From: Promethearchaeia archaeon
Lineage (GTDB): Archaea; Asgardarchaeota; Lokiarchaeia; Sigyniarchaeales; SOKP01
NCBI GenBank assembly: GCA_029856125.1
Contig: JAHQWJ010000007.1
Span: 1 to 64,000 of the forward strand
Reading direction: 5' to 3'
Length of the DNA stretch: 64,000 nt
In this document: positions 1 to 64,000 of the stretch, one piece after another
Numbering within the stretch: position 1 is the stretch's first letter
Layout of the letters: each line of letters opens with the position of its first letter
The notes under the pieces: generated by a model
Told to the model about the DNA's origin: nothing
The model's database searches: none
The model's input: only the letters and a program-made list of their open reading frames with translations
Translations under genes and position numbers: made by a program

Positions 1-123
1 CTTTGATTTCTTTTTTTCTTTTTTATATTATTTTTCCTTTCAGCTTTATAATTGGATATATATAAATAGAATAGAAGAGAGGAACTATAACTATTAAATA
101 GAAATTTATTTATAATAAATATA

Positions 124-1416
124 ATGCGCAAACGCAAATTAAATGAAATTGAATACTTAAACTGGCTTATTGGGCAGCCTTATAATATATGTATGGCTAT
201 TACAATTAAAGGGCATTTAAATAATGACTTACTACGGAAATCTTTAGAAAAAGTCCAAATAAAACATCCTATCTTACAAGCTCGGTTAGATGTGGATAAT
301 GAAGGACAACCTTATTTATTTTGGGGTCTTGAAGGTCTAATTCCAGTCGAAGTTATACCCCGAACACACGATGATCTCTGTAAGAAAATCGTAGAAGAAG
401 AATTTAATATCCCGTTTGAAACAGGTGTTAATAGCATTTCTCCATTAATCAGAGTTAAATTATTAACTTCAGAATCTCTCTCAGATATAGTTATAACCAT
501 ACCTCATGTTATAGGAGACGGTATGTCAATGCTATATCTTTTCCGGGATCTAGTTCTTTTTACGGTGAGTCCTAGGAAAAAAATTAAACCTCTTGAAGTA
601 ATAATGAATGCTGAAGATATTTTACCATTTTCTTATCGGAAAAAGATACCAAAAACTGCGAGAAAATTTAAAGCATTGGTTTGGCTTATTATGAAGCTGA
701 TAACCTTTCGAAATCTTTTTCGGAAAATCAAAAAAAAAAAATCAGAGAAAAATAAACCTAATATTGTTGATAGCAAGCAAAGGAGTCTTATAACTCGTGA
801 TTGGGTTTTAACTCTAGAACAATCGCAAACATTAATTAAAAAATGTAAAGAAGAAGGTGTAAGCGTACATAGCGCGTTGTGTACAATGTTCTTATCAGAC
901 TTCCCTGCAATATATAACGCTGTTAATTTAAGAAAGAAATTAGCGTATCCCGTAGGAGAATCTGTGGGGATATATGCCGGAAGATTAGAGGTAAAAGTTA
1001 AATACAAAAGAAGATCATCTTTTTGGAACACCGCTCAATTATATCATGAAAAATTAGTAGAAGGGCTGAAAAGTGAAAAAGTATTTAAAGTTTTTAAGTT
1101 AATTACGAGAAAAGTTCCATTTGAGGTATTTGAAGAGTTAATGTCATTAGATACAGCAGAAAGTAATCGTATTTGGATCACAAATCTTGGTTCTCTTGAT
1201 AAATTCAATGAACTCATCGCATCTAAAGGATTCATTATAAAAAATTTGTATGGAGGTGTTTCGCCAACTACCGGAGCGATCTTTGTTCCAGTTTTTACAA
1301 TAGATAAGAAAATCCATTTTCAATTGCATTGTTTAACACCACCTCATACAGAAGAAAAGATAGAAAAATATATCAATAACAGTCTTACTCAGTTAGAAAT
1401 AGCTCTTAATAATTAA
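124..1416 (+). CDS. Condensation-domain / O-acyltransferase-like protein
   Basis: This 430-residue soluble protein belongs to the CoA-dependent acyltransferase superfamily that includes NRPS condensation domains, PapA-type acyltransferases and alcohol acetyltransferases. The key visible motif is H-x3-D-G at residues 128-133 (PHVIGDG), the catalytic-histidine signature of the family. The N-terminal part (about 5-60) fits the usual first strand-helix unit, and the length matches a stand-alone acyltransferase. A lysine-rich, partly hydrophobic stretch at about 175-215 is unusual and may be an insertion. There is no carrier-protein or adenylation gene next to it, so a peptide-synthetase role is unlikely; acylation of a lipid or small alcohol is more plausible but is inferred. 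It is convergent with the CrtI-type flavoprotein gene that follows. Confidence 0.75.
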   Translation: MRKRKLNEIEYLNWLIGQPYNICMAITIKGHLNNDLLRKSLEKVQIKHPILQARLDVDNEGQPYLFWGLEGLIPVEVIPRTHDDLCKKIVEEEFNIPFETGVNSISPLIRVKLLTSESLSDIVITIPHVIGDGMSMLYLFRDLVLFTVSPRKKIKPLEVIMNAEDILPFSYRKKIPKTARKFKALVWLIMKLITFRNLFRKIKKKKSEKNKPNIVDSKQRSLITRDWVLTLEQSQTLIKKCKEEGVSVHSALCTMFLSDFPAIYNAVNLRKKLAYPVGESVGIYAGRLEVKVKYKRRSSFWNTAQLYHEKLVEGLKSEKVFKVFKLITRKVPFEVFEELMSLDTAESNRIWITNLGSLDKFNELIASKGFIIKNLYGGVSPTTGAIFVPVFTIDKKIHFQLHCLTPPHTEEKIEKYINNSLTQLEIALNN

Positions 1417-1460
1417 GGATTCGAGAAAGTTCTACTTAAATTTGTATTGTATCCTCAATG

Positions 1461-2969
1461 CTAACTATTTTCCTGCCTTAATATTAGTTCTGCTGCACTT
1501 CTTCCTGAATGTATAACTGCTGGGATGCCTGAAGGACCTGTCCAATGCCCAGCAATAAGTAATCCTTGTACGAATGGAATTATTTGCTTCCAAGATTTAA
1601 TTTGCGTATAATGCCATCCTACTGCAGCTCCATTATGGTTTAATGTGTATCGGTGCATTGTTATTGGTGTAGCGATATCAATATCCAATATGTGATTGCT
1701 TAAATCTGGGATAAGTTCTTCTGCTCTTTCAATTAACTTAAAGGCGAATTTTTCCTTCAATTTCTTATAATCTTCCCCTCTTTGTAGGTTAGGACCGGTT
1801 TTCCAATAGTCTTCGTAATCAAAGGTTGCAATGGTTGCCAACTGTATGCCATATGTGTTAGGCTCGACATTATCTGTTTTGTAATGTGGGATGGTAATAA
1901 CAAAACCTGCTTTCTCGGGATTATTGGGAACAAGATTTTCCTCTATTTTAAAGGACGATCCTGCGAAAAATTCTGATTTATTAAATCCATAGACTTCAGG
2001 ATTTATATCTAAAACAAGTGAAACTATAAAAAATGTATCAGAAAGCGGAACTGAATTAATTCGTTTTTTAAATTTACTTGGAACGAGTTCAGGTTTCAGG
2101 AACTTACAAAATGTTTGATGGGGGTCCACTGTAGAAACAACAAATTTTGATTTAAGTTCATTATTGTTTTTTAGTTTTACACCCACAATGTTCTTGTCTT
2201 GAACCATAATGTTACTAACCTCTTGAGAAAGGAGAATCTCTCCACCGTTTTTCTCTAACGCCTCAGAAAACGCTTGAGCAACCTTTTTAGCTCCTCCAAC
2301 AGGGTGGAAAGCTCTCTCATTCAAAGCAAATCCAATTAGGGCGAGCATTCCAACTGCAGAAATACCTTCTATTGGTGCTATTGAGTGGAGAGAACTCCGC
2401 AATCCCTTTAGTTCTTCTCCAGGAAATAGATCTTGTAGCAAACTTGCTGCTGACTTAAGGCCGTACCTAAAAATTCTCCGAGAATTGAGCAAAAACTTAA
2501 TTTTTGATATAAACTTCGGAAAAAAACTCAATAATTCTTGATTTTGATATTTCATTGAACTTATCTCGTGATCAATATCTAAGGATAATCGAATTAACTT
2601 ATCTAGTGATTCTTCCTTAACATTAGGAAAAGACCTTTTAATTGCATTCTTAAACTCTTCTTTATCCTTTGTTAATATAATATCAGAGTCATTTGTTGTG
2701 TTAATATAATGAGATAAAGGTTCATGAGGATCAAATTTTAAGGGTGGCATGTTTAATTCTTCTAGCGCTTTATTTACATCTTGTGGTCCAATCGTCCAAT
2801 GAGCTGTGATATCAAAAATAATTCCCTTTCTTATAAAAGACGTCCAATACCCTCCGGGGAGAGAATTTTGTTCAATAACAATTACTTTTTTACCTGCTTT
2901 AGCGAGATAAGCTCCAGCAGTTAGACCAGTAATTCCTCCTCCAATAATTATGGTGTGATAATCAGTCAT
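1461..2969 (-). CDS. CrtI/carotenoid-isomerase-type FAD-dependent oxidoreductase
   Basis: This 502-residue flavoprotein has an N-terminal dinucleotide-binding fold with GGGITG at residues 10-15, followed by an acidic residue ending the second strand (VIVIE). A second FAD-contact region near the C-terminus reads AGHWTGPSGIPAVIHSGR. Size and both motifs fit the phytoene desaturase / prolycopene isomerase / retinol saturase group. The exact substrate cannot be read from sequence; in archaea such proteins can act on isoprenoid chains. The start ATG is directly followed by the Rossmann strand. The gene stands alone and no carotenoid synthesis genes (crtB, crtY) are visible nearby, so a carotenoid role is not supported by context. 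Confidence 0.8.
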   Translation of the reverse strand: MTDYHTIIIGGGITGLTAGAYLAKAGKKVIVIEQNSLPGGYWTSFIRKGIIFDITAHWTIGPQDVNKALEELNMPPLKFDPHEPLSHYINTTNDSDIILTKDKEEFKNAIKRSFPNVKEESLDKLIRLSLDIDHEISSMKYQNQELLSFFPKFISKIKFLLNSRRIFRYGLKSAASLLQDLFPGEELKGLRSSLHSIAPIEGISAVGMLALIGFALNERAFHPVGGAKKVAQAFSEALEKNGGEILLSQEVSNIMVQDKNIVGVKLKNNNELKSKFVVSTVDPHQTFCKFLKPELVPSKFKKRINSVPLSDTFFIVSLVLDINPEVYGFNKSEFFAGSSFKIEENLVPNNPEKAGFVITIPHYKTDNVEPNTYGIQLATIATFDYEDYWKTGPNLQRGEDYKKLKEKFAFKLIERAEELIPDLSNHILDIDIATPITMHRYTLNHNGAAVGWHYTQIKSWKQIIPFVQGLLIAGHWTGPSGIPAVIHSGRSAAELILRQENS

Positions 2970-3047
2970 GTTTGTACTCCTATTTTTCTAACCTCTAAAT
3001 TTTTTAATAATTTTCAAGTTAAGATGATGCCCAACCTTTTTTTAAAA

Positions 3048-3508
3048 TTATAGAAAAAATGAGACAGCATTATCTAATTTATCAAAAATTCCAATTGTAA
3101 TAATTTTTTCTGGTTTTATAATAATTCTGGTTGATTGTTCAAAACCTTCCGCCGTTAACTTTTTATATATTTTTTTTGTAATCCAACCGTGATATGAAAG
3201 GAATTCTTCAAAATTTTCTTGATTTAAAGGACCTAACTCTGCCTTACCTTTCATATAATTGCTTTAGGAATCTTTAGGAGCCCCGTTGCATCAAATGTTA
3301 ACCAAACGCGATCGTTCTGCTTGATATTACTAATTTTTTTTGTTTTTTTTTTTTCTATGATTATTATGTCTAATTCGGAAGTTACCGTGTGCTGAACGAT
3401 GGTTGTATGAGGTTCTCCCTCAGAACAGGTACTTAGCATACAGAATGTAACACCAGAGATTACATTCCTAATTTTTTTCTTATGATCTTCATTAATTTTT
3501 TCAATCAT
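3048..3508 (-). pseudogene. Split pyridoxamine 5'-phosphate oxidase (PPOX) family gene
   Basis: Two consecutive reading frames together encode one FMN-binding split-barrel protein of about 153 residues. The first (3508 down to 3251, 85 aa) carries the N-terminal barrel strands, including CMLSTCSEGEPHTT, and ends just after WLTFDATGLLKIPKAII. The second (3254 down to 3048, 68 aa) begins MKGKAELG, which is the next strand of the same barrel. The frames meet in an ATATGA overlap. One extra T in the ATTATATGA context would restore a single frame, so a one-base deletion is the simplest explanation. Translational coupling through ATGA, or a sequencing error, cannot be excluded. PPOX-family proteins bind flavins or F420. 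Confidence 0.65.
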
Positions 3509-3647
3509 TTTTTTTCACTATAGGACATATGTTGAAACTTAAGAATTATAGAAACTTGGAACAATTATAAAAATTATCAAAGAAAAATCTCTCTTCACTA
3601 GAATTTTCTAGGAAAAAACTTTTCAGTCATCTTAAATTCCATAATTA

Positions 3648-4298
3648 ATGGATATAGCTGTCATACTTATTACTTACGGCATTTTGTTTATCGGAGAGTT
3701 AGGAGATAAAACGCAATTAATTGTGTTTAACCTCGCTTTAGAGTATAAAAAGTTCTATAAAGTGGGAATCGGTGCGACTCTCGGATTCGCAGTAATCGTA
3801 ACTATAGGAATTGTTTTTGGTTCGTTAATTACAGAGTTTGTTCCTTTGGGACTAATATCTTTAATTTCTGGGCTATTATTTATTGCAATTGGCTTATTTG
3901 AATTGCGGAACATAAAATCGCTTTATTTAAATGAGAGGGGATTAAAATCCGATAATAACCGTATTAAGCAAACCAATAGTGAAAAAGAAGAAATAGAATC
4001 TAAAAATGATGCTAAGTTTGGGTGGCTTAAAAAAAATCCATACCTTGCTGGGTTTGGGTTTATATTTCTTATGGAATTAGGAGATAAAACCCAGCTTTTA
4101 ACGATAACACTCGCCTCAATCTATGCTGCCCCATTCGAAGTTTGGTTAGGTGCATTTTTAGCTCTTGTTAGCGTAGCTTGGATTGGTATTTTTGCCGGTG
4201 CCGCAATTGCTAAAAAAGTTCCCAAATTTTATCTTAAAGTGGTTGCCGTGTCAATTTTTATCTTAGTAGGCATACTGGTTTTGATAAGCGCTTTTTAA
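3648..4298 (+). CDS. GDT1/TMEM165-family cation transporter
   Basis: This 216-residue membrane protein has the internal duplication and paired signature of the UPF0016 (GDT1/TMEM165) family. ELGDKTQL appears in the first half (about residue 17) and again in the second half. The family has about six or seven membrane helices in two inverted halves and moves Ca2+ or Mn2+, probably in exchange for protons, with the acidic motif residues lining the path. A charged cytoplasmic linker (about residues 95-125) separates the halves. The gene is transcribed away from the split PPOX gene and is single. Direction and ion specificity are not readable. Confidence 0.92.
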   Translation: MDIAVILITYGILFIGELGDKTQLIVFNLALEYKKFYKVGIGATLGFAVIVTIGIVFGSLITEFVPLGLISLISGLLFIAIGLFELRNIKSLYLNERGLKSDNNRIKQTNSEKEEIESKNDAKFGWLKKNPYLAGFGFIFLMELGDKTQLLTITLASIYAAPFEVWLGAFLALVSVAWIGIFAGAAIAKKVPKFYLKVVAVSIFILVGILVLISAF

Positions 4299-4363
4299 GT
4301 CTTTTTTTTACTCCATAGTATTTCTTTTTTTCCATTTCCAAGCATTTTTATTATGCTTTGGAA

Positions 4364-4852
4364 TCACACTTCTTTATCAACGCCTTTAATCCAGACGATA
4401 GCCTTTTCCTTGTTTTCATCGGATTCTTTCTTCAAAGGTTGCTGAAAAGAAATGCTTTCAACTATGTTGGCATTTTTTAGAGCTTCCTTAAATCTTTCCA
4501 TTGCTTTTACTCCGTCTCCTGCGTGACACATCCAAAGTGCTACCTTTTTACCTGTGAGGTCAAACTTAGACAAGAATGAACGCATAGGTGGACTAATATT
4601 CCACGCCCACACCGGTGTTCCTAGAATTATAAGGTCGTATTCAAGGGGATTAATATCAAAGTCCATTAATTTTGGTGTTTTTTTCATGGTAGACTGATAC
4701 CCGCCCCACATAAATCTCGTACCGCTACCAGCTTTAAGCTCTTTAATAGGCTTTAATTCGAGAATATCGGCTTCAATTGTATCCCTTAGAGCTTCCGCAA
4801 TAAACTGCGTATTGCCCGTCAGAGAATAGTAAACTATCAATATTTTTGACAT
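4364..4852 (-). CDS. Flavodoxin-family protein
   Basis: This 162-residue cytoplasmic FMN protein starts with a beta strand and the phosphate-binding loop SLTGNT (about residues 10-15). A second flavin-contact region, GTPVWAWNISPPMRSFL, lies near residue 78. Flavodoxin-like proteins carry electrons or reduce quinones. The gene lies 18 bases downstream of the TetR gene on the same strand, so the two probably form an operon in which the regulator controls a redox or detoxification function. No heme, iron-sulfur or other partner gene is adjacent. Confidence 0.88.
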   Translation of the reverse strand: MSKILIVYYSLTGNTQFIAEALRDTIEADILELKPIKELKAGSGTRFMWGGYQSTMKKTPKLMDFDINPLEYDLIILGTPVWAWNISPPMRSFLSKFDLTGKKVALWMCHAGDGVKAMERFKEALKNANIVESISFQQPLKKESDENKEKAIVWIKGVDKEV

Positions 4853-4870
4853 TTTTTATACCTCTTTTTT

Positions 4871-5554
4871 TTAGTCTTCTCTTGGTTTCAATCCTTCTGC
4901 GATCATTTCAAACACAAAATCTATAATATCATCGCCATCGAACTCCATTGTTTCCAATGTTTTCTGATGTTGCTCTAGTTCTTTCATGATTCCACTGGTC
5001 ACCATAAATAACGTGAATCCAATCAAAAAGGGATCTTTGTCAGAGCGTATAGATCTAATTTTTATAGCTTTGATGATGACATCTCTAAATTGTTCTCCAT
5101 ATGCTTCGCTTCTATTTAGGTACTCCTTTTCATTTGCTGTGAGGTTATCCTTCGCTTTTTGAGCAACATTTGGAAGTTTTATAGCAATGTCGTGAAAAAT
5201 ATGGGCGTAATCGGGATAATTCTTAGTAAATTCGTAATATGCGTACCCAACAGCCTTTAATTGATCTACACCAGGATCCTTGCTCTCAACGAAATATTTA
5301 GTGTAATCAATTATAATTTCATATGCTTTCGTTCCAATAGCTAGATACAAATCATCTTTTGATTTAAAGTAATTATAAAGCGTTCCCTTGCTGAATTCTG
5401 CTTCATTAGCAATTTGACTCATAGTTGTGTCTTCGTAACCATTAGCGAGAAATAATTTTTCTGCGGCTTCAATTATATTTTGTTTCCTTAAATCTGTTTC
5501 CCTTTGTTTTCTGCTTGTTTTCTTATCTTCAATATTATCCATTTTATACACCAT
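4871..5554 (-). CDS. TetR/AcrR-family transcriptional repressor
   Basis: This 227-residue regulator has the N-terminal TetR helix-turn-helix, with the typical core YEDTTMSQIANEAEFSKG followed by TLYNYFKSKDDLY (about residues 40-75). The rest is a helical ligand-binding and dimerisation domain without recognisable ligand signature. It is the first gene of a probable two-gene operon with the flavodoxin. Its upstream region contains two copies of GTTCAA-N4-TGACC flanking a TATA-like box, so autoregulation is likely. The start codon is ATG at the right end; an internal ATG five codons later is also possible. Confidence 0.9.
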   Translation of the reverse strand: MVYKMDNIEDKKTSRKQRETDLRKQNIIEAAEKLFLANGYEDTTMSQIANEAEFSKGTLYNYFKSKDDLYLAIGTKAYEIIIDYTKYFVESKDPGVDQLKAVGYAYYEFTKNYPDYAHIFHDIAIKLPNVAQKAKDNLTANEKEYLNRSEAYGEQFRDVIIKAIKIRSIRSDKDPFLIGFTLFMVTSGIMKELEQHQKTLETMEFDGDDIIDFVFEMIAEGLKPRED

Positions 5555-5574
5555 AAAAACTTAAATGACTATCA

Positions 5575-5665
5575 GTTCAAGTTTTGACCAAGAGTCTATT
5601 ATTAAGTAACAATAATCAGAATACTATATAAACTTTTGGTTCAAAAAATGACCGTTGGTCAAAAA
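5575..5665 (-). promoter_or_regulatory. Promoter and paired operator-like repeats of the TetR-flavodoxin operon
   Basis: GTTCAA-N4-TGACC occurs at 5575-5589 and again at 5639-5653. The second copy runs into a palindrome, TGACCGTTGGTCA, at 5649-5661. TTTTGACCAA (5582-5591) and TTGGTCAAAA (5655-5664) are also inverted copies of each other. On the minus strand, TTTATATAG (about 5622-5631) between the copies looks like an archaeal TATA box. The operators would therefore bracket the promoter, as expected for TetR self-repression. That the adjacent TetR protein binds here is inferred. Confidence 0.6.
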
Positions 5666-5672
5666 CATTTTA

Positions 5673-6323
5673 TTAACAAACAATATATCCTTGATCTTCC
5701 CAAGCTTTTCTCATTACAGAATTCCGTTTTAGATATTCATTAATTACTTCTTTTGAGACATTATTTAAAGGACAGCTAAAATTAGGACATTTTGAACAAC
5801 TCAAGAAATGCATTGAGATAAACCATATTAGTGATAAAACTAATGATATCCAAAAATAGATATATAATTCAGTTATAATAAATAAAATTAGAGGAATGAT
5901 CGCAAACAAGGCTATACTTATTAAAAATTGAATCTTCTCAGAGCTAGACATAGGAGCAGGATTATATTTCCATGCTTTATGGATTCCATAGTTAGCATAA
6001 CATTTTACATACTTATCTTCCTCGAAAGCATAGTAAGGACAGTGGCTACAGAGGATTTTATTTTCCCAAAATTGAAAAAAAACTATTAAATAAACAATAT
6101 ACCCTACAGAGAACGCGATTAATAAAGTAAGATTAATTTTCCTCGAAAAAAAGCCAAATGACAATCCCAAAATCCAAGTAACCCATACGCTCAAAACAGG
6201 AACAACAAAGCAAATTGTATCTTTAATATTAAATGAGCACATTAATTTTCCATTTACAGAGCAGCTTTCACAATTTGAATACTCTTCATCACATATTTTA
6301 CGAGTTTGAGCTTTTACTTTCAT
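5673..6323 (-). CDS. Cysteine-rich polytopic membrane protein of unknown function
   Basis: I do not recognise this 216-residue protein. It has three cysteine clusters separated by pairs of hydrophobic segments: an N-terminal cluster (CDEEYSNCESCSVNG, then C), a middle cluster (CSHCPYY, then KCYANYG) and a C-terminal cluster (CSKCPNFSCPLNN). Roughly four membrane helices lie between them (about residues 35-80 and 130-175). CxxCP repeats of this kind could bind iron-sulfur clusters or zinc on one membrane face, which would suit membrane electron transfer or metal sensing, but that is speculation. It lies just upstream of the TetR operon on the same strand with its own spacing. Confidence 0.75.
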   Translation of the reverse strand: MKVKAQTRKICDEEYSNCESCSVNGKLMCSFNIKDTICFVVPVLSVWVTWILGLSFGFFSRKINLTLLIAFSVGYIVYLIVFFQFWENKILCSHCPYYAFEEDKYVKCYANYGIHKAWKYNPAPMSSSEKIQFLISIALFAIIPLILFIITELYIYFWISLVLSLIWFISMHFLSCSKCPNFSCPLNNVSKEVINEYLKRNSVMRKAWEDQGYIVC

Positions 6324-6416
6324 AAAAGTTTGCTCCTTCTATCTTAAGAATCAAAAAAAAGAATCTTCCTTGCTTTCAATGGTTTTCTCATAGCTCTAAT
6401 ATTTTTGATGAATATT

Positions 6417-7049
6417 TTATTGTTTTGATTTTCGGTTTTTTTTCTCTTTTTTCCTCTTTTTCTTCCCAATTAAAGCATTTTTCTTTGCTTTTCGAGATGA
6501 GCTAGTTATTGCCGGTTCTGTTGGAGGAGGAGAGCGTTCTAACATTAATTTTGAGATTGCTTCAAACATTTTTTCTACATTTTTCCCAGATTTAATGCTG
6601 CATTCAATAAAACCATCTAATTCAAGTAAGTTTGCTAGTCTTCTACCCTCTTCAGCAGTAATCTGTCTTTCTTTTTCTGAGTCTGGGATAATCCCTACGG
6701 CTATTATAGGCAAAACTTCTTCCTTAGTAAGTTCTTCCTTAACAAGAGTAAGCCAAAAATTAATATTGGTAAGAGAAGATTTCTCAGTAACATCGTAAAC
6801 AAATAAACATCCTCGAGCATAGCTAATATAAGTAGGAAGGAAAGATCTAAACCTCTCTTCGCCGCTTATATCCCACATCTGTAATTTTATCTTATAATTC
6901 TCTACTGAAAGGCTTTTCACTTCGAAATCTACGCCAATTGTATCCTCTTTGCCTTCGGAAAATAAGTTAATCATAAATTTTTGAGTCAACATCTTTTTCC
7001 CTTCAGTATCGTCGCCAAATAATAAGATTTTAAAATTAGCATCATACAT
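6417..7049 (-). CDS. Ras/Rab-like small GTPase with degenerate nucleotide-binding motifs
   Basis: This 210-residue protein has the Rab-type fold order: P-loop region GDDTEGKK (12-19), TIGVDFEVKS switch I (about 37-46), WDISGEERF switch II (59-67) and a CSIKSG region matching SAK. Three catalytic motifs are altered. The P-loop residue after GK is lysine instead of serine or threonine, the NKxD motif is replaced by VGIIPD (118-123), and the switch II glutamine position is glutamate. It may bind nucleotide weakly or act as a pseudo-GTPase. The C-terminal 25 residues are almost all lysine and arginine, a possible electrostatic membrane anchor, with no cysteine for prenylation. Confidence 0.88.
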   Translation of the reverse strand: MYDANFKILLFGDDTEGKKMLTQKFMINLFSEGKEDTIGVDFEVKSLSVENYKIKLQMWDISGEERFRSFLPTYISYARGCLFVYDVTEKSSLTNINFWLTLVKEELTKEEVLPIIAVGIIPDSEKERQITAEEGRRLANLLELDGFIECSIKSGKNVEKMFEAISKLMLERSPPPTEPAITSSSRKAKKNALIGKKKRKKEKKNRKSKQ

Positions 7050-7156
7050 CGTTTTTGATTACCTCAAATGTATAATATGAATGTATATTCCTAATCTATA
7101 TAACTTTTTATAAAAAACAGATAAATGAAGAGAATAAAAAAAAAAGTATTTATTAT

Positions 7157-7645
7157 TTAAGCAGGATAAGATTGTATCCATAGTGAAGCTTGTCTGATAA
7201 AGTTCCCTACCCTTTCCGTAAGTACAACAACTGTAATATTATATATTCCTGGCGTGGTTAAAGTAAAAAAGTGCTGTAGTGAGACGGTGGAGTATTCATA
7301 ATTAGTGTTGCTTTCCAAACCTCCAGTTCGAGCCCATGGCATCTCAGTTTGTTGTACATCGTTTATCATAAAGTAAAACCAGAGATCCGAATAACTAGCA
7401 ACATCACCAAGACATCTTGCGCTACAGGTAAATAACAGATGAAGAGACACTGGACCCCCAGATTCAAAGACTAATGCTAAATTTGGAATAGGTATATATA
7501 CCATAGCGGGATTAGGTGTGAACTCAGTGTCATGATAACTATAGTAATTTGTAGGTTGGTTAATAAAACTGACAAATCCCAATCCTAATCCACTTGCTCC
7601 GAGCAGTAAAGCTAATAATCCGAGGATAATTCCTCCTTTCCCCAT
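7157..7645 (-). CDS. Membrane-anchored extracytoplasmic protein
   Basis: I do not recognise a named family. The 162-residue protein starts with a glycine-rich hydrophobic segment (residues 4-27) suited to a signal anchor. The remainder has no further membrane helix and is rich in alternating hydrophobic and polar residues with a final strand pattern (GIYNITVVVLT), consistent with a secreted beta-sandwich. Two cysteines (FTCSARC, about residues 73-77) are close enough to form a disulfide outside the cell. It is a single gene between the degenerate GTPase and the DUF998 protein. Confidence 0.7.
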   Translation of the reverse strand: MGKGGIILGLLALLLGASGLGLGFVSFINQPTNYYSYHDTEFTPNPAMVYIPIPNLALVFESGGPVSLHLLFTCSARCLGDVASYSDLWFYFMINDVQQTEMPWARTGGLESNTNYEYSTVSLQHFFTLTTPGIYNITVVVLTERVGNFIRQASLWIQSYPA

Positions 7646-7838
7646 AATTCTATAACCTCATTATAAAAATATTTAGTTTGTTACTTTTTTGTAGATTATA
7701 AGAATCAATTACCTAACCACTATTATAAATTTTTAGTACCTGGTTTTAAAAAATCTAATTGCAGAACACTAAACATAGTATCCGATTGATAATTGAAGAG
7801 TAGTAAAGTTTAATTTTAAAATACAAAATTAAAGAATT

Positions 7839-8447
7839 ATGATACTATTTCAAATTTTGGCAATTTGTGGAATGCTTAGTCCGATCGTATATACTGCGAT
7901 GTGGATATATGTTGGCAGTTTAGATTCGGAATACAGTCATATTCGAGACGATATTAGTTCACTTTTTGCAATAGACGCCCCTAACCAACGCTTAGCGCAA
8001 ATATTTATAATAGTTTCCAGCGTACTATTATTTGTATTTTATCTTGGATTGCATGATGGCTTAAACGATGGAGGAGGGTCAATTATCGGACCAATTTTAC
8101 TTGTTATTAGCTCAATTTTAGGAGTTCTCGTTGCTATCTTTTTTCCTCTTGATGTTGGAGGTGAAATAAAGACTTACAAGGGTAAAATGCACATACTCCT
8201 TGTGGTTGCATCGGGAATATTAACGATTATAGGGATGGTGGCGCTGTGGCTTCGATTACAATTCGTAGTAGCCTGGAGTGCTTTTGCTATCTTTTCACTA
8301 ATAATGGCTATAGTTTCATTAATTCTTATAATTATATCAGGTATCTTTGCAACAGGTAAATACCGGGGGATATTAGAAAGATTTGGAGTGACCCCTTATC
8401 AGCTTTACTACTTTGTTCTTGGTCTGATGGTATTTCTGGTTAACTAA
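7839..8447 (+). CDS. DUF998-family membrane protein
   Basis: This 202-residue protein has about six hydrophobic helices. It fits the DUF998 family through the extracellular loop after the first helix (SEYSHIRDDISSLFA), the FFPLDVGGE segment after the third helix and the conserved GKMHILL start of the fourth. DUF998 proteins have no settled function. The start ATG is preceded by an A-rich leader. The gene stands alone, convergent with fpg downstream. Confidence 0.8.
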   Translation: MILFQILAICGMLSPIVYTAMWIYVGSLDSEYSHIRDDISSLFAIDAPNQRLAQIFIIVSSVLLFVFYLGLHDGLNDGGGSIIGPILLVISSILGVLVAIFFPLDVGGEIKTYKGKMHILLVVASGILTIIGMVALWLRLQFVVAWSAFAIFSLIMAIVSLILIIISGIFATGKYRGILERFGVTPYQLYYFVLGLMVFLVN

Positions 8448-8480
8448 TCAAAAAAAATCAAAATACTCATAGATATTTCA

Positions 8481-9260
8481 TCATTTGGTTTGACAAAATG
8501 GACAAAAAAAACCGTGACGCCCTGAAATTTCAAAACGGGTGATATCGCTATTACAGGTTGGGCATTTTTCTTCTTTCTTACGATGGGGAATTAAAAACTC
8601 GTTTGGATAAGAGCTTAAATCGCCTTTTTTCTCTATTCCAAATTCCAATACATCTTTAATATTTGTGTATAACTCTTTTATTTTACCTTCACTTAACGCA
8701 TTAATATTAGTTTTAGGGTGTATCTTTGTTCTGAACAGGATCTCGTCAGAATAAATATTGCCAACTCCAGCAATAAAACTTTGATTTAATAGAGCGTTTT
8801 TAGCGATCGCTTTTCTTCCATGTAAAGCTTCTTGAAATTCTTCAAAGGACATTTTGTACGCGTCTGGGCCTAATTTTTTATTTTCAATGAATTCCTCACG
8901 TGAATTAACGATTGATAGTTTACCGAACATCCTAATAGAGATATACGCTAAATTAAAGCCGTTGTTGAATTTTAAAATAACCTTACTGAATTTAGGAGGG
9001 TCGTCCTTGTTGTTGTAATACTCTAAGTCTCCACTCATCCCAAAGTGCATTACTAGAAATTGGGGTTTCAAATATACAAGAAGATACTTACCGTGCCTAA
9101 TTGATGACTCAAATCGTTTACCTTTTAAAGCCCTTCTTAAATAAATCTCTTCCGTATTCAATATTCTATGATCGGTAACTTGGATTTCCTTAATTAATTG
9201 CTTTAAGGATGTTTGATCTAAATACTGCTTGAAGGTTTCTACTTCAGGAAGTTCTGGCAT
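8481..9260 (-). CDS. mutM: Formamidopyrimidine-DNA glycosylase (Fpg/MutM)
   Basis: This 259-residue base-excision repair enzyme removes oxidised purines such as 8-oxoguanine and cuts the abasic site. The N-terminus MPELPEVE gives the catalytic proline (after Met removal) and glutamate. A lysine in RHGKYLL (about residue 58) matches the essential lysine, and LLNQSFIAGVGNIYSDEIL contains the helix-two-turn-helix. The C-terminal zinc finger has CPTC and CPFC pairs, with the DNA-contacting arginine in SGRHGFF. All key residues are present. Fpg is mainly bacterial, so it was possibly acquired by transfer. No other repair gene is adjacent. Confidence 0.95.
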   Translation of the reverse strand: MPELPEVETFKQYLDQTSLKQLIKEIQVTDHRILNTEEIYLRRALKGKRFESSIRHGKYLLVYLKPQFLVMHFGMSGDLEYYNNKDDPPKFSKVILKFNNGFNLAYISIRMFGKLSIVNSREEFIENKKLGPDAYKMSFEEFQEALHGRKAIAKNALLNQSFIAGVGNIYSDEILFRTKIHPKTNINALSEGKIKELYTNIKDVLEFGIEKKGDLSSYPNEFLIPHRKKEEKCPTCNSDITRFEISGRHGFFCPFCQTK

Positions 9261-9287
9261 GGTTAAAAATATTTAAATTAAAGTATG

Positions 9288-9674
9288 TTAAGCCATTATC
9301 GCAACTATAAAACAACATATAGCAGATATTAGTGACAAGGGAGTCATTATTAGCTTTTCTTTTTTACTTTTTGACATCGCGTTTAAAAATGTATTAAAGG
9401 CTAAATATACAGCAATAACCCAGACGATAACCAAAACAAAAATTGGATTGTTGAAGATAATTATTATACCTGCTCGCTCTAACACTGATAATGAGGCTAA
9501 AACAAAAATTCCAATGGCAACTATGCTCATTATCCTCATGTTAGTAGGAAGCCTTTCATATTTCCCTCCAAAAGCCAGTTTGCCTAATGCTAATCCCAGC
9601 GCAAGAAGTAATTGGATAACGCTTACTACGGCAAAAACAACAACAGCAATTAAAGCTGCAATTAATACAATCAT
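9288..9674 (-). CDS. Small polytopic membrane protein
   Basis: I do not recognise this 128-residue protein. It has about four hydrophobic helices (near residues 2-28, 46-66, 73-95 and 108-127) joined by short charged loops. It follows the Fpg gene's upstream region on the same strand but is transcribed before it, with a 27-base gap, so co-transcription into fpg is possible. The opposite strand is also open for part of this stretch, but that frame lacks recognisable features, whereas this one has a clear membrane pattern. Confidence 0.65.
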   Translation of the reverse strand: MIVLIAALIAVVVFAVVSVIQLLLALGLALGKLAFGGKYERLPTNMRIMSIVAIGIFVLASLSVLERAGIIIIFNNPIFVLVIVWVIAVYLAFNTFLNAMSKSKKEKLIMTPLSLISAICCFIVAIMA

Positions 9675-9749
9675 GAAATATTTCCTAAATTAATGTATAG
9701 CTATTAAATATTAATTATTGTATTACAAACCTTATGAAGATTTTTTTCT

Positions 9750-10166
9750 TCAAGGTTTTTCTTTCTTCATATGTTTAACAGATTCAGAAAGAAGTTCTTT
9801 TAAACTTCGCATATTTACATCTTTAAGTTTATTGATATAAAGACACGATTTTCCCGTTTTAAATTTACCAAGGTTTTCAAGGATTTCTTCGTACTTATCA
9901 AAACCCGACATGATGTATAGAGTTAAATTTTGTTTACGAGGCGAAAAACCCACTAATGGCCAATCTCCTTCTCGACCGCTTGCGTATTTATAGTGATAGC
10001 TTCCAAATCCAACGATACTTTCACCCCACATTATGGGTTCCTCATTAGTAACCTCCTTCATTAATTCTAAAATCTTAAAGCTATCCTCTTTTTTAGTTGG
10101 ATTTTCAACTTTTTTAAGAAACTGTTCGACGCTTTTAATGGTTGGTTTTGTTTTTAGCTCAGTCAT
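9750..10166 (-). CDS. DUF1801-domain protein
   Basis: This 138-residue soluble protein shows the DUF1801 pattern: an N-terminal helical segment, then PIMWGESIVGFGSYHYKY, then GFSPRKQNLTLYIM, and the late motif GKFKTGKSCLYINKL, followed by an amphipathic helix. The family adopts a YdhG-like fold of unknown biochemical function and is common in bacteria and some archaea. It is a single gene, transcribed away from the permease gene at 10316, with which it shares an intergenic region of about 150 bases. Confidence 0.88.
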   Translation of the reverse strand: MTELKTKPTIKSVEQFLKKVENPTKKEDSFKILELMKEVTNEEPIMWGESIVGFGSYHYKYASGREGDWPLVGFSPRKQNLTLYIMSGFDKYEEILENLGKFKTGKSCLYINKLKDVNMRSLKELLSESVKHMKKEKP

Positions 10167-10315
10167 AGAAATTAAGGGTGAATTATAGTATTAAAATGTT
10201 ATAATAATAGGATAAAGTTTGCATGAAGGTTGAATAAGACGATCTAATAATATAATGCTGAGGGATTCTGATAAAAGAGATACTTTTTTAGATAGAAACC
10301 ATTCTTTTTTATTTA

Positions 10316-11611
10316 ATGAACTTACCCGCGATTCTGTTGATCTTGGTTTTATTTGCCATTTTGATGGCGTTTTTTTCTCAACAAAAAATCGATTATTTTC
10401 CAATTGCTCTAATCATAGGGGCTATCGCTGTGGTTTCAATGCTTACGTTTGGCGGCGTTTCCGAGACAGAAATCATTGGTTTCGTCAATTTTAACGCGTT
10501 GATCTTCATATTCGCCATGCAAATAATCATTCATTTTGCTACTCGTAACCGTGTTTTAGATTATGTCGCAATCAAATTAATCCATATTACGAAAGGAGAC
10601 AATCGGTTGTTTTTTTATATGATTTGCTTGTTTACAGGCACCTTAGTAGCTTTTATAGAAGATTTAACACTTGCGTTGATATTAGTTCCTCTCATCTTCA
10701 GGACGTGTCGAGCTTTAGAGATTCCTTCTGGAAGTTATATGATGGGGATGACCATCACGATAAATATTGGTGCAATTCTCACACCTGTATCAAGTTTAAA
10801 AAATTTGATAATCGGTGAGGAATTTGGGTGGGGTTTTGGCGAGTATTTAGCCAATATGGGTATTTTATATCTGATAGCGCTAATTTCTACCATATTTTTA
10901 ATGGATTGGTTTATAATAAGGAAGGAAGAACAACCAACGGAAAAAAATAAAAAGATCCTTTTATCAATGCTCGACCCTGGAATTGTCATAGAAAATAAGT
11001 TGTATTTTTTAACGACGGTTATCGTAATTCTAGCTTCTTTTGTGTTAATGATTTTAGGATTTAGTCCCACACTTGTCGCGATCGTGTCTGCGGCAATTTT
11101 TCTGCTTATTCACTCAAAAACTTCTAATTTCTCTGATCTTAAGAACGAAATCGAGTGGAAAATCATCATTGTCTTTGCAATTTTGTTTATTCTTTCGAAT
11201 TCTTTATCATTTTTTGGCTTATCGGAGTTAATCTCTACTGGGCTTCTTAGCGTGGTAAACGATAATATTTTTCTGGCTGTACTGATAACTTTAGGCATTT
11301 CATCTTTCCTGTCTGCAATTCTTGCGGGGACGCCTGTTACCATTATCCTCCTCCCGATTTTTGCTACTATCGTAGGAAAAGGATTCTTTCCCAATCCAAT
11401 CATCATAGCCTTTATAGCCGGAGTTAATATGGCTGGTAACTTTTTACCGCAAGGTTCAGCGTGTGATCTTCTCACCCTCTCGTTGGCAAAAAAACACAAA
11501 GTGGTGAATCTAGATTACAAGCGTTTACTCAAAAATGGCTCTCTTTTCGCAACTCTTCACTTTATCATTGTTTTAGGATATACTATGATTTATACTTTAA
11601 TTTTAATGTAA
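10316..11611 (+). CDS. ArsB/NhaD-type ion permease (IT superfamily)
   Basis: This 431-residue protein has 10 to 12 membrane helices and the layout of the ArsB/NhaD/SLC13 ion transporter superfamily. The hairpin regions typical of the family are visible: FIEDLTLALILVPL in the first half, then NIGAILTPVSSLKNLIIG, where ArsB proteins usually have a proline-serine-asparagine loop, and FLSAILAGTPVTIILLP plus GVNMAGNFLPQGSACDL in the second half. Substrates in the family include arsenite, sodium/proton and dicarboxylates, and this one cannot be assigned. No arsR or arsA gene is adjacent. Confidence 0.88.
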   Translation: MNLPAILLILVLFAILMAFFSQQKIDYFPIALIIGAIAVVSMLTFGGVSETEIIGFVNFNALIFIFAMQIIIHFATRNRVLDYVAIKLIHITKGDNRLFFYMICLFTGTLVAFIEDLTLALILVPLIFRTCRALEIPSGSYMMGMTITINIGAILTPVSSLKNLIIGEEFGWGFGEYLANMGILYLIALISTIFLMDWFIIRKEEQPTEKNKKILLSMLDPGIVIENKLYFLTTVIVILASFVLMILGFSPTLVAIVSAAIFLLIHSKTSNFSDLKNEIEWKIIIVFAILFILSNSLSFFGLSELISTGLLSVVNDNIFLAVLITLGISSFLSAILAGTPVTIILLPIFATIVGKGFFPNPIIIAFIAGVNMAGNFLPQGSACDLLTLSLAKKHKVVNLDYKRLLKNGSLFATLHFIIVLGYTMIYTLILM

Positions 11612-11789
11612 AAGAATAAAACCTAGAAAATTCACCGACTATCTTTGACAATAAGAATCTTTCTACTCTTTTTAAAAATTAAAAACAAGAAATCTTTATA
11701 AATTCTGAAAAATTCACAGTTTTGTAAATTTATAACCGGTTGAAATCCGACATAAATTATTCAAAATTAAAACAAAAAGGTATGATGTA

Positions 11790-12188
11790 ATGACTGAAAT
11801 TCAAAAACTAACCAAAATTTCCTTACTTTTGGATGTATTGGCAGGTTTTATTTTTGCCTTTCTATATTTGGTGATTCCCGATATTTACATATACGATTTA
11901 ACTCAGTGGCCATTTAATGATCCAATTTACTTTAGGCTTTTTGGCGGAACTCTTTTAGTTCTTGGTTTGGCTTCACTTATGGCTTATTTTAAAAAGGAAT
12001 GGGAAGAAATAAAACTATTATACGAGTTAGCCTTGATGTGGTTATTAATGGTAACAATCATTAATATTTTTGAGTTAGCGCTATTATCTTTACCCGCCAT
12101 GGCCCTTACGAATACAATTGTCAATACTATTCTCGTAGCAATCTATTTAATCCTAGGGATATACTGCTGGATAAAACAAAGAGGTTAA
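11790..12188 (+). CDS. Four-helix membrane protein of unknown function
   Basis: This 132-residue protein has four predicted membrane helices (about residues 8-28, 46-66, 75-97 and 103-125) with short loops. The YFRLFGGTLLVLGLASLMAY segment resembles small bacterial and archaeal membrane proteins of the DoxX/DUF4267 general shape, but I cannot name the family. An AT-rich promoter with TTTATAAAT elements lies upstream, and a T-run follows the stop. Confidence 0.7.
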   Translation: MTEIQKLTKISLLLDVLAGFIFAFLYLVIPDIYIYDLTQWPFNDPIYFRLFGGTLLVLGLASLMAYFKKEWEEIKLLYELALMWLLMVTIINIFELALLSLPAMALTNTIVNTILVAIYLILGIYCWIKQRG

Positions 12189-12205
12189 ATTCAAAAATAT
12201 TATTC

Positions 12206-12215
12206 TTTTTTTTTT
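12206..12215 (+). terminator. Oligo-T terminator
   Basis: A run of ten T residues begins 17 bases after the stop of the preceding membrane-protein gene, with no stable stem before it. Archaeal RNA polymerase commonly stops at such U-tracts. Confidence 0.5.
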
Positions 12216-12341
12216 AATAGTCGATTTCTAGGGATTACTTTTTGTATTTCAAGTTTTAGAAGAAAATAAATGCTTTTTTATAATTAGATTAAAATACGCG
12301 AGTGCTGTAATTATATTTAACAAAATTTTGTGAAAAAGTGA

Positions 12342-13703
12342 ATGAATTTGAGTTATAAAAAATCAATCTTAGTTTTTTCTCTGCTTGTTTTGATGTCCAT
12401 TGGATTAGCGTCACTTTCATTTTCAAACCAAATTCCGAAATCAAGCGGTTCTACTCCGATGACGGGGGTAAAAGTTGATGGTACTATTACTGAACCTGAA
12501 TGGGACGGTCTTGACTGGAAGGTTCCGTTTTTCTTAGATATTGACGATGCTGGAAATCCCCCTGATACTGACGGATATAATTACTTGTATTTGGGAGAAG
12601 ATTTAACTAATATTTATGTTGGCTTAGATCTTTGTAGCGATAAAACGGGGGGTACTAACGGTGAATGGGTTAGCGTTTGGTTAAATACGAACAATCGAAC
12701 ATTTTCAGGTTATGATGAATGGGAATCGTGCTTTGATGATGGAGTAGAATCTTTAGTTTATGACGTAGAAAAATCTCAGGAATGGGAATTTCTTTCAAAT
12801 ACCATAGGCGGTGCAACGATGCGCGTAAATGATGATTCAGAGTATGCCGCTACATATGGTACTATTGATGGGAATACCACGCATTTATATAATCTGAATG
12901 GAGAATTCTTTAATATAACCTCAGAATATGTGGGCGGTAACTATGTAAGCTGGGTCGAATTCAATGTGAATACAACTAAATGGTTTAGCATCTTTGAAGA
13001 GATTTTTACTGCTAATATCCTTTGGATACAGTTTCAAATTTACACTAAGGCGAATACTTCAATCTCAGAACACTACCTCTATCTTGCTTACGATAATGGA
13101 ATTGTAAATCCGGTCGATGCCGATCAAGTCCGGCAGCTTAGCACTACCACAAGTTTGGAAGTGGTTCAATTTGATTATGGGGCCGCCAATCTCTCAGCTA
13201 ATCGCGAAATGAAGTTTGTGCTTTATGCCAATGACACTTCTCCTTTCATGACGCAAATTGATAGTCTTCATTTAAGTGTATACACTAATCAAACAAATAA
13301 CATGGCAACGGTATCTTACCCTTATACTTCAATAAATAATTACGATATTGAGTGGTCCTTTGGTCCAAGTGCAAATAACGCATCAGACCATAGGATGTAC
13401 GAAATGAAGATTCCAAAAAGCGAATTAGAACATTACGACCCTAACGAAGCTTTAGGTATACAAGTAGGTGGTTATGGAACTATGACATTTGTCGATACAA
13501 CTTGGTGGGTATTTTCAACTACGGATGTTAACTTATTAGTACAATACAGCAATCGATATCTTTTTTACGATATGCAAGGGTGTGAAACAGCTACGACTCC
13601 TCCTGGTCCTGCGATTTCGGGCTACCAATTGTATCTATTTTTCAGCGTTATTGGATTTACATCAATCCTGTTAATCAGAAGGAAGTATCGAAATCTTAAC
13701 TAA
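12342..13703 (+). CDS. Secreted, C-terminally anchored surface protein with CBM9-like domain
   Basis: This 453-residue protein has an N-terminal signal peptide (hydrophobic residues 8-28). It then carries a segment typical of CBM9/DOMON-like beta-sandwich domains: VKVDGTITEPEWDG followed by NYLYLGEDLTNIYVGLDL. The C-terminus has a Pro-Gly rich linker (TTPPGPAISGYQ), a hydrophobic helix and a short basic tail (RRKYRNLN), matching archaeal C-terminal sorting/anchor signals. It probably sits on the outer face of the cell membrane. The middle region is rich in Asn and Thr, suggesting glycosylation. Ligand and role are unknown; carbohydrate binding is only suggested by the fold pattern. Confidence 0.8.
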   Translation: MNLSYKKSILVFSLLVLMSIGLASLSFSNQIPKSSGSTPMTGVKVDGTITEPEWDGLDWKVPFFLDIDDAGNPPDTDGYNYLYLGEDLTNIYVGLDLCSDKTGGTNGEWVSVWLNTNNRTFSGYDEWESCFDDGVESLVYDVEKSQEWEFLSNTIGGATMRVNDDSEYAATYGTIDGNTTHLYNLNGEFFNITSEYVGGNYVSWVEFNVNTTKWFSIFEEIFTANILWIQFQIYTKANTSISEHYLYLAYDNGIVNPVDADQVRQLSTTTSLEVVQFDYGAANLSANREMKFVLYANDTSPFMTQIDSLHLSVYTNQTNNMATVSYPYTSINNYDIEWSFGPSANNASDHRMYEMKIPKSELEHYDPNEALGIQVGGYGTMTFVDTTWWVFSTTDVNLLVQYSNRYLFYDMQGCETATTPPGPAISGYQLYLFFSVIGFTSILLIRRKYRNLN

Positions 13704-13742
13704 ATTTTTTTTCTTTTATTTGTTTTTTCTTCGAAATTCGGT

Positions 13743-14633
13743 TTAATGTGCCAATTTCTCTTTTATCTGAGCAACTAACTTCTCACTCTCTTCAGAATCA
13801 GTTAAAAATTCAATATCCAAGGGTGATGTAACCCCTAAACCTAATTCAACGGCTCTTTTAATTTGATCCTGTTCAAAAATAGGACCATTGGTAACCTCTG
13901 GTGTAGTTCCTAAAATTCTCAATATCGCTACGCCCACAGCGTCGATTGCAATTTTGTCTATGCCCGCAACGAAAACATTTCCCTCTACTCGAGTTCCTTC
14001 CATAGGTCCACGATCGACAAAAGTAATAACGCCGTCCATGACGATTAAGTCAGGTTTATAAACAGAATTTATTTCAGCAATCATCTCTCTCTGATGCTCC
14101 GAGGAATGTAGTTCAGACATGTTTTTCTTATTGACAATTCCCACAGCGTTCTTAAGCGACAAGGTAAAGTGTCCACCATACATATGAGTCTTTAAACAAC
14201 ATGTTTCTATAATACATTCCGCTTCATCGTATATTTTCGCAAAAAAGAATCCATCTCTCCAATGGCTACCCTCTGGTTTTTTGAGGACGTATTCTTCTCG
14301 GGGTATTCTTGTTAAATCAACGACCGTGAAATCCAATTCTTTTGCTAACGCATTCAAGCCCTTTTTTTCAAAAACATCTGAAGTTTTAGCGGGGCCGGCT
14401 CGCTCTGCAATTGTTATTGATTTCGCTCCCATTTCTTTTAACTTAATAATAAGATGCTTTATAGTTTGCATTGAGCTTGAAGCCGGAGGAGGGTCCGCAG
14501 TATTAAAATTTGGCTTGAAAATTACATCTTTGCCTTTAACGGGATTTAATCCTAACAATTCGATGGATTTATTTACTCCATATACGCGATCGTTTGTAGA
14601 AATAACAGCAACTTTAGTCATAGTATCCACCAT
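13743..14633 (-). CDS. DUF362-domain protein
   Basis: This 296-residue protein matches the DUF362 family. Visible family blocks include VIFKPNFNTADPP near the N-terminus, AERAGPAKTSDVFEK, CCLKTHMYGGHFTLSLKNAV and the late DGVITFVDRGPMEG block. Many DUF362 proteins carry C-terminal ferredoxin motifs; this one ends without any CxxCxxC cluster, so it is the short type. The role is unresolved, although the conserved metal-binding-like residues suggest a redox or metal enzyme. The start is ATG at 14633; an ATG four codons later is an alternative. Confidence 0.85.
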   Translation of the reverse strand: MVDTMTKVAVISTNDRVYGVNKSIELLGLNPVKGKDVIFKPNFNTADPPPASSSMQTIKHLIIKLKEMGAKSITIAERAGPAKTSDVFEKKGLNALAKELDFTVVDLTRIPREEYVLKKPEGSHWRDGFFFAKIYDEAECIIETCCLKTHMYGGHFTLSLKNAVGIVNKKNMSELHSSEHQREMIAEINSVYKPDLIVMDGVITFVDRGPMEGTRVEGNVFVAGIDKIAIDAVGVAILRILGTTPEVTNGPIFEQDQIKRAVELGLGVTSPLDIEFLTDSEESEKLVAQIKEKLAH

Positions 14634-14709
14634 ATAGTAGATGGCATAATGTATGTCAACAAATAAAATTTGTCAGTCAATTCATATCTTCTGGAATAGT
14701 GAGAATTTT

Positions 14710-15567
14710 CTAGCTTAATATTCTATTGAGCTTATTTCCAAGAACTTCAGGAATTTCGCCTAAATACGAGTTAAGATCGCAAAAAAGCAAATAAAGGTAA
14801 GGTTCAAATAAACCTTCAATAGTTGGACCTACATCCGATTTATAGATGTAGACCCATATTTGCTCACCAGCGTGAGTTGACTGGCGATAAACCCAATTTA
14901 ACGGTGGAATTTCTGGAACATTTCCAATATTTCTTAAAATCTCGTGGATATCGTCAAATGAATATTTTTTACCGAGGATCATTATAGGCGAAAGGTCGAA
15001 TGACGTAATACAAACATCCCTTAAGCCGTAATTTTTCATCTCTCTCAGAAAATCGTTTCCTAATTTTTTTATTTGAGTCTTATGCTTACTAACCCTGCTT
15101 TTAGCTTCAAAGTCGGTTAAAATATTGTGGATTTTTTCTTCTTGAACGGGCAATATCTCGATAGCAGATTCTAAAGGGATTTTATACGTAATGAGCGAAT
15201 CGTAAATAAGCTTAATTTTTGCGTACACTGATTTATGAAATAAATACGACTCTGTTTGACATGTGATTAATACATCTCCAAAAAATTTTGTTTTATCTTT
15301 TTCAAAGTCTAGCGAGTCGTCAGAATTAAATTCTAGGACATGAATGTTCTTAGACATAGCCCGTGCGAATTTAAATAATGCTGAAACTAACCCGGCATTT
15401 AATTCAAAAGAATCCGATACCTCAAAATCGGATTGAGGTTTTAGCTCTTCTTTCGAAAAATCAAAAAATCGCAAATATAATTTGATACCGTTTGGAGCTT
15501 CTTTTACAACCAAATTATAATAAGGAAATCCATTACTTGTAATAACCGAAATATTATAGATAGTCAA
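14710..15567 (-). CDS. Protein with possible longin-like N-terminal domain
   Basis: I do not recognise this 285-residue soluble protein as a named family. The first ~125 residues have the strand-strand-helix-strand-strand-helix order of longin or roadblock folds: ISVITSNGFPYYNLVV, then LNAGLVSALFKFARAM as the central helix, two further strands, and KSVYAKIKLIYDSLITYK as the closing helix. The C-terminal half is mixed alpha/beta, with no catalytic motif seen. The longin reading is a pattern judgement only. It is downstream of, and co-directional with, the flavoprotein gene, with about 90 bases between them. Confidence 0.7.
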   Translation of the reverse strand: MTIYNISVITSNGFPYYNLVVKEAPNGIKLYLRFFDFSKEELKPQSDFEVSDSFELNAGLVSALFKFARAMSKNIHVLEFNSDDSLDFEKDKTKFFGDVLITCQTESYLFHKSVYAKIKLIYDSLITYKIPLESAIEILPVQEEKIHNILTDFEAKSRVSKHKTQIKKLGNDFLREMKNYGLRDVCITSFDLSPIMILGKKYSFDDIHEILRNIGNVPEIPPLNWVYRQSTHAGEQIWVYIYKSDVGPTIEGLFEPYLYLLFCDLNSYLGEIPEVLGNKLNRILS

Positions 15568-15658
15568 CTATTCATAGTATAAAAATATGATTTTAAATAG
15601 TTTTAGTTTGATTTTAGAGTTTATAGTGAAATCTAACACAAAGTCAAAAAATAATATC

Positions 15659-17062
15659 TTATTCAATCCGAACATCCTGTGCTTTGAGGGCTTCTTGAAC
15701 CTTCGTAATATTAACATCCCTGCAAGAGACATTATCCTTTATAGAAATGGCCGCAGCTACTCCTGCTCCTTGACCTGTGACCATGCAGCAACAAATTTGA
15801 CGAGTTGCTGCGTGAGAAATCTTGTCTCCAGCAACACAGCGACCAGCTACTAGTAGGTTTTCTATTTTCTGTGGAACGATAATCCCATATGGCACTTGAA
15901 AATAACGACCAGTTGTAGGCATAACCGCAATTCCATAACCATCTATGAATTCAGGGCATATCCCAATTGAATTATCGAATCGAGCCTCGTTTCTTATGTC
16001 ATGTTCCGTGATCTCGTATTCCCCAATAATTTTTCGCGATTCTCTAGTTCCCAAGGACGACCCAATTGTTCTAAGCCTTGCTTTTTTAAATCCGGGAGTA
16101 TACTTTTTTAGGGCATTAACCGCCCACAATACTCTTTTTCTACCTTCAATTTCAGCTTGAGTCAAATCCCACACATTAGTAGGGTCAATATCTTTCATGT
16201 GTATGCCGTTAAAGGATGTAATTTCTCCTGCATCGGTATAATTAGTCCAATAACTTTCAATATTAACGTCTTTTGGAATCTCACCTGCCTCTTTAGCTTT
16301 GTTAAAGGGTTCAACTAAGTATGTACTAAAGGAATTTTCTTCCTTTCCAGTAGTTTCGCCCCAATCACCAATACTACCCGGATTTAGGTATACATACATA
16401 AGAAATTTACCGATGTTGATCCCACTACAACCCCAATTAACGGTTACTCCCATTAATTCGTTCTTTGGACTTTGTCGAAAAGGTACACCGGAATGAAATG
16501 CTATATCTGCGTCTCCAGTGGCATCTATTACTCTTTTTGCTAAAATAGCCTGTCTCCCCGATTTACTTTCCGTTATAATCCCTTTAATAGTCTGATTTTC
16601 AATTATTGCATCAACAGCTGAGCAATGGAGTAAGGGTGTAATGTTTGCATCTTGTACGAGCTTGTCTGCTATATGTTTAAACATTTCAGTATCCAGGACT
16701 TCATAGGTTGGTTCCCCATTAACTATTAATCCCTCCTCTTCTAATGTTTTTACCATATCTTTATTCTTCACATTTCCGAATATATTGATGCTTCCATTCA
16801 TGCTTTTCGCTAATGTTTCGAATTCTAAACCGATTCCACCAGCATCAACTGTTTTAGCATATCGATACCAAGCAATAGTTCCGATCATTGCTTGCGTTAT
16901 AACTCCTCCGAAACAGCCGTAGCGTTCAATAAGTATTGTATTTACTCCTTCTCTTGCAGCGGCGATGGAAGCAGAAAGTCCCGCTGGCCCTCCTCCTACG
17001 ATTAATACATCAGTTTCTGCCAAAACGGGTGTTTTTCTTGAAGGTTCTTCTATTATATTCAT
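15659..17062 (-). CDS. FAD-dependent oxidoreductase (FAD_oxidored type)
   Basis: This flavoprotein of about 467 residues has the Rossmann motif VGGGPAGLSASIAAA near the N-terminus, then GCFGGVITQAMIG, and the C-terminal FAD contact LLVAGRCVAGDKISHAA. This arrangement is typical of the FAD_oxidored family, related to the fumarate-reductase flavoprotein group. The middle RVIDATGDADIAFHSGVPF is another family block. I place the start at ATG 17062 because a strong AGGGGA ribosome-binding site lies about six bases upstream; an in-frame GTG at 17086 would add eight residues. The substrate is unknown. Confidence 0.88.
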   Translation of the reverse strand: MNIIEEPSRKTPVLAETDVLIVGGGPAGLSASIAAAREGVNTILIERYGCFGGVITQAMIGTIAWYRYAKTVDAGGIGLEFETLAKSMNGSINIFGNVKNKDMVKTLEEEGLIVNGEPTYEVLDTEMFKHIADKLVQDANITPLLHCSAVDAIIENQTIKGIITESKSGRQAILAKRVIDATGDADIAFHSGVPFRQSPKNELMGVTVNWGCSGINIGKFLMYVYLNPGSIGDWGETTGKEENSFSTYLVEPFNKAKEAGEIPKDVNIESYWTNYTDAGEITSFNGIHMKDIDPTNVWDLTQAEIEGRKRVLWAVNALKKYTPGFKKARLRTIGSSLGTRESRKIIGEYEITEHDIRNEARFDNSIGICPEFIDGYGIAVMPTTGRYFQVPYGIIVPQKIENLLVAGRCVAGDKISHAATRQICCCMVTGQGAGVAAAISIKDNVSCRDVNITKVQEALKAQDVRIE

Positions 17063-17187
17063 GATTTTTCCCCTATAACTAAACACATGTATATGGGAAA
17101 TCTTACATTATTATATGAGTTTTAAGGATTTTCAGAACGATTTACATTATAATTTCATTTATATATTGCTTTGATTTATTTATTTTT

Positions 17188-18348
17188 ATGAGTATACTAA
17201 ACTCTTTTATTAATTTTGAGCTTAAACTAAAACAATACAAATTGCAATTCGTTTTTCTTTTCCTATTTTGGTTTGCAGGTTTTGTTTTCTTTCTTTTTAC
17301 AGAGCCCGGCTCGAGTTTTGGCGAATTAGTCTTATATTCCTTAACTGTGCGTTCCCCCCTAAATGCAGGGGATGGTGCAAATTTTTATTCGCTAATTTGG
17401 CCAATTTTATTGGAAGTGATCGTCTTTGGTTTTATTATGGGGGAATTATTAGAAAAATATAATCCGCTCATTACAAGCAGAATCCTCGCAAAACATAAAC
17501 GCAACCATATAGTAATTATAGGGCACCATCATTTATCAGAGAGAATTATTGAATTTTGTATTGCTAATAAAGAACCGTTTTGTATTATTGAAGATAACGA
17601 AGAATTAGTAGAGGATTTAATCAACTCGGGTTATCCAGTGGTAATTGGGGACCCTACAGAGGCAGCCAACCTTGCGTTTGCCAGTATAAATCGAGCAAAA
17701 GAGGTCTTTATTGGTATTGATGATGCTAGGATTGCGATAATCTGTACAGAAAAGATTCGCAAAACTAACCAGGAATGCCCAATTTATGTACGCGCTTTTG
17801 AGGATCATGTGCAAGAATATCTTAAACAACCTCCATTAAACGCAATTCCTTTTTCCACCTCAAAATGGGCTATGGATGGTATTCGAGAGTGGATCAAAGG
17901 GAAAAAAGGTAAAGCAATCGTAATCGGACGAGATAGTTTGACTCATCGAATTGCTTATACTATTTCTTTACAACCCGATCGGGAAGTGTTCCTTTTTGAT
18001 GATGAGCACGACGGTATCGAGTTTAATGTAAATGATCAATTACATATTCAAAACGAGTTTGCCCGTTTTTTAAGTGATTTGAAAGCCCACTTAAAGTTAG
18101 AGGAAGTTACTCAAGCTTTTATTTGCTGGAAACAAGATTCGGAGTTTGATGAATCGCTTTATCTTACATCCAAGTTATCATTACGTTATCCTCATATAGA
18201 AATATTTGTAAGAATTTTTGACGAAGAACTCATCGATTTAGTTGAAAACTATAATGCAACAACTTTTTCAACTTCCTCCAATGCTTTCAAGATGCTTCAG
18301 AAACTAGTGAATTCTTCTTCTGTAATAGCTCCTAAACTCGAAGAGTGA
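17188..18348 (+). CDS. RCK/TrkA-N protein with two N-terminal membrane helices and a degenerate pore
   Basis: This 386-residue protein begins with a two-helix membrane module (about residues 18-36 and 72-92). The loop between them is where a K+ channel filter would sit, but TVGYG is replaced by YSLTVRSPLNAGDGAN. An RCK/TrkA-N domain follows (HIVIIGHHHLSERIIEF, about 108-225), then a second Rossmann-like half starting KAIVIGRDSLTHRIAY. RCK domains bind nucleotides or ions and gate potassium channels or transporters. Without a filter it may conduct a different ion or serve as a regulatory subunit. It is a single gene. Confidence 0.82.
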   Translation: MSILNSFINFELKLKQYKLQFVFLFLFWFAGFVFFLFTEPGSSFGELVLYSLTVRSPLNAGDGANFYSLIWPILLEVIVFGFIMGELLEKYNPLITSRILAKHKRNHIVIIGHHHLSERIIEFCIANKEPFCIIEDNEELVEDLINSGYPVVIGDPTEAANLAFASINRAKEVFIGIDDARIAIICTEKIRKTNQECPIYVRAFEDHVQEYLKQPPLNAIPFSTSKWAMDGIREWIKGKKGKAIVIGRDSLTHRIAYTISLQPDREVFLFDDEHDGIEFNVNDQLHIQNEFARFLSDLKAHLKLEEVTQAFICWKQDSEFDESLYLTSKLSLRYPHIEIFVRIFDEELIDLVENYNATTFSTSSNAFKMLQKLVNSSSVIAPKLEE

Positions 18349-18496
18349 CCTTCAAAATATTTGTAATCCTTTTTTTTTCGTTGAGTAATAAATCTTCGAT
18401 TTATCAAATATAGGAAAAAAATTGATAAATTTTACAAAATTTGAAAATGTATCAAATATTAGGTAAATAACCAAAAACGAGTTGAGGATACAAACT

Positions 18497-19333
18497 ATGA
18501 GTATGGAAGGAAAGATCTGCATGATAACCGGTGCGAACTCCGGCATTGGTAAGGCTACAGCTATTGGTTTAGCAAAAATGAACGCAACATTAGTTATGTT
18601 ATGTCGCAATAAAGAGCGTGGAGAAGAGGCTCAAAAAGAAATAATTGAACTTACTGGAAATAATAATATTGATTTGTTTATATGCGATTTGTCATCTCTG
18701 AAAGAAATTCGCAATTTTGTGCCTGAATTCAAGAACAAATATCAAAATCTCCATGTTTTGATAAATAACGCTGGAGTTATGTTATCAAAAAAAAATATCT
18801 CTGCAGATGGATTTGAAATGAATTTTGCCGTTAACCATCTTGCACCTTTTTTGCTGACTAATTTGTTGCTTGATGTATTGAAAAAGTCAGCACCAAGTCG
18901 CATCATCAATGTGGGTTCAGCAGCACATAGAATGGGTAAGATTGATTTTGAGGACTTACAAAGAGAAAACAAGAAAGGACGGCCTATGGGGTTGTACGGA
19001 AGTTCAAAATTAGCAATGACTCTCGTATCTTATGAGCTTAGCAGAAAATTAGAAGGTTCTAATGTATCCGTAAATGTTGTCCACCCTGGGCTTATTAATA
19101 CTAATTTAGGTCGAGATCGGTCATCAACTAGTAAAGGTTTCGCAAGTAAATTTTTTAAAAGTCCAGAAATTGGTGCTGAAACTTCAATTTTCTTAGCGTC
19201 CTCACCTGAAGTGGAGGGAATTACTGGAAAATATTTCACTAAAAAAAAAACAAAACCTTCTTCTAAAGAATCTTATAATGAAGAATATGCTAAACGATTG
19301 TGGGATATCAGCTTAGAGATGACTAACCTTTAA
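18497..19333 (+). CDS. Short-chain dehydrogenase/reductase (retinol-dehydrogenase-like)
   Basis: This enzyme of about 278 residues is a classical SDR. It has the nucleotide loop TGANSGIGKATAIG, the adenine-ring contact CRNKERGEEA whose arginine suggests NADP(H), NNAG, and a YGSSK active site with Tyr and Lys. The order matches the retinol dehydrogenase / WW-domain oxidoreductase subgroup. I place the start at ATG 18497, where GAGG lies nine bases upstream; an in-frame TTG at 18482 is less likely. The substrate is not determinable. It is a single gene. Confidence 0.92.
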   Translation: MSMEGKICMITGANSGIGKATAIGLAKMNATLVMLCRNKERGEEAQKEIIELTGNNNIDLFICDLSSLKEIRNFVPEFKNKYQNLHVLINNAGVMLSKKNISADGFEMNFAVNHLAPFLLTNLLLDVLKKSAPSRIINVGSAAHRMGKIDFEDLQRENKKGRPMGLYGSSKLAMTLVSYELSRKLEGSNVSVNVVHPGLINTNLGRDRSSTSKGFASKFFKSPEIGAETSIFLASSPEVEGITGKYFTKKKTKPSSKESYNEEYAKRLWDISLEMTNL

Positions 19334-19381
19334 AAAACAAAACCAAAAAATTCTCTATTTTAAAAATTTTTTTATATAGTT

Positions 19382-19618
19382 TTATTCTTCCCTCTCTTTT
19401 TTTTCAGCTAAAGCGAAACTGAGCACCCCTCCAACTACCATGAACACTAAATCAATGAATGCCGCGCTGCTGCTTAAATAAAAAGTATATACCCAATCCC
19501 ACTCGTCAATGTAAGAAAATATAGGAATAAATGTACCAATTATCCCTATTATTCCCGCAAGTAATAGAAATGTGTATCCCTCAAAATGGTCTCTAAAAAC
19601 TAAAACCGCCCCATACAT
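19382..19618 (-). CDS. Small membrane protein, possible operon partner of the thioesterase
   Basis: I do not recognise this 78-residue protein. It has two clear membrane helices (about residues 15-35 and 47-70) and a charged C-terminal tail (AEKKEREE). It starts 11 bases after the thioesterase stop on the same strand, so the two are probably co-transcribed. Its size is near the lower limit for confident calling, but the hydrophobic pattern and tight spacing support it. Confidence 0.6.
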   Translation of the reverse strand: MYGAVLVFRDHFEGYTFLLLAGIIGIIGTFIPIFSYIDEWDWVYTFYLSSSAAFIDLVFMVVGGVLSFALAEKKEREE

Positions 19619-19629
19619 ACCAAGAGCGC

Positions 19630-20055
19630 TTATTGGCGATTTTCTTCAATTTTTTCTTTAATTTTGAATATCGAATAAGTTCCTATAGCTTTTGCTACAA
19701 TTTGACCTTCGTTCAGTATATCTGAATCCAAAGTTACAATTTTTTTACCTCGATGTATTATTTTCGTGCTACACGTGAGCACACCAGTCCTAGTAGCCTT
19801 AAAGTAATTAATTTTGATTTCAATTGTTGCACAAATTTCGTTTTTACCCAAAATAGTATAAGTTGCCGCCCCCATCCCTGTATCTGCCATCGAGTATAAC
19901 ACACCTCCATGCACCACCTTGTGAGGATTTAATAGTTTGTCAACAACTTCTAAAGTGCATTGAGAATAACCTTTTTCGAGTTTAGTAAATTCTAATCCAA
20001 TTAATTCGGCAAAAGGATGGAACCCTTTATGATTCGGATGATCTATTTTAGGCAT
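19630..20055 (-). CDS. PaaI-type hotdog-fold thioesterase
   Basis: This 141-residue protein is a hotdog thioesterase of the PaaI/YdiI group. The motif VVHGGVLYSMADTGMGAA contains the HGG turn and the acidic residue on the central hot-dog helix that activates water. The neighbouring strands (ATIEIKINYFKATRTGVL) are also typical. It hydrolyses acyl- or aryl-CoA; the substrate is unknown. It is the first gene of a likely two-gene operon with a small membrane protein, and is divergent from the PPOX-MarR operon. Confidence 0.92.
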   Translation of the reverse strand: MPKIDHPNHKGFHPFAELIGLEFTKLEKGYSQCTLEVVDKLLNPHKVVHGGVLYSMADTGMGAATYTILGKNEICATIEIKINYFKATRTGVLTCSTKIIHRGKKIVTLDSDILNEGQIVAKAIGTYSIFKIKEKIEENRQ

Positions 20056-20110
20056 ATTAAAGATTAGTAGGTGGCGATGTAAAATAAGATTTTTATATTT
20101 GAAAAACGAT

Positions 20111-20163
20111 AATATTTAAATAATACGATATAGGATAGTACTATATAGGACAATAATACGATA
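20111..20163 (+). promoter_or_regulatory. Promoter and operator-like repeats of the PPOX-MarR operon
   Basis: AATAATACGATA occurs at 20119-20130 and 20152-20163, exactly 33 bases apart, or about three helical turns. Between the copies lie the perfect palindrome ATAGTACTAT (20135-20144) and a repeated TATAGGA. A TATA-like ATATTTAAA (20112-20120) begins the block, so the repeats cover the expected start of transcription. Binding by the MarR protein of this operon is inferred. Confidence 0.55.
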
Positions 20164-20174
20164 AAATTTAGAGA

Positions 20175-20654
20175 ATGAGAATAATGGGACTTGAAGAGGT
20201 GGAAAAGGTTAAAAAATCGGCATTAAAGCTAATATCAGAATCCAAAGCGGCTTACCTTACAACAATTGATTCGGATGGCTTTCCAATAACTAGAGCAATG
20301 TTTAATCTTAGAAATATAGAACAGTTTCCAGAATTTTCAGAATTTTTTCAAAAGCAAGAAGATATCTTTACAATCTATATCTCTACCAATACGTCATCCA
20401 CTAAAGTTGAACACCTAAAAAATAATCCTTTATTGTGCGTTTATTTTTGTGACGCAGACGATTTCCAAGGATTTATGCTAGGAGGTTCTGTTGAATTCAT
20501 CGATGACATTAACTTGAAACAAAAAATTTGGTTAGATTGGTGGACGAAATACTATCCAAAAGGAGTTAAAGATCCAGATTATACATTACTGCGATTGAAT
20601 CCTAAAACTGCGAGATATTATTACAAATTAAAACGGGTAAATTTCGAGTTATGA
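20175..20654 (+). CDS. PPOX-family (general stress protein 26-like) flavin-binding protein
   Basis: This 159-residue split-barrel protein fits the pyridoxamine-phosphate-oxidase-like family of the general stress protein 26 type: SKAAYLTTIDSDGFPITRAM (first two strands), IYISTNTSSTKVEHLKNNP (strand, helix and turn) and LLCVYFCDADDFQGFMLGG. Such proteins bind FMN, FAD or F420 and often reduce small molecules. It overlaps the MarR gene by four bases (ATGA), so the two are translated together. Start ATG 20175 is used; ATG 20184 is possible. Confidence 0.88.
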   Translation: MRIMGLEEVEKVKKSALKLISESKAAYLTTIDSDGFPITRAMFNLRNIEQFPEFSEFFQKQEDIFTIYISTNTSSTKVEHLKNNPLLCVYFCDADDFQGFMLGGSVEFIDDINLKQKIWLDWWTKYYPKGVKDPDYTLLRLNPKTARYYYKLKRVNFEL

Positions 20655-21100
20655 GTGAGAAGATGAAGGAACAACGCGAAGGAGGGTTTCTCATAGCAAA
20701 AATACACCAAATCACTGATAGAATATTCAAACAGATGTTGAAGGAATATGGAATTAAAGCGTTAAACCCTGGACAAGGAAGGATATTATTTGCACTTTGG
20801 CAGAATGATGAGATTCCAATTCATGAGTTATCAAAAAAAACTCAACTAACCAAGTCTTCGTTAACAACTATGCTCGATAGACTCGAAAACGGAGGTTTTC
20901 TAAAGCGAGAGCGTGACAAGAATGATAAACGAATAATTAACATCAAACTTTCTGAAATGAGCAAGAATTTGCAGAATAAATACGTTGAAGTGTCAAAAAA
21001 AATGACAGAGGTGTTCTACGGACCGCTTACCGAGGAAGAAATCGATCAATTCGAAGATTATTTAAGACACATATTAGACAACCTTGTAAATTCTATCTAA
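20651..21100 (+). CDS. MarR-family transcriptional regulator
   Basis: This 149-residue dimeric winged-helix regulator has the typical core: IPIHELSKKTQLTKSSLT (recognition helix region), then TMLDRLENGGFLKRERD leading into the wing with NDKRIINIKLS. The gene begins inside the stop codon of the PPOX gene. MarR proteins often sense aromatic or oxidising compounds and repress their own operon; the palindrome and direct repeats in front of the operon fit this. A T-run follows the stop. Confidence 0.92.
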   Translation: MSEKMKEQREGGFLIAKIHQITDRIFKQMLKEYGIKALNPGQGRILFALWQNDEIPIHELSKKTQLTKSSLTTMLDRLENGGFLKRERDKNDKRIINIKLSEMSKNLQNKYVEVSKKMTEVFYGPLTEEEIDQFEDYLRHILDNLVNSI

Positions 21101-21102
21101 TC

Positions 21103-21112
21103 TTTTTTTTTA
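21103..21112 (+). terminator. Oligo-T terminator after the MarR gene
   Basis: Ten consecutive T residues start three bases after the MarR stop, without a preceding GC-rich stem. This is typical of archaeal termination. Confidence 0.5.
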
Positions 21113-21288
21113 AGTTATAAATTATTAAAAAACTAGCTTTAATCTTATCATAATCACCTTAGAGTATGATTCCCAATTATGGAAACTGTAATTTTCAAAA
21201 GTTTTTCTGAAGTGATAATATTTAATAATGGAAGTTATCTTATTGTTGAATATACTGAGGAAATAATGTTCTTTGAAAATTCAATGAA

Positions 21289-22293
21289 ATGACGAAAGAA
21301 AACGAAAAAAGAACACTTATGGAAACTATTTCTATAAAACACATTGTAAATCTTTCTATTGTAGATATGGTAATGCTCCAATTATTATTAAAACACGAAA
21401 AACCCATCGTAAGACATATTTTATATAACGAAATATCTCAATTTTTAACCAGGGAAAAAAAAAAAGTAGTTCAATCAATTAAGTTTGACAAAGATGCCCC
21501 TGGAGCTAGAGAATTTAAAGATCTTCTCGAATCTGACAAGAAATTATCTAGCTCAAGTTTTTATAATAGTTTGAAAAATCTAGAAAATAAAGGACTCGTT
21601 AAGTCCAATAAAGACGAAAAGGATAAGATTGTCTCTGTTGAAGCAACACAATATACGGAAATTCTAATTAATACAATATCTAAGCATGTTATAAGGTTTG
21701 GATTAATTGAAGCTGAACAAAACAAAAATTTTCCAGATATCCTAAAAGATGTAATAGAGAAAAACTTATTAAATCAGAATGAGGTTAAAAAGTTTGATAC
21801 CTTGCTTTACATTTCGTTCATTGATTTCATTAATATAAAATGTATGAAAATTCTTTCTAAAATCTCCGAAAACTTATTTCTTTTATCAAATAAAGAAGTG
21901 TTAGAAGGCATTTCTAAAATGGGTTTGGAAAACATTCAAAAATCTTCCATTTTCAATAAAACAATCAGAGAATCGGATAATTTCTTCGATGCTGTTATAA
22001 TACCATATCAGATTGAAAATTCAGATATATTTAATATAACTAAAGGAACTATTCTTAAAGAGGCGTTTAGAATCGCAAAAGAGAAGGGAGTTGTTATAAT
22101 TCACGGATATACAGAGTTACCTGCCGTTGATCACGGTTTACTTAATATTTTCATTAATTGGGTAAAAAATTTTTACTCGGATTTAAAGACTTGTTCCGAA
22201 GAAGAATTTAATGAAGAACTCCTTAAAGCGGGTGCTAGAGACGTAGAAGTATTTGTATATAGAGGGCATTTATTCGGAATCGGTAGGAAATAA
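21289..22293 (+). CDS. Winged-helix regulator with methyltransferase-like C-terminal domain
   Basis: This 334-residue protein has an N-terminal winged-helix pattern (about residues 20-125). SSSSFYNSLKNLENKGLVKS is the PadR/MarR-like recognition helix and turn. The C-terminal ~150 residues follow the later part of a class I methyltransferase fold: ILKEAFRIAKEKGVVIIHGY, then a helix and LLKAGARDVEVFVYRG. A clear SAM-binding GxGxG loop is missing, so it may be a sensor rather than an enzyme. It is a single gene with an AT-rich promoter. Confidence 0.68.
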   Translation: MTKENEKRTLMETISIKHIVNLSIVDMVMLQLLLKHEKPIVRHILYNEISQFLTREKKKVVQSIKFDKDAPGAREFKDLLESDKKLSSSSFYNSLKNLENKGLVKSNKDEKDKIVSVEATQYTEILINTISKHVIRFGLIEAEQNKNFPDILKDVIEKNLLNQNEVKKFDTLLYISFIDFINIKCMKILSKISENLFLLSNKEVLEGISKMGLENIQKSSIFNKTIRESDNFFDAVIIPYQIENSDIFNITKGTILKEAFRIAKEKGVVIIHGYTELPAVDHGLLNIFINWVKNFYSDLKTCSEEEFNEELLKAGARDVEVFVYRGHLFGIGRK

Positions 22294-22432
22294 GTTCGCT
22301 TATCTAATCTTTAAGAAATTTTACAATAAATATTGCTGTGAATATTAATTCTGTAAGATTTATAAAGTCCAAAATACGAGTTACCATTACCATTTTAGCC
22401 CTATTTTACTTAAGTTTATATTATACCTGAAT

Positions 22433-22515
22433 TTCCAAATTTGGAATTAATAATTCAAATTTTGCAATTAATATATTCCAGAAAAAATATAAACGTATAT
22501 ATATTTGGAATATAT
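22433..22515 (+). promoter_or_regulatory. TTCCA/TGGAA palindromes upstream of a membrane-protein gene
   Basis: A perfect 14-base palindrome TTCCAAATTTGGAA lies at 22433-22446. ATATATTCCA (22471-22480) and TGGAATATAT (22506-22515) form a perfect ten-base inverted repeat. All use the same TTCCA half-site, and they lie 65 to 150 bases before the next start codon. They could be operator sites, or stem-forming elements, for the gene at 22580. No binding protein is identified. Confidence 0.45.
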
Positions 22516-22579
22516 AATAGATTTATAAAATATAAATATTTTAACAAAAACTAAACTAAAATATAATTGGTAGAATAAA

Positions 22580-23437
22580 ATGACTGAAGAAACAAAAATT
22601 AAGTCAAGAAAGGGTGGATCGATGGGAGTAGTCTCTATCATTTTGGGTGCAGCAGGAGTATTTCTTTCCTATTTATTTATCTTTCTCCATTTAGATAATA
22701 TTGTATCTGCCGAAACCGCCGCCGCCACAGAGTGTAGACTTGTATCTCCCTTTTTCATACCGCTTTTTGCGGTTTTCGGTATTCTGGCAGGAATGATATG
22801 GTTAGTAGCGGGTGTGGGCTTTTTCGGGAAAAAGGAGTGGGCTTATAGCGTCGCTGTAATCGCCGTAGTTATAACCCTTTTTGCCAGCTTTTGGCCAAAT
22901 ATTCCTGCTATGGAAAGTAAAGCAGCGGTACCAGGTCCTTGGTTTCTGATTTTTTTCCCTAATTTATTAGTATATTTCATTCTAGTAATGAGAATAGGGC
23001 ATGAAAGGGGGAAGAAAGCATGGTTTGGTTTGGCCCTTGGCATGGCATTCATTCTGAATTTCATAAACGGAATTGCGGCAACTACCAGAATGTCAAATAG
23101 ATTACCAGAAATTAATCCCTTGATTGATAATTATGCTCCGGCTAGTATTTATATGCTCACTCTGCCAACGAACATGATTGCTTCCATCCTTTTTGGAATT
23201 GCAACAATAGGGATTTTCCTTGCAAGAGATAAAGAAAAAGTGCGAATTGCTGGATTGGCTGGTGCAGTCTTGGCAATTTCGGTCGGTTTTCCATTAGCCT
23301 TCTATTCCATGTTTATTGAAGGTGCGGGCTTCAGTTTCTCCATGTTCATCCTGGGTCCAGTTGTTAGCCTTTTGGTAGGGATCCTCATCCTGTCTTCCAA
23401 AATGTGGGGAAAAATAGTCGTATCTCGAAAGGGATAA
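22580..23437 (+). CDS. Polytopic membrane protein of unknown function
   Basis: I do not recognise this 285-residue protein. It has about eight hydrophobic helices after a short charged N-terminus (MTEETKIKSRKGG). Extracytoplasmic loops carry NIVSAETAAATECRL and MESKAAVPGPW. Its codon use looks slightly richer in G and C than its neighbours, but it is not clearly foreign. The upstream region holds repeated TTCCA palindromes, suggesting regulated expression. The T-rich stretch just after the stop (23461-23476) may end transcription. Confidence 0.75.
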   Translation: MTEETKIKSRKGGSMGVVSIILGAAGVFLSYLFIFLHLDNIVSAETAAATECRLVSPFFIPLFAVFGILAGMIWLVAGVGFFGKKEWAYSVAVIAVVITLFASFWPNIPAMESKAAVPGPWFLIFFPNLLVYFILVMRIGHERGKKAWFGLALGMAFILNFINGIAATTRMSNRLPEINPLIDNYAPASIYMLTLPTNMIASILFGIATIGIFLARDKEKVRIAGLAGAVLAISVGFPLAFYSMFIEGAGFSFSMFILGPVVSLLVGILILSSKMWGKIVVSRKG

Positions 23438-23531
23438 GCTCTACAAAAAATATTTATCTCTTTTTTTTTTCTTTTTAGATATTAATGAATAAAAATAGCT
23501 TTGGATGTGAAAAAAATTGGAACGGAAAAAA

Positions 23532-23714
23532 ATGTATGGTATAATTCTATTTGTAGTAGGATTAGTATTTATTATTGTAAATGTACTTGTAGTTTATCCA
23601 TTTATTAGTTGCTCTTATGCTCCTCTTACATTTTGGCTTCTCGCAATTGTAGGTGTTTCAGGTGGAATATTATTATTTTTTGATATAAAATTATTCCATT
23701 TCGAAGAGGATTAA
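23532..23714 (+). CDS. Small two-helix membrane protein
   Basis: This product of about 60 residues consists of two membrane helices (MYGIILFVVGLVFIIVNVLV, then TFWLLAIVGVSGGILLFF) and a short acidic tail. Start ATG 23532 puts the first helix at the N-terminus; an in-frame TTG at 23517 would add MERKK, which would provide a positive flank. No function is suggested. A strong T-run follows. Confidence 0.55.
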   Translation: MYGIILFVVGLVFIIVNVLVVYPFISCSYAPLTFWLLAIVGVSGGILLFFDIKLFHFEED

Positions 23715-23741
23715 GAAAAAGCATTTTAACAAAATTGAGTC

Positions 23742-23755
23742 TTTTTTTTTTTTTT
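23742..23755 (+). terminator. Oligo-T terminator
   Basis: Fourteen T residues, followed by C and five more T, lie between the small membrane-protein gene and the 3' end of a decayed gene on the other strand. This is one of the strongest U-tract signals in the window. Confidence 0.55.
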
Positions 23756-23785
23756 CTTTTTCGAAAATATTTGAATTACATTACT

Positions 23786-24318
23786 TTACTTTAATTTTTG
23801 CTGGATAATCTTCCATACTTCCTCTACTTCTAATTGCTTATAGGGCTTTTTCTGGAATTGAGACTTACACAGCTCGTATATTTTGCTATTATAAGGAGTA
23901 GATATTCCTAAGGATTGAGCAAGGTTGACGATATATCCACTTAAATATTCAAGTTCAGATTGGGTTTTTTGTCTAATAATAATGTCTTGTTACATACTGT
24001 TTGGACTAGAAGCATTTAACCGATTTAAAATCATTGTACCCGATGTTTCTTCCGAACCTTGAGCATTTTTCAATACGTTCCAGGGTACCAAACCGGGGAT
24101 TCTATGCTCTTTAAAATTAGCTGCTTCTAATATAATAATCCCCTCAACTAGCGTTTCATTGTATATTTTGCCTAATTTTGAAATTGATGCTTTATCTAGA
24201 TTGTCGTGCTTAATTAGAGTCAGTAATGGGTTGGATAAATTGAAAATCAATTTAGTGTGTATGGCATCTTGAATATTTTGGGATATTCTAAATTTAAATT
24301 TTAAAGTAGTAAATTTTT
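23786..24318 (-). pseudogene. Decayed ketopantoate reductase (PanE/ApbA-like) C-terminal remnant
   Basis: In one continuous frame this stretch encodes the C-terminal domain of a ketopantoate reductase-like protein. It runs from DAIHTKLIFNLSNPLLTLI (the helix that normally carries the substrate-binding lysine and asparagines) to SELEYLSGYIVNLAQSLGI, STPYNSKIYELCK and the last helix ending at 23786. A single in-frame TAA at 23990-23992 interrupts PNSM and QDIIIRQ, where relatives normally read through (a TTA leucine codon would need only one base change). The N-terminal NADP-binding Rossmann half is absent, because an upstream stop lies near 24320. It is therefore a broken, truncated gene and probably not functional. 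Confidence 0.7.
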
Positions 24319-24446
24319 AACTCATGTATCTTTAAGTGAATACAAGGAAGTTTAATACTTGCCTTTGGTTTTGGTATAAGAATTGTGTAATAGGCTTTTT
24401 AAAAATCAGCTGTTTTAATTTAATACTTTAGTGGAGAATTTAAGTT

Positions 24447-24998
24447 ATGGAAAAGCTTAATTTAGCCTTCAAAATGTGTATATTTGGAGATTCAGGTGTT
24501 GGTAAGTCATCGTTAATTAATCGATATATTACAGCTAAATTTGATCATGACCTCAAGTCTACTTTAGGAGCAGCAATTTTGATGAAATTCATAGAAACGG
24601 AAACTATGAGAATTGCACTCCAAATTTGGGATTTTGCCGGAGAAGATAAATTTAGTTCTCTTTTACCTAGTTATGCTAAAGGATCGTCTGCAGCAATTTT
24701 TATGTGCGATATTTCTAAGCGTGATAGCATTACGAATATAGATAAATGGCTACTAAAATTTAACGAGGGATCGAATATCAGGAACCCAAAATTTCCTGTA
24801 ATAGTTGTTGGCGGAAAGTTAGACTTAGAAGAGCACAGATCTTTGAATAAAGAGGATATAGAAACTTCTCTTACCGTAATGGAAGAATTCGATTACCTCG
24901 AATGCTCTGCAAAAACCGGAGAAAATGTGGATTTATTATTTCAAACTATAGTCGATAAGATGTTGATTTCTGGAAATATTCCGTCACCTACGAGATAG
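24447..24998 (+). CDS. Rab/Ras-like small GTPase
   Basis: This 183-residue protein is a single-domain small GTPase. The P-loop GDSGVGKSS (14-22) is intact. Switch I includes KSTLGAA with threonine 39, and switch II reads WDFAGEDKF (61-69), where the usual catalytic glutamine is glutamate. The guanine-specificity motif NKxD is replaced by GKLD (123-126), keeping Lys and Asp. The base-contact SAK is present in CSAKTG. There is no C-terminal cysteine or basic tail, so membrane attachment would need a partner. Rab-like proteins of this kind are expanded in Asgard archaea. It is a single gene. Confidence 0.93.
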   Translation: MEKLNLAFKMCIFGDSGVGKSSLINRYITAKFDHDLKSTLGAAILMKFIETETMRIALQIWDFAGEDKFSSLLPSYAKGSSAAIFMCDISKRDSITNIDKWLLKFNEGSNIRNPKFPVIVVGGKLDLEEHRSLNKEDIETSLTVMEEFDYLECSAKTGENVDLLFQTIVDKMLISGNIPSPTR

Positions 24999-25067
24999 AA
25001 TATAATCTCAATTTTCATTTTAGACTTAAATTAACTTTTTTAGTAGTGAATCTTTTAATTTTATAAG

Positions 25068-25796
25068 ATGGAAGGGGTAAACATTTGGGAAAATGCCGAA
25101 TGGACCGTACAAACGCGCAATATTATTAAGGCTCTCAAGGAATTCCCAGAGAACTCTAAAATAATTTTACTTCTGCGACATTCGCACAGAAATAATCCTA
25201 CAGCGTCTGAAAAGATGTATGAGTTAAAATTAACCCCTCAAGGTCATCAAATCGCTACGATTTTTGGTCAAAAGTTACCTATATCAAGATCAATTAGATT
25301 GTTTCATAGTGTCGTCGAACGCTGTCAAGAAACAGCAGAAGACATTTTGACGGGATTTGAAAGTGTTGGGGGGGCGGGAACCTTAAATGGAACACTTACT
25401 CCTTTATTCCATGCGGGAACCGCTCCAAAATTCTTTTTAAATGTCTTCAAAAATGAAAACCCTCTTGAATTTATGTATCGTTGGGCAGTTGGTTTCTATT
25501 CTCCTGATAAAATAACCCCATTTCAATCGTACTGTCAAAATGCGGCTAGTGTTATCTGGAATGGAATCAAAGATGCCCAAGAAGGTGGTGTAGATATCCA
25601 TGTCACGCACGATATCTTTCTAATCGCGTTAAAATACGGGTGGTTTGGGTTACCTCCTGACCAAGATTGGGTTCCTTTCTTGGGTGGTGTTGTTTTTGTT
25701 TTAACCGAAAAGGAAATAACCCTATTTGATAGAGATCGATTTCACTCTATCCCTAATCCTTATTGGTGGAAAAATAAAAATTCGCCAGGAGTATAA
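25068..25796 (+). CDS. Histidine phosphatase superfamily protein
   Basis: This 242-residue soluble protein has the phosphohistidine motif as LLRHSHRNN near residue 40 (the usual RHG becomes RHSHR). SVVERCQETAEDIL is the arginine-containing second phosphate-binding block, and DIHVTHDIFLIAL is the late histidine block. All four core phosphate-binding residues appear to be present. The family includes phosphoglycerate mutases and broad phosphatases; the substrate is unknown. The gene follows the Rab-like gene by 69 bases on the same strand, so they may share a transcript. Confidence 0.85.
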   Translation: MEGVNIWENAEWTVQTRNIIKALKEFPENSKIILLLRHSHRNNPTASEKMYELKLTPQGHQIATIFGQKLPISRSIRLFHSVVERCQETAEDILTGFESVGGAGTLNGTLTPLFHAGTAPKFFLNVFKNENPLEFMYRWAVGFYSPDKITPFQSYCQNAASVIWNGIKDAQEGGVDIHVTHDIFLIALKYGWFGLPPDQDWVPFLGGVVFVLTEKEITLFDRDRFHSIPNPYWWKNKNSPGV

Positions 25797-25830
25797 AGGC
25801 ATATTCTTCAGTGGGAAGGAAAAAAAGGGT

Positions 25831-26244
25831 TTAGAACTCAAATCTGCACTTAGTACATACTTTCTTTTTCATATAAATTTTTCTTGGGACGTAAGTAATA
25901 ATACGCGTTTTATCGTCTACTTCTTTAATGGAAAAACCCGCTGCTCCACAATTTGGACATTTTCTTTTATTTTGTCTAATATTAGTATCAGGAGGAGTAA
26001 TGGTAGCGATAATTTCTTTTGGTACTTTAATTGTCTCGACTTGGGGGCTGTTATATTGAGCTGGTTTTGATTGTTGCTGCAATTTTTGGATTTGAGCTTT
26101 TAGTTGGAAATTTTCATCTTTCAATAAACTTATTTGAATATCACTTTTTTCCAGAAGTGTGAATAATTCTGAAATCTGTGTTTCCAATTGGTTAAGTTCC
26201 TCCTCGTGTTCTGGCGGTAAGTCATCTAGATTATTATACATCAT
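25831..26244 (-). CDS. Coiled-coil protein with C-terminal zinc ribbon
   Basis: This 137-residue protein begins with an acidic coiled coil (about residues 10-62, heptad-like LEKSDIQISLLKDENFQLKA). A proline- and threonine-rich linker follows, and the protein ends with a zinc ribbon made of CPNCGAAG and CTKCRFEF, separated by a strand pair (RIITYVPRKIYMKKKV). Proteins of this shape recur in Asgard archaea with no settled function; an adaptor or nucleic-acid-contact role is possible. It is convergent with the phosphatase gene and divergent from the MscS genes. Confidence 0.75.
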   Translation of the reverse strand: MMYNNLDDLPPEHEEELNQLETQISELFTLLEKSDIQISLLKDENFQLKAQIQKLQQQSKPAQYNSPQVETIKVPKEIIATITPPDTNIRQNKRKCPNCGAAGFSIKEVDDKTRIITYVPRKIYMKKKVCTKCRFEF

Positions 26245-26377
26245 TTATTCGTATACCTCGCGTTTTTTACAGAATAGTATTTCTATAGCTAATTAAAACT
26301 TACGCTAGATTAGAATTTATAGTTTATTCGTCGGTGAAAAAAAATTGTTTATAAACGAGAAATCAAACTATAGAATT

Positions 26378-27325
26378 ATGAAGAAAAAATACTATTTCCT
26401 CCTATATTTACTTCTTATCATCGTTGCGGTGTTAGTAATTTACCTCTCTACATGGACGCGAGTAGTCAAAAATCTAATTGTAATAAATATTATCCTTTAT
26501 ATAATACGCAAACCTCTCAGCAGCATTACAGTGTTTATCTTTAAAAAACGATCTTACAGAATGATTGTTTCTATTAGTGTAAATATAATTTGGAGCATAT
26601 TTCTATTTTGGTTTCTAATAGAGTTTGATCCTACGCTGTTTTTTGCCATAGTACCGTTTTTAGTAGTAGCAGTTTCATTAAATTTTAAAAATATTATTAA
26701 TAATATGGTTTCAGGAGCGTTATTATTATCATCGAATCAATTTGAAATTGGAGATCTAATCGAAACAAACGAAATTCAAGGAATTGTAAAAGAAATCAAT
26801 TTAAATTATACTAAAATAAGAGAGTTTGATGGAGTAGATATAGTTATACCAAACAGTAATGTTTATGGTTTTACCACAATTAAATTTACTCACGATAAAT
26901 TTAAAATATTTGAACCGCTAACAAGGGAAGAATTTCGCAAAAAACATCAGTATAAAGAGTACATTAAGTTTATTAATAAGATTCTATCCGCTAAAATAAA
27001 AACAACTACTTATGTTAAGAAGCTAGAACTCTTAGGGAGTTTGGATCCTAATTTTCTTGATGAGATGTTAATGAACGTCTTTAAAGTCTATGAACCAATA
27101 TTCGGGATTATGCCCGATTATGCAATTGACACTACAAGATTTGGACGTGTTCGTATTCGTCTGTATGTGAAATCAAGTAACCCCACGATCATTTTGAATT
27201 ATTTAGATTCCTTTTTGAGAGATATTCTCTTTACCTTATACCCTGATAGAATCTATAGAGACTGGGAAGAATACCAAAAACACCTCCCAGAAACAAAATT
27301 AGAGAGCGAGGGTGATGAAAAATAG
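26378..27325 (+). CDS. MscS-family mechanosensitive channel (first of a tandem pair)
   Basis: This protein of about 315 residues has four N-terminal membrane helices. The last one runs into the MscS pore-helix region FKNIINNMVSGALLLSSNQF, followed by the beta domain FEIGDLIETNEIQGIVKEINL and DGVDIVIPNSNVYGFTTI. This is the defining MscS core. A C-terminal alpha/beta domain and a charged tail follow. Such channels release osmolytes on hypo-osmotic shock. I place the start at ATG 26378, whose product begins MKKKYYFLLYLL; an in-frame TTG at 26345 would add eleven polar residues. The next MscS gene follows immediately. Confidence 0.9.
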   Translation: MKKKYYFLLYLLLIIVAVLVIYLSTWTRVVKNLIVINIILYIIRKPLSSITVFIFKKRSYRMIVSISVNIIWSIFLFWFLIEFDPTLFFAIVPFLVVAVSLNFKNIINNMVSGALLLSSNQFEIGDLIETNEIQGIVKEINLNYTKIREFDGVDIVIPNSNVYGFTTIKFTHDKFKIFEPLTREEFRKKHQYKEYIKFINKILSAKIKTTTYVKKLELLGSLDPNFLDEMLMNVFKVYEPIFGIMPDYAIDTTRFGRVRIRLYVKSSNPTIILNYLDSFLRDILFTLYPDRIYRDWEEYQKHLPETKLESEGDEK

Positions 27326-27363
27326 AACTTCTTTTTGAAAATGACATTCTCGCACTCATTGTT

Positions 27364-28230
27364 GTGGTGTCGATTGCTTTATTGTTATATATTTTTAATA
27401 GGCTTCTCTCAATTCTATTTAATCGCATAGCAAGAATTCCGATAGCAAGGAAGAATAAAATTATATTTGCTTTCAGAATAATATCAATTTTGATTTTATT
27501 ATATCTCATAATCAATGGATTTCCATCTTTCACTTCCCTTCCCCAAGAATATACCGCAATAATAACGGGAGCAGTAAGCACAGCGTTGGCATTTGTATCT
27601 AGTGGAGTTTTCTCTAATTTTATAGCTGGGGTTCTAATATGGATAGTAGATCCTTTCGATATTGGCGATGTAGTTAAAATAGGTGGACATAAAGGCATAA
27701 TAAAATCAATAACACTTACAAAAGTAGTTATTGAAACTATGGATCGCATCATTGTCGAAATCTCTAATTCTGATGTTGCGTCTTCAATAGTATTAAACTA
27801 TACAATAAAGCTATCATCGAGGAAGAAGTACATTCATTTTAAACGACAAACTCGGACGCCCCAAGACATAGGAAATGCAAGGTTAGATATTGATGAGTAC
27901 AACGAAGAGATTAGAAAACAAGAAGAAGCGGACATTAAAAACTTCTTTACATCCTTCTCTGAGAACGATCAAGATATAGTATATACCTATAACTTTAAAA
28001 TGCGAGTACCCTATGCACACTTCCGCATTTTAATTGATAAATTTAACGAACTTTGTGCGAAATATGCAGATATTTTTGGTATTAGGCCAAGATTTCACGT
28101 TCAAGAATACAGCAATGAAATTTTTGTAAAATTTCGAATCTTAACTTTGGATTCTAACAAAATACTAAAATATCAACCAGAATTTGCTAACGATCTCTAT
28201 AAAGTTATTTTAAGCAAAATAGAGTTTTAG
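27364..28230 (+). CDS. MscS-family mechanosensitive channel (second of the pair), 5' end uncertain
   Basis: This MscS homologue has the pore region STALAFVSSGVFSNFIAGVL, then the beta domain DPFDIGDVVKIGGHKGIIKSI and MDRIIVEISNSDVASS. With GTG 27364 as start it has 288 residues, but the first membrane helix is then cut short. The open frame extends upstream to 27319, and the missing helix start (ENDILALIVVV) is encoded there without any ATG, GTG or TTG. A good GAGGGTGAT ribosome-binding site at 27308-27316 points to initiation near ATA 27322, which overlaps the stop of the first gene. The two channels probably form an operon. Confidence 0.85.
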   Translation: MVSIALLLYIFNRLLSILFNRIARIPIARKNKIIFAFRIISILILLYLIINGFPSFTSLPQEYTAIITGAVSTALAFVSSGVFSNFIAGVLIWIVDPFDIGDVVKIGGHKGIIKSITLTKVVIETMDRIIVEISNSDVASSIVLNYTIKLSSRKKYIHFKRQTRTPQDIGNARLDIDEYNEEIRKQEEADIKNFFTSFSENDQDIVYTYNFKMRVPYAHFRILIDKFNELCAKYADIFGIRPRFHVQEYSNEIFVKFRILTLDSNKILKYQPEFANDLYKVILSKIEF

Positions 28231-28341
28231 CAAAGGTAAAACTTCTATATTCCTAGCTTTTTTTTATTTTTTATTTCTTAGGAAAACGTTCATAAAGAAA
28301 TATGTATTGTATATAGCGTTAACACAACTCACAATAACTAG

Positions 28342-29727
28342 ATGAAGAGTAGAATAAAAATGGAAATAAATAACTCAACTAAAATACTCCCTTTAATTGA
28401 TAAATATCCATTAGTTTATGATGAATTATATAAACTTTCTTCTAAAGCTAAGAGATTCAAAAATCCGATCGTAAGAAAAACGATAGGAAAAAAAGCAACT
28501 CTAGAAATGGTTGCTGTAATATTAGACGCTCCTTTAGAAAGAATTATATCAACTGTTAAAAGCGCTATCGAAGCTAGTGTCGATATACCTCCGGAAAAAG
28601 ATCGAAAAGAAATGTTGAAAAATTTATTACTTGACATGCATAAGGGTGTCGATATTGATATATTAAAAGCTCAATTTAAAGAAGCCGTCGGCGACATAAC
28701 ATCTTATGAAATCGGTCAATTGGAGCAGCAACTCATAAACGAAGGACACTTAGATCCGAAAGAGATCACAAAATTAAGTGACTTACACGTTGAATTATTT
28801 AGGGATTCTTTAAGTATGAAAGAAGAGTATGAAACCATCCCTGGACATCCAATCTATACGTATTTACAAGAAAACTTAGAAATTGCGAATATAATACGAC
28901 AAATCAGATCAGCCCCGGATTCAGATAAAGTTGAACTATTTCGTAAATTAGGCGAGATTACTATACATTATGCTCGAAAAGAAAATCAATTATTTCCAAT
29001 CCTTGAGAAACATGAAATTTCTGGACCACCTCAAGTCATGTGGGCCGTTCACGATGAGATACGCCCTTTGCTAAAAACAACGCAAATTGAAGAAGTAGAA
29101 TTAGCTTTACAAAAAATAGAGGATATGATTTACAAAGAGGATCACATTCTCTTCCCAATGACATTGGAATTTTTCAGTGAGTCAGATTGGGTAAATGTTC
29201 GTGAAGGCGAAGAGGAAATAGGTTTTGTATTTGGAGTTACACCTGGCGACCAGTGGAAACCCGTAACTACTGCCGATCTTCATAAACCTCTCCCTACAAT
29301 AACTGCAAAAGCAGAAGGGGCTCTCAACCTTGACATCGGAAATTTAACTATAGAACAAATCAATGTCATGTTGAAAACTCTACCCTTAGACTTAAGTTTT
29401 GTAAACGAGAACGATGAAGTAGCATATTATTCCGATACAGAAGATCGAATTTTTCCAAGGAGTCGAGGAGTCATTGGTCGAACCGTTCAAAAATGCCATC
29501 CTCCCAAAAGTGTGGATATAGTAGAGGATATTTTGGAGAAATTTAAATCAGGAGAAAAAAAGGTAGCAGAATTTTGGATTCAAGCAGGAGACGCTTTCAT
29601 AATGATTAGATATTTTGCTATGCATGATGAAGCAGGAAAATATGTTGGAACGTTAGAAGTCTCTCAAGAACTTTCCCGGTTAAGATCTCTTGAAGGTGAA
29701 CAGCGCCTTGTTCAATGGGGAGACTAG
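28342..29727 (+). CDS. DUF438 / hemerythrin / PAS-domain protein
   Basis: This 461-residue protein has the standard three-part DUF438 layout. The N-terminal DUF438 helical region (about 1-135) includes LLLDMHKGVDIDILKAQFKE. A hemerythrin-like HHE domain (about 150-275) has HPIYTYLQEN, HYARKENQLFPILEKHEI, HDEIRPLL and KEDHILFPM, supplying the His and Glu ligands for a di-iron site. A C-terminal PAS-like domain (about 335-455) includes DLSFVNENDEVAYYSD. The family is thought to sense oxygen, nitric oxide or redox state. It is a single gene; the signalling partner is unknown. Confidence 0.92.
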   Translation: MKSRIKMEINNSTKILPLIDKYPLVYDELYKLSSKAKRFKNPIVRKTIGKKATLEMVAVILDAPLERIISTVKSAIEASVDIPPEKDRKEMLKNLLLDMHKGVDIDILKAQFKEAVGDITSYEIGQLEQQLINEGHLDPKEITKLSDLHVELFRDSLSMKEEYETIPGHPIYTYLQENLEIANIIRQIRSAPDSDKVELFRKLGEITIHYARKENQLFPILEKHEISGPPQVMWAVHDEIRPLLKTTQIEEVELALQKIEDMIYKEDHILFPMTLEFFSESDWVNVREGEEEIGFVFGVTPGDQWKPVTTADLHKPLPTITAKAEGALNLDIGNLTIEQINVMLKTLPLDLSFVNENDEVAYYSDTEDRIFPRSRGVIGRTVQKCHPPKSVDIVEDILEKFKSGEKKVAEFWIQAGDAFIMIRYFAMHDEAGKYVGTLEVSQELSRLRSLEGEQRLVQWGD

Positions 29728-29764
29728 TTTGAATTTGAACTAGATTATCGCGCTTGTTCAATCC

Positions 29765-30796
29765 TTAATAATTAGTAGTGTCTCTTCCACAATAAGGACA
29801 AATTTTAGCGCCATATTCAACTAACTTCTCACAAAATCGACATTTTATTTTTAACCCCTTACGCGATAAGATATTCGCTCCCACTGATAAGTCTTCTATA
29901 AATTCCTTAACAGTTTCTTGGTTAATAATTAAATAATCTCCATCGATTAAAAAGTTAAATTCTTTAGCCCATTGGAAAACCTTTTGAGTGAATAATTTTT
30001 CTTCCATGTCTAAAGCAACTCTGATCATGTCAAGTCTTAAACGATTAGAAACTTCCATCATCGACTTGATTCGTTCAATTTTTTCCTGCTCTTCCTTTTC
30101 CAGTCGGATTTGCTCAGAAGATTTGTAAATTTTAGCTTGGTTTAAGAGTTCGTAAAGTTTTTCGGTTTTTGACTTGTCTTTAGCATACATCTTTAATTGT
30201 TTTTTGAGTGCCATTAAAGTGTAAGACTTACCCTCTCTTGTTTGAATGTTTACCGCTGGTCCGATATTTGATGTGTCAATTATGATTTTAAGAATGTTCA
30301 ATATTGGTATTTGGTAAATTAATTTTTCTGTAAACGGTTTAAAGGATAAAAAATCTTCGTTTAAAAATATCATACCCCTTAGAGAATCTGCCTCCGTCTT
30401 TCCGTCACTTAAATCGTACTCTCTAAAGCTGCCTATGGTTTCAAACAATATCGGACTTTCTTTTTTGAATGTCGATCTTGTCAACTGTCTAAAAAGATCT
30501 GTAGTAGCTTTCTTGGAGGTTGCACGTGAACTTCCTTCGTTCTTGTGAGGATAAAATGTATATATTATTCCTTGAACGCTTATTAGTTCAATGGTTGGAA
30601 GCTGAAATCTAGTTTTCATCTCGAAATTTTGAATATCGCTAAATCTCAAGTGGAATATTATCTTGTCTTTTTCAGATTTAAACAAAAACTCTTTTTCTGT
30701 TAAAGTAATAGTTCCTCTAGACTTTTTTGAGACAAGTGCCAAATATGAAGTTTGTCCCGTAGTAAAATTGCCAAAGGATTCGAAAAGAATTACCAT
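29765..30796 (-). CDS. Double PH/GRAM-like domain protein with C-terminal zinc ribbon
   Basis: I do not recognise a named family for this 343-residue protein. Two similar ~95-residue segments (about 25-115 and 130-225) have the strand pattern of PH/GRAM-like domains. The first begins SRGTITLTEKEFLFKSEKD and the second SLRGMIFLNEDFLSFKPF. Each runs through several strands (TIELISVQGIIYTF; AVNIQTREGKSYTL) to a closing helix. A charged helical region follows, then a C-terminal zinc ribbon CRFCEKLVEYGAKICPYCG. PH-like folds usually bind lipid or protein, so a membrane-adaptor role is a reasonable guess. Confidence 0.72.
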   Translation of the reverse strand: MVILFESFGNFTTGQTSYLALVSKKSRGTITLTEKEFLFKSEKDKIIFHLRFSDIQNFEMKTRFQLPTIELISVQGIIYTFYPHKNEGSSRATSKKATTDLFRQLTRSTFKKESPILFETIGSFREYDLSDGKTEADSLRGMIFLNEDFLSFKPFTEKLIYQIPILNILKIIIDTSNIGPAVNIQTREGKSYTLMALKKQLKMYAKDKSKTEKLYELLNQAKIYKSSEQIRLEKEEQEKIERIKSMMEVSNRLRLDMIRVALDMEEKLFTQKVFQWAKEFNFLIDGDYLIINQETVKEFIEDLSVGANILSRKGLKIKCRFCEKLVEYGAKICPYCGRDTTNY

Positions 30797-31023
30797 TTCA
30801 CTTTTAATAATAGAAATTTAGTCATATATCTTTTTTTATATTATAATTATAATTTTGATTTATATCTATTTGACGCTTACAATCTTTCTTGTTAAAAAAA
30901 ATAATAAAAAAAAGGGGAAAAATCAAAACTAATAAAAAGTAAAAATCTCCTCCTATTTTTCTGACATTTCCTTGTATATTTCCTACTCTTGTACGCGTTC
31001 TAAATTAACTTCTACATTAATTT

Positions 31024-31275
31024 TTAATAACGACTTTCTGATCTAAAACTCTGGCGTGGACCTTTTTCTACAACTGTTAAATCCGTTGCTTGAGGACCTT
31101 TTTCACCCTCGGTAACTTCAAATTCTACGATATCTCCTTCGTAGATGATTTTAAAATCATCGCTTTCTCCTTTAATCGCAGAGAAATGTACGAAAATATC
31201 ACCAGAATCATCTTCTCGAGTTATAAATCCATAGCCTTTTCGGCTATCAAACCACTTTACTGTTCCTTTAACCAT
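31024..31275 (-). CDS. Cold-shock domain protein (CspA-like)
   Basis: This 83-residue single-domain cold-shock protein binds single-stranded RNA or DNA. Both RNP motifs are intact: KGYGFI (RNP1) and DIFVHFSAI (RNP2), after the standard start [10 protein letters not shown]. The last ten residues add a short Arg/Ser tail. CSD proteins are mainly bacterial and patchy in archaea, so transfer into this lineage is likely. The gene has AT-rich gaps of about 230-270 bases on both sides, room for a long 5' leader that could matter for cold control, but no specific structure was identified. Confidence 0.93.
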
Positions 31276-31544
31276 CGAAAAAACCTTTCAAACAATATAG
31301 AGTACTATGTTAAATCTGTACTCTTCACCTTAGATGTAACAACCATTTATAATAAATCTTGGTAAAATTGATTATAAGAAAGTAATAGAAATAGGTTTAA
31401 ATTGTAATCTTAACAATTTTATTAATTTATGAACTAAAGTTTTTAAATCGAGATTAAAAAGTTATAAATGAGATTTGATTTAAAATAATAACTCTCTAAA
31501 CCCAGAATTTTTTGCTACCACGAAATCTTAATGGATGAATTGTT

Positions 31545-32090
31545 ATGGCAAATTTGAGCGATCTAACCGTTGACTTATTGGATAAACTAGCAAAGGAAAT
31601 TGGAATCAAACTTAATAAAAAAGATAAGAAATCAGATAGAATTTCTCAAATATATAGTGCTGGTCTTGAAGAACAACGCCTTAATCAATTAATACAAAAA
31701 TATTACAAGCAAAAATCCACACCAAAGAAGAGAAGTAAAGATGTAATTTCAGAGTTAAAAGGTAGAGTTAAACTACTCGAAGAACAGGTCAAATTTTTGA
31801 TGTCAGAAATAAGCGTATCGAAAGTGTCTGTAATGAAAGAAGATGACCGCGGTCTCTTAACCGTTACAACAGATTTAGCTGAAATCAAGAAATTTATTAA
31901 ATCTATTATATCTCCGGGAGAATCTATTACGATCGATGAGTTAATTGAAATAAACGAAATTCAAAAAATACCTCTAATTACTCTAAAGCATTCTATTTAC
32001 GATCTCATTGACGAAAACGTGTTTGACGTAGGGGAAGGCAACTCAAGGCAAAAAATTGGGGGGAAAATCGGAATATTAGTCCGAAAGTAA
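31545..32090 (+). CDS. Helical protein with SAP-like N-terminus and winged-helix-like C-terminus
   Basis: I do not recognise this 181-residue soluble protein. The N-terminal ~45 residues (LTVDLLDKLAKEIGIKLN and following) resemble the two-helix SAP/Rho-N type of nucleic-acid-binding motif. A coiled coil (about 65-100, ELKGRVKLLEEQVKFLMSEI) follows. The C-terminal part has a helix-turn-helix-like pattern (SITIDELIEINEIQKIPLIT) ending in a wing-like strand pair. A DNA-associated regulatory protein is plausible but unproven. Confidence 0.65.
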   Translation: MANLSDLTVDLLDKLAKEIGIKLNKKDKKSDRISQIYSAGLEEQRLNQLIQKYYKQKSTPKKRSKDVISELKGRVKLLEEQVKFLMSEISVSKVSVMKEDDRGLLTVTTDLAEIKKFIKSIISPGESITIDELIEINEIQKIPLITLKHSIYDLIDENVFDVGEGNSRQKIGGKIGILVRK

Positions 32091-32161
32091 TTAATTATAA
32101 AGATTAGATTAAATAATATTAAAAAATTTTAATCCAAAATAAAATTAACTTGGCTTTTATT

Positions 32162-32665
32162 ATGAGTGAGGATAAAGATTTAAGATTATTAAAAGAAAGA
32201 AGAAGCATAAGAAGCTACGATTCCCGGCCCATAGATGATGAAATTCTTACTAATATTCTTGATACTTCTCGATGGTGCTGGAGTGCCGTAAATCGTCAAC
32301 CTTGGAAGTTTTATGTTATCAGAAACAGCGATCTTATTTCACAAATAGCTAAGGAATGTACTACTGGGCCGTTTGCAGCAGAGGCTCCAGTATTAGTAGC
32401 TCTAATCGGTGATGTTGAAGCACAACCAAATTGGTATGTGCACGATCTGAGTTTTCTTTCTTTACAATTAGCTTTAGCGGCATGGACTTATGGAATTGGT
32501 ACCTGTTTCATAGGAAATATAAATCGGGATAATGTAAAAAAAATATTGGGATTACGCGAAAAAGACTTTTTATTAACTGTTCTTCCCTTAGGATATCCTG
32601 CTGGGAACATTCCAAAATCGAGACCAAGAAAACCTTTAGATGAAATAGTAAAATATTTTGATTAA
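32162..32665 (+). CDS. Nitroreductase-family FMN oxidoreductase
   Basis: This protein of about 167 residues belongs to the nitroreductase family. The FMN phosphate contact RRSIRSYDSRP is near the N-terminus, followed by SAVNRQPWKFYVI, the usual second flavin-contact block. The late blocks ALAAWTYGIGTCFIG and LTVLPLGYPAG also fit. Members reduce nitroaromatics, quinones or enoates using NAD(P)H. ATG 32162 is used as start; an in-frame TTG at 32150 is possible. The gene is convergent with the iron permease gene and stands alone. Confidence 0.92.
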   Translation: MSEDKDLRLLKERRSIRSYDSRPIDDEILTNILDTSRWCWSAVNRQPWKFYVIRNSDLISQIAKECTTGPFAAEAPVLVALIGDVEAQPNWYVHDLSFLSLQLALAAWTYGIGTCFIGNINRDNVKKILGLREKDFLLTVLPLGYPAGNIPKSRPRKPLDEIVKYFD

Positions 32666-32815
32666 ATAAGAATCTATTTTTTTTCTTATAATCTGCGTTG
32701 TTCCAAATAATAATGTAATAATGGCAGTTTTTTTTAAATATAATCGTAAACAATTTCACTCTTGATGGTAGATGTAATGGATGTGATAACTTCTAACATC
32801 AAATTTCCACATCTT

Positions 32816-33694
32816 TTACTTATTATTTCGTCTCCATATCAAGGCTGAAATTAAACCAATAGAAACTAATAACACCGGATAGATAATTACTTCTAACAAA
32901 GCAGGATTTGCATTATAACCAAATAGAGCTTTTAGTAATGCTCCAATAATCTCTAAAAATTCCGGAGTTGCGGGATTTCCGTCAGGAAATTTTTCAGGCA
33001 AAATATGCTTAATATTCCATACTTCTTCAATAATCGGATTAATTATTCCCGCTTCAATAAATTCGTGGATACCATATGTAATTAGCCCAGCAGCGAATAA
33101 TATTAGCATTATATTTGTTATTTTAAAAAATGTTCTCAAGTTTATTGACTTTATGCCGTAAAAAATTAATAATCCAACGAGAATCGAGATTGCTAAGCCA
33201 ATGATAGATCCTAATATAACGCTTACTTGATTCAAAGAACCTATAGATGCAGCTCCTGTTGTGAGTAGGACTAATTCAATTCCTTCTCTAATTATGATAA
33301 TAAATGTAGTGATAGAAATCGAAAATACCTTTTGCGTATTAATAGAATCTTCTAATCTTCCTTCAAGGTTCTCTTTCATCTTTGGGCCTTCCTTACTAAC
33401 CCATAAAACTAAAGTTAATATAAAAACGCCTGAAATGATAAATGTTGTCCCCTCAAATATTTTTTCAAGGACACCGGTAAATCCACCAAATGCTATTGAA
33501 AATACTATAGCAAATACGATGCTTGCAATTGTTGCTAAAAGGATTCCTACATAGACATACTTATAATAAAGCTTTTGGTTGGTTTTCTTTAAATATAACA
33601 AAATTATTACCACAACTAAGACTGCTTCTAATCCTTCCCTCAGTGCTAAAAATATCGGGATTGATAAGTCAACAAGTGATATCTGATTTATCAT
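32816..33694 (-). CDS. FTR1/EfeU-family iron permease
   Basis: This 292-residue membrane protein has about seven helices and both REGxE iron-transport motifs of the family: REGLE at residues 19-23 in the first helix and REGIE in the fourth. These Glu residues coordinate iron during transport. In fungi the permease works with a multicopper ferroxidase and in bacteria with EfeO/EfeB; neither kind is adjacent here. An extracytoplasmic loop near residue 225 is longer than usual. A DtxR-like palindrome upstream suggests control by iron or manganese. Confidence 0.92.
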   Translation of the reverse strand: MINQISLVDLSIPIFLALREGLEAVLVVVIILLYLKKTNQKLYYKYVYVGILLATIASIVFAIVFSIAFGGFTGVLEKIFEGTTFIISGVFILTLVLWVSKEGPKMKENLEGRLEDSINTQKVFSISITTFIIIIREGIELVLLTTGAASIGSLNQVSVILGSIIGLAISILVGLLIFYGIKSINLRTFFKITNIMLILFAAGLITYGIHEFIEAGIINPIIEEVWNIKHILPEKFPDGNPATPEFLEIIGALLKALFGYNANPALLEVIIYPVLLVSIGLISALIWRRNNK

Positions 33695-33763
33695 GTTTTT
33701 ATCACCATATAATGTATTTTAAAGTACGTTTCCTACGAAAATCATGGTTAATTAGAGATTTAA

Positions 33764-33783
33764 ATATTAGGTTTATCTAATAT
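33764..33783 (-). promoter_or_regulatory. DtxR/MntR-like palindrome upstream of the iron permease
   Basis: The 20-base element ATATTAG-GTTTAT-CTAATAT is a perfect inverted repeat with seven-base arms. It starts with TTAGGT, as many DtxR/IdeR/MntR operators do. It lies 70 bases upstream of the FTR1 start codon and overlaps a TATA-like TTTATATTA on the minus strand. A second, imperfect stem (33789-33819) lies next to it. Metal-dependent repression of the permease is inferred. Confidence 0.5.
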
Positions 33784-33876
33784 AAAAAAAGAAATCTTAC
33801 TCGAAATAAGATATTTCTTTTATATCGTTAAAATTTATTAAACAAAAGCGATATTTAAATATTTAAATAGAAATAA

Positions 33877-34709
33877 TTGAAAAAATCGAATATTCCTAAA
33901 TTAATTAAAAGTATAATAGCCGTTGGAGTTGGCTTGTTCATGCTCCTCGTTGCGCCTATTCTAGTGCAGATATCTCTGGAAGCTCTCCTAACTGTGATTG
34001 TCGATGCCGTTATAACTGAACCTAAATTTGCTAGTGGAATTACTTTATTCTCCTTATTTTATCCTTAATGGCGAGCTTTAATATATGTGGCGGGAATTGT
34101 TCTATTAGCCATTGTCCCATCAATCTATAAAGGTAAGGAATGGACTATGAAGATCGAATTAACTGCATATGCAGTACCATCCGTTGGTGGGATGTTTATG
34201 TTTCTCCCTTACATAAGTTGGGTGGGAGGTATCCCGATTCCTCTGATGATCTCGTTTGTTGGATTGTTGGGCTACATAAGCGTATTTCTGTTTCATAGAT
34301 ACGATAGCAAGGTTGAAAAATTGCGAACCTAATTACTTTCATATTTGTCGGCATGCTGGCTACACACGCGTTCGTTATAGGTATTGGAGCACAAAGAATG
34401 TTGCTTACACGATTGGCGGCTCCTTTTTTCGATGGCTTAGAATGGTGGATCTTAACAATGTCCGGTGAGATCAACTGGATTACTGTTCTCATGCTTTTTG
34501 CTTCAATTCCTATGATGGCAGAGCGTAATAAGAGTGGATGGTGGCTAGCATTGGTTTCAGCATTAAGTATTATAACGATTAATGTTCCAACACAGATTAT
34601 TCGAACATCTACACTCGATTATCTGGTAGGAGTAGTACTTGCTACTGGTTTATTAGCATTTCTATTGATTTTCAAAAGCCGCTTGGTTGATGAGGATCAG
34701 AGAGATTAA
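33877..34709 (+). pseudogene. Broken polytopic membrane-protein gene (one stop, one frameshift)
   Basis: Three consecutive open stretches read as one membrane protein of about 275 residues with roughly seven helices. The first piece (33877-34065, TTG start) ends in TAA at 34066-34068, but the same frame continues as WRALIY and then VAGIVLLAIVPSIYKGK to 34330. The third piece is in another frame, entered near 34325, and continues as NLITFIFVGMLATHAFVIG to 34709. One nonsense change and one small indel therefore separate it from an intact gene. I do not recognise the family. It is probably recently inactivated, as the protein patterns are well kept. Confidence 0.6.
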
Positions 34710-34716
34710 AATTCTC

Positions 34717-34726
34717 TTTTTTTTTT
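34717..34726 (+). terminator. Oligo-T terminator
   Basis: Ten T residues lie eight bases after the stop of the broken membrane-protein gene and 62 bases before the first DsrE-type gene, separating the two transcription units. Confidence 0.5.
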
Positions 34727-34788
34727 CTTATTTTTGATGCAAATATTAGCATTAACTATTTATTTACAAAAAATTTATTTTGTTAATA

Positions 34789-35157
34789 ATGGTTGTTTTT
34801 ACCTTTGTTGTATGCGCTGAGCCTTACAAATTCGAAGCACTAGACACGATGCTTAACTTAGGACAAGCAATCCTAAAGAAAGGTCATCAAATATTGGGTA
34901 TTTATTTCTATGGAAGCGGCGTGTATAGCGCCAAGCGGGACATAAAACTGAGCTCGTCAATGAGAGACTTACCTAAACGTCTCGAAAAATTTATAGATGG
35001 GAACAATATGAGTCTTTTTGCGTGTAGTACATGGATGAACTTTACTGGCTTAAAACCAGAGCAATTAATCGAGAATGCTAGTCAAGTAGGTTTAGGGGAT
35101 TTATCAAAATGGATGGCGGAATCAGATAGAGTAATAGTTTTTGGTCCTGGAGGATAA
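34789..35157 (+). CDS. DsrE/TusD-like sulfur-relay protein
   Basis: This 122-residue protein has the DsrE/DsrF fold start (MVVFTFVVCAEPYKFEALDT) and a cysteine in LFACSTWMNFTGL (about residue 79), where DsrE and TusD carry their persulfide cysteine. It is first of three small genes resembling TusD, TusC and TusB (DsrE, F, H), which in bacteria pass sulfur as persulfide for tRNA 2-thiouridine or sulfur oxidation. ATG 34789 is chosen over the in-frame TTG at 34780. Partners TusA, TusE and MnmA are not in view, so the acceptor is unknown. Confidence 0.8.
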   Translation: MVVFTFVVCAEPYKFEALDTMLNLGQAILKKGHQILGIYFYGSGVYSAKRDIKLSSSMRDLPKRLEKFIDGNNMSLFACSTWMNFTGLKPEQLIENASQVGLGDLSKWMAESDRVIVFGPGG

Positions 35158-35161
35158 TATC

Positions 35162-35530
35162 ATGGTTAAATCAGTAGTAATTTTGTGCGAGGATTCTCCA
35201 ATCGGTAAGAATTCAGCTATCGAAGCAATCCGGATGGGTGCGGGAATTATGGCAGTAGGCGATCTCGAAGAGTGTAAGATAATCTTTATGGGGGATTCAG
35301 TTTACTTTTTATCCAAGAATTTTGACCCCGAGAAGGTCAATATGGATGTCCCTTCGAACATATTTAGAATGATGGAACTTTCTGATCTGGACGTGTATGT
35401 GTTAGACTCTGCGTTAGAGATTGCGGGATTAAAACAATCAGATTTAGTCGATTTTGATAATGTAAAGGTAGCAAGCAATAAAGAAATTTCAAAATTTATT
35501 CTAGAAGCAGATGTCACGTATAGGTATTGA
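35162..35530 (+). CDS. DsrF/TusC-like sulfur-relay protein
   Basis: This 122-residue DsrE/F-superfamily protein begins MVKSVVILCEDSPIGKNSAI and continues with the expected strand MAVGDLEECKIIFMGDSVYF and a helix near SNIFRMMELSDLDVYVL. TusC/DsrF subunits usually lack the catalytic cysteine; here the early CED and late positions are not in the DsrE catalytic context. The start ATG 35162 is four bases after the previous stop; an in-frame GTG at 35141 would overlap that gene. It probably assembles with its neighbours as a hetero-hexamer, as DsrEFH does. Confidence 0.8.
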   Translation: MVKSVVILCEDSPIGKNSAIEAIRMGAGIMAVGDLEECKIIFMGDSVYFLSKNFDPEKVNMDVPSNIFRMMELSDLDVYVLDSALEIAGLKQSDLVDFDNVKVASNKEISKFILEADVTYRY

Positions 35531-35554
35531 TATCTTAAGAAGTGTATAAAAGAA

Positions 35555-35890
35555 ATGAACGAAGAGTTAGTGTATTTATTTGGGTTTAGTACGAGAAAGC
35601 AGGCGTATATAGATAACTTATTGGGTATTGTAAGTGAACAGGCTAAAAATAATATTAGTATTGCAATTGTTCTCATTCACGATGGGGTAATAGGAACATC
35701 GCAAAGTGGTACAATTCCAAGCTCATTAGATAAATTGTTAAGCCTTTCTGTATCTGTCTTTGCGATGACACCCGATCTTCTAGCACGAGGAATTGAACCA
35801 AATACGGTTGATTCTAGAATAAAATGCATTGAATACGACGAACTTGTGGATGTTTTAGCGCAAACTCCAAAAGTCGCTTCTTGGATGTAA
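35555..35890 (+). CDS. DsrH/TusB-like sulfur-relay protein
   Basis: This 111-residue protein fits DsrH/TusB in size and position: the N-terminal strand ELVYLFGFSTRK, then SIAIVLIHDGVIGTSQ, then SVSVFAMTPDLLARGI and the late strand IKCIEYDELVDVL. DsrH/TusB normally has an early cysteine; none is visible at the N-terminus here, so relay through this subunit may be lost or altered. It is third of the trio, 24 bases after the DsrF-like gene, on the same strand. Confidence 0.75.
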   Translation: MNEELVYLFGFSTRKQAYIDNLLGIVSEQAKNNISIAIVLIHDGVIGTSQSGTIPSSLDKLLSLSVSVFAMTPDLLARGIEPNTVDSRIKCIEYDELVDVLAQTPKVASWM

Positions 35891-35979
35891 TATTAAATTC
35901 AAAACCTATTAACTTTTTATTATTAGCTATATAATTAATCATTAGTTATTCTATTTGAACTCTAGATGGTTTTGAGAAA

Positions 35980-36765
35980 TTGCAAATTATAGATTTAGAA
36001 GATAAATACAACAACCTTTATTTTATGTGTTTAGAAGATTGGAGCGACGAAATAAAAGAAGCTGGTGGCCATAAAGAGAATTGGTACAATAAGATGAAAA
36101 ATAAAGGTCTTGGAGTAAAATTGGCTATAACCAAAAAAGATGAAGTAGTAGGAATGATACAATACATTCCTATCGAATATTCTTTTGCAGAAGGAGAAGA
36201 TTTATACTATATTAATTGTATATGGATACACGGATACGATGAAGGCGTCGGAAACTTTCAAAAAAAAGGAATAGGTACTAAATTAATAAAAGCCGCTGAA
36301 GAAGATGTCCGTAGTAGAGGGGCTAAAGGAATTGTGGCATGGGGCGTGTCCCTACCTTTTTGGATGAAAGCTTCTTGGTTTAAAAAACAAGGTTATGAAG
36401 AAGTCGATGAACAGAATATCGCAGTTTTACTCTGGAAACCTTTTTCCGACAATGCTATTGCCCCTAAATGGATAAAACAGAAAAAAACACCCAAGAAAAT
36501 ACCGGGAAAAGTATCAGTAACAGCATTTTTGAACGGTTGGTGTCCTTCTCAAAACCTCGTGTTTGAAAGAGCAAAGAGAGCAGCCTCCGAATTCGGAGAT
36601 GATGTGGTTTTTACGGAAATAGACACTTTCAATAGGGAAGCGTTTTCAGAATGGGGTATTGCTGATGCCCTTTATATTGATGGGATCGAAGTTAATACCG
36701 GACCTCCGCCATCATACGAAGATATTAAGAACAATATAGCTGAACAAGTCAAAAAATTGAAATAG
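35980..36765 (+). CDS. GNAT acetyltransferase fused to a thioredoxin-like (YoaP-type) domain
   Basis: This 261-residue protein joins two domains. Residues 1-150 form a GNAT N-acetyltransferase, with the acetyl-CoA loop QKKGIGTKLIKAAEEDVRSR at about 90-110. Residues 170-261 look like the thioredoxin-like C-terminal domain of YoaP proteins, beginning VTAFLNGWCPSQNLVFERAK. GWCPS stands where thioredoxin has WCxxC, but the second cysteine is replaced by serine and glutamine, so disulfide exchange is unlikely. The start is TTG 35980, as no ATG is in frame. The substrate is unknown. It follows the sulfur-relay trio by 89 bases on the same strand. Confidence 0.85.
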   Translation: MQIIDLEDKYNNLYFMCLEDWSDEIKEAGGHKENWYNKMKNKGLGVKLAITKKDEVVGMIQYIPIEYSFAEGEDLYYINCIWIHGYDEGVGNFQKKGIGTKLIKAAEEDVRSRGAKGIVAWGVSLPFWMKASWFKKQGYEEVDEQNIAVLLWKPFSDNAIAPKWIKQKKTPKKIPGKVSVTAFLNGWCPSQNLVFERAKRAASEFGDDVVFTEIDTFNREAFSEWGIADALYIDGIEVNTGPPPSYEDIKNNIAEQVKKLK

Positions 36766-36881
36766 TTGAGCTCGTGTTTAATATTTATAGTTGAGAAGAT
36801 TATATTCTTATAATCAATAAATAAAAAATAAATATTTCAAGAAATTCTAAGAAATATTATAAATATAAACGAGGTTTTATT

Positions 36882-37283
36882 ATGTTATTTGACATCTTTA
36901 ACGAAGATTGGGCTCAAACCTTTGGCACCCTTGAAGACATTATGTGGTTTATTCTCCTTTACTTGATCTTTCTTATAGTCATGGCAATATTTCTTAAAAT
37001 CGCTTTGAGTTTCTTCAGTGGTGCGAGACACACGGAGTTTGGATCAGTATTTTTAACTTCTTTCATAATAACGGTTATCTATGCCCTAACATTTTTGTTC
37101 CTAAATGGTTGGGTAGCATGGGTAATTGTTTTAATTGTAGCGTGGTTGTTAATTAGTGCCAGGCATAATACAGGAATCTTTGGAGCAATTGGGGTGACCA
37201 TCGTTGCTTTTATACTCTATGTTATCGTTGCTATATTGCTTGGGATGCTATTAGGTGTAACTTTAATAATTCTACCATTCTAA
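36882..37283 (+). CDS. Membrane protein of unknown function
   Basis: This 133-residue protein has three or four hydrophobic segments (about 22-45, 58-75, 78-92 and 103-130) after an acidic N-terminus. It is rich in Ile, Val and Trp, and one loop reads ISARHNTGIFG. The family is not recognised. A clear promoter-like AT stretch precedes the ATG and a T-run follows the stop, so it is a separate unit. Confidence 0.68.
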   Translation: MLFDIFNEDWAQTFGTLEDIMWFILLYLIFLIVMAIFLKIALSFFSGARHTEFGSVFLTSFIITVIYALTFLFLNGWVAWVIVLIVAWLLISARHNTGIFGAIGVTIVAFILYVIVAILLGMLLGVTLIILPF

Positions 37284-37287
37284 TTTC

Positions 37288-37297
37288 TTTTTTTTTT
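37288..37297 (+). terminator. Oligo-T terminator
   Basis: Ten T residues begin five bases after the stop of the membrane-protein gene. Confidence 0.5.
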
Positions 37298-37368
37298 AAT
37301 TTAGATCTAAGTAGTAAGGGAATATTGTACTAAACTATATGGTTAGTAGATCCTAGATAAAATACAGT

Positions 37369-37815
37369 TTAGCACGTTTCACCATCTTTTTCGTAACAAT
37401 CAAAAATACTATCTAAATTTTCAATATAACTTACCATAGATTTATACCACCTATCAAGTAAATCGCGTAATTGGACTCTTACAGTTTCAAGATCTTTGGC
37501 GCCGTAAACATATAAGTATCCGCGTTTATTTGTTTCTCCTTCACCTAATTTCTCGTTAAATTCTTTTAACGACATTGATCGCTTCTCGATAATATCGAGG
37601 GCACTCAACTGCATTAGAGCTCTTTGGATTGAACTTCTATCTTTTTTAAATACACTAGTCAATTTCATAGTCGTCACGTTGTCGTGCTTTAATAAATATG
37701 AAAAGACGTTCGCTTCTATTACGTTAAGCCCTAAAATACATTTAAATAGCTTTCCACTTTTGAAAACTTTCTTCTCTTCAACCATATCTTCTAATTGTTT
37801 TGTTATACTTTCCAA
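37369..37815 (-). CDS. Winged-helix transcriptional regulator (TrmB/MarR-like)
   Basis: This 148-residue protein has a central winged helix: NVIEANVFSYLLKHDNVTTM (helices 1-2), then KLTSVFKKDRSSIQRALMQL (turn and recognition helix), then LDIIEKRSMS leading into the wing. A C-terminal helix (LETVRVQLRDLLDRWYKSM) probably dimerises. Three cysteines are present, one of them in CYEKDGETC at the very end with two closely spaced cysteines that could sense redox state. It lies 59 bases downstream of thioredoxin on the same strand, so joint expression with a redox role is plausible. Confidence 0.8.
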   Translation of the reverse strand: MESITKQLEDMVEEKKVFKSGKLFKCILGLNVIEANVFSYLLKHDNVTTMKLTSVFKKDRSSIQRALMQLSALDIIEKRSMSLKEFNEKLGEGETNKRGYLYVYGAKDLETVRVQLRDLLDRWYKSMVSYIENLDSIFDCYEKDGETC

Positions 37816-37874
37816 GGGTATTCACCAAAAATAATTAAATTATAACAATTTTCTTACAAAATAAAAAAAAAAAA

Positions 37875-38282
37875 TTAAGTAAACGATCTTAGCTTTTCTA
37901 ATACTTTCCTAATATATTCCTCATTAACGGCACCAACAACTTTATGTATAACTTCATCGCTTTTTATAAACAATGTTGTTGGGATTCCGGTAATTCTATA
38001 TGTTTGGGCAATAGAACCGACTTCGTCCACATTTACCTTTACAAAGATAAATTCTTGATAATGCTCCTTTTGAATTTTTTCGAATACGGGAGCGAACATC
38101 ATGCAGGGACTGCACCATACTGCCCAGAAGTCTAAGATTAAAATTTTATCGGGATACTCCTTTTTTAGATTCTCAAATTCTTCTGCCGAATGGATTTTAA
38201 CAATATCAGTTGGCATGGATTGAGTTTTTAATAGCATTTCAGCCTTTTTTAGCCTAATTTTATTCAGGTCGTTTTCAGTCAT
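37875..38282 (-). CDS. Thioredoxin
   Basis: This 135-residue protein has an N-terminal ~28-residue extension followed by a complete thioredoxin fold. The active site is WCSPC (Cys57 and Cys60), after LILDFWAVW. The cis-proline sits in GIPTTLFI and the family glycine in VGAVNEE. It reduces protein disulfides; the serine in the active site (CSPC rather than CGPC) may shift its redox potential. It is followed by a winged-helix regulator with terminal cysteines, an attractive sensing partner. Confidence 0.94.
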   Translation of the reverse strand: MTENDLNKIRLKKAEMLLKTQSMPTDIVKIHSAEEFENLKKEYPDKILILDFWAVWCSPCMMFAPVFEKIQKEHYQEFIFVKVNVDEVGSIAQTYRITGIPTTLFIKSDEVIHKVVGAVNEEYIRKVLEKLRSFT

Positions 38283-38490
38283 TTTCTTAGCTTTTTTGTG
38301 TATTTTAAAGTTGTGTGATCGTGTGGAACTATCTCACAACTTTCTTAAATGGGATCATTTAACCTTCTATTTAAAGATCACGATTATGAAAAAAAGGTAA
38401 AAAGTTTAGTAATAATAAACATCATTTAAAAATACTTAAAAACCTAAATTTCTATAATCTTTCAATAATTATATTTCATTGGAGTTTGAG

Positions 38491-39243
38491 ATGAAGTTAC
38501 ACTCACTTTTTATTTTAACTAAGGCGGGAGCTTGCCTATACAGCAGGAATATTACAGAACATTTTGAGAATATCGAACCAAATCTGATAACACCCTTTTT
38601 CTCGGCTATTTTTTCCTTTTCTGAAAGCGTTATTTCTAAAGAAACGCCCGAAGTCCTCGAAATGGGCGGTTTTAGAATTGTTTTCAAGGTAGAAGGTGAG
38701 CATATTTACGCGCTTTTAGCCGATACAAGTGCTAATATTTTGTATATTAACTCTAGATTAGCGAACATTATTCAAGTATTTAAAGAATTCCTCGAGGATA
38801 ATGTTGTTGAAGATTACGAGGAAATCCATAATAGCGAATTTGATGCAAAAATTGTTTCCATTATTAAAGGGGACGATGAGTTATCTTCAAGCCAACCATT
38901 ATATAAAAAGATAATCGATCTCATTAAACGATTGACTCTTGAAAACGAAATTCTAGGCGCAGGATTATTTACTATAAATGGAAAGATAATTTTTACATCC
39001 TTACCACAAGATATTTTATTGTCCTCACTAAAAGAATTAGAAATCAGACATATTGCAAACACTGAATACTCTTTAACATTTTATAGTTTGGAGAACAATC
39101 AAAAAGTATTTTCAAGAATAATTGATATTCCTTGGAAATTAGATCCCTTGTTGATCGTTGTGTTATACGAGTCTTCAGTCCCTCTTGGTATGTGTGAAGT
39201 AAATTTAGAAAAAATAACAAAAACAATTCAAAATATCATTTGA
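38491..39243 (+). CDS. Longin-like plus roadblock-like domain protein
   Basis: This protein of about 250 residues shows two tandem profilin-like folds by pattern. The N-terminal half (1-105) has SLFILTKAGACLYSRNI, a long helix with ITPFFSAIFSFSESVI, paired strands and a closing helix RLANIIQVFKEFLED, as in longin domains. The C-terminal half (about 150-250) begins ILGAGLFTINGKIIFTS and resembles a roadblock/LC7 domain. Such domains regulate small GTPases by dimerising or recruiting them. ATG 38491 is chosen because GGAG lies eight bases upstream; TTG 38479 is in frame. It lies 1.5 kb before GTPase cassette 1. Confidence 0.72.
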   Translation: MKLHSLFILTKAGACLYSRNITEHFENIEPNLITPFFSAIFSFSESVISKETPEVLEMGGFRIVFKVEGEHIYALLADTSANILYINSRLANIIQVFKEFLEDNVVEDYEEIHNSEFDAKIVSIIKGDDELSSSQPLYKKIIDLIKRLTLENEILGAGLFTINGKIIFTSLPQDILLSSLKELEIRHIANTEYSLTFYSLENNQKVFSRIIDIPWKLDPLLIVVLYESSVPLGMCEVNLEKITKTIQNII

Positions 39244-39334
39244 TTTTTTTTACTTAATTCTAATAACTAACCAGATTTCTAAGAGTCGGAAAAATAAAAT
39301 AATCTTTTTTTATGGTTAATGATTTTGGGAGTTT

Positions 39335-40600
39335 ATGTATGATTTTATTGTTATTGGTGCTGGAATTTCCGGAGCTTCCTTCGCTTACAAAGCTTCAAAA
39401 TACGCAAAAACGCTTCTTGTAGAAGCTCAGGACTACGATCGAGAAATACCCGTAAAAACAAACATATTTGCTGAACATAACAAACCGTTTGTCGACGATA
39501 TTTTTTGGAACGACGATTCAATATTTCCGCGACCATTTGTTCAATTGAATTACAAAAGCGAGAAATACGATGGGCTATTACACTCTAAAGAATTTGGAGC
39601 ACCACTCGGAAAAATATCTCATACAGAATTATTAATCAAAAAGCTTATCGATAAATTTAGAGACCAAGGAGGCACTACTCAATTTAGCGAAAGTATTGCC
39701 AAAATTGAACGACATTCTGACCACATTGAAATCATCAATAACAAAGGAGAATCCTTTTCTACTAAACTTCTAGTTTTAGCTACAGGCTCTCGAGGCTTTC
39801 CTTTGCAAAAATCTCTTGGTTTTGAAACTCCCGACTCGTCTATGGGAATTTATACTAATATTTATGCTGATGAAGCTCTTCTAGAAGATAATTTTAACTT
39901 CCAGTACATGTTTCACTTAAATCCTCAAATTAGCCAGAACGGTCCTTTTTTCTTCAATGTTGGAAAAGGAAGAATTGCAACAGGATACTTAGGGAATAAA
40001 GAAAATCCCGCAGAGCTTAAAAATAAATTAATCAGAATTCTCAAGAACTATAAAATAATTCAACCATTTATGAAAGGAATAAAATGGGACGAATCTATTC
40101 CATTTGTAAGTGGAGGTATTTCGAAACATCCAATAAATTCCTTTTCAAAAGATCGCGTTATCGTGTTAGGAGAAGCAGCAGGATTAGTTACAGCTTTTTT
40201 TTACGAAGGAATCTTATGTGGATTGGCTAGCGCTGATATAGCATCGACATTGTTAGAATCTTTACTCGAAAACAATTCGAATTTTTCAAGGGCTGAATTA
40301 AAGAAATACGACGACGAGGTTGCTCGAGTCTTATTCACGTATTTTAGAAATGGCAATGCCTGCGAATATCTCTTTTATAATGAGAGTAATTCCAGCAAAA
40401 CGCTATGGAATTCTTATGCAAACCTATTAAACACTAATAAGACTGTGAGAAAATACGTGTACGAAGCACATATTAACCAAGATTTATCAAAACATAACAC
40501 TGATAACGACAGATTTGTAGGAGAAAAACTTTTCGCTACTATTCCTGTTCTTTCTAAAATGACGCTATGGCCAAAGTTTCTAAAAGCAATGAGTTTTTAG
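39335..40600 (+). CDS. Geranylgeranyl-reductase-like FAD flavoprotein
   Basis: This 421-residue flavoprotein has IGAGISGASFAYKASK (GxGxxG) at the N-terminus, a mid-protein LLVLATGSRGFPLQ, and a C-terminal FAD contact VIVLGEAAGLVTAFFYEGI. This arrangement is typical of geranylgeranyl reductases, which in archaea saturate the isoprenoid chains of membrane lipids. The family has many paralogues of unknown substrate, and the C-terminal ~100 residues differ from the lipid-biosynthesis enzymes I know. A GGGAG ribosome-binding site precedes ATG 39335. It lies between the longin-roadblock gene and cassette 1. Confidence 0.82.
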   Translation: MYDFIVIGAGISGASFAYKASKYAKTLLVEAQDYDREIPVKTNIFAEHNKPFVDDIFWNDDSIFPRPFVQLNYKSEKYDGLLHSKEFGAPLGKISHTELLIKKLIDKFRDQGGTTQFSESIAKIERHSDHIEIINNKGESFSTKLLVLATGSRGFPLQKSLGFETPDSSMGIYTNIYADEALLEDNFNFQYMFHLNPQISQNGPFFFNVGKGRIATGYLGNKENPAELKNKLIRILKNYKIIQPFMKGIKWDESIPFVSGGISKHPINSFSKDRVIVLGEAAGLVTAFFYEGILCGLASADIASTLLESLLENNSNFSRAELKKYDDEVARVLFTYFRNGNACEYLFYNESNSSKTLWNSYANLLNTNKTVRKYVYEAHINQDLSKHNTDNDRFVGEKLFATIPVLSKMTLWPKFLKAMSF

Positions 40601-40659
40601 TTTTTTTTGGAATCATTTTGATTTTATTTGTGTGTAAAATATTTTATTATTATTTTATT

Positions 40660-40674
40660 TGTGACAACAGAACA
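40660..40674 (+). promoter_or_regulatory. Shared upstream element of cassette 1, copy A
   Basis: TGTGACAACAGAACA lies 112 bases before the ATG of the first cassette gene. A near-identical element, TGTGGCAACATAACA, lies 116 bases before the GTPase ATG of the same cassette (13 of 15 positions match). The similar distance suggests a common regulatory site for the two transcription units. Confidence 0.4.
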
Positions 40675-40771
40675 GAAAAATCCGAAAAACTTCCCATTTT
40701 TATTACCACACTTTTACGTTGTTAATATAATTTAATTTAATTTTCTTTAAAAAAAAGACATAGTGATTATA

Positions 40772-41263
40772 ATGGCTTCAGACTATAGCGTAATTTGTAA
40801 ACTTGGAGGATATGTGAATTCTAATCCAGAGATTATTAGCTCCTATCCCTCGCTAGATCAGTCATTAGAAGCAGAAATCCTTTCAAAATGCTTTCCCTTG
40901 GGCTCAAAATATGGAGAATTCATTGTAGAAAAGCATCGTAAATATAGCGTGTTATCGTATGTTTTTAGGATCAATCAAATAGCAGAAAGAGATGATCTTT
41001 TCTCATTGTCGGTTTTATTAAATAAAAGAGATAAAACTGAGATATATATGCCAGTTTTGAAAAGCTTGATAGATAAATTGGATGAAAATAATATACTAAC
41101 TCAAGATATTCTAACTGAATACCAAAAGGTTATATTTGAAGGGATTAACCAAGAACAAGATATTGACATAGAAAATGTGTTAATAGATTTCTCGAACATT
41201 TTTAAAGAAATTAAATCGAAAATACTTAAAGAGAAACCAGAATTAAAAGGGAGTTTTTTATAA
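40772..41263 (+). CDS. Longin-like soluble protein of GTPase cassette 1
   Basis: This 163-residue cytoplasmic protein has no named family that I recognise. The fold pattern is longin-like: DYSVICKLGGYVNSNPEIIS, then a run of strands ending VLSYVFRINQIAERDDLFSL, and a long helix YMPVLKSLIDKLDENN. The placing of an aromatic strand before an acidic R-D-x-F-S-L strand and a final helix recalls NPRL2-type longin domains, though this is only pattern-based. The closest visible relative is the matching gene of cassette 2. The C-terminal KGSF is encoded by bases that also form the GGGAG ribosome site of the next gene, which starts directly after the TAA. ATG 40772 is used. Confidence 0.8.
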   Translation: MASDYSVICKLGGYVNSNPEIISSYPSLDQSLEAEILSKCFPLGSKYGEFIVEKHRKYSVLSYVFRINQIAERDDLFSLSVLLNKRDKTEIYMPVLKSLIDKLDENNILTQDILTEYQKVIFEGINQEQDIDIENVLIDFSNIFKEIKSKILKEKPELKGSFL

Positions 41264-41923
41264 ATGGCTGAAGATTTATTTTTACACGGGCTGGAAAACA
41301 TTGGATATCTATTGAATGTTATTATAATCCCCTTGGCAACGGTTTTAGTAGGGAGGAAGCTTTTAAAGGAGAAAAAGGCAACTGGAAAATTAAATGATAT
41401 TCGTGCTATAATCTTCTTTGTATTCTTTAGTTTTTCAAACCTAGTAATACTAGAATTTCTCATCGGAACTCAATTTTACGATACAACAACAAGAGCATTT
41501 CTAGCAAGTATATTTGGTGGAACCCTTGATGTTTTTAATGTCTATTCATTTGTAATTGGAATCATCGCATCGTTAGGTCTGATGATGGTCGCTGTAGCAA
41601 ACAGATGGGACTTTTTGCAGTATACTTCTATGTTCTTCTTCGGAGGAATGATCCTACTATATACCTTTACTGGCTTCCAAGCATTTTTAGCGCCTTACAT
41701 ATATTTTGCAGGAGGTGCAAGCATAGTTTTTCTGTATCTAACAGCATTTCGTGTAAAAGATAATGGTGCTTTAGCACTGGCTATATTTTTTACTCTCGCC
41801 TTTGGCACTGTCATTGTTGATGTAGCTATGATCACAGGATTTGGCGTAATAATATACAATGGTGTGATCCTAATCTTTTCATTAGGATTGTTTAAACCGT
41901 TTAAAAAGGAGGTTATGGCTTAA
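41264..41923 (+). CDS. First polytopic membrane protein of cassette 1 (about seven helices)
   Basis: This 219-residue membrane protein has about seven hydrophobic helices (roughly 12-30, 46-66, 86-110, 115-135, 138-158, 165-185 and 188-210), with basic loops on one side (LVGRKLLKEKK after helix 1). Shared features with the cassette 2 counterpart include IIIPxxT, the GRK basic loop, a tryptophan in NRW, FxxGxM and a FxxKDNxxLxLAIF segment. No enzyme or transporter motif is seen. It starts immediately after the stop of the longin-like gene and ends one base before the next gene, so the three are co-translated. Confidence 0.8.
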   Translation: MAEDLFLHGLENIGYLLNVIIIPLATVLVGRKLLKEKKATGKLNDIRAIIFFVFFSFSNLVILEFLIGTQFYDTTTRAFLASIFGGTLDVFNVYSFVIGIIASLGLMMVAVANRWDFLQYTSMFFFGGMILLYTFTGFQAFLAPYIYFAGGASIVFLYLTAFRVKDNGALALAIFFTLAFGTVIVDVAMITGFGVIIYNGVILIFSLGLFKPFKKEVMA

Positions 41924-41924
41924 A

Positions 41925-42575
41925 ATGGCGGAAATTGGCTTTTTAGTCGTTGAAATCATTTATTTTATATTTGGTATATTAACGATCTTGAAGACTATGA
42001 AAAATTGGAAGTTGAATAAGAATAGGATGCTTCTTACCGTAACTGTCTATATTTCTTCCATTCTTGTGAGATCTATTATTGATATGGGTGTTTATGCCTC
42101 AGGTTTTGATATCGATATTACAGTAGCGGGGGGGCTTGATATAGGTATGATTATGGGATTCATATTATTTACGATTCAACTTGAATTTATGTTTTATTTA
42201 ATGGATTTACCCAAATTATACACGCTTCCAGTTATTATCACTACTTATCTAATGATGGGAAGAATCTTAGTTGATTCGAGTATACCTTTTATTATATATG
42301 CTATGATAACTGGTTATGGATCCGCGTTCTTTCTTATAAAAGATGGAAGAAAAAGTCGTAATGGATTAGCTATTGGAATGGGTTTGTTCTTTCTTTTTTG
42401 GGGTCTCGGATCTACCTTCCAAATTGAAATTCTATTTGTCTCTTTGAGATTAGTTGCAATGATAGCACTCTTTCTAGGAACAAAAGGTTTTTATGAGAAA
42501 TATGTATTCGTCAATGTCGAAGAAGAGCAGAAAATAATGGGAACCTGGATTGCAAAATTGGTAGTAAAGGAATAA
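41925..42575 (+). CDS. Second polytopic membrane protein of cassette 1 (about seven helices)
   Basis: This 216-residue protein has about seven membrane helices. The best conserved stretch between the two cassettes is DGRKSRNGLAIGMGLFFLFW in the last third; the cassette 2 copy has EGRKTRNGLAVGLGIFFLIY. A second common feature is helix 3 ending in FTIQLEFMFYLMDLPKLY, then LPxxxxxY. The C-terminal tail after the last helix is acidic and cytoplasmic by charge. The family is not recognised, and no transport signature is seen. It could pair with the preceding protein as a membrane platform or receptor for the GTPase. Confidence 0.8.
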   Translation: MAEIGFLVVEIIYFIFGILTILKTMKNWKLNKNRMLLTVTVYISSILVRSIIDMGVYASGFDIDITVAGGLDIGMIMGFILFTIQLEFMFYLMDLPKLYTLPVIITTYLMMGRILVDSSIPFIIYAMITGYGSAFFLIKDGRKSRNGLAIGMGLFFLFWGLGSTFQIEILFVSLRLVAMIALFLGTKGFYEKYVFVNVEEEQKIMGTWIAKLVVKE

Positions 42576-42723
42576 TAACGATTTTTTTTATTTTTTTCTT
42601 ATAACGTTAATTCTATTTGGAATATCAACAAGATTTTAATCTAATTTTAGCTTTGTATTTTTATTGTTAATTCATTTTATTCTATTGATAAAAAGGAAAA
42701 TAAACGCAGCAAAAAAATAATTC

Positions 42724-42738
42724 TGTGGCAACATAACA
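42724..42738 (+). promoter_or_regulatory. Shared upstream element of cassette 1, copy B
   Basis: TGTGGCAACATAACA lies 116 bases before the ATG of the GTPase gene and matches the element before the longin-like gene. The gap from 42576 to 42839 also holds T-runs directly after the preceding stop (from 42582), which may end the upstream transcript. Confidence 0.4.
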
Positions 42739-42839
42739 AACAAAAGAATAAATAATTTCGTTTTTAACTGTAAAGTTATACTATATTTTCAAGATATAAT
42801 TTTAAGTATTTTTCATAAAATAAATTAAAACTGAGCAAA

Positions 42840-43736
42840 ATGGGAATTAAAGATATTTTAAAACGAGTATTTACCAAAGAAAAAAAGATTGTTATAACCG
42901 GGCTTGACAGTGCTGGCAAAACGACCATGATTAGCTTCCTACAGAATGGAACTTTCATGGAACATGCACCAACGATGGGCAAAGAGTTATCTCAAATTGA
43001 AGTTCAGGGAATTCGTATAAATGTTATGGATATGGGTGGGCAAAAGGATTTCAGAAGTTTATGGGTTGGAGAAGCCTCGACTGCTGAGTGTGTAATATTT
43101 ATGATCGACGCATATGCTCCAGAAAGATTCAACGAAGCTAGAAACGAGCTATGGAAATTATCTTCTATTTTTAAGAAGAAACCCTTGATAATATTAGCAA
43201 ATAAGTACGATTTGCAACCGGTTGCATCAATTAGTGAAATTATCGAAGCTTTGAATTTGAAAGATCTACCCTCTTTTGAAGTATTACCGATTTCGTGTAA
43301 AACTGGGTATGGAATTGTAAAAGCATTTATGAAGATTTATTACAAATTGACTGGCCAGCTTCTAACCCAAAAGACAAACCTTCGAGCGATTACCGTTTTT
43401 GATCAAGGGGGAATTCCTTTAACGTCATCTTCAAACGAAGATATATTACAAGGGGGATTATTTACCGCCATCAATAATTTTGTAAGAGAGTCTTTTAATT
43501 CAGAACTCGATCAACTTAAAATGGGAGGACATCTTATCCTCTTCAAACGATCTAAACATCTTATGGGCTCAATAGTAGTTAGTGAAAACGACAACATTGA
43601 TATCCAAGAAATAGAATCAGGATTAAATGATTTATTGCTCCATTTAGAGCACATGTGCCCTGAGCTCGAGAAAGATCAATTAAATTCTAGTAAAATTGAG
43701 TATTTAGTGGAACAATACGCTTCAAATCTGTTATAA
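42840..43736 (+). CDS. Arf-like GTPase with C-terminal longin/roadblock-like domain, cassette 1
   Basis: This 298-residue protein joins an Arf-like GTPase to an extra domain. All five G motifs are intact: GLDSAGKT (21-28), Thr45 in switch I, DMGGQ (64-68), NKYD (121-124) and SCK (152-154). The N-terminus MGIKDILKRVF is amphipathic and has Gly2, as in eukaryotic Arf, suggesting membrane contact. Residues 182-275 (AITVFDQGGIPLTSSSNE, then a helix ending ESFNSELDQLKMGGHLILFK) have a longin/roadblock pattern. The overall order, GTPase then roadblock-type domain, recalls Rag/Gtr proteins, but the GTPase itself is Arf-like. It is the last gene of the cassette. Confidence 0.9.
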   Translation: MGIKDILKRVFTKEKKIVITGLDSAGKTTMISFLQNGTFMEHAPTMGKELSQIEVQGIRINVMDMGGQKDFRSLWVGEASTAECVIFMIDAYAPERFNEARNELWKLSSIFKKKPLIILANKYDLQPVASISEIIEALNLKDLPSFEVLPISCKTGYGIVKAFMKIYYKLTGQLLTQKTNLRAITVFDQGGIPLTSSSNEDILQGGLFTAINNFVRESFNSELDQLKMGGHLILFKRSKHLMGSIVVSENDNIDIQEIESGLNDLLLHLEHMCPELEKDQLNSSKIEYLVEQYASNLL

Positions 43737-43855
43737 ATCTGTTTTTAGTTTTTTTTCTTTTTAAATCTTTTTATTTAATAAAATACTTAATCGTTAAATT
43801 AGTGTATATTAAAGCTTCTTATTCAAACTGAGAATAACTATTATAAGAGAAGGCG

Positions 43856-46213
43856 TTATTTATTACTGAATTTCTCTAATAAACCTTTTTGAAGCTTATC
43901 TATTGACTCTTTAATGGTATCAATAAAAGGATTAATCTCTTTCCCAAGATCCGGGTTAATATCAATTGCTTTTTCGAGGTTTTGAAGTGCTGAATGGTAA
44001 TCGTTCTTATCTAAATAGGCATAGCCCATAAAAAACCAAGCAGTCGCATAATTCGGATCTATTTCTGTTGCTTTTTTATAGGATTCAATTGCTACGTCAT
44101 ATTGTTCCTCGTGTTTATAAGCATTTGCCAAATTATAATGTGCTAAAGTATAAGTGGATTCAAACCCAACCGCTATTTTATAAGAATCTATTGCTTGATC
44201 AAATTGATCTAATTTTTCGTAACTAAAACCCATGTGGTTCCAAGCTTTTGCGTGGTTCGGATTGAGATCGATGGTTTTTTTGAAGTACTCAATCGCGGTA
44301 TTATAATCTTGTTTCTCGTTATTTGCAATGCCAATGTAGTAATAAGCGTCGATATAAGTGCTATCTAATTCTATCGCTTTATTACAATCTTTGATAGCGG
44401 TATCGTAAGATCGTTTTTCAATTTCTAATTTCGCTTTTTCTATCAACTTTAATCTGTATTCGTATTTTATAGCGATGCGATTTTTAAATTCTGGACTTTT
44501 TATTGAATCGTTAATGTTAATTGCATTTTCAAAGTTTTTGAAGGATTCACCAAAATTGGTACTTTCTGCTAGTTGGACGCCCTGTTCGACTAGTAGTTTA
44601 ATTTTAGAATAAAATACCTCGTCAATGGATTTCTTGATCAGCTCCATCTCTTGAAATCTACGCGTAGGGTCATCTATTGTTTTTGCGTAATCCATTTTTT
44701 TATTTAGTTTATCTAACTCCTTTTCAAATTTTTGGAGTTCTTCAGATAAATCCCCACGATCTACTAAATCTTTTAATTCTGCTTGATACACCAGCCCTTT
44801 TATTTTATTAATTTCTTCTTCCATTTCTTGCGTTAAGTACATTTTATTAGTTCCTTCTAATGCTCTATTAAAGGTTTTAATAGCTTCGTCGTAATTTTTG
44901 TTCGCCAACTTATCATTTCCTTCCCTAACAACTTCCTCTATTTGAGCCAAATACACTTTGTTGACTGTATTTTTTAAATCTTCTAAGTCTTCGTTAGTTT
45001 CCTCAGAGATTGGTAGTCTTTTTGCTATGCTAATTGCTGCATATAGATCATTAATAGCCTTTTCGTAGTCTCCTTGCCCAATTTTTTGAATAGATTTCTC
45101 TTTAATAAATTTGATCCGAATTTTGCACGTATTATTAATAGATTTAGTTATTTCACTTAAGGTTTCGCTCTTCTCGTTTGAATCAGCCATTTTTTCTGCC
45201 AATTCTAAGGACTTGTCGAAAAAATCTAATGCATCATTCACTACAGCTATATTTTCTTCAAAGTTATCTTTAATTGTTAGTTCTTTTCCTTTATTAAGGA
45301 TAGGATTAATTTTCTCCAAATAAATTGGATTTAGCACTACTGATGCCATTGAATTGATTCTTTGTATTTCTGATTTCTTGTAATCCGAATCTACCATTTT
45401 TTTAGAAATACCTATAGCTTCTTTGTATTTTTTAGTAGCGTCCTCGAAAGTGTTTTCTTCATATCGTTTTTTACCGTCTTCCATGATAGCATTTATTTTC
45501 TCTGAGTATAATTGATTGCTCAAATTAATTGAATTCTGTTTATCCGTGTGTTTTAATTCAGAATCAAAATATTTATCCACTATCTTCAAAGCCTGCTGGA
45601 ATTCTTCAAGGGCTTTATCTAGATTACCAATTTCTTTAAATTGATTAGCTTTTTCAATCACAGCGGAAACTTTTAATGAAAAAGTTTGATTAATAGTATC
45701 TTCAATTTTTTTTATCATTTGATCTTCTAAATCTTCCATGTAAAAATCTTTTGCAGCGTCTAGTGTGTCGTATAACATGCCTATGGCTTTATCTAGCTCT
45801 TGTTTATTCTTCACTAGGATGGCTTGATAGAGAGATTCTTCGATCCTTGTTTTATTTATCAGATAACTAATCTCTTTGACATCATAATCTTTCATATCTT
45901 TATCTACTATCTTGTCAGCAATTCTCGCTGCTTCGTCGAAAGTGTTGAAAGCAGAACCAAAATCTTTATCTATTATGAAAGTTCTTGCCTCGTCAATAAT
46001 ATCTATGATTTTAACAGAATATATTTGATCTATTTGGGATTTAATGTTTCTTATTTCATCCTTGCGCTCCTCTGGTTCTTTAACTCTCTCTTCGACGAAT
46101 CTTAGAGCTTCTAAATACTTTTCGACAGCGTCATTGTATTTTTTAAGATTTTTAAATTCATTCCCTTCTTGCATGATGGAATTAAGTTTCTTTAAGTCAG
46201 ATTTCTTTACCAT
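43856..46213 (-). CDS. Large TPR-like repeat protein
   Basis: This 785-residue soluble protein is built almost entirely of helical repeats. The N-terminal ~500 residues contain longer units of about 65-75 residues, with the recurring theme of a helix with A-x3-Y/F-x2-A, then a KxxDS/KxxD element and N-x2-Y-x2-KI. The C-terminal ~200 residues contain five or six canonical 34-residue TPRs (e.g. HAKAWNHMGFSYEKLDQFDQ, then AIDSYK). No membrane helix or enzyme domain is seen. It is probably a scaffold. It is convergent with the cassette 1 GTPase and 120 bases away; a link to the GTPase is possible but unproven. Confidence 0.88.
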   Translation of the reverse strand: MVKKSDLKKLNSIMQEGNEFKNLKKYNDAVEKYLEALRFVEERVKEPEERKDEIRNIKSQIDQIYSVKIIDIIDEARTFIIDKDFGSAFNTFDEAARIADKIVDKDMKDYDVKEISYLINKTRIEESLYQAILVKNKQELDKAIGMLYDTLDAAKDFYMEDLEDQMIKKIEDTINQTFSLKVSAVIEKANQFKEIGNLDKALEEFQQALKIVDKYFDSELKHTDKQNSINLSNQLYSEKINAIMEDGKKRYEENTFEDATKKYKEAIGISKKMVDSDYKKSEIQRINSMASVVLNPIYLEKINPILNKGKELTIKDNFEENIAVVNDALDFFDKSLELAEKMADSNEKSETLSEITKSINNTCKIRIKFIKEKSIQKIGQGDYEKAINDLYAAISIAKRLPISEETNEDLEDLKNTVNKVYLAQIEEVVREGNDKLANKNYDEAIKTFNRALEGTNKMYLTQEMEEEINKIKGLVYQAELKDLVDRGDLSEELQKFEKELDKLNKKMDYAKTIDDPTRRFQEMELIKKSIDEVFYSKIKLLVEQGVQLAESTNFGESFKNFENAININDSIKSPEFKNRIAIKYEYRLKLIEKAKLEIEKRSYDTAIKDCNKAIELDSTYIDAYYYIGIANNEKQDYNTAIEYFKKTIDLNPNHAKAWNHMGFSYEKLDQFDQAIDSYKIAVGFESTYTLAHYNLANAYKHEEQYDVAIESYKKATEIDPNYATAWFFMGYAYLDKNDYHSALQNLEKAIDINPDLGKEINPFIDTIKESIDKLQKGLLEKFSNK

Positions 46214-46388
46214 ATTCTATTCGCCTAATCTATTTATCAGAAACATTTTACATTTTAACAACTAATCCACTAGAATTATTCTAAATTTTAAAAACTTTTC
46301 TTATAAATTACTTACTCAAAGGAAAAAATCAATTTTTAATTTATTTAAATCAATTCTTATATTATAAAAATTAACAAATATTGGTTTT

Positions 46389-48008
46389 ATGAGCATGACA
46401 AATTTAGAAAAAAAAATTTATTTTGGAGGCTCAATAGTAACTATAAACGAAAATCAACCCTTCGTTGAGGCTGTAGGAATTAAAGGAGATAAAATAGCTT
46501 CTGTGGGAACATTGGAAGTAGTTAAACTTGAAATGGGCAAAAATTGTGAGTTCATTGATTTAAAGGGAAATACATTACTTCCAGGCTTTATCGACTGTCA
46601 TTTGCACCCGATGGGTTATATAAGCCATTTATTAAATCCTGATTTAACTAATGTTAAAAGTCTAAAGGAATTAAAGGATTTGTTAAAAATTTTATCAGAA
46701 GAAACAAAAATAGATGAATTTATAATCGCTTATAATTTTAGTGAAGAAAGATTCGATGATCCGATATTACCCAATAGATGGGATATTGATGAAGTATGTC
46801 CTAATCATCCCGTTTTCATTTTACGATATGATGGTCATATTGGTATCGCTAACACAAGAGCATTGAATCTGGTAGAATTAGATGAAGATACTCAAGCTCC
46901 CGAGGGTGGTGAAATCAGAAAAGATAAAAGTGGCAATCTTACTGGTGTCATTTCAGAAAACGCGTTAAACTTAATCTTTACAAAAATTCCTACTCCAAAT
47001 GATGTAAAAATTGCTGCAGCTACTAAAAAAGGCTCTAATAATTTAGCTCAAAAAGGTTTAACTTCATTTCATGGCATCATCAACGCTGATGCTCGTTCTA
47101 AAACTAGTAATCGAAAAACAGATGAATTTTCCCTCTTTACTTCGGTTAAGAACTATTTTTTGCAGGATTGTTACACCTTTATAGAAACTAATTATCCCGA
47201 AAAAGTAATTGAATTAAGTAAAAGCTCTTTAAACGAATGTTATTCTGATAGTAAAGCAAAAATAGGAGGATTAAAACTTTATCTCGACGGTTCATTCGGA
47301 GCAAAAACTGCGTGTATGTTTGAACCCTTTACTGATGCACCGGAAGAATGCGGGTTTTGCGTAATTGAAGAAGAAGATATATATGAAAAAATGAAAGTCG
47401 CTCATAACAATAGACTTCAAATTGTAATTCACGCAATCGGAGATAAAGCAAACCGGATAGCTATGGATTTGTATAAAAAACTATTGACTGAATATCCTAG
47501 GAATGATCCCCGTCACCGAATAGAACATGCGTCTATGCTAACTGAAGATGTTATTAACGATATGTCTGAATATGGTATTATCGCGTCTTGTCAACCTCCC
47601 TTTATTAATTCTGAATACAACTGGATAGCAAAACGAATTGGTGAAGAGCGATGCAAGTATACATATCCAATAAAATCAATAGTTCAAGCTGGTGTTGTTT
47701 TAGCTTCAGGATCAGATTGCCCAGTTGAAGACCCTAACCCTATTTTGGGGCTACATGCGTTAGTAACAAGAAATTCCTTCGTCCCTGAAGAGTGTCTAAA
47801 CGTAGAAGAGGCTTTAAAATCGTACACTATTAATGCCGCATATGCCGCTTTTGAAGAAGATGTTAAAGGCAGTATAGAAGTGGGAAAATTGGCCGATTTT
47901 GTAATCTTGGATCGTAATCCTTTAAAAGTTCCAAAAGATGAAATTAAAGAGATCCGGGTAATGAAAACTATTATAAGAGGTAAAACGGTTTTTAAGATGC
48001 AGAGTTAA
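46389..48008 (+). CDS. YtcJ-like metal-dependent amidohydrolase
   Basis: This 539-residue enzyme belongs to the amidohydrolase superfamily, YtcJ-like branch. It has the HxH metal motif in GFIDCHLHPMG (about residue 77), LYLDGSFGAKTACMF, VIHAIGDKANRIAMDLY (third histidine), RIEHASMLT (fourth histidine) and SGSDCPVEDPNPILGL with the catalytic aspartate. Substrates in this branch include N-substituted amides, and none can be assigned. The C-terminal strand DFVILDRNPLKVP closes the small beta domain. It is a single gene in the + direction, with a divergent promoter shared with the TPR protein. Confidence 0.92.
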   Translation: MSMTNLEKKIYFGGSIVTINENQPFVEAVGIKGDKIASVGTLEVVKLEMGKNCEFIDLKGNTLLPGFIDCHLHPMGYISHLLNPDLTNVKSLKELKDLLKILSEETKIDEFIIAYNFSEERFDDPILPNRWDIDEVCPNHPVFILRYDGHIGIANTRALNLVELDEDTQAPEGGEIRKDKSGNLTGVISENALNLIFTKIPTPNDVKIAAATKKGSNNLAQKGLTSFHGIINADARSKTSNRKTDEFSLFTSVKNYFLQDCYTFIETNYPEKVIELSKSSLNECYSDSKAKIGGLKLYLDGSFGAKTACMFEPFTDAPEECGFCVIEEEDIYEKMKVAHNNRLQIVIHAIGDKANRIAMDLYKKLLTEYPRNDPRHRIEHASMLTEDVINDMSEYGIIASCQPPFINSEYNWIAKRIGEERCKYTYPIKSIVQAGVVLASGSDCPVEDPNPILGLHALVTRNSFVPEECLNVEEALKSYTINAAYAAFEEDVKGSIEVGKLADFVILDRNPLKVPKDEIKEIRVMKTIIRGKTVFKMQS

Positions 48009-48145
48009 GACCTCCAAAAAATTCTCTAGCTAGCCGAATTTTTCCTCTAGAAAGACCTTTTTATTTAAACATATATTCTTATTCCTCGCGGGAAGTATCC
48101 TCCATTAACAATAATTTTTTTAATGGAATCATCTACAAAAGATTA

Positions 48146-48235
48146 CTATTTTCTCTCAGCGACAATTAAATAGAACACAACTAAAATTGCAGAAACTATA
48201 TAACCCACGGCTGAGATTATATCGAATTCAATCAC
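48146..48235 (-). CDS. Possible 29-residue membrane peptide
   Basis: A GTG-started frame encodes MIEFDIISAVGYIVSAILVV followed by a basic tail: one membrane helix with a short acidic N-terminus and the charged end AERK. A GAGGT ribosome-binding site lies six bases before the GTG, and this site overlaps the stop of the upstream micro-gene, suggesting coupled translation. The role is unknown; tiny membrane peptides often assist larger complexes. It is short, so chance is possible. Confidence 0.35.
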   Translation of the reverse strand: MIEFDIISAVGYIVSAILVVFYLIVAERK

Positions 48236-48244
48236 TCTATTACC

Positions 48245-48349
48245 TCAAGCTAAAATATCATTTGCCATAATTGTCCCGAAAACCCCCATAGCTAAGAATA
48301 CAGTACTTAAAGTTAGTAAGAACATAGGTAAAGCTTCTAAAAATCTCAC
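48245..48349 (-). CDS. Possible 34-residue membrane peptide
   Basis: A GTG-started frame encodes MRFLEALPMFLLTLSTVF and continues to IMANDILA, a single hydrophobic helix with an N-terminal arginine. It ends at a TGA that forms part of the ribosome-binding site of the next micro-gene (TGAGGTAAT). No strong site precedes its own start. Apart from the two micro-genes the gap 48009-48454 holds nothing else I can identify. Confidence 0.33.
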   Translation of the reverse strand: MRFLEALPMFLLTLSTVFLAMGVFGTIMANDILA

Positions 48350-48454
48350 TTTCTAATCTTCTCTTTAATATTTTCTATGTATTATTATGTAAAACAGAAA
48401 TGATACTTATAAATTTTATATATAAGGGGAAAAAAAAGTGATCAAAAACGAGAA

Positions 48455-49606
48455 TTAATCTGTAAAATAAAGGTGTTCATCAAAACCAGTTTCGCTTATA
48501 AGATCTTGACCAAGCTTTTGAATCGCTTTTTTAGATGGCTTTTGTAAAATGCGTCTGCAAATGTTAACAACTTTAGTTAATTTGGCATCGGAAAAATCCC
48601 GCACAATATTATCATATCTTGAAAAATCTATTCCTGCTGTGTAAACTCCAGCACTGGAGTGGTCTGCAGATGATGAGACTTGCCAATGCTCTACTTTTAA
48701 CTCAATTTTTGAAAGTAGTAAACTATCGGTAAACCATTCAATGTACAAATCCATTCTTTTTGATTTTCTTTTTGTTGTTTTAAGTATTTTAAGCGCACGA
48801 GTTAATCTATCGGGGTGCATTTGTCTAAATACTTTCTCTTGAAGATCGGAGAGGTCATCTTTAACGTGTGCTTTTATCTCATCTAGAATAACAATTACTT
48901 TTTGCGCTCTTTCTTCTGTAATATCTTGATGAATAGTTTGTATATGTTGAGCAATTGATGCGTTTAAACCATTACTTTGATCTATCGACGTTTCTTGAGG
49001 ACTTTGCTCGGATGTAGAGGAAGTTTGTTGTATTTCCGAAGGTAAATTATAAATTTCTCTTTGTTGTAGGTTAAACAAGGCCTCTAATCTCGAAGGATCT
49101 TGTCGCACTTCGTTAAATTTTTCTTGAATATCTTCTCGAGAGTATCCCATGTTCATTAGATAAAACGCAGCGCTTGCTAATTGGTTTTCTAGTGCTTCTG
49201 CAGTGTTGTAATTACCACCACCGAATTGTTGTCGTAGTTGGTCATCTGCTACCAAGCTAATTTTTTCTTCGATTATTTCATCGAGCTTGAGATCGTTTAT
49301 TTTCGTTAAAATGTATTCTACTTGATCGCTTCCAAGATAGCTAAGATTCCCAATAGGACCAACTATATAAGCGATTTTTTCCATCTTCTTTAATAATTCG
49401 GCTATGTCGTTCTGAGATTTACCCTTTGAAATCGTTAAAAAATGTTCCAAGAAGTTTTTATTAAATCCAGCAATGATTTTAACATAGTCCTCATCGAATT
49501 TATTAAGATGATCATCTAATCCATTGTTCTGAAATTCTGGAGGTAGATTAATATTATAGACCATAATATTATCTAAAACCATGTAAACATAATCAGATTT
49601 GTTCAT
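48455..49606 (-). CDS. Protein with possible UBA-like segment
   Basis: I do not recognise this 383-residue soluble protein. The middle contains AAFYLMNMGYSREDIQEKFN (about residues 145-175), which resembles the first helix and MGY/F loop of ubiquitin-associated (UBA) domains; it is followed by a second helix and a low-complexity Ser/Gln/Thr linker (about 190-220). The C-terminal half is helical and basic, with a segment LQEKVFRQMHPDRLTRALKI. The UBA reading is tentative. UBA-type domains would fit with a RING protein elsewhere in the window. It is a single gene, transcribed towards the micro-genes. Confidence 0.7.
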   Translation of the reverse strand: MNKSDYVYMVLDNIMVYNINLPPEFQNNGLDDHLNKFDEDYVKIIAGFNKNFLEHFLTISKGKSQNDIAELLKKMEKIAYIVGPIGNLSYLGSDQVEYILTKINDLKLDEIIEEKISLVADDQLRQQFGGGNYNTAEALENQLASAAFYLMNMGYSREDIQEKFNEVRQDPSRLEALFNLQQREIYNLPSEIQQTSSTSEQSPQETSIDQSNGLNASIAQHIQTIHQDITEERAQKVIVILDEIKAHVKDDLSDLQEKVFRQMHPDRLTRALKILKTTKRKSKRMDLYIEWFTDSLLLSKIELKVEHWQVSSSADHSSAGVYTAGIDFSRYDNIVRDFSDAKLTKVVNICRRILQKPSKKAIQKLGQDLISETGFDEHLYFTD

Positions 49607-49730
49607 GAGAGCGCTTATCGGTTAGAATTGTTAATCTAATTTTATAGAAATTAGATTTATTGCAATGTAAATTTACTAAATAATAAAATTTGTACAATAA
49701 ATACTTTACATTATCGAATTATTATTATTA

Positions 49731-50222
49731 TTATCGAATCGTTTGATATTTTTTTGCTATTTTTCGAGCAAAATTCATTTGTTCTTTGGTCTCAAGGCTA
49801 CATGATCTGTACTTCTTTATCCATTTTACGGGGTCCATTGACTTTGGTATATAACCGTTCTTTGCCCCCCAAGCGACTATAAATTGTCCAGTTCTTCCAC
49901 AACCTGCGACACAATGAACTACAATTGATTCATTTTTTAACCCATGTTTATCACAGATGGCTAAGAATGTTTCGATTTGGTTTTCTGTAGGTAATCCGTA
50001 ATCTGGAACGTTTATATGATAAAATTCAAACGAATTTCGAATCTCCCTGCTGTTTTCAAATTCTGTGCAGTTTATAACAACTAGTATCCGTTCCTCTTTA
50101 AACTTTTTGATTACAGGTGGGTCTGGCCACCAACTAGCTGCTATTTTCCCTTTAACGATCCAAGTAAATGGCTCAGATTTATAAGGCATCCCATCTATAG
50201 GCCAGTAAGTTGGTCTAACCAT
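49731..50222 (-). CDS. Dual-specificity / protein tyrosine phosphatase
   Basis: This 163-residue enzyme has the Cx5R signature VVHCVAGCGRTGQF with catalytic Cys104 and Arg110. The likely general-acid aspartate is in VPDYGLPTE (about residue 74). It matches small archaeal and bacterial dual-specificity phosphatases, which dephosphorylate Ser/Thr/Tyr or phosphoinositides. The size is typical for the catalytic domain alone. It is divergent from the NUDIX gene, with a short intergenic AT-rich promoter region. Confidence 0.93.
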   Translation of the reverse strand: MVRPTYWPIDGMPYKSEPFTWIVKGKIAASWWPDPPVIKKFKEERILVVINCTEFENSREIRNSFEFYHINVPDYGLPTENQIETFLAICDKHGLKNESIVVHCVAGCGRTGQFIVAWGAKNGYIPKSMDPVKWIKKYRSCSLETKEQMNFARKIAKKYQTIR

Positions 50223-50309
50223 AGCACTCTTATCATATTTTAATTAATCTTAAATCTTTATAATCTTTAAAGAGTAATAATAATTAATACAATTTAGAGC
50301 TTATTAAAA

Positions 50310-50780
50310 ATGACTGGTAAAAAAACTTTAAAACCCTTCGATTTAAGGCAATATCCCATAGTTCCATTGGTTGGAGTGGGGGTATTGTTAACCAGGGATA
50401 ACTCTTTATTACTAGTAAAGCGAAAATACAATCCCGATGCTGGTTATTGGGCAATTCCCGGAGGACACTTAGACCTTGGTGAAAGAACTGAAATTGCAGC
50501 TGAAAGGGAAGCTTATGAAGAAACAGGCTTTAATGTGAAAGTTTCTAAACTAGCAGGCATAATTGATAAGATTATGTACGACACCAACGGTAAAGTCGAA
50601 TACCATTATGTTTTGATTAATTATTTTGTTGAACAGATAGAAGGAGATCAGAACCAACAACCAATACCAAATTCTGACGCTTTAGATGCTAAATTCGTGG
50701 ATTTTGATGATTTAAATAATTATACTTTAACAGAATCATTAATTGAGCTATTGAAACAGTTAAAAATAGGTTATGATTAG
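50310..50780 (+). CDS. NUDIX hydrolase
   Basis: This 156-residue pyrophosphohydrolase carries a complete NUDIX box, G52-x5-E58-x7-R66-E67-x2-E70-E71-x-G73. Glu70 and Glu71 coordinate the magnesium. The N-terminal strand PLVGVGVLLTRDNSLLLVKR and GYWAIPGG are typical of the ADP-ribose or mutator MutT-like branch. The substrate (a nucleoside diphosphate linked to a moiety) is not determinable. It is a single gene. Confidence 0.94.
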   Translation: MTGKKTLKPFDLRQYPIVPLVGVGVLLTRDNSLLLVKRKYNPDAGYWAIPGGHLDLGERTEIAAEREAYEETGFNVKVSKLAGIIDKIMYDTNGKVEYHYVLINYFVEQIEGDQNQQPIPNSDALDAKFVDFDDLNNYTLTESLIELLKQLKIGYD

Positions 50781-50862
50781 ATAAATTTTATTGAAGGATA
50801 TGATTAAAGTTTGGAATACCTTTGATGAAGCTCTTGCCATAATGGGAAATTTTACTTCTTTT

Positions 50863-51765
50863 TTATTTATGCTCAAATGAGTCGTGTATGAAATTGCTTA
50901 TTTTCTCTATGGCTTTTTGACTCTCAGGTGCGACTTTTGCAAATACAGGAAATGCGTGTATCATATCTTCCCAAATATCTAGTATCACCTCTACTCCTGC
51001 TGACTTAGCGTTTTCTGCTAGACGAATAGAGTCATCGTATAGAATTTCTGCTGTGCCCGCTATGATAAAGAGTGGAGGTAATCTTTGGAGATCAGCATAA
51101 ACTGGTGAAATGAAAGGGTTTCTAGGATCATTTTCCTTTACATAAAGATTCGCTGCAAAATCTAAACCATGTGGAGTAGTAAAAGGATCTTTATTTGCTC
51201 TTGCTTTAAATGTTTCACCGGTAAAGGCTAAATCTGCCCATGGTGAAATACATACTGCTGCCGCTGGTAGTTTGGTTCCTAAATCTCTTAACTTTAAAAG
51301 CGTGGCAACAGTCAGTCCTCCACCAGCTGATACTCCAGCAATTACTATTTTATTGGGAGTAAACTTTTTTTCTTTCATAAGCCAATTATAAGCTTTTACC
51401 GTATCATCTAAAGCTGCTGGAAAAGGGTCTTCAGGAGCTAGTCTATAATCTACACTTAGAAGTTGTGCTTTAGCGAAGCGAGAGATTAATACTGCATGGT
51501 ACTTAGATGTATCAACTGATCCTGCGATATAGGCTCCTCCATGTAAAAATAATACAATACGATCATTTTTTGATTCAGGAGTAAAAAACAAATTACACCA
51601 CAATCCATCAATATCTATTAGTTCAGATTTCACATCATCCGGGAGTTTAACTCCTTCGGTCATTACTTCCAATCCTTTACGGTGATCTTGTACTCGCTTT
51701 TTAATTTCAAGGGACCTATTATAAAACAATCCCTTAATTACATATCCCATTTGTTTACTAACCAT
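50863..51765 (-). CDS. Alpha/beta hydrolase (hormone-sensitive lipase / acetyl-esterase type)
   Basis: This 300-residue enzyme has the HSL-family oxyanion motif FLHGGAYIAGS and the nucleophile elbow GVSAGGG (serine about residue 152). AGTAEILYDDS carries the likely catalytic-acid region and DMIHAFPVF the histidine. All triad positions are visible. Members hydrolyse short-chain esters of alcohols or lipids. It is a single gene, ending convergent with the NUDIX gene and divergent from thiC. Confidence 0.92.
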   Translation of the reverse strand: MVSKQMGYVIKGLFYNRSLEIKKRVQDHRKGLEVMTEGVKLPDDVKSELIDIDGLWCNLFFTPESKNDRIVLFLHGGAYIAGSVDTSKYHAVLISRFAKAQLLSVDYRLAPEDPFPAALDDTVKAYNWLMKEKKFTPNKIVIAGVSAGGGLTVATLLKLRDLGTKLPAAAVCISPWADLAFTGETFKARANKDPFTTPHGLDFAANLYVKENDPRNPFISPVYADLQRLPPLFIIAGTAEILYDDSIRLAENAKSAGVEVILDIWEDMIHAFPVFAKVAPESQKAIEKISNFIHDSFEHK

Positions 51766-51956
51766 AACATATCCCCATAATGCTTTTGAGTATAAAAATT
51801 ATACATATGAAATAAATATAGAGATTGATAAGTGCTATTTGAATTGTTTTATTATTTATTAAACAAAAGAATTTAATTCTACTTTTATTATTACTTATAG
51901 AAAACTATCATTTAACGAATTGTAAATGCTAAAATAATTGATAAAGGCTAACTGAT

Positions 51957-53270
51957 TTGTCCACACTTATTAGAACTGCGAGAGAAGGAAAAATTACTAA
52001 AGAGATGGAAATAGTTGCTCAAAAAGAGCAAGTTGATGTTGATTACATACGCAAAGGCTTAGCAAAAGGACGGATAGTTATTCCAAAATCCAATCGACGC
52101 GATACCGAACCTATGGGTATAGGGGAAGGCTTATTAGTAAAGATAAACGCTAATATTGGTTCCAGTAAACGAGTATGTAATATTGAAGAAGAATTAGAAA
52201 AAGCCAAGATCGCTGTAAAATTTGGGGCGGATACCGTTATGGATTTAAGCACTGGAGTAACTGAAGTAGATGTTAATAACATTCGGAAACAAATTTTAAA
52301 CGAGATTAAAGTTCCAATAGGAACAGTTCCAATTTACCAATCTGCATTAAGAGCTCTAGAGAATAAAGGAGCTATTATAAATTTTGATGAGGACGATCTT
52401 TTTAATGTGGTGGAAGAGCAAGCTAAGGAAGGGGTGGACTTCTTTACAATTCACGTAGGGGTGACTAAGGATCTTGTTAATTACCTAAAAGACCACCCAA
52501 GAACCATGGGGGTTGTTTCGCGCGGAGGGACTTTTTTAGCTGCTTGGATTTTGGAGAATGATTTAGAAAATCCGTTTAATCGTAATTACGATTATTTATT
52601 AGATATGGCTAAACAATATGACTTTACCCTTTCGCTTGGCGATGGCATGAGGCCGGGGAGTATCTTCGATTCAACAGATTACGCTCAAATTCAAGAACTT
52701 ATGGAAATATCCAAATTAGTTAAGCGTGCTTGGGCACAGAACGTTCAGGTAATGGTTGAAGGACCGGGACACATCCCTGCCAATGAGATCGAAAGAAACA
52801 TTAAAATTATGAAATCTCTATGCGATAACGCACCCTTTTACGTGTTAGGGCCTTTAGTAACTGATATTGCTCCGGGATACGATCACATTGTAAGTGCTAT
52901 CGGTGGTGTTATGGCGGGATTAGCGGGAGCTGACTATCTCTGTTACGTTACTCCATCTGAACACTTAGCATTACCTAACAAGGAAGAAGTAAAGAGAGGC
53001 GTAATTGCCTCAAAAATCGCGGCCCACGCAGTAAATATAGCCAAATACGGGAAAAGAGCATCAGACTGGGATTTAAAAATGGATATAGCTCGAAAGAATC
53101 TAGATTGGGAAGGAATGATACAACATTCAATAGATCCAGAATTATCCCGGGAGATCCATTATCGAAATGGAAAGATAGAGAATGATGTTTGTAGCATGTG
53201 TGGTGAATTTTGCGCAATTAAAATCCTACAAGACGCATTAAACAAGACTGCTTCAAAAAAAATAGTATAG
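51957..53270 (+). CDS. thiC: Phosphomethylpyrimidine synthase
   Basis: This 437-residue radical-SAM enzyme makes the pyrimidine part of thiamine (HMP-P) from AIR. Visible family features are the N-terminal block IRKGLAKGRIVIPKSNRR, then FGADTVMDLSTG, SLGDGMRPGS and MVEGPGHIP, and the C-terminal iron-sulfur motif CSMCGEFC. The start is TTG 51957, as no ATG is in frame before the N-terminal family block. It is the short archaeal form. I see no thi-box riboswitch upstream. thiDN is about 3 kb away on the other strand, with GTPase cassette 2 between. Confidence 0.96.
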   Translation: MSTLIRTAREGKITKEMEIVAQKEQVDVDYIRKGLAKGRIVIPKSNRRDTEPMGIGEGLLVKINANIGSSKRVCNIEEELEKAKIAVKFGADTVMDLSTGVTEVDVNNIRKQILNEIKVPIGTVPIYQSALRALENKGAIINFDEDDLFNVVEEQAKEGVDFFTIHVGVTKDLVNYLKDHPRTMGVVSRGGTFLAAWILENDLENPFNRNYDYLLDMAKQYDFTLSLGDGMRPGSIFDSTDYAQIQELMEISKLVKRAWAQNVQVMVEGPGHIPANEIERNIKIMKSLCDNAPFYVLGPLVTDIAPGYDHIVSAIGGVMAGLAGADYLCYVTPSEHLALPNKEEVKRGVIASKIAAHAVNIAKYGKRASDWDLKMDIARKNLDWEGMIQHSIDPELSREIHYRNGKIENDVCSMCGEFCAIKILQDALNKTASKKIV

Positions 53271-53329
53271 ATAATTTAATACTAACCGTTTGTAGATGCG
53301 ACTTAGGTCTTAATTTACAATTTCGGTAA

Positions 53330-53399
53330 ACTTAAATTTAAATAATTAAACTTTTACTATTTATTAAATCGCTATTAGGTTAGGGGTAATAGCTAAGGA
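53330..53399 (+). promoter_or_regulatory. Duplicated promoter/leader of cassette 2, copy A
   Basis: ACTTAA-N-TTTAAATA (TATA-like) followed by AAACT-N-TTACTATTTA begins here and matches the stretch at 55272 upstream of the cassette 2 GTPase gene at about 31 of the first 36 positions. Similarity fades gradually to AGGGG/AAGGG-type residues further down. The start codon lies about 30 bases after this block. It probably drives the three-gene operon. Confidence 0.55.
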
Positions 53400-53431
53400 T
53401 TAAGAATTCTAATTAAAGCAATACCATTTTT

Positions 53432-53935
53432 ATGATTGAAAATACAGAACGGTATATACTATGTAAATTAGGAGGTTTCGATTTATCTAATCCAGAGATT
53501 GTCATCTCCTATCCTACTCTTGATCCTACCCTCAGCGAATCAGAGGATTTACTTTCTAAATGTCTCCCAATAGGTATTAATAGTGGAGATTTTTCAGTTA
53601 GCAAATATAGTAAGTGTAATGTTTTGTCATATGCATTCAAAATAGAACATGAAGAAGAAAGAAACGATTTATTAACAATTTCTATTCTTTTAAAGAAAAA
53701 GTTAAATGTTGATGTTTACAAACCAGTTTTAGAGAACATTATCTCTACATTGAAATATTGCGACCTGCTAACTGAAAAAATTTTGGCAGATTATATTCAA
53801 ACTATTTATAATGGTATTAATGAAGAAAAATTAATATTGATCGATGGTGTTCCTATCGATCTATCAATCATTTTTAAAGAGATAAGATCAAAAATATTTA
53901 AACCAAGACCTGAAGTAAAAGGGAGTTTTTTCTGA
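53432..53935 (+). CDS. Longin-like soluble protein of GTPase cassette 2
   Basis: This 167-residue homologue of the first gene of cassette 1 has the same order of elements: YILCKLGGFDLSNPEIVISY, then a strand with VLSYAFKIEHEEERNDLLTI, the helix YKPVLENIISTLKYC, and the C-terminal RPEVKGSFF. The conserved KLGG, NPEI and KGSF positions set this small family apart. Longin-like fold by pattern only. The TGA stop overlaps the ATG of the next gene by one base, and GGGAG nine bases before that ATG lies inside the codons of the KGSF motif. It probably acts with the GTPase two genes later. Confidence 0.8.
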   Translation: MIENTERYILCKLGGFDLSNPEIVISYPTLDPTLSESEDLLSKCLPIGINSGDFSVSKYSKCNVLSYAFKIEHEEERNDLLTISILLKKKLNVDVYKPVLENIISTLKYCDLLTEKILADYIQTIYNGINEEKLILIDGVPIDLSIIFKEIRSKIFKPRPEVKGSFF

Positions 53936-54588
53936 TGTTAGGACAAGCAGTTGATATAATAGAACTTATGGCAAATTATCTTGGAATTATTATTATTCCA
54001 ATTATGACGATCATTTTGGGTAGAAAAGTGATTTTAGAAAGAAGAGAAATAGAAAAGCTTAATATGATTAGATTTATTATTTTTTGCATTTTCTTAACGC
54101 TTTCCTGGATGCTAATATGGGAGTTTATTTATGAAAGCACACCGCTCGGTGATGTTCTCAATGTAGAATTAATAATCTCAATTAACACATTTTCGTTTTA
54201 TAGTTTTGGCTTAGGATTAATGATCACTCTAGCTATATCAATGGTGAGTTATACAAATCGATGGGAGTCGCTATATTACATATCCTTTTTTATATTCGCA
54301 GGAATGTTTATCGTATTTTTGTCAACAGAAATATCTATTTTTCTTCTTCCTTATGTTTTTGCGGGTGGAGTAATAGCAGTTGTGTTTTTATTTGCTACTG
54401 GGTTTAAATTTAAAGATAATAGCTCATTAGGGCTGGCTATCTTTGCTACTCTCATTTTTCCAACCCTAATAGCAGAAAAAACGATAGTTGGACAGATGTT
54501 AAGTTTAATATATCCTATTTTTGGGTTAATTTTCGCCCTCGGTTATTTCAAATTATTTAAAGCAAAGGTGGTTGAGCAAAATGAGTGA
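53935..54588 (+). CDS. First polytopic membrane protein of cassette 2 (about seven helices)
   Basis: This 217-residue counterpart of the cassette 1 gene at 41264 has the same size and about seven hydrophobic helices. Matching features are IIIPIMTIILGRKVI (helix 1 and basic loop), NMIRFIIFCIFLTLSW (helix 2), SFYSFGLGLMITLAIS (helix 3), NRW, and FKFKDNSSLGLAIFA before helix 6. The family is not recognised. It overlaps both neighbours, at its start by one base and at its end by eight bases, so translation of the three genes is coupled. Confidence 0.8.
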   Translation: MLGQAVDIIELMANYLGIIIIPIMTIILGRKVILERREIEKLNMIRFIIFCIFLTLSWMLIWEFIYESTPLGDVLNVELIISINTFSFYSFGLGLMITLAISMVSYTNRWESLYYISFFIFAGMFIVFLSTEISIFLLPYVFAGGVIAVVFLFATGFKFKDNSSLGLAIFATLIFPTLIAEKTIVGQMLSLIYPIFGLIFALGYFKLFKAKVVEQNE

Positions 54589-55228
54589 TTTACCAATATT
54601 TTTATTATTAGAAGTTGTTTTTTTGGTTTTTTGCATCGTTACAATACTGATTATTCTCAGAACATACTTAGAGATTAGGGAATCTATTTATCTTGGATTA
54701 ATGGTTTTCTTTGCTGCAATGCTTTTTAATTCACTTTTTCGGATTATTAATCTATTCATTACACTAGATTTGACTGTCGGAGTCAAACTAAGCTCATCTA
54801 ACATTATCGCCCTATTAATTTTCAGCATTCAACTGCGATTCTTCCTTTATTTAAAAAAACTAATAAAATTATATTGGCTTCCATTAGTTGCCAGTTTCTA
54901 CATAGGTTTTGGGCTAATTGTAAATGCTTCTCTAATATTTTTTATCTCTTATGCTGTAGTGATCGGTTTTGTTATTCCTGTCATACTATTAAGAGAAGGC
55001 AGAAAAACACGTAACGGTCTTGCCGTTGGACTTGGAATATTCTTTCTAATATATGGACTAAGTAAAATGCTTCAAGTTCCATTCGTACCTGAATTATTAA
55101 GAATTATCGGAATAATTATCTCCACTTTAGCAGTTTTAGAGTTCTTTGATAAGTATCTTTTCTACGATAAGGAAGAAAAAGAAAAAATTCAGAACGCTTG
55201 GATTTCAAAACTAACTGATAAGAAATAA
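54581..55228 (+). CDS. Second polytopic membrane protein of cassette 2 (about seven helices)
   Basis: This protein of about 215 residues is the counterpart of the cassette 1 gene at 41925. It has about seven helices and the shared EGRKTRNGLAVGLGIFFLIY segment. The helix 3 end, IFSIQLRFFLYLKKLIKLYW, then LPL, is also conserved. The start ATG 54581 lies inside the end of the preceding gene and is preceded by AAGGTGG; an in-frame TTG nine bases earlier is an alternative. A 177-base gap with a duplicated promoter separates it from the GTPase gene. Confidence 0.8.
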   Translation: MSDLPIFLLLEVVFLVFCIVTILIILRTYLEIRESIYLGLMVFFAAMLFNSLFRIINLFITLDLTVGVKLSSSNIIALLIFSIQLRFFLYLKKLIKLYWLPLVASFYIGFGLIVNASLIFFISYAVVIGFVIPVILLREGRKTRNGLAVGLGIFFLIYGLSKMLQVPFVPELLRIIGIIISTLAVLEFFDKYLFYDKEEKEKIQNAWISKLTDKK

Positions 55229-55271
55229 AAGGATTCTATGCAAAATAGATAAATTTTTACACTATTCTTTG

Positions 55272-55341
55272 ACTTAAGTTTAAATATAAAAACTCTTACT
55301 ATTTAGTTAAGCTCTATGGTCTAAGGGATAAGGGACATGGA
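55272..55341 (+). promoter_or_regulatory. Duplicated promoter/leader of cassette 2, copy B
   Basis: ACTTAAGTTTAAATA, then AAACTCTTACTATTTA, closely matches the block before the longin-like gene of the same cassette (53330). It places a TATA-like TTTAAATA about 126 bases before the GTPase ATG, which implies a long leader. The shared block suggests that the operon and the GTPase gene are controlled together. Confidence 0.55.
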
Positions 55342-55405
55342 AAAAATTTTTTTGTGTTCAAATCACTCGCTCTAAAAATTATTAAAATAACAGATGTGAG
55401 AAATA

Positions 55406-56305
55406 ATGGGTGTTAAAAATATTTTGCATAAACTTTTCGCTAAGGAAAAAAAAATTGTAATCTGTGGGTTGGATAATGCAGGAAAAAGCACTTTAGTAAG
55501 CTTTCTCCAAAATGGAACTTTTGTTAAGCACACTCCTACTATGGGAAAGGATTTAACTAAATTAGAAGTTCAAGGTATTCCTATAAATCTTATGGACATG
55601 GGTGGTCAAAAAGATTTTAGAGATATGTGGTTAGGAGAACTCTCAAACGCATCATGTGTAATTTTTATGATAGACGCTTACGCCCAAGAAAGATTTAACG
55701 AAGCGAAAGACGAATTATGGAAACTATCTTCAGTTTTTAAGAAGAAACCATTAATTGTATTAACAAATAAGAACGATATGACTCCAGTAGCTTCCGCGGG
55801 CGATATTATAAAAGCGCTGGACTTGCATAAAATTGATACATTTGAAATACTTCCTATTTCCTGCAAAACGGGATATGGTATTGTATCAGCATTCACGAAA
55901 ATTTATCACAAACTTACTGGGAAACAGTTAGGTAATGCAGTAACTCCTAAGGCAGTAACAGTTTTTGATAGGGGAGGAGTCCCATTGACATCTTCTTCCA
56001 ATCAAGATATCTTGCATGGCGGTTTATTTGCTGCTATTACTCAATACGCTAAAGAGTCTTTTAACTCTGAACTAAATCAAATTAGACTTGAGGGTAATAT
56101 TATCCTTTTTAAACGGACTAACCACCTAATGGGATCGATAGTTCTCAGAGAAGAGGATAGTGAAATGATAAAAGAAGCAGAAGTAGGATTAGGTGAATTG
56201 CTTTCACATCTTGAACATATGTGCCCTGAACTTGAAAAGGAGCAAACGGATGCTAAAAAAATTGAGTATTTAGTCGAGCAATACTCTTCAAATCTTATGA
56301 ATTAA
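55406..56305 (+). CDS. Arf-like GTPase with C-terminal longin/roadblock-like domain, cassette 2
   Basis: This 299-residue homologue of the cassette 1 GTPase is similar along its whole length. The G motifs are GLDNAGKS (21-28), a threonine in TPTMGKD, DMGGQ (64-68), NKND (121-124) and SCK. The N-terminus MGVKNILHKLF again has Gly2 and an amphipathic pattern. The C-terminal domain (AVTVFDRGGVPLTSSSNQD to GSIVLREEDSEMIKEAEVGL) and the tail KKIEYLVEQYSSNLM match the first copy. Retention of all catalytic residues in both copies suggests that both are active. It is separated from the membrane-protein genes by its own promoter and is convergent with thiDN. Confidence 0.9.
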   Translation: MGVKNILHKLFAKEKKIVICGLDNAGKSTLVSFLQNGTFVKHTPTMGKDLTKLEVQGIPINLMDMGGQKDFRDMWLGELSNASCVIFMIDAYAQERFNEAKDELWKLSSVFKKKPLIVLTNKNDMTPVASAGDIIKALDLHKIDTFEILPISCKTGYGIVSAFTKIYHKLTGKQLGNAVTPKAVTVFDRGGVPLTSSSNQDILHGGLFAAITQYAKESFNSELNQIRLEGNIILFKRTNHLMGSIVLREEDSEMIKEAEVGLGELLSHLEHMCPELEKEQTDAKKIEYLVEQYSSNLMN

Positions 56306-56362
56306 AATCTGGTGTTTTGCCCTTATTAACCTTATTTTTATGTTATTCTAATTACGGCGTTA

Positions 56363-57769
56363 TTACTCATTATCTATAACTCTTACAATTTTAATCAATT
56401 TTTCAATCATATCCTTAGAAGTTTTGCTAAACAACCTAACCATCGGTTCTTTACCGATCGATCCTTTGTCCCAAATAAGATCGGGTATCTCACCCATTTT
56501 ATTTATGCTTTCTTCAATTAGCCATCTCATTGTAGATCGTTCCTCATGTTTAATGGAGTCTGGTTGTGATTCCCTCAATAATTCAAATGTCGTTAAGTTT
56601 GTTTTCTCTTGAATTCCTTTAACATACTTTTCTTTATATCGTAGATTTGTAACAAAGTTAATCGAGTTGTCAAATTCCTTTGCTGAAAGAATCAGTCGGG
56701 CAGTGTGATCTGATACGTTAAATTTTATTTCTCCGGAAGCATGTGGATACCCCCCTATAATTGTTATTCTCCCTTCAATTCCCGCTATTTCTTCTTTACT
56801 AGTTGCATTAGGTAAAGAACCCGAAATATTCATTCTTACTTCAGGTATTAACTTTCTAAATTTCGTATTATTAGAAACATAATTATAAATCTCCTTTATC
56901 TGATCAATAACCTCGATCTGTTCTTGTCCTAAAGTTAAATCTAATATTTTACCTTGTAGCGGTAATTCAATATATGATTGAAATCTGCTGTTGAAAAATG
57001 TTTCTGCTTTTTCTATTGATGCTCTTATAGAATTTTCTAATGACAAATAAGCAGTAATTGCCGAAGAAAAAACACACCCCGTTCCATGTATGTTTCCTTG
57101 AAATGATGATTTTGGCTTTTCGATTATTTTAAAATCAAGAGTGCCTTTAGTTTTCTCAAAATTACTCACGCAAACAAGGTCAAATATATTATTTTTAGTA
57201 GTTCCTGCACTTTTTATTACAACGGCTTTTTGATTTTCGGAAATTTTGTGATCCACATACATTTTTTTAATTATGATCTCTGCTGCATCTTTGAGCGATT
57301 CTATGTTATCTAAAGTAATATTTTCAAGTTCTTTATTAGCGTAATAACTCGCTTCACCAAGATTTGGAGTTAGAATAGTTACTAAAGGAAAGAGCTCTCT
57401 TTCAATTTCAATTTCAAGTCCTTCGCTCGATAGTCTTTCACCAACACTAGAGATATTAACGGGGTCTAAAACAGCAATTAAATTATGAGTTAGAATCGTG
57501 TTTTTTATTATATCTAAAGACCTATTATCCGGGATCATCCCTATCTTCACATACTTGATAGCGTATGAATTCAAGATAGCATCAAGTTGCTCACCTAATT
57601 CATCTGAGAGCGATTTAAATCCATAGAATTCGGTAGCTGTTTGATATGTAATTGCTGTAATTGCAGAGAAAGGATGAACACCAATTCTGTCAAAAGTTCT
57701 GATATCAGCCTGAATTCCGGCACCAGATGTAGGATCAGAACCTGCGATGGTTAAACAAAATGGTTTCAT
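56363..57769 (-). CDS. thiDN: Bifunctional HMP(-P) kinase ThiD / thiamine-phosphate synthase ThiN
   Basis: This 468-residue fusion is typical of archaea. Residues 1-265 form ThiD, which phosphorylates hydroxymethylpyrimidine: the start MKPFCLTIAGSDPTSGAGIQ contains the substrate-binding loop, and GNIHGTGCVFSSAITAYL the phosphate-binding anion hole. Residues ~290-468 form ThiN, which joins HMP-PP and thiazole phosphate, visible in IPEVRMNISGSLPNA, IIGGYPHASGEIKFNVSDH and TMRWLIEESI. With thiC it covers the pyrimidine branch and coupling. It lies 26 bases downstream of the RING-H2 gene, so the two may share a transcript. Confidence 0.95.
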   Translation of the reverse strand: MKPFCLTIAGSDPTSGAGIQADIRTFDRIGVHPFSAITAITYQTATEFYGFKSLSDELGEQLDAILNSYAIKYVKIGMIPDNRSLDIIKNTILTHNLIAVLDPVNISSVGERLSSEGLEIEIERELFPLVTILTPNLGEASYYANKELENITLDNIESLKDAAEIIIKKMYVDHKISENQKAVVIKSAGTTKNNIFDLVCVSNFEKTKGTLDFKIIEKPKSSFQGNIHGTGCVFSSAITAYLSLENSIRASIEKAETFFNSRFQSYIELPLQGKILDLTLGQEQIEVIDQIKEIYNYVSNNTKFRKLIPEVRMNISGSLPNATSKEEIAGIEGRITIIGGYPHASGEIKFNVSDHTARLILSAKEFDNSINFVTNLRYKEKYVKGIQEKTNLTTFELLRESQPDSIKHEERSTMRWLIEESINKMGEIPDLIWDKGSIGKEPMVRLFSKTSKDMIEKLIKIVRVIDNE

Positions 57770-57795
57770 AGTATAATATTAGTAAAAATAGAAGC

Positions 57796-58371
57796 TTATT
57801 TAATTCTTTCATACGCCCATTTTGCTTTATCATCTAAACCTAAGGCTTCATATGCCTTTCCAAGGAAAAGAAATCCCTCGGGATGGTCGTATTTTTCTTT
57901 TACTAATTTAAATAACTGATTAATTGCCAGATCATAACGACCTCTCACGTAATTAATCTTACCTTTTAAAAATAAAATATCTTGCCCCTTTTGGATTGAG
58001 TTACTACCGTTATTATGTAAGTCTAACCGTGATAAAGCGTAGTCATACTCTTGTTCGTTAATTAGAATATCAATGGATTCGATAAACTTTAGAAAGGACA
58101 TTTTCGAGGCAATTACTTCCATTTTTTTTAACTCTTCTGTTTTGAGTTCGTTATTTAATGCTGTCAGCTTCTCCTCCTCTCTAAGTTTTATAAAATCTTT
58201 GAACTTGTCAAGCACTCCGTTTGAATATGGAGCTCTACATAATGGACAATTAGAAGAATGAGGTAACCACTCCTTCAAACAATCAGTATGAGCCGAGTGC
58301 CCATTAGGACAATTTTGAACCGAATCTACGCCTTCAATTATACCCAAATGACAAATTATACAACTAGCCAT
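57796..58371 (-). CDS. RING-H2 finger protein with TPR-like helices
   Basis: This 191-residue protein has a complete RING-H2 metal-binding pattern at the N-terminus: Cys4, Cys7, Cys21, His25, His28, Cys31, Cys42 and Cys45 (C-x2-C-x13-C-x3-H-x2-H-x2-C-x10-C-x2-C). In eukaryotes RING-H2 domains recruit ubiquitin E2 enzymes. The C-terminal part (about 85-191) is helical with TPR-like pairs (e.g. LKGKINYVRGRYDLAINQL and LFLGKAYEALGLDDKA). A short coiled coil lies between. E3-type activity is inferred; E1, E2 and ubiquitin genes are not in this window. It is divergent from the roadblock-GTPase pair. Confidence 0.88.
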   Translation of the reverse strand: MASCIICHLGIIEGVDSVQNCPNGHSAHTDCLKEWLPHSSNCPLCRAPYSNGVLDKFKDFIKLREEEKLTALNNELKTEELKKMEVIASKMSFLKFIESIDILINEQEYDYALSRLDLHNNGSNSIQKGQDILFLKGKINYVRGRYDLAINQLFKLVKEKYDHPEGFLFLGKAYEALGLDDKAKWAYERIK

Positions 58372-58474
58372 CTCAATCAGAAAACTATTTAATAAATTAT
58401 AAAATTATCACTTTTAAGTATATGTTGTTTTTAATAATTCACTCTAATATATTCGTATTACCCTTGAATTTATT

Positions 58475-60040
58475 ATGTCAGTAAATAAAAAGCGATTGTT
58501 CAATGAGCTCCTAACAAAATTTTTACTAGCGTATGAAGATGTGGATGCTCTGATTGTATCTGATCATGAAGGACTTATAATTGCTGGGCAAAAAAGAGCA
58601 TCTGTGGACATGGAATTGGTATCTGTTTTAACAGTTTTAATCAATCCTCTTTTAGAAAGAATTAGAGAAGAATTTGCTTTCAAAAAATTTGGATCAGCTA
58701 GCTTTGACACCGAAAACAATCGATTGTTGTTTATATCTATTGACGAGAATATAACTCTCAGTGTTGTATTAGATACACTATCATCCATTGATAAAATTAG
58801 CCCATATGCCTATTTTTTGGCAGAAAAAACAGCTCAAATTATTTATGCTGGAGAAAACGATAACATTCAAGTCTCAATACCCAACTTCGACACAGAATCC
58901 GAAAGCTTAAAGGAACCCGATAGAATAAAAGATCAAATCTACCAATTGCGTTTAGATTCAGGGGGGATCTATAAATTTAAATTTATAATCGTAGGTGACA
59001 AAGCTGTTGGAAAATCTTCGATTGTAAGGAGATTTGTAGAAAATAGATTTTCTCTTGATTATAGGTCTACTCTTGGCTTAAATGTTCTCTCTCATTCATT
59101 AGGATTCTACGGAAATGAAGTTTACTTTTCACTTTGGGATGTAGGTGCGCAGGAATATTTCAAACGCTTTAGAAAAACTTATTATATAGGCGCACAAGCT
59201 GCTTTCATCGTGTTTGATGTTTGTAAAAGAGATACCTTTGCAAATGTGAAAGTATGGTATAAAGAACTAGAAGATTTTCTCCATAAAAAAAATATACCAA
59301 TTGTAATTGTAGGTAATAAAATAGATTTAGCAGATCAGAGAAGTGTAGAGTATAAAGAGGGAATTGAGCTAGTCGAAGAGCTTACCAAAGAAAGTGTTGA
59401 AAGTTATTTCTCGTATATTGAAACCAGCGCATTAACCGGCGAAAATATCGAAGATGCGTTTAGTTTAATTGCTTACCATTACATAATGAAGAGTAAAGAG
59501 AGGGAGGAGCAAAGATTAAAAGAGAGCTTAATGGATCAAATCAATTCGATATTAGAGAAAAGAGGAAAATTAACCATCTCTTTTATTACTGAAAATCCAT
59601 ATTGGAGCCCAGGATTGCAGATTCTAAATGATGTTAATACATTATGTGAGTGTGAAAAACTAATAGATGATAAAGATAAAAGATTGTATAAATACTCCAA
59701 TGGGCTAATTATTAAGAATTTTTTATTCGATAACTTAGATGTAAAAGATTCTGATAGCGTATTTGTAATATTCGACGCCAGAAAAAAAACACACATCGAG
59801 CAAAAATGGAAAGATGTAGTTGTGAACATTATAAGCAATTTAAAGGAAAATAAAGTAGCACTAATTGGCGTGAGAGTATCAGATGAGACTGATTGGTCTA
59901 ACATAATGGAAGAATTTAATGTTAATCAATTCCTAGAGAAGAAAATGGTATCTCTTTTGTTTTTTAAGATTGGCTTCGAGTATAGGCTGGAAATATATGA
60001 TCAACTTGATGTAATGTTTAGTACAATTACAAACTTATGA
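58475..60040 (+). CDS. Roadblock - Rab-like GTPase - unknown C-terminal domain protein, copy 1
   Basis: This 521-residue three-domain protein starts with a roadblock/LC7 domain (1-125, e.g. VDALIVSDHEGLIIAGQK and LINPLLERIREEFAFKKFG). A Rab-like GTPase follows (165-345): P-loop GDKAVGKSS (174-182), Thr199, WDVGAQ (221-226), NKID (281-284) and ETSAL. In switch II the usual DxAGQ is shifted to DVGAQ, so the glutamine is kept but the glycine order differs. The last ~170 residues are an alpha/beta domain I do not recognise, e.g. SDSVFVIFDARKK and KVALIGVRVSDETDW. The roadblock domain precedes rather than follows the GTPase, unlike Rag proteins. It is tandem with a paralogue. Confidence 0.9.
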   Translation: MSVNKKRLFNELLTKFLLAYEDVDALIVSDHEGLIIAGQKRASVDMELVSVLTVLINPLLERIREEFAFKKFGSASFDTENNRLLFISIDENITLSVVLDTLSSIDKISPYAYFLAEKTAQIIYAGENDNIQVSIPNFDTESESLKEPDRIKDQIYQLRLDSGGIYKFKFIIVGDKAVGKSSIVRRFVENRFSLDYRSTLGLNVLSHSLGFYGNEVYFSLWDVGAQEYFKRFRKTYYIGAQAAFIVFDVCKRDTFANVKVWYKELEDFLHKKNIPIVIVGNKIDLADQRSVEYKEGIELVEELTKESVESYFSYIETSALTGENIEDAFSLIAYHYIMKSKEREEQRLKESLMDQINSILEKRGKLTISFITENPYWSPGLQILNDVNTLCECEKLIDDKDKRLYKYSNGLIIKNFLFDNLDVKDSDSVFVIFDARKKTHIEQKWKDVVVNIISNLKENKVALIGVRVSDETDWSNIMEEFNVNQFLEKKMVSLLFFKIGFEYRLEIYDQLDVMFSTITNL

Positions 60041-60179
60041 AATTTTTTATTCTATATTAGTGAGTATTAGCGTGGATAGTTTATATTTTCAAATAACTAC
60101 TTTTAAAAGCAAGTTAAATTATATTATTGATAAGAACATTTTCTGCTTGATCCAATTCAAAAATGTGTGGTGTATCCAC

Positions 60180-61742
60180 TTGTCAATTAATAGAAAACGA
60201 CTATTCGACGAGATTCTTAACAATTTTCTAGAAAGATTTTCTGATGTTGAAGCAATTATCGTTTCAGATCATGAAGGTTTCGTTATCGCCGGAGAAAAAA
60301 GAAAAGACACTGAAAGTGATCTAGAAATCGTATCAGTGTTGACGACTCTGATAAATCCCGTTTTAGAAAGAATAAGAAATGAATTTGCCTTCAAGAAATT
60401 TGGAACTGCTTCGTTCGACACGGATGAGCATCGCTTAATGTTTATTACAATTGACGAAGAAAGAATTTTAAGCATAATTTTTAATAGCATGGCATCAGTT
60501 GAAAAAGTTGCACCATATACCTATTTCTTAGCTGAGAAAACTGCTCAAATACTTAATTCTGGTGAGGATGATACACTTCAATTAGTGATTCCTGATTTTG
60601 ACTCTGATACAGAAAGGCATGAAAAGCTTAAAGAATCTATTTGTCAATCAGAAATCGATGATTGTGTAAATTACAACTTTAAATTCGTTATTATAGGAAA
60701 CCACGAGGTAGGAAAAACTTCTCTAATACGACAATTCGTAGAAAGAAAGTTTTTGCACGATTATCGAGCAACCATAGGATTAAACATTTTCGCTCATAAT
60801 TTTGACTTTCAGGGAAACGAAATTAGTGTCCAACTCTGGGATATAGGTGCGCAGCAATATTTTAAAAGGTTTCGCAAGATATACTACAACGGTGCAGAAG
60901 CGGCCTTTATTGTCTTTGATATTACTAACAGAGAATCATTTGGGAAAATCAAAGATTGGTATAAAGAGATTAATCAGCTCATTGATGAAACAAATATCCC
61001 TATAGTTATAGTGGGGAATAAAGATGATTTAGCTGGACAGAGAGTAATATCCACAGCTGAAGGCGAAGCATTAGCAAAATCTTTGTCAGAAACCGGGTTG
61101 TCCTATATAGAGACGAGCGCTTTAACTGGAAGTAATGTCAAAGACGCCTTTGAATTAATGGCGTACCATTATATCATTAAAAGTAAAAAAAAGGAAAAAG
61201 ATCAAATCCAGGAAAGTCTAACAGAAGCAATAATTTCAACGTTAAAAGAGCTTATTATATTAGAATTAACGTTTATCACGGACGATTTTAATTGGAATCC
61301 CGGATTCCAGACGATCGTAAATTTAGAGAAATTAGGCGAATTCTCGAAGTTAAAAGACAACCACAGCGAAAAACTATATCCCTACAAAAATGGGTTGATA
61401 ATAAGTAGTTATATGTATGACGAATTCAACCTCTCTAATTCGGATGGTGTTTTTATCATCTTTGACGCTCGAAATAAGGAGCACATTGATCCAGAATGGA
61501 AAAATATACTTATGAGGACAATCAAAAAGATAAGAAAAAAACGAGCTGTTATTGTAGGGCTTCGAGTTTCCGACGATAAAAACTACCCACAATTGATGGA
61601 TGAATTTGTTATCGACAATGATTTAGAAGAGAAAATCGTATCAGTTCTCTTCCTCAAAATTGGTACCGACTACAGAGAAAAAATGTACGATCACCTTATA
61701 CTCATGTTAGAACTTATTGTTAACACGAGAAAATTAAAATAA
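60180..61742 (+). CDS. Roadblock - Rab-like GTPase - unknown C-terminal domain protein, copy 2
   Basis: This tandem paralogue of the preceding gene has the same three domains. The roadblock part includes VEAIIVSDHEGFVIAGEK. The GTPase has GNHEVGKTS, DYRATIGLN, WDIGAQ, NKDD and ETSAL. The C-terminal domain includes SDGVFIIFDARNKEH and VIVGLRVSDDKNYP. I place the start at TTG 60180: from there the product is 520 residues and aligns from its first residue with copy 1 (MSINRKRLFDEIL against MSVNKKRLFNELL). The open frame runs 120 bases further upstream, but that part has no counterpart in copy 1. Both copies keep all nucleotide-binding motifs, so both are probably active. Confidence 0.9.
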   Translation: MSINRKRLFDEILNNFLERFSDVEAIIVSDHEGFVIAGEKRKDTESDLEIVSVLTTLINPVLERIRNEFAFKKFGTASFDTDEHRLMFITIDEERILSIIFNSMASVEKVAPYTYFLAEKTAQILNSGEDDTLQLVIPDFDSDTERHEKLKESICQSEIDDCVNYNFKFVIIGNHEVGKTSLIRQFVERKFLHDYRATIGLNIFAHNFDFQGNEISVQLWDIGAQQYFKRFRKIYYNGAEAAFIVFDITNRESFGKIKDWYKEINQLIDETNIPIVIVGNKDDLAGQRVISTAEGEALAKSLSETGLSYIETSALTGSNVKDAFELMAYHYIIKSKKKEKDQIQESLTEAIISTLKELIILELTFITDDFNWNPGFQTIVNLEKLGEFSKLKDNHSEKLYPYKNGLIISSYMYDEFNLSNSDGVFIIFDARNKEHIDPEWKNILMRTIKKIRKKRAVIVGLRVSDDKNYPQLMDEFVIDNDLEEKIVSVLFLKIGTDYREKMYDHLILMLELIVNTRKLK

Positions 61743-61749
61743 CTATTTT

Positions 61750-62814
61750 TTAAGCTTTTAATATACTCTTTAATTTACTAGCGATTAAATCTCCCATTTC
61801 TATAGTTGAGAGCGTATTTAAACTTTTACTTTGTATATCTAAAGTTCTCCCTTCCTGTAATGCCGTTTCTACAGCATTATCTATATACCTTCCTATTTTG
61901 GACGAGTTAAACGATTCTTCGAACATTAATTTTACGCTTAAAATCGTGCCTATAGGATTTGCAATTCCTCTTCCTGCTATATCAGGGGCGGAGCCGTGAA
62001 TTGGTTCGTACATCGACACCTTTCCAGGATGAATGTTTCCACTTGAACCCATTCCCAGACTTCCTATAAGGAAAGCGCCTTCGTCGCTAATAATATCTCC
62101 AAACATATTTCCTGTGACTACCGTTTGAAATTTATGAGGCGCTCTTATTAGCCATTGTGTAAATGCGTCGATGTATATATCTTCTGTTTTAATATTTGAA
62201 TAGTTTTCACTCATTTCGTGAAAAATTTTTCTCCATAATTTACTTGTGTTCAGAATGTTAGCCTTATCAACGGAGGTAACAATTTTATGGTTTCTTCTTT
62301 TTGCAAATTCAAATGCAAACTTGATAATTCGCTCGCAACCCTCTCTGGTGTAAAGCATTAAGTTCTCTGCTGAGTCTTCTCCTAATTTACCTATGTTCTT
62401 ATAGAGCCCTTCTGTATTTTCCCTCACAAAAGTTATGTCAATACCCTTTCCTATAAATTCGCTTTTTAAAGGACATTTCTCGCGTAGTACATCATACAAT
62501 TTAATAGGTCTTAAATTAATATATAAATCTAATCCTTGCCGTATTTTCAGAATAGCACTTTCTGCTACTCCAGGAGGTAAATCAGGCAAACCAATTGCGC
62601 CAAATAATAGCGCATCAGAATTTTTAATAACATCAAACGATTTTTCAGGGAGGTTAGTGCCAAATACTTTCAAAACTTCGCCTCCTGCTGGAGCGTCTTT
62701 AAATTCAAAATCATAGTCTGTGAACTCAGAAACGATCCTGAGAATTTTAATTCCTTCGTTCACAACTTCGGGACCGCAACCATCACCACGCGTGATTGCT
62801 ATTATTTTCTTCAT
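61750..62814 (-). CDS. leuB: 3-isopropylmalate dehydrogenase-like (LeuB/ICDH family)
   Basis: This 354-residue NAD(P)-dependent decarboxylating dehydrogenase is of the LeuB/isocitrate dehydrogenase family. It has RGDGCGPEVV near the N-terminus, LYINLRPIKLY (substrate arginines), ENTEGLYKN, VDKANIL, GDIISDEGAFLIGSLGMGSS with the metal-binding aspartates, and HGSAPDIAGRGIANP; the Asp in APDIAG suggests NAD. 3-isopropylmalate is the most likely substrate, but homoisocitrate or tartrate enzymes are close relatives. No leuA, leuC or leuD gene is adjacent. It is convergent with the second roadblock-GTPase gene, with only 7 bases between stops. Confidence 0.88.
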   Translation of the reverse strand: MKKIIAITRGDGCGPEVVNEGIKILRIVSEFTDYDFEFKDAPAGGEVLKVFGTNLPEKSFDVIKNSDALLFGAIGLPDLPPGVAESAILKIRQGLDLYINLRPIKLYDVLREKCPLKSEFIGKGIDITFVRENTEGLYKNIGKLGEDSAENLMLYTREGCERIIKFAFEFAKRRNHKIVTSVDKANILNTSKLWRKIFHEMSENYSNIKTEDIYIDAFTQWLIRAPHKFQTVVTGNMFGDIISDEGAFLIGSLGMGSSGNIHPGKVSMYEPIHGSAPDIAGRGIANPIGTILSVKLMFEESFNSSKIGRYIDNAVETALQEGRTLDIQSKSLNTLSTIEMGDLIASKLKSILKA

Positions 62815-62921
62815 ACCAATTACCTATTATATTTTTAGAAATTTATTTAATATTTATAATAGAAGATTTATATACTATTCTTAATTCTACTTGTTTAAAC
62901 TTATTTTGAAGAGTATTTTGT

Positions 62922-63200
62922 ATGTCGTCGCCAGCTGATAGTTTTTTTGATATATATTTTACAATAACATTTGTTGTTGTCTTCACTGGAACATTATTTT
63001 TAACAATTGTTGCTCCTATAAATATCTGGCCTGGAGGCATTCTACTTCCTAAATATGATGAAGTATGTGTCTTAACCTGCGTAATAACTGAGATTCCTAT
63101 TAATGGCTTATGGGGTGGGTTGATTAATGGTGCCACTTATGGAGTATTAGGGGTGATAGGATATTTAGGTGTTCGGTCAATTTGGAGAAAGTTAAAGTAA
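62922..63200 (+). CDS. Small membrane protein
   Basis: I do not recognise this 92-residue protein. It has two or three membrane helices: about residues 9-30, and 60-85 with the glycine-rich NGATYGVLGVIGYLGVRSI. The loop contains two cysteines (EVCVLTCV) that could pair or bind metal. A basic tail (RSIWRKLK) ends it. The reading frame on the opposite strand in this stretch looks like a shadow, because this frame has the clear membrane pattern. It is divergent from leuB. Confidence 0.65.
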   Translation: MSSPADSFFDIYFTITFVVVFTGTLFLTIVAPINIWPGGILLPKYDEVCVLTCVITEIPINGLWGGLINGATYGVLGVIGYLGVRSIWRKLK

Positions 63201-63278
63201 TGAAAAAATTAAATCTTGATTTTTATCTATTTTTTTAGTAAGAAATTGAAATACTATTTATTATTAAATTAATTGAGA

Positions 63279-63869
63279 ATGAGAGAAATGGAAATAATTG
63301 TTAGACCATTGAGTTCAAAGCTAATTAAAGATTTCCTAAATTTTTTCGACAATATAGCCTTTACAGATAATCCCGATTGGTCTGGATGCTACTGTCAATT
63401 TTATCATTTCCCTGGAAGCATTAAGGAATGGGGAGATGCCACAAAGGAACAAAACAGAAACGCATCAGAAAAATTAATCCTTGAGGATAAGATGAAAGGA
63501 TTTCTGGCTTATGTGAACAATCAACCTGTTGGGTGGTGTAATGTTAATAACAAAGAAGCTTATTCAAACATTCCCTACGAGGACGAATTGGGAGAAAGTG
63601 CGAGAAATAAAATTGCTTCAATTGTATGTTTTGTAATATCACCCAGTTATAGGAAAAAAGGCATCGCACGGACTTTATTACAAAAGACAATAGTTAATTT
63701 AAGGGAAAACGGATTTAAATGGCTGGAATCGTATCCAAGAACTGGCGAATTGTCTGATGCTCACAGTTACCATGGACCCGTTTCATTATACTCTTCTGAA
63801 GGATTTTTTGTAGTTAAAGAAACAGAGAATTCAATTGTAATGCGGAAAAATTTAACTGCTAATATCTGA
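63279..63869 (+). CDS. GNAT-family N-acetyltransferase
   Basis: This protein of about 196 residues is an acetyl-CoA-dependent GNAT. The acetyl-CoA loop YRKKGIARTLLQKTIVNLR and the preceding strand IVCFVISPSYR are typical. A conserved GCYCQFYHFPG segment near residue 35 and the late SYHGPVSLYSSEGF match a GNAT subgroup found in soil bacteria and archaea, substrate unknown. I use ATG 63279; ATG 63288 (closer to the family start MEIIVRPL) and TTG 63273 are also in frame. It is the last gene before the window edge, and 63870-64000 holds no gene I can see. Confidence 0.9.
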   Translation: MREMEIIVRPLSSKLIKDFLNFFDNIAFTDNPDWSGCYCQFYHFPGSIKEWGDATKEQNRNASEKLILEDKMKGFLAYVNNQPVGWCNVNNKEAYSNIPYEDELGESARNKIASIVCFVISPSYRKKGIARTLLQKTIVNLRENGFKWLESYPRTGELSDAHSYHGPVSLYSSEGFFVVKETENSIVMRKNLTANI

Positions 63870-64000
63870 AATGTGTTTTTCAATAAATAAAGCTTTATTC
63901 TATCATTGATGATTATATATCAGAAGAAATATAATACCTTCAATAAGAGTTTAAAAAGCCGGTATAAAATTTCATCAAACTTACTTAATTCGAAGACCTA

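Follow-up and report, generated by a model that had tools for sequence, protein, structure and literature searches.

A conserved Asgard gene cassette that combines an Arf-family GTPase, longin-like proteins and seven-helix membrane proteins

Asgard archaea are the closest prokaryotic relatives of eukaryotes, and their genomes carry dozens of Arf/Ras-type GTPases whose partners and roles are obscure. A study from 2024 found that the genes for MK-D1 GTPases generally do not share operons with those for RB, longin or TRAPPC3 proteins, and that genome layout is of little help in matching Asgard GTPases to their regulators (PMC10933270). Further, Lokiarchaea were reported to hold NPRL2-like longins (PMC9834061). 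Among eukaryotic longin proteins, SMCR8 supplies the catalytic finger of an ARF1 GAP with its Arg147, and the same function was proposed for arginines in NPRL2 and FLCN (PMC8213707). Here we describe a locus, present in Lokiarchaea and in certain further Asgard lineages, which offers a matched set, namely a GTPase with a likely longin regulator and membrane partners, conserved in several Asgard families.

The window that we analyzed is a stretch of 64,000 nucleotides from a Promethearchaeia archaeon (Lokiarchaeota; contig JAHQWJ010000007.1), whose genome of 3.69 Mb is estimated to be 99% complete with 6% contamination and contains 71 matches to the Arf model. An earlier note, based on the letters of this DNA, had described a four-gene cassette present twice in the window. 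We found all eight open reading frames at the positions given there; they are listed below.

A1, 40772..41263, forward strand: soluble protein of about 163 residues, probable NPRL2-like longin with a near-invariant R73
B1, 41264..41923, forward strand: predicted 7TM protein, N-terminus out and C-terminus in, homologue of C1
C1, 41925..42575, forward strand: predicted 7TM protein, N-terminus out and C-terminus in, with the conserved cytoplasmic tail EEEQKIMGTWIxKL
D1, 42840..43736, forward strand: Arf-family GTPase (residues 1-172) with a C-terminal longin-type domain (residues ~178-298)
A2, 53432..53935, forward strand: paralogue of A1
B2, 53935..54588, forward strand: paralogue of B1
C2, 54581..55228, forward strand: paralogue of C1
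D2, 55406..56305, forward strand: paralogue of D1

The first copy spans 40772-43736 and the second 53432-56305, both in the order A-B-C-D. Their genes pair one to one, with identities of 50% for A (E=1e-52), 39% for B (E=1e-38), 36% for C (E=4e-41) and 67% for D (E=7e-161). Judged from these alignments, the two cassettes are true paralogues, gene by gene. The first three genes are tightly coupled, as the note had it: A-B and B-C are separated by 0 and 1 nt in copy 1 and overlap by 1 and 8 nt in copy 2, while the C-D gap measures 264 nt and 177 nt, respectively. Cassette 1 is the genus-typical copy, with best relatives at 73-91% identity. Cassette 2 is a divergent copy, the best matches of which reach ~38-69%.

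We interpret the cassette as a membrane-coupled Arf-type GTPase switch, in which the 7TM pair would act as receptor or platform and the longins would regulate the GTPase. We assign this reading a probability of about one half. Its output would be membrane signalling or remodelling, and we infer, as the note had suggested, a role in membrane signalling or trafficking.

The GTPase itself was recognized with ease, in agreement with its earlier naming as Arf-like. The Pfam Arf model scored 118.6 bits on D1 and 119.8 bits on D2 (cut-off 22.3). D proteins of cassettes from several families have an intact P-loop GLDxAGK[TS], DMGGQ (DxGGQ) and NKxD, and they carry the Arf-like N-terminal sequence MGxKxILxxxF. 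The score and the motifs mark D as a complete GTPase of the Arf family, in which no catalytic motif is missing. In the phylogenetic tree of GTPases the D proteins of the cassette formed a strong clade (support 100/98), and the Arf proteins linked to A in two distant families, f12 and f17, formed a separate one (99/100). A branch that set both groups together apart from the rest appeared only after pruning of the tree (74/55), so that a single clade for all cassette GTPases is weakly supported.

The C-terminal ~120 residues of D1 and D2, when searched alone, gave no convincing Pfam match, and none to Fuz_longin_1. Profile comparison with hhalign gave moderate matches to c16, which is longin-like and comes from distant Asgards (E=4.8e-5, prob. 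68), and to c6 (E=8.1e-5, prob. 61), which is encoded beside cassette 1.

c6, 38497..39243, forward strand: longin protein encoded nearby; its synteny across the genus extends to sites that lack the cassette

The c6 protein matched Fuz_longin_1 (MON1/FUZ/HPS1) with E=0.001, and we regard it as a possible associate outside the cassette unit. The scores of this model, 13.4 bits for an A-D fusion protein (L084) and 19.7 bits for c6, lie below the curated Pfam cut-off of 26.1. Therefore we speak of a supported resemblance of the D C-terminus to the MON1/FUZ/HPS1-type longin domain, and not of formal family membership. Robl_LC7 had no Pfam match in the D C-terminus or in A. Profile comparison of A with the D C-terminus and with c6 detected no relation.

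The soluble protein A (~165 residues across the family) was more difficult to place. Its AF2 model was poor (pLDDT 60) and had no fold match in the PDB, and a Pfam scan of 38 members found no longin family (NPR2, C9orf72, folliculin, DENN) at E<0.5. We compared A with a two-sequence profile of the Npr2/NPRL2 longin, the letters of which had been verified against the PDB entries. This comparison gave E=0.005 with a colinear alignment over 117-149 columns, almost end to end. The score exceeded those of 33 unrelated control pair profiles, and the sole control that scored higher was an A-like protein encoded beside the cassette in another family. As a single sequence, A scored 12.9 with C9orf72 and 14.0 with NPRL2, both below decoys (up to 26). 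On this moderate evidence A is probably an NPRL2-like longin. The earlier label of longin-like proteins thus holds for the D C-terminus, by its match to the c6 profile, and moderately for A; in both cases it stops short of formal proof.

Among charged residues, R73 is the best conserved in the A family (57/60), although its alignment with R78 of NPRL2 is uncertain by about one residue. Since Arg147 of SMCR8 is catalytic for ARF1 and a like role was proposed for arginines in NPRL2 and FLCN, we consider R73 a candidate GAP arginine finger.

If the switch reading is right, D-GTP would insert its N-terminal amphipathic helix into the membrane, by analogy with Arf, and D would shuttle between cytosol and membrane according to its nucleotide. 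A and the longin domain of D would probably form a pair that surrounds the GTPase, in the way the SMCR8 and C9orf72 longins surround ARF1. We infer that such a longin pair would set hydrolysis by D, with A perhaps acting as the GAP and contributing its arginine.

The same parts could also be read as a vesiculation or remodelling machine, which would resemble ArvABC of haloarchaea but not be a member of that system. There the Arf helix would deform the membrane, B and C would serve as site markers or cargo carriers, and the longins would be similar to coat-adaptor subunits. The Arf-like N-terminal helix sequence of D agrees with this proposal, and longins are components of Arf-dependent coats. 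Moreover, vesicle formation in Haloferax is driven by a small-GTPase operon (PMC10927574). However, the cassette includes no coat-like (solenoid/propeller) protein, both ArvB (DUF2073) and ArvC (DUF2072) are absent from it, and the adjoining TPR protein c7 remains where the cassette has been lost. We consider such a machine unlikely, and return to the switch with its membrane subunits.

Two membrane proteins of about seven helices had been claimed, and seven were predicted in B and in C. Hydropathy gave exactly seven helices for 28/29 B and 20/23 C proteins, and the K/R positive-inside signal was strong (287 vs 36 for B, 297 vs 36 for C). For both, the predicted topology has seven helices, an external N-terminus and a cytoplasmic C-terminus. 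The two proteins are homologues (hhalign E=2e-13 across 183 columns). The best-conserved part of C is its cytoplasmic tail, EEEQKIMGTWIxKL. The AF2 model of C consists of seven long helices (pLDDT 71), and Foldseek found nothing significant for it in the PDB (best E=0.28, TM ~0.4). The top matches, likewise insignificant, were GPCRs and microbial rhodopsins. Identification of C as a GPCR was dropped on account of these values (E>=0.28), and because structural matches were not significant we claim topology alone for B and C. In the switch, B and C would probably pair in the membrane as receptor or platform with their C-terminal tails in the cytoplasm, where the conserved tail of C would dock A or D.

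The distant families f12 and f17 encode a membrane protein of 6-8 helices, M. An initial profile comparison of C with M was negative (prob. 0.6). With the broader M superfamily included, C matched M with E=2.6e-7 and a score of 53, compared with scores of <=20 for eight unrelated membrane families used as controls. M is thus detectably homologous to C once its wider superfamily is taken into account, and the module brings with it a new 7TM superfamily absent from Pfam. The wider M superfamily includes one relative that matched 7TMR-DISM, a model for 7TM signalling proteins, below cut-off (E=2.5e-4).

We also formulated a narrower version, in which the 7TM proteins, with their GPCR-like topology, would signal directly to the Arf G protein while a longin GAP of NPRL2/C9orf72 type would control hydrolysis, in several Asgard lineages. 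It is tentative, and we hold it to be doubtful. A different view of the membrane pair is that B and C make up a two-subunit transporter or channel, which A and D would gate or localise according to the state of the cell. Many transporters are built from two paralogous multi-helix subunits, and B and C have no ligand-binding outside domain. Nevertheless, no family in Pfam or NCBIfam, transporter models included, matched B or C, so that membership in known transporter families, a refuting outcome named in the earlier note, was not observed. No transporter structure matched the model of C significantly, and the 7TMR-DISM match, below cut-off as it is, also speaks against a transporter, which we regard as distinctly improbable.

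The gene families are patchily distributed: A was found in 54/228 and C in 24/228 Asgard genomes, and the cassette is missing from most of them. We examined the neighbours of 63 A genes (threshold >=60 bits). A GTPase gene was present at 51/63, a 7TM gene at 53/63 and both at 47/63, so the families do co-occur elsewhere, on which the earlier note had staked its proposal. The chance expectation for a GTPase gene equally close to A is ~6-7%, estimated from 71 Arf matches in 3.7 Mb. Since many of the loci are closely related, we took the family as the independent unit for linkage. The association of A, GTPase and 7TM protein held in five families, despite changed order, strand and flanks. A-B-C-D is usual in the window's own family, f1; the related families f3 and f4 have D-A-B-C, with D directly upstream of A; f12 and f17 have A, an Arf of ~178 residues without the longin tail, and M. 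In one f17 genome A is present eight times, in several cases within A-Arf-M units, and the GTPase gene is missing at six f17 loci. Without the longin tail in the distant families and without the GTPase at these six loci, it follows that not all parts are always needed. Because M is homologous to C, the shared core of the module, as far as sequences tell, is a longin-like A, an Arf GTPase and a 7TM protein.

In eight genomes of the same genus in which searches found no A or C, the flanking genes for an oxidoreductase (c4) and a TPR protein (c7) adjoin and the cassette is absent. With the flanks kept in this way, the cassette behaves as a unit in loss or gain. One of the eight retains only a 135-aa ORF that corresponds to the D longin domain. 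In one genome with the empty site the c4 protein is 95% identical to that of the window, which allows for a recent gain or loss. The fusions point the same way, toward a unit of inheritance: in G157 A is fused to the D longin domain and B, C and the GTPase are gone, in G105 the D longin domain stands alone after A-B-C, and one zinc-ribbon domain recurs as a fusion partner of C, of A and of a second A-like protein. Linkage without joint function, as mere gene order conserved in a slowly rearranging Asgard stretch where c6, c4, c7 and c5 are likewise syntenic across the genus, is very improbable, because the association was retained through rearrangement in five families and the four genes vanish jointly while their neighbours remain.

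The intergenic regions of cassette 1 contain a shared 18-bp element.

Operator-like element ATTTGTGACAACAGAACA, 40657..40674, forward strand: precedes A1 and ranks second among the matches in the genome
Operator-like element TTCTGTGGCAACATAACA, 42721..42738, forward strand: precedes D1 and ranks first among the matches in the genome

This ranking is descriptive, because the pattern was derived from the A1 and D1 sites. The element upstream of D is conserved across the genus within the C-D gap, which also has AT-rich stretches across the genus; cassette 2 has no evident copy, and an Rfam scan of the cassette region gave no match. The presence of a common element before A1 and D1 suggests co-regulation. 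A promoter of its own for D, as proposed earlier, is plausible given the element and the AT-rich gap in the genus; in f3 and f4 D is instead found directly upstream of A.

In the searchable, open-access literature we found no report of a GTPase-longin-7TM gene unit, in agreement with the earlier note, which knew of no system composed in this way. We therefore describe an apparently new conserved module, made of known switch parts and a new 7TM superfamily. It may show how Arf-type switches were tethered to membranes before eukaryotes, and it reduces this question to a small, expressible system of four proteins. If the 7TM proteins do signal directly to the Arf protein, the cassette would be a prokaryotic forerunner or parallel of receptor-G-protein coupling and of longin-GAP regulation.

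Several known systems are similar in part. GPCR-G protein pairs and microbial rhodopsins share seven helices and the N-out/C-in topology with B and C, and B and C are genetically tied to an Arf-type G-domain protein; however, they have no detectable sequence homology to these receptors, their fold matches are insignificant, and the GTPase is small and not heterotrimeric. MglA/MglB and Rag/Ragulator also combine a small GTPase with a regulator of the roadblock/longin superfamily, whereas the cassette has an Arf-type GTPase, no Robl_LC7 match and dedicated 7TM subunits. ArvABC, the haloarchaeal vesiculation operon (PMC10927574), is likewise an archaeal small GTPase with dedicated partners. Its two partners are a DUF2073 protein and a zinc ribbon (DUF2072), and it has no longin or 7TM protein. 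Homology to ArvABC was rejected, as the partners differ and neither DUF2073 nor DUF2072 had a Pfam match in any cassette protein.

The tri-longin Rab exchange factors MON1-CCZ1, FUZ-INTU and HPS1-HPS4 have a first longin domain which the D C-terminus and c6 resemble, with matches below the Pfam cut-off; unlike them, the cassette fuses a single longin to the Arf GTPase itself. C9orf72-SMCR8 (an ARF GAP), FLCN-FNIP and NPRL2/NPRL3 of GATOR1 are longin GAP complexes whose GTPase is an Arf or Rag, and A would likewise be a longin-type partner of its Arf. A has a comparably placed conserved arginine and a weak profile match to NPRL2/Npr2 (E=0.005). In contrast to these complexes, A is a single domain of ~165 residues without DENN or other domains, gene order links it to an Arf of its own and a pair of 7TM proteins, and its GAP role is a candidate one. 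The closest in protein class and phylum are the GTPase-roadblock/longin fusions (PMC10933270) and NPRL2-like longins (PMC9834061) of Asgard archaea. Those studies describe proteins, while the cassette is a conserved GTPase-longin-7TM gene unit.

The longin-type C-terminal domain of D, the Arf GTPase of the A-B-C-D cassette, was found retained without the GTPase domain in three separate cases: alone, behind A-B-C (the soluble probable NPRL2-like longin A and the 7TM proteins B and C), and fused to A. These cases were located in other Asgard genomes as follows:

L176, 7106-7513, minus strand, D longin domain alone
L080, 12015-12524, minus strand, D longin domain behind A-B-C
L084, 7573-8400, minus strand, D longin domain fused to A

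GTPase was absent beside the weak A relatives of the distant Asgard family f12 (L132-L134, L136, L137, L140), which adjoin other membrane proteins: either these are 600-640 aa long and have 6-8 helices, or there is a tandem pair of ~190 aa with five helices each.

We also observed a zinc-ribbon-like domain (CPxC...C[GE]HxFxxYxDR) without a Pfam match. Its fusion partners differ among Asgards, being C, a second A-like protein, or A:

L090, 6734-7348, minus strand, locus with the domain
L092, 9536-10141, plus strand, locus with the domain
L090, L091 and L092, domain at the C-termini of C proteins
L085, 7717-8400, minus strand, domain at the N-terminus

M, the C homologue of distant A-Arf-M units, belongs to a broad Asgard 7TM superfamily outside Pfam, present in 76 of 228 genomes (L188-L207 and further matches). 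Some of its genes adjoin GTPases or stand in tandem, and one member weakly matched 7TMR-DISM_7TM (E = 2.5e-4).

The window holds two large tandem GTPases with a central Ras/Rab-like domain and weak N-terminal roadblock-type matches:

58475-60040, plus strand, large GTPase
60060-61742, plus strand, large GTPase

A longin protein gene (38497-39243, plus strand) sits 5' of cassette 1. Its synteny is kept genus-wide, including genomes without the cassette, and its match to Fuz_longin_1 (MON1/FUZ/HPS1 type; E = 0.001) fell short of the cut-off.

Behind the A-Arf-M unit of f12 come two ~470-aa proteins in tandem (L095, 3107-4525; L096; L100-L102). They weakly match Intu_longin_1 (CCZ1/INTU/HPS4) and are perhaps a tri-longin pair.

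Follow-up and report, generated by a model that had tools for sequence, protein, structure and literature searches.

A predicted pseudoGTPase domain at the C-terminus of tandem roadblock-Rab-like GTPase proteins in Lokiarchaeal genomes

Proteins that join a roadblock domain to a Ras-like GTPase in a single chain have already been reported for Lokiarchaeum (PMC4917890, box 1), and a survey of MK-D1 describes roadblock-GTPase architectures along with '?' domains of unknown function (PMC10933270). PseudoGTPases are defined by a GTPase fold with degraded G motifs, class i being those in which all five motifs are degraded and nucleotide is not bound (PMC5593906). In p190RhoGAP, a region with pseudoGTPase domains masks the catalytic GAP domain in cis (PMC9840978). 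Relatively few proteins are known as pseudoGTPases, mostly from eukaryotes, and a literature search with subscription journals largely outside its reach found none described in Asgard archaea. Here we describe a pair of proteins from a Lokiarchaeon, one of the archaeal relatives of eukaryotes, in which a roadblock domain, a Rab-like GTPase, and a predicted pseudoGTPase follow one another in the same chain.

The window, that is, the whole stretch of DNA analyzed here, comprises 64,000 nucleotides and comes from a Lokiarchaeal genome of 3.69 Mb. An earlier note on this DNA had proposed two adjacent proteins of about 520 residues, and the open reading frames and their alignment bear this out, with 521 residues in copy A and 520 in copy B (Table 1). 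The longest reading frame of gene B runs from a GTG at 60060 to 61742 (560 residues); its most likely start was set at the TTG at 60180 (MSINRKRLF...), giving 520 residues, because of homology to copy A and to the orthologues. The copies are 51% identical as a whole, with 62% identity in the roadblock domain, 58% in the GTPase, and 39% in the third domain. The nearest named orthologue, from 'Candidatus Lokiarchaeota archaeon isolate bin41', is 91% identical. We think it fairly probable that these proteins are self-contained three-module switches, dimerized through the roadblock domain, with a Rab-like domain that carries an alanine in its G3 motif and a C-terminal pseudoGTPase that serves as a fixed docking or regulatory module.

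Table 1. Features of the locus, with positions in the window and the evidence for each
Feature	Position	Strand	Description	Evidence
Gene A	58475..60040	+	ATG start, 521 aa; roadblock, Rab-like GTPase, predicted pseudoGTPase	ORF, Pfam, AF2 model, orthologues
Roadblock domain of A	58475..58858	+	Residues 1-128	Profile against PDB finds roadblock-type proteins; topology
Rab-like G domain of A	58967..59494	+	Residues 165-340	Pfam Ras; VIA against Rab8a; all G motifs present
G3 motif of A	59138..59152	+	DVGAQ, residues 222-226; Ala where Ras has Gly60	Family motif count
Predicted pseudoGTPase domain of A	59507..60037	+	Residues 345-521 (core 366-520)	PDB profile; model, Arf-like; motifs lost
Gene B	60180..61742	+	520 aa from TTG 60180; architecture as A	ORF and start region, alignment
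Roadblock domain of B	60180..60569	+		62% identity to that of A; profile
Rab-like G domain of B	60681..61163	+	With WDIGAQ	Pfam Ras, E=5e-47
Predicted pseudoGTPase domain of B	61197..61739	+		39% identity to that of A; found by one profile with it
RING-TPR protein	57796..58371	-	191 aa; candidate partner, encoded divergently beside gene A	zf-RING_2, E=4e-8, and TPR (Pfam)

Single whole proteins match Robl_LC7 short of the Pfam cut-off (E=0.18 and 0.12), and the isolated domain reaches E=0.012. When the family was combined with its roadblock-GTPase paralogues, the resulting profile retrieved roadblock-type proteins from the PDB with a best E value of 2e-7; a profile of the three-domain family alone gave one match, a roadblock protein, at E=0.037. 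The AlphaFold2 (AF2) model predicts the topology a-bb-a-bbb-a. This matches the crystallized Asgard roadblock domains, which have a five-stranded sheet whose strands 2 and 3 are separated by a single helix, with the N- and C-terminal helices on the opposite face (PMC10933270). The profile with paralogues and the predicted topology support the view, taken in the earlier note, that the N-terminal segment is roadblock-like. That note had also proposed built-in regulation or dimer-dependent GTPase control from the presence of both domains in one chain. Its reading of the domains stands; the fusion itself had been reported before (PMC4917890, PMC10933270). Judging from the roadblock family, this domain most likely dimerizes the chain, as a homodimer or, where both copies exist, as an A/B heterodimer, and it would provide a platform like those that MglB and Ragulator use in handling their GTPases.

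A profile search located the third domain in 57 of the 65 genomes of one Lokiarchaeal family (f1), a conservation that excludes chance. Outside f1, family f2 has it in one genome (G084) and family f4 in two, G158 with a full roadblock-GTPase-third-domain protein in a 541-residue frame and G160 with a fragment, so that three families of the order contain it; the profile search did not find it in the eight genomes of family f3. About 85,000 bacterial and archaeal species genomes were also scanned with the GTPase motifs as bait, a design that a lone third domain elsewhere could escape; among the best 80 loci, full-length relatives came from Lokiarchaeota only. Every complete copy examined has the roadblock domain and GTPase in one chain with the third domain. 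Genomes without the fusion still have shorter roadblock-GTPases, and the source genome encodes at least three roadblock-GTPase proteins that lack the third domain.

In genera g1 and g8 the two genes form a same-strand tandem pair in most genomes, while other genera have a single copy, either A-type or B-type, or an additional copy at another place. A-type and B-type copies tend to separate in the tree (supports of 86 and 90, with several open forks), a pattern suggestive of an ancient duplication followed by losses. Both the pairing and the separation would also fit an obligate heterodimer of A and B, formed through their roadblock domains like Gtr1/Gtr2 or RagA/RagC, with a division of labor. 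A parallel is found in the MK-D1 survey, where two Rag-like GTPases encoded in one operon are predicted to pair through their roadblock domains (PMC10933270). We consider an obligate heterodimer improbable, however, since several genera have a single gene of either type and since A/B-fixed positions are not enriched in the roadblock domain (4 of 128; the GTPase has 5 of 181 and the pseudoGTPase 6 of 177).

The pseudoGTPase of the three-module switch that we favor is the third domain, which the earlier note had called a conserved but unrecognized alpha/beta domain. It is indeed conserved across the family, and Pfam has no family for it; what had been missed is its identity, a degenerate GTPase fold. 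For copy A no Pfam match was obtained with this domain up to E=1, other members gave scattered weak ones only, and the NCBIfam matches were essentially GTPase matches that fall on the middle domain. The C-terminal part does not belong to any described family of GTPase-associated domains. A profile of these last 170 or so residues, searched against all PDB sequences, returned nine matches, all of them small GTPases. The best was Rnd1 (E=1.6e-4 with a 30-sequence profile and 3.5e-5 with a 51-sequence profile), and the others included Rnd3, a Rho-like GTPase, and Plasmodium Arf1, with the beta4-alpha3-beta5 core as the matching region. In a distant Asgard family, the profile's weakest matches lie in the beta4-alpha5 part of Arf-like GTPases. 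Local alignment of the third domain with the GTPase of its own chain (hhalign) scored 27.7 in the same register, compared with a mean of 13.9 and a maximum of 27.5 for 150 column shuffles and 13.5 for a reversed control. Since global alignment of the same pair fails, with a score of 0.4 that lies under most shuffles and with the local beta4-beta5 match alone standing out, homology to GTPases at the sequence level rests on this one core segment, and the remainder of the assignment comes from the predicted fold.

The third domain was modeled separately because the VIA list for the whole chain was filled by Rab chains. Template-free AlphaFold2 of the domain alone gave a confident model (pLDDT 92.9, pTM 0.89) that opens with a helix and continues as b-a-b-b-b-b-a-b-a-a-b-a. 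In Foldseek the best matches of this model were Arf1 and Rab3, and in VIA-align all 50 listed entries were Arf or Sar. The best of these was the GDP-bound form of the Asgard protein HodArfR1 (Z 14.2, rmsd 3.3, 163 of 177 residues), well above the Z of 7-8 that VIA-align quotes as the usual level for unmatched models. The structural resemblance is to Arf, whereas the PDB sequence matches favor Rho-family cores. A second roadblock or a longin domain had also been considered for this part of the chain and was ruled out by topology and by the lack of profile similarity to the roadblock domain (hhalign probability 0.2%).

It could be argued that the C-terminal domain is an unrelated Rossmann- or flavodoxin-like module, for example a ligand sensor, that resembles GTPases merely by its three-layer alpha/beta fold. 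The flavin proteins SsuE and Flv1 appear at Foldseek ranks 10 and 12, and sequence identity to Arf proteins is 7-11%. In addition, conservation is higher around the pocket mouth than elsewhere in the domain (rank 4 of 155 shifts), and this could point to a ligand. The uniform nature of both the PDB sequence matches and the VIA list argues against this, as do the strand order and an interswitch-like hairpin that follow Arf in the model, and we regard an unrelated fold as very unlikely. All members are degenerate at the G-motif sites of the third domain. The P-loop site reads ENPYWSPG, the NKxD site GVRVSD, and the SAK site FKIG, and there is no DxxG. Because a GTPase fold, as seen in the model and in the PDB matches, is combined with degenerate motif sites, the third domain is well supported as a predicted pseudoGTPase by the published definition (PMC5593906), fused in cis to an intact GTPase. 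That it would be a mere structural remnant or stabilizing tail, with the protein working like the shorter roadblock-GTPases of the cell, fits its standing as the least conserved domain (mean entropy 1.69 versus about 1.2 for the roadblock domain and the GTPase, besides the low A/B identity) but is highly doubtful given its retention in every complete copy examined and its presence in three families, its invariant Pro379 and Gly465, and its approximately 30 strongly conserved positions.

The middle domain, the active GTPase of the chain in the favored reading, matches Pfam Ras (E=1e-42 in A and 5e-47 in B) and has an Asgard Rab and Rab11 as its closest PDB relatives. In the predicted model of copy A it adopts a Rab fold (VIA Z 28 to Rab8a). 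Motifs G1-G5 are present in 51 of 51 aligned members, mostly with Ala for Gly in G3. We call the domain Rab-like rather than Rab because neither chain has prenylation cysteines at its C-terminus, and both end after the pseudoGTPase (...STITNL and ...VNTRKLK). An Arg in switch I (DYRATIG) was considered as an intrinsic arginine finger of the MglA type and rejected. In MglA and Thor-Rab the finger directly precedes the switch I Thr; the Arg here precedes it by two residues, at a position often taken by Lys in Rabs.

The WDxGAQ motif, already seen to be common to both copies, proved to be family-wide, with DxGAQ in 64 of 70 members, DxGGQ in 4, and DxGSQ and DxGAH in 1 each. None of 12 roadblock-GTPase paralogues has GAQ (DxGGQ in 10, DxSGQ or DxAGQ in the rest), and Ala occupies the position of Ras Gly60 in 1 of 28 other GTPases of the source genome. 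The G60A variant of H-Ras is mostly in state 1, the non-signaling state, and its intrinsic GTPase activity is drastically impaired (PMC4867591). By this analogy, a distinct mechanism linked to the GAQ motif is plausible and can now be put specifically in terms of Ala at the Gly60 position, for which the adjacent Gly at Ras position 59 could compensate. Since the f4 member has the third domain yet reads DFGGQ, the Ala may have arisen later than the addition of the pseudoGTPase, a sequence of events suggested by few basal sequences.

The RING-TPR gene is divergent from and adjoins a pseudoGTPase gene in 51 of the 54 genomes with a strong orthologue, and in the other 3 the matches are on different contigs. 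Of the f1 genomes, 54 of the 57 that have the fusion also have this gene, as against 0 of the 8 that lack it (Fisher p=3e-8, a value that ignores shared ancestry and the joint loss or assembly gaps of neighbours). Synteny alone could explain much of this link, since thiC, thiD, and a dehydrogenase gene are likewise conserved nearby. The f3 genomes keep the RING-TPR gene and have no fusion; a neighbour with a P-loop-like motif (L210, L214) was considered there as a GTPase beside RING-TPR and is not recognized as one by Pfam. In one genome (G108) there is no strong RING-TPR orthologue, and both pseudoGTPase proteins have a fused TPR array (837 and 897 residues). This array was rejected as the TPR of the RING-TPR protein, its best match in the window being another TPR protein. 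We regard the RING-TPR protein as the best candidate partner of the fusion proteins; this partnership, and any connection to ubiquitin, we infer.

The proposed switch can then be pictured as follows. The Rab-like domain, with its GTP-binding motifs, would bind GTP while carrying Ala at a normally invariant G3 glycine. If this Ala acts as G60A does in H-Ras, it would weaken the GTP-induced closing of the switches and slow hydrolysis, and the output would thus depend on a bound partner. The pseudoGTPase, with a predicted shape like that of GDP-bound Arf and without recognizable nucleotide motifs, would be a fixed, presumably nucleotide-independent module. Its role is probably that of a regulatory or docking partner within the chain, which either keeps the switch down or brings in an effector; the leading candidate for a partner is the RING-TPR protein encoded divergently. 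Structure prediction of the monomer, suggested in the earlier note, gave the roadblock-like topology and the Arf-like third domain; the full-chain AF2 model reached a pTM of only 0.56 and does not fix inter-domain contacts or relative placement. In that model a continuous predicted helix, 325-363, joins alpha5 of the G domain to the pseudoGTPase. The domain identities are well supported by profiles and predicted folds, and the analysis also shows the loss of motifs, the conservation, and the G3 signature; dimerization and the direction of regulation are inferences. A bolder version seems to us possible but rather doubtful: a one-chain archaeal GTPase-pseudoGTPase pair, dimerized by the roadblock domain into a switch of four G domains that depends on a partner through its G3 Ala and whose dedicated partner or target is a ubiquitin ligase of the RING type. 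If true, it would mean pseudoGTPase regulation in a prokaryote and a link between small GTPases and RING proteins in Asgard archaea.

The novelty lies in the third domain, recognized as a predicted pseudoGTPase within a roadblock-GTPase chain; the roadblock-GTPase fusion itself was known. If this is right, eukaryotes are not alone in using a dead GTPase as a partner within the same chain. One domain of unknown function in the small-GTPase inventory of Asgard archaea can now be assigned, and a RING protein is flagged as a candidate partner. The Lokiarchaeal chain would also be a compact subject for study, whose roadblock, active G, and dead G domains are separable one by one.

Among known systems, the Asgard roadblock-GTPase fusions, also present in the source genome, share with A and B the order of a roadblock domain and then a Ras/Rab-like GTPase in one chain, but they have no pseudoGTPase, their G3 motif is mostly DxGGQ, and their roadblock domains are 19-25% identical to that of copy A. 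In bacterial MglA/MglB a roadblock protein likewise works with a small GTPase, and MglB is described as GAP/GEF (PMC10933270); unlike in A and B, the chains are separate, there is no pseudoGTPase, and the GTPase is of the MglA type rather than Rab-like. Rag/Gtr proteins with Ragulator also combine GTPase and roadblock in one chain and use the roadblock to dimerize. Their roadblock domain is C-terminal, whereas A and B have it at the N-terminus and end in a dead G domain, and neither window protein matches Gtr1_RagA in Pfam. The Asgard Arf HodArfR1 (PDB 8oul) is the best structural match of the third domain but was solved with GDP and GTP, and identity is about 10%. The class i domains pG1 and pG2 of p190RhoGAP are, like the third domain, GTPase folds with five degraded G motifs in cis with a catalytic domain that they perhaps mask (PMC5593906, PMC9840978), although p190RhoGAP is a eukaryotic GAP whose catalytic partner is the GAP domain, while the partner in A and B is a GTPase. 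EhRabX3 of Entamoeba, a tandem Ras-superfamily GTPase cited in PMC5593906 and PMC8514894, has two G domains per chain with non-canonical motifs and, unlike A and B, no roadblock domain. By analogy, p190RhoGAP and EhRabX3 would serve as precedents in principle rather than as relatives of the Lokiarchaeal proteins.

Relatives of genes A and B, the tandem fusions of a roadblock domain, a Rab-like GTPase and a C-terminal pseudoGTPase, vary in both copy number and attached domains (table). Of the two additional copies in the related genome G101, the one at 4803-6365 is very fast-evolving, with a G3 motif of DxGSQ and an unusual amino-acid make-up; it is possibly drifting toward further degeneration. 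Genome G108 lacks a strong orthologue of RING-TPR, the divergent neighbour of A, and encodes two fusion proteins that carry a C-terminal TPR array.

Features in the window and in related loci (L)
Feature	Location	Size
Additional copies of the architecture	L101 4803-6365, 8824-10419 (G101)	
Architecture plus C-terminal TPR array	L130 8956-11466, 16837-19527 (G108; also L092)	837 and 897 aa
Arf-type GTPase, roadblock and Ras-type GTPase frame	L151 7876-9936	~687 residues
RING-TPR homologue within much longer frame	L209 7804-9921 (f3)	706 aa
RING-TPR homologue within much longer frame	L212 6478-8196 (f3)	573 aa
Gene convergent with RING-TPR, GxSNVGK P-loop-like motif	L210 6736-7467 (f3)	
Gene convergent with RING-TPR, GxSNVGK P-loop-like motif	L214 1106-1816 (f3)	
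A-B intergenic stretch	window 60041-60179	140 bases
Four genes between thiC and thiD-type gene	window 53432-56305	

RING-TPR homologues also occur in f3, a family of genomes without the fusion; at L209 the RING end is matched by a second, shorter stretch too. Pfam, run on the L210 member of the GxSNVGK pair, returned no GTPase match.

Within the window, gene B has no ATG; its likeliest start codon is TTG 60180, so automatic annotation may wrongly lengthen the gene to GTG 60060. Flanked by thiC and the thiD-type gene are four genes that may have been inserted in this genome alone, as no ORF of the related loci used for comparison had any of them as its best match. Three have hydrophobic or small, unassigned products, and the fourth encodes a 299-aa Arf-like GTPase with a C-terminal extension of ~120 residues.

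Two G domains share a chain in another arrangement at L151, where the Arf-type GTPase (127-270) is followed by the roadblock and then by the Ras-type GTPase (518-686), both G domains apparently with P-loops. Similar frames of 686-687 aa are found in G127 and G156.
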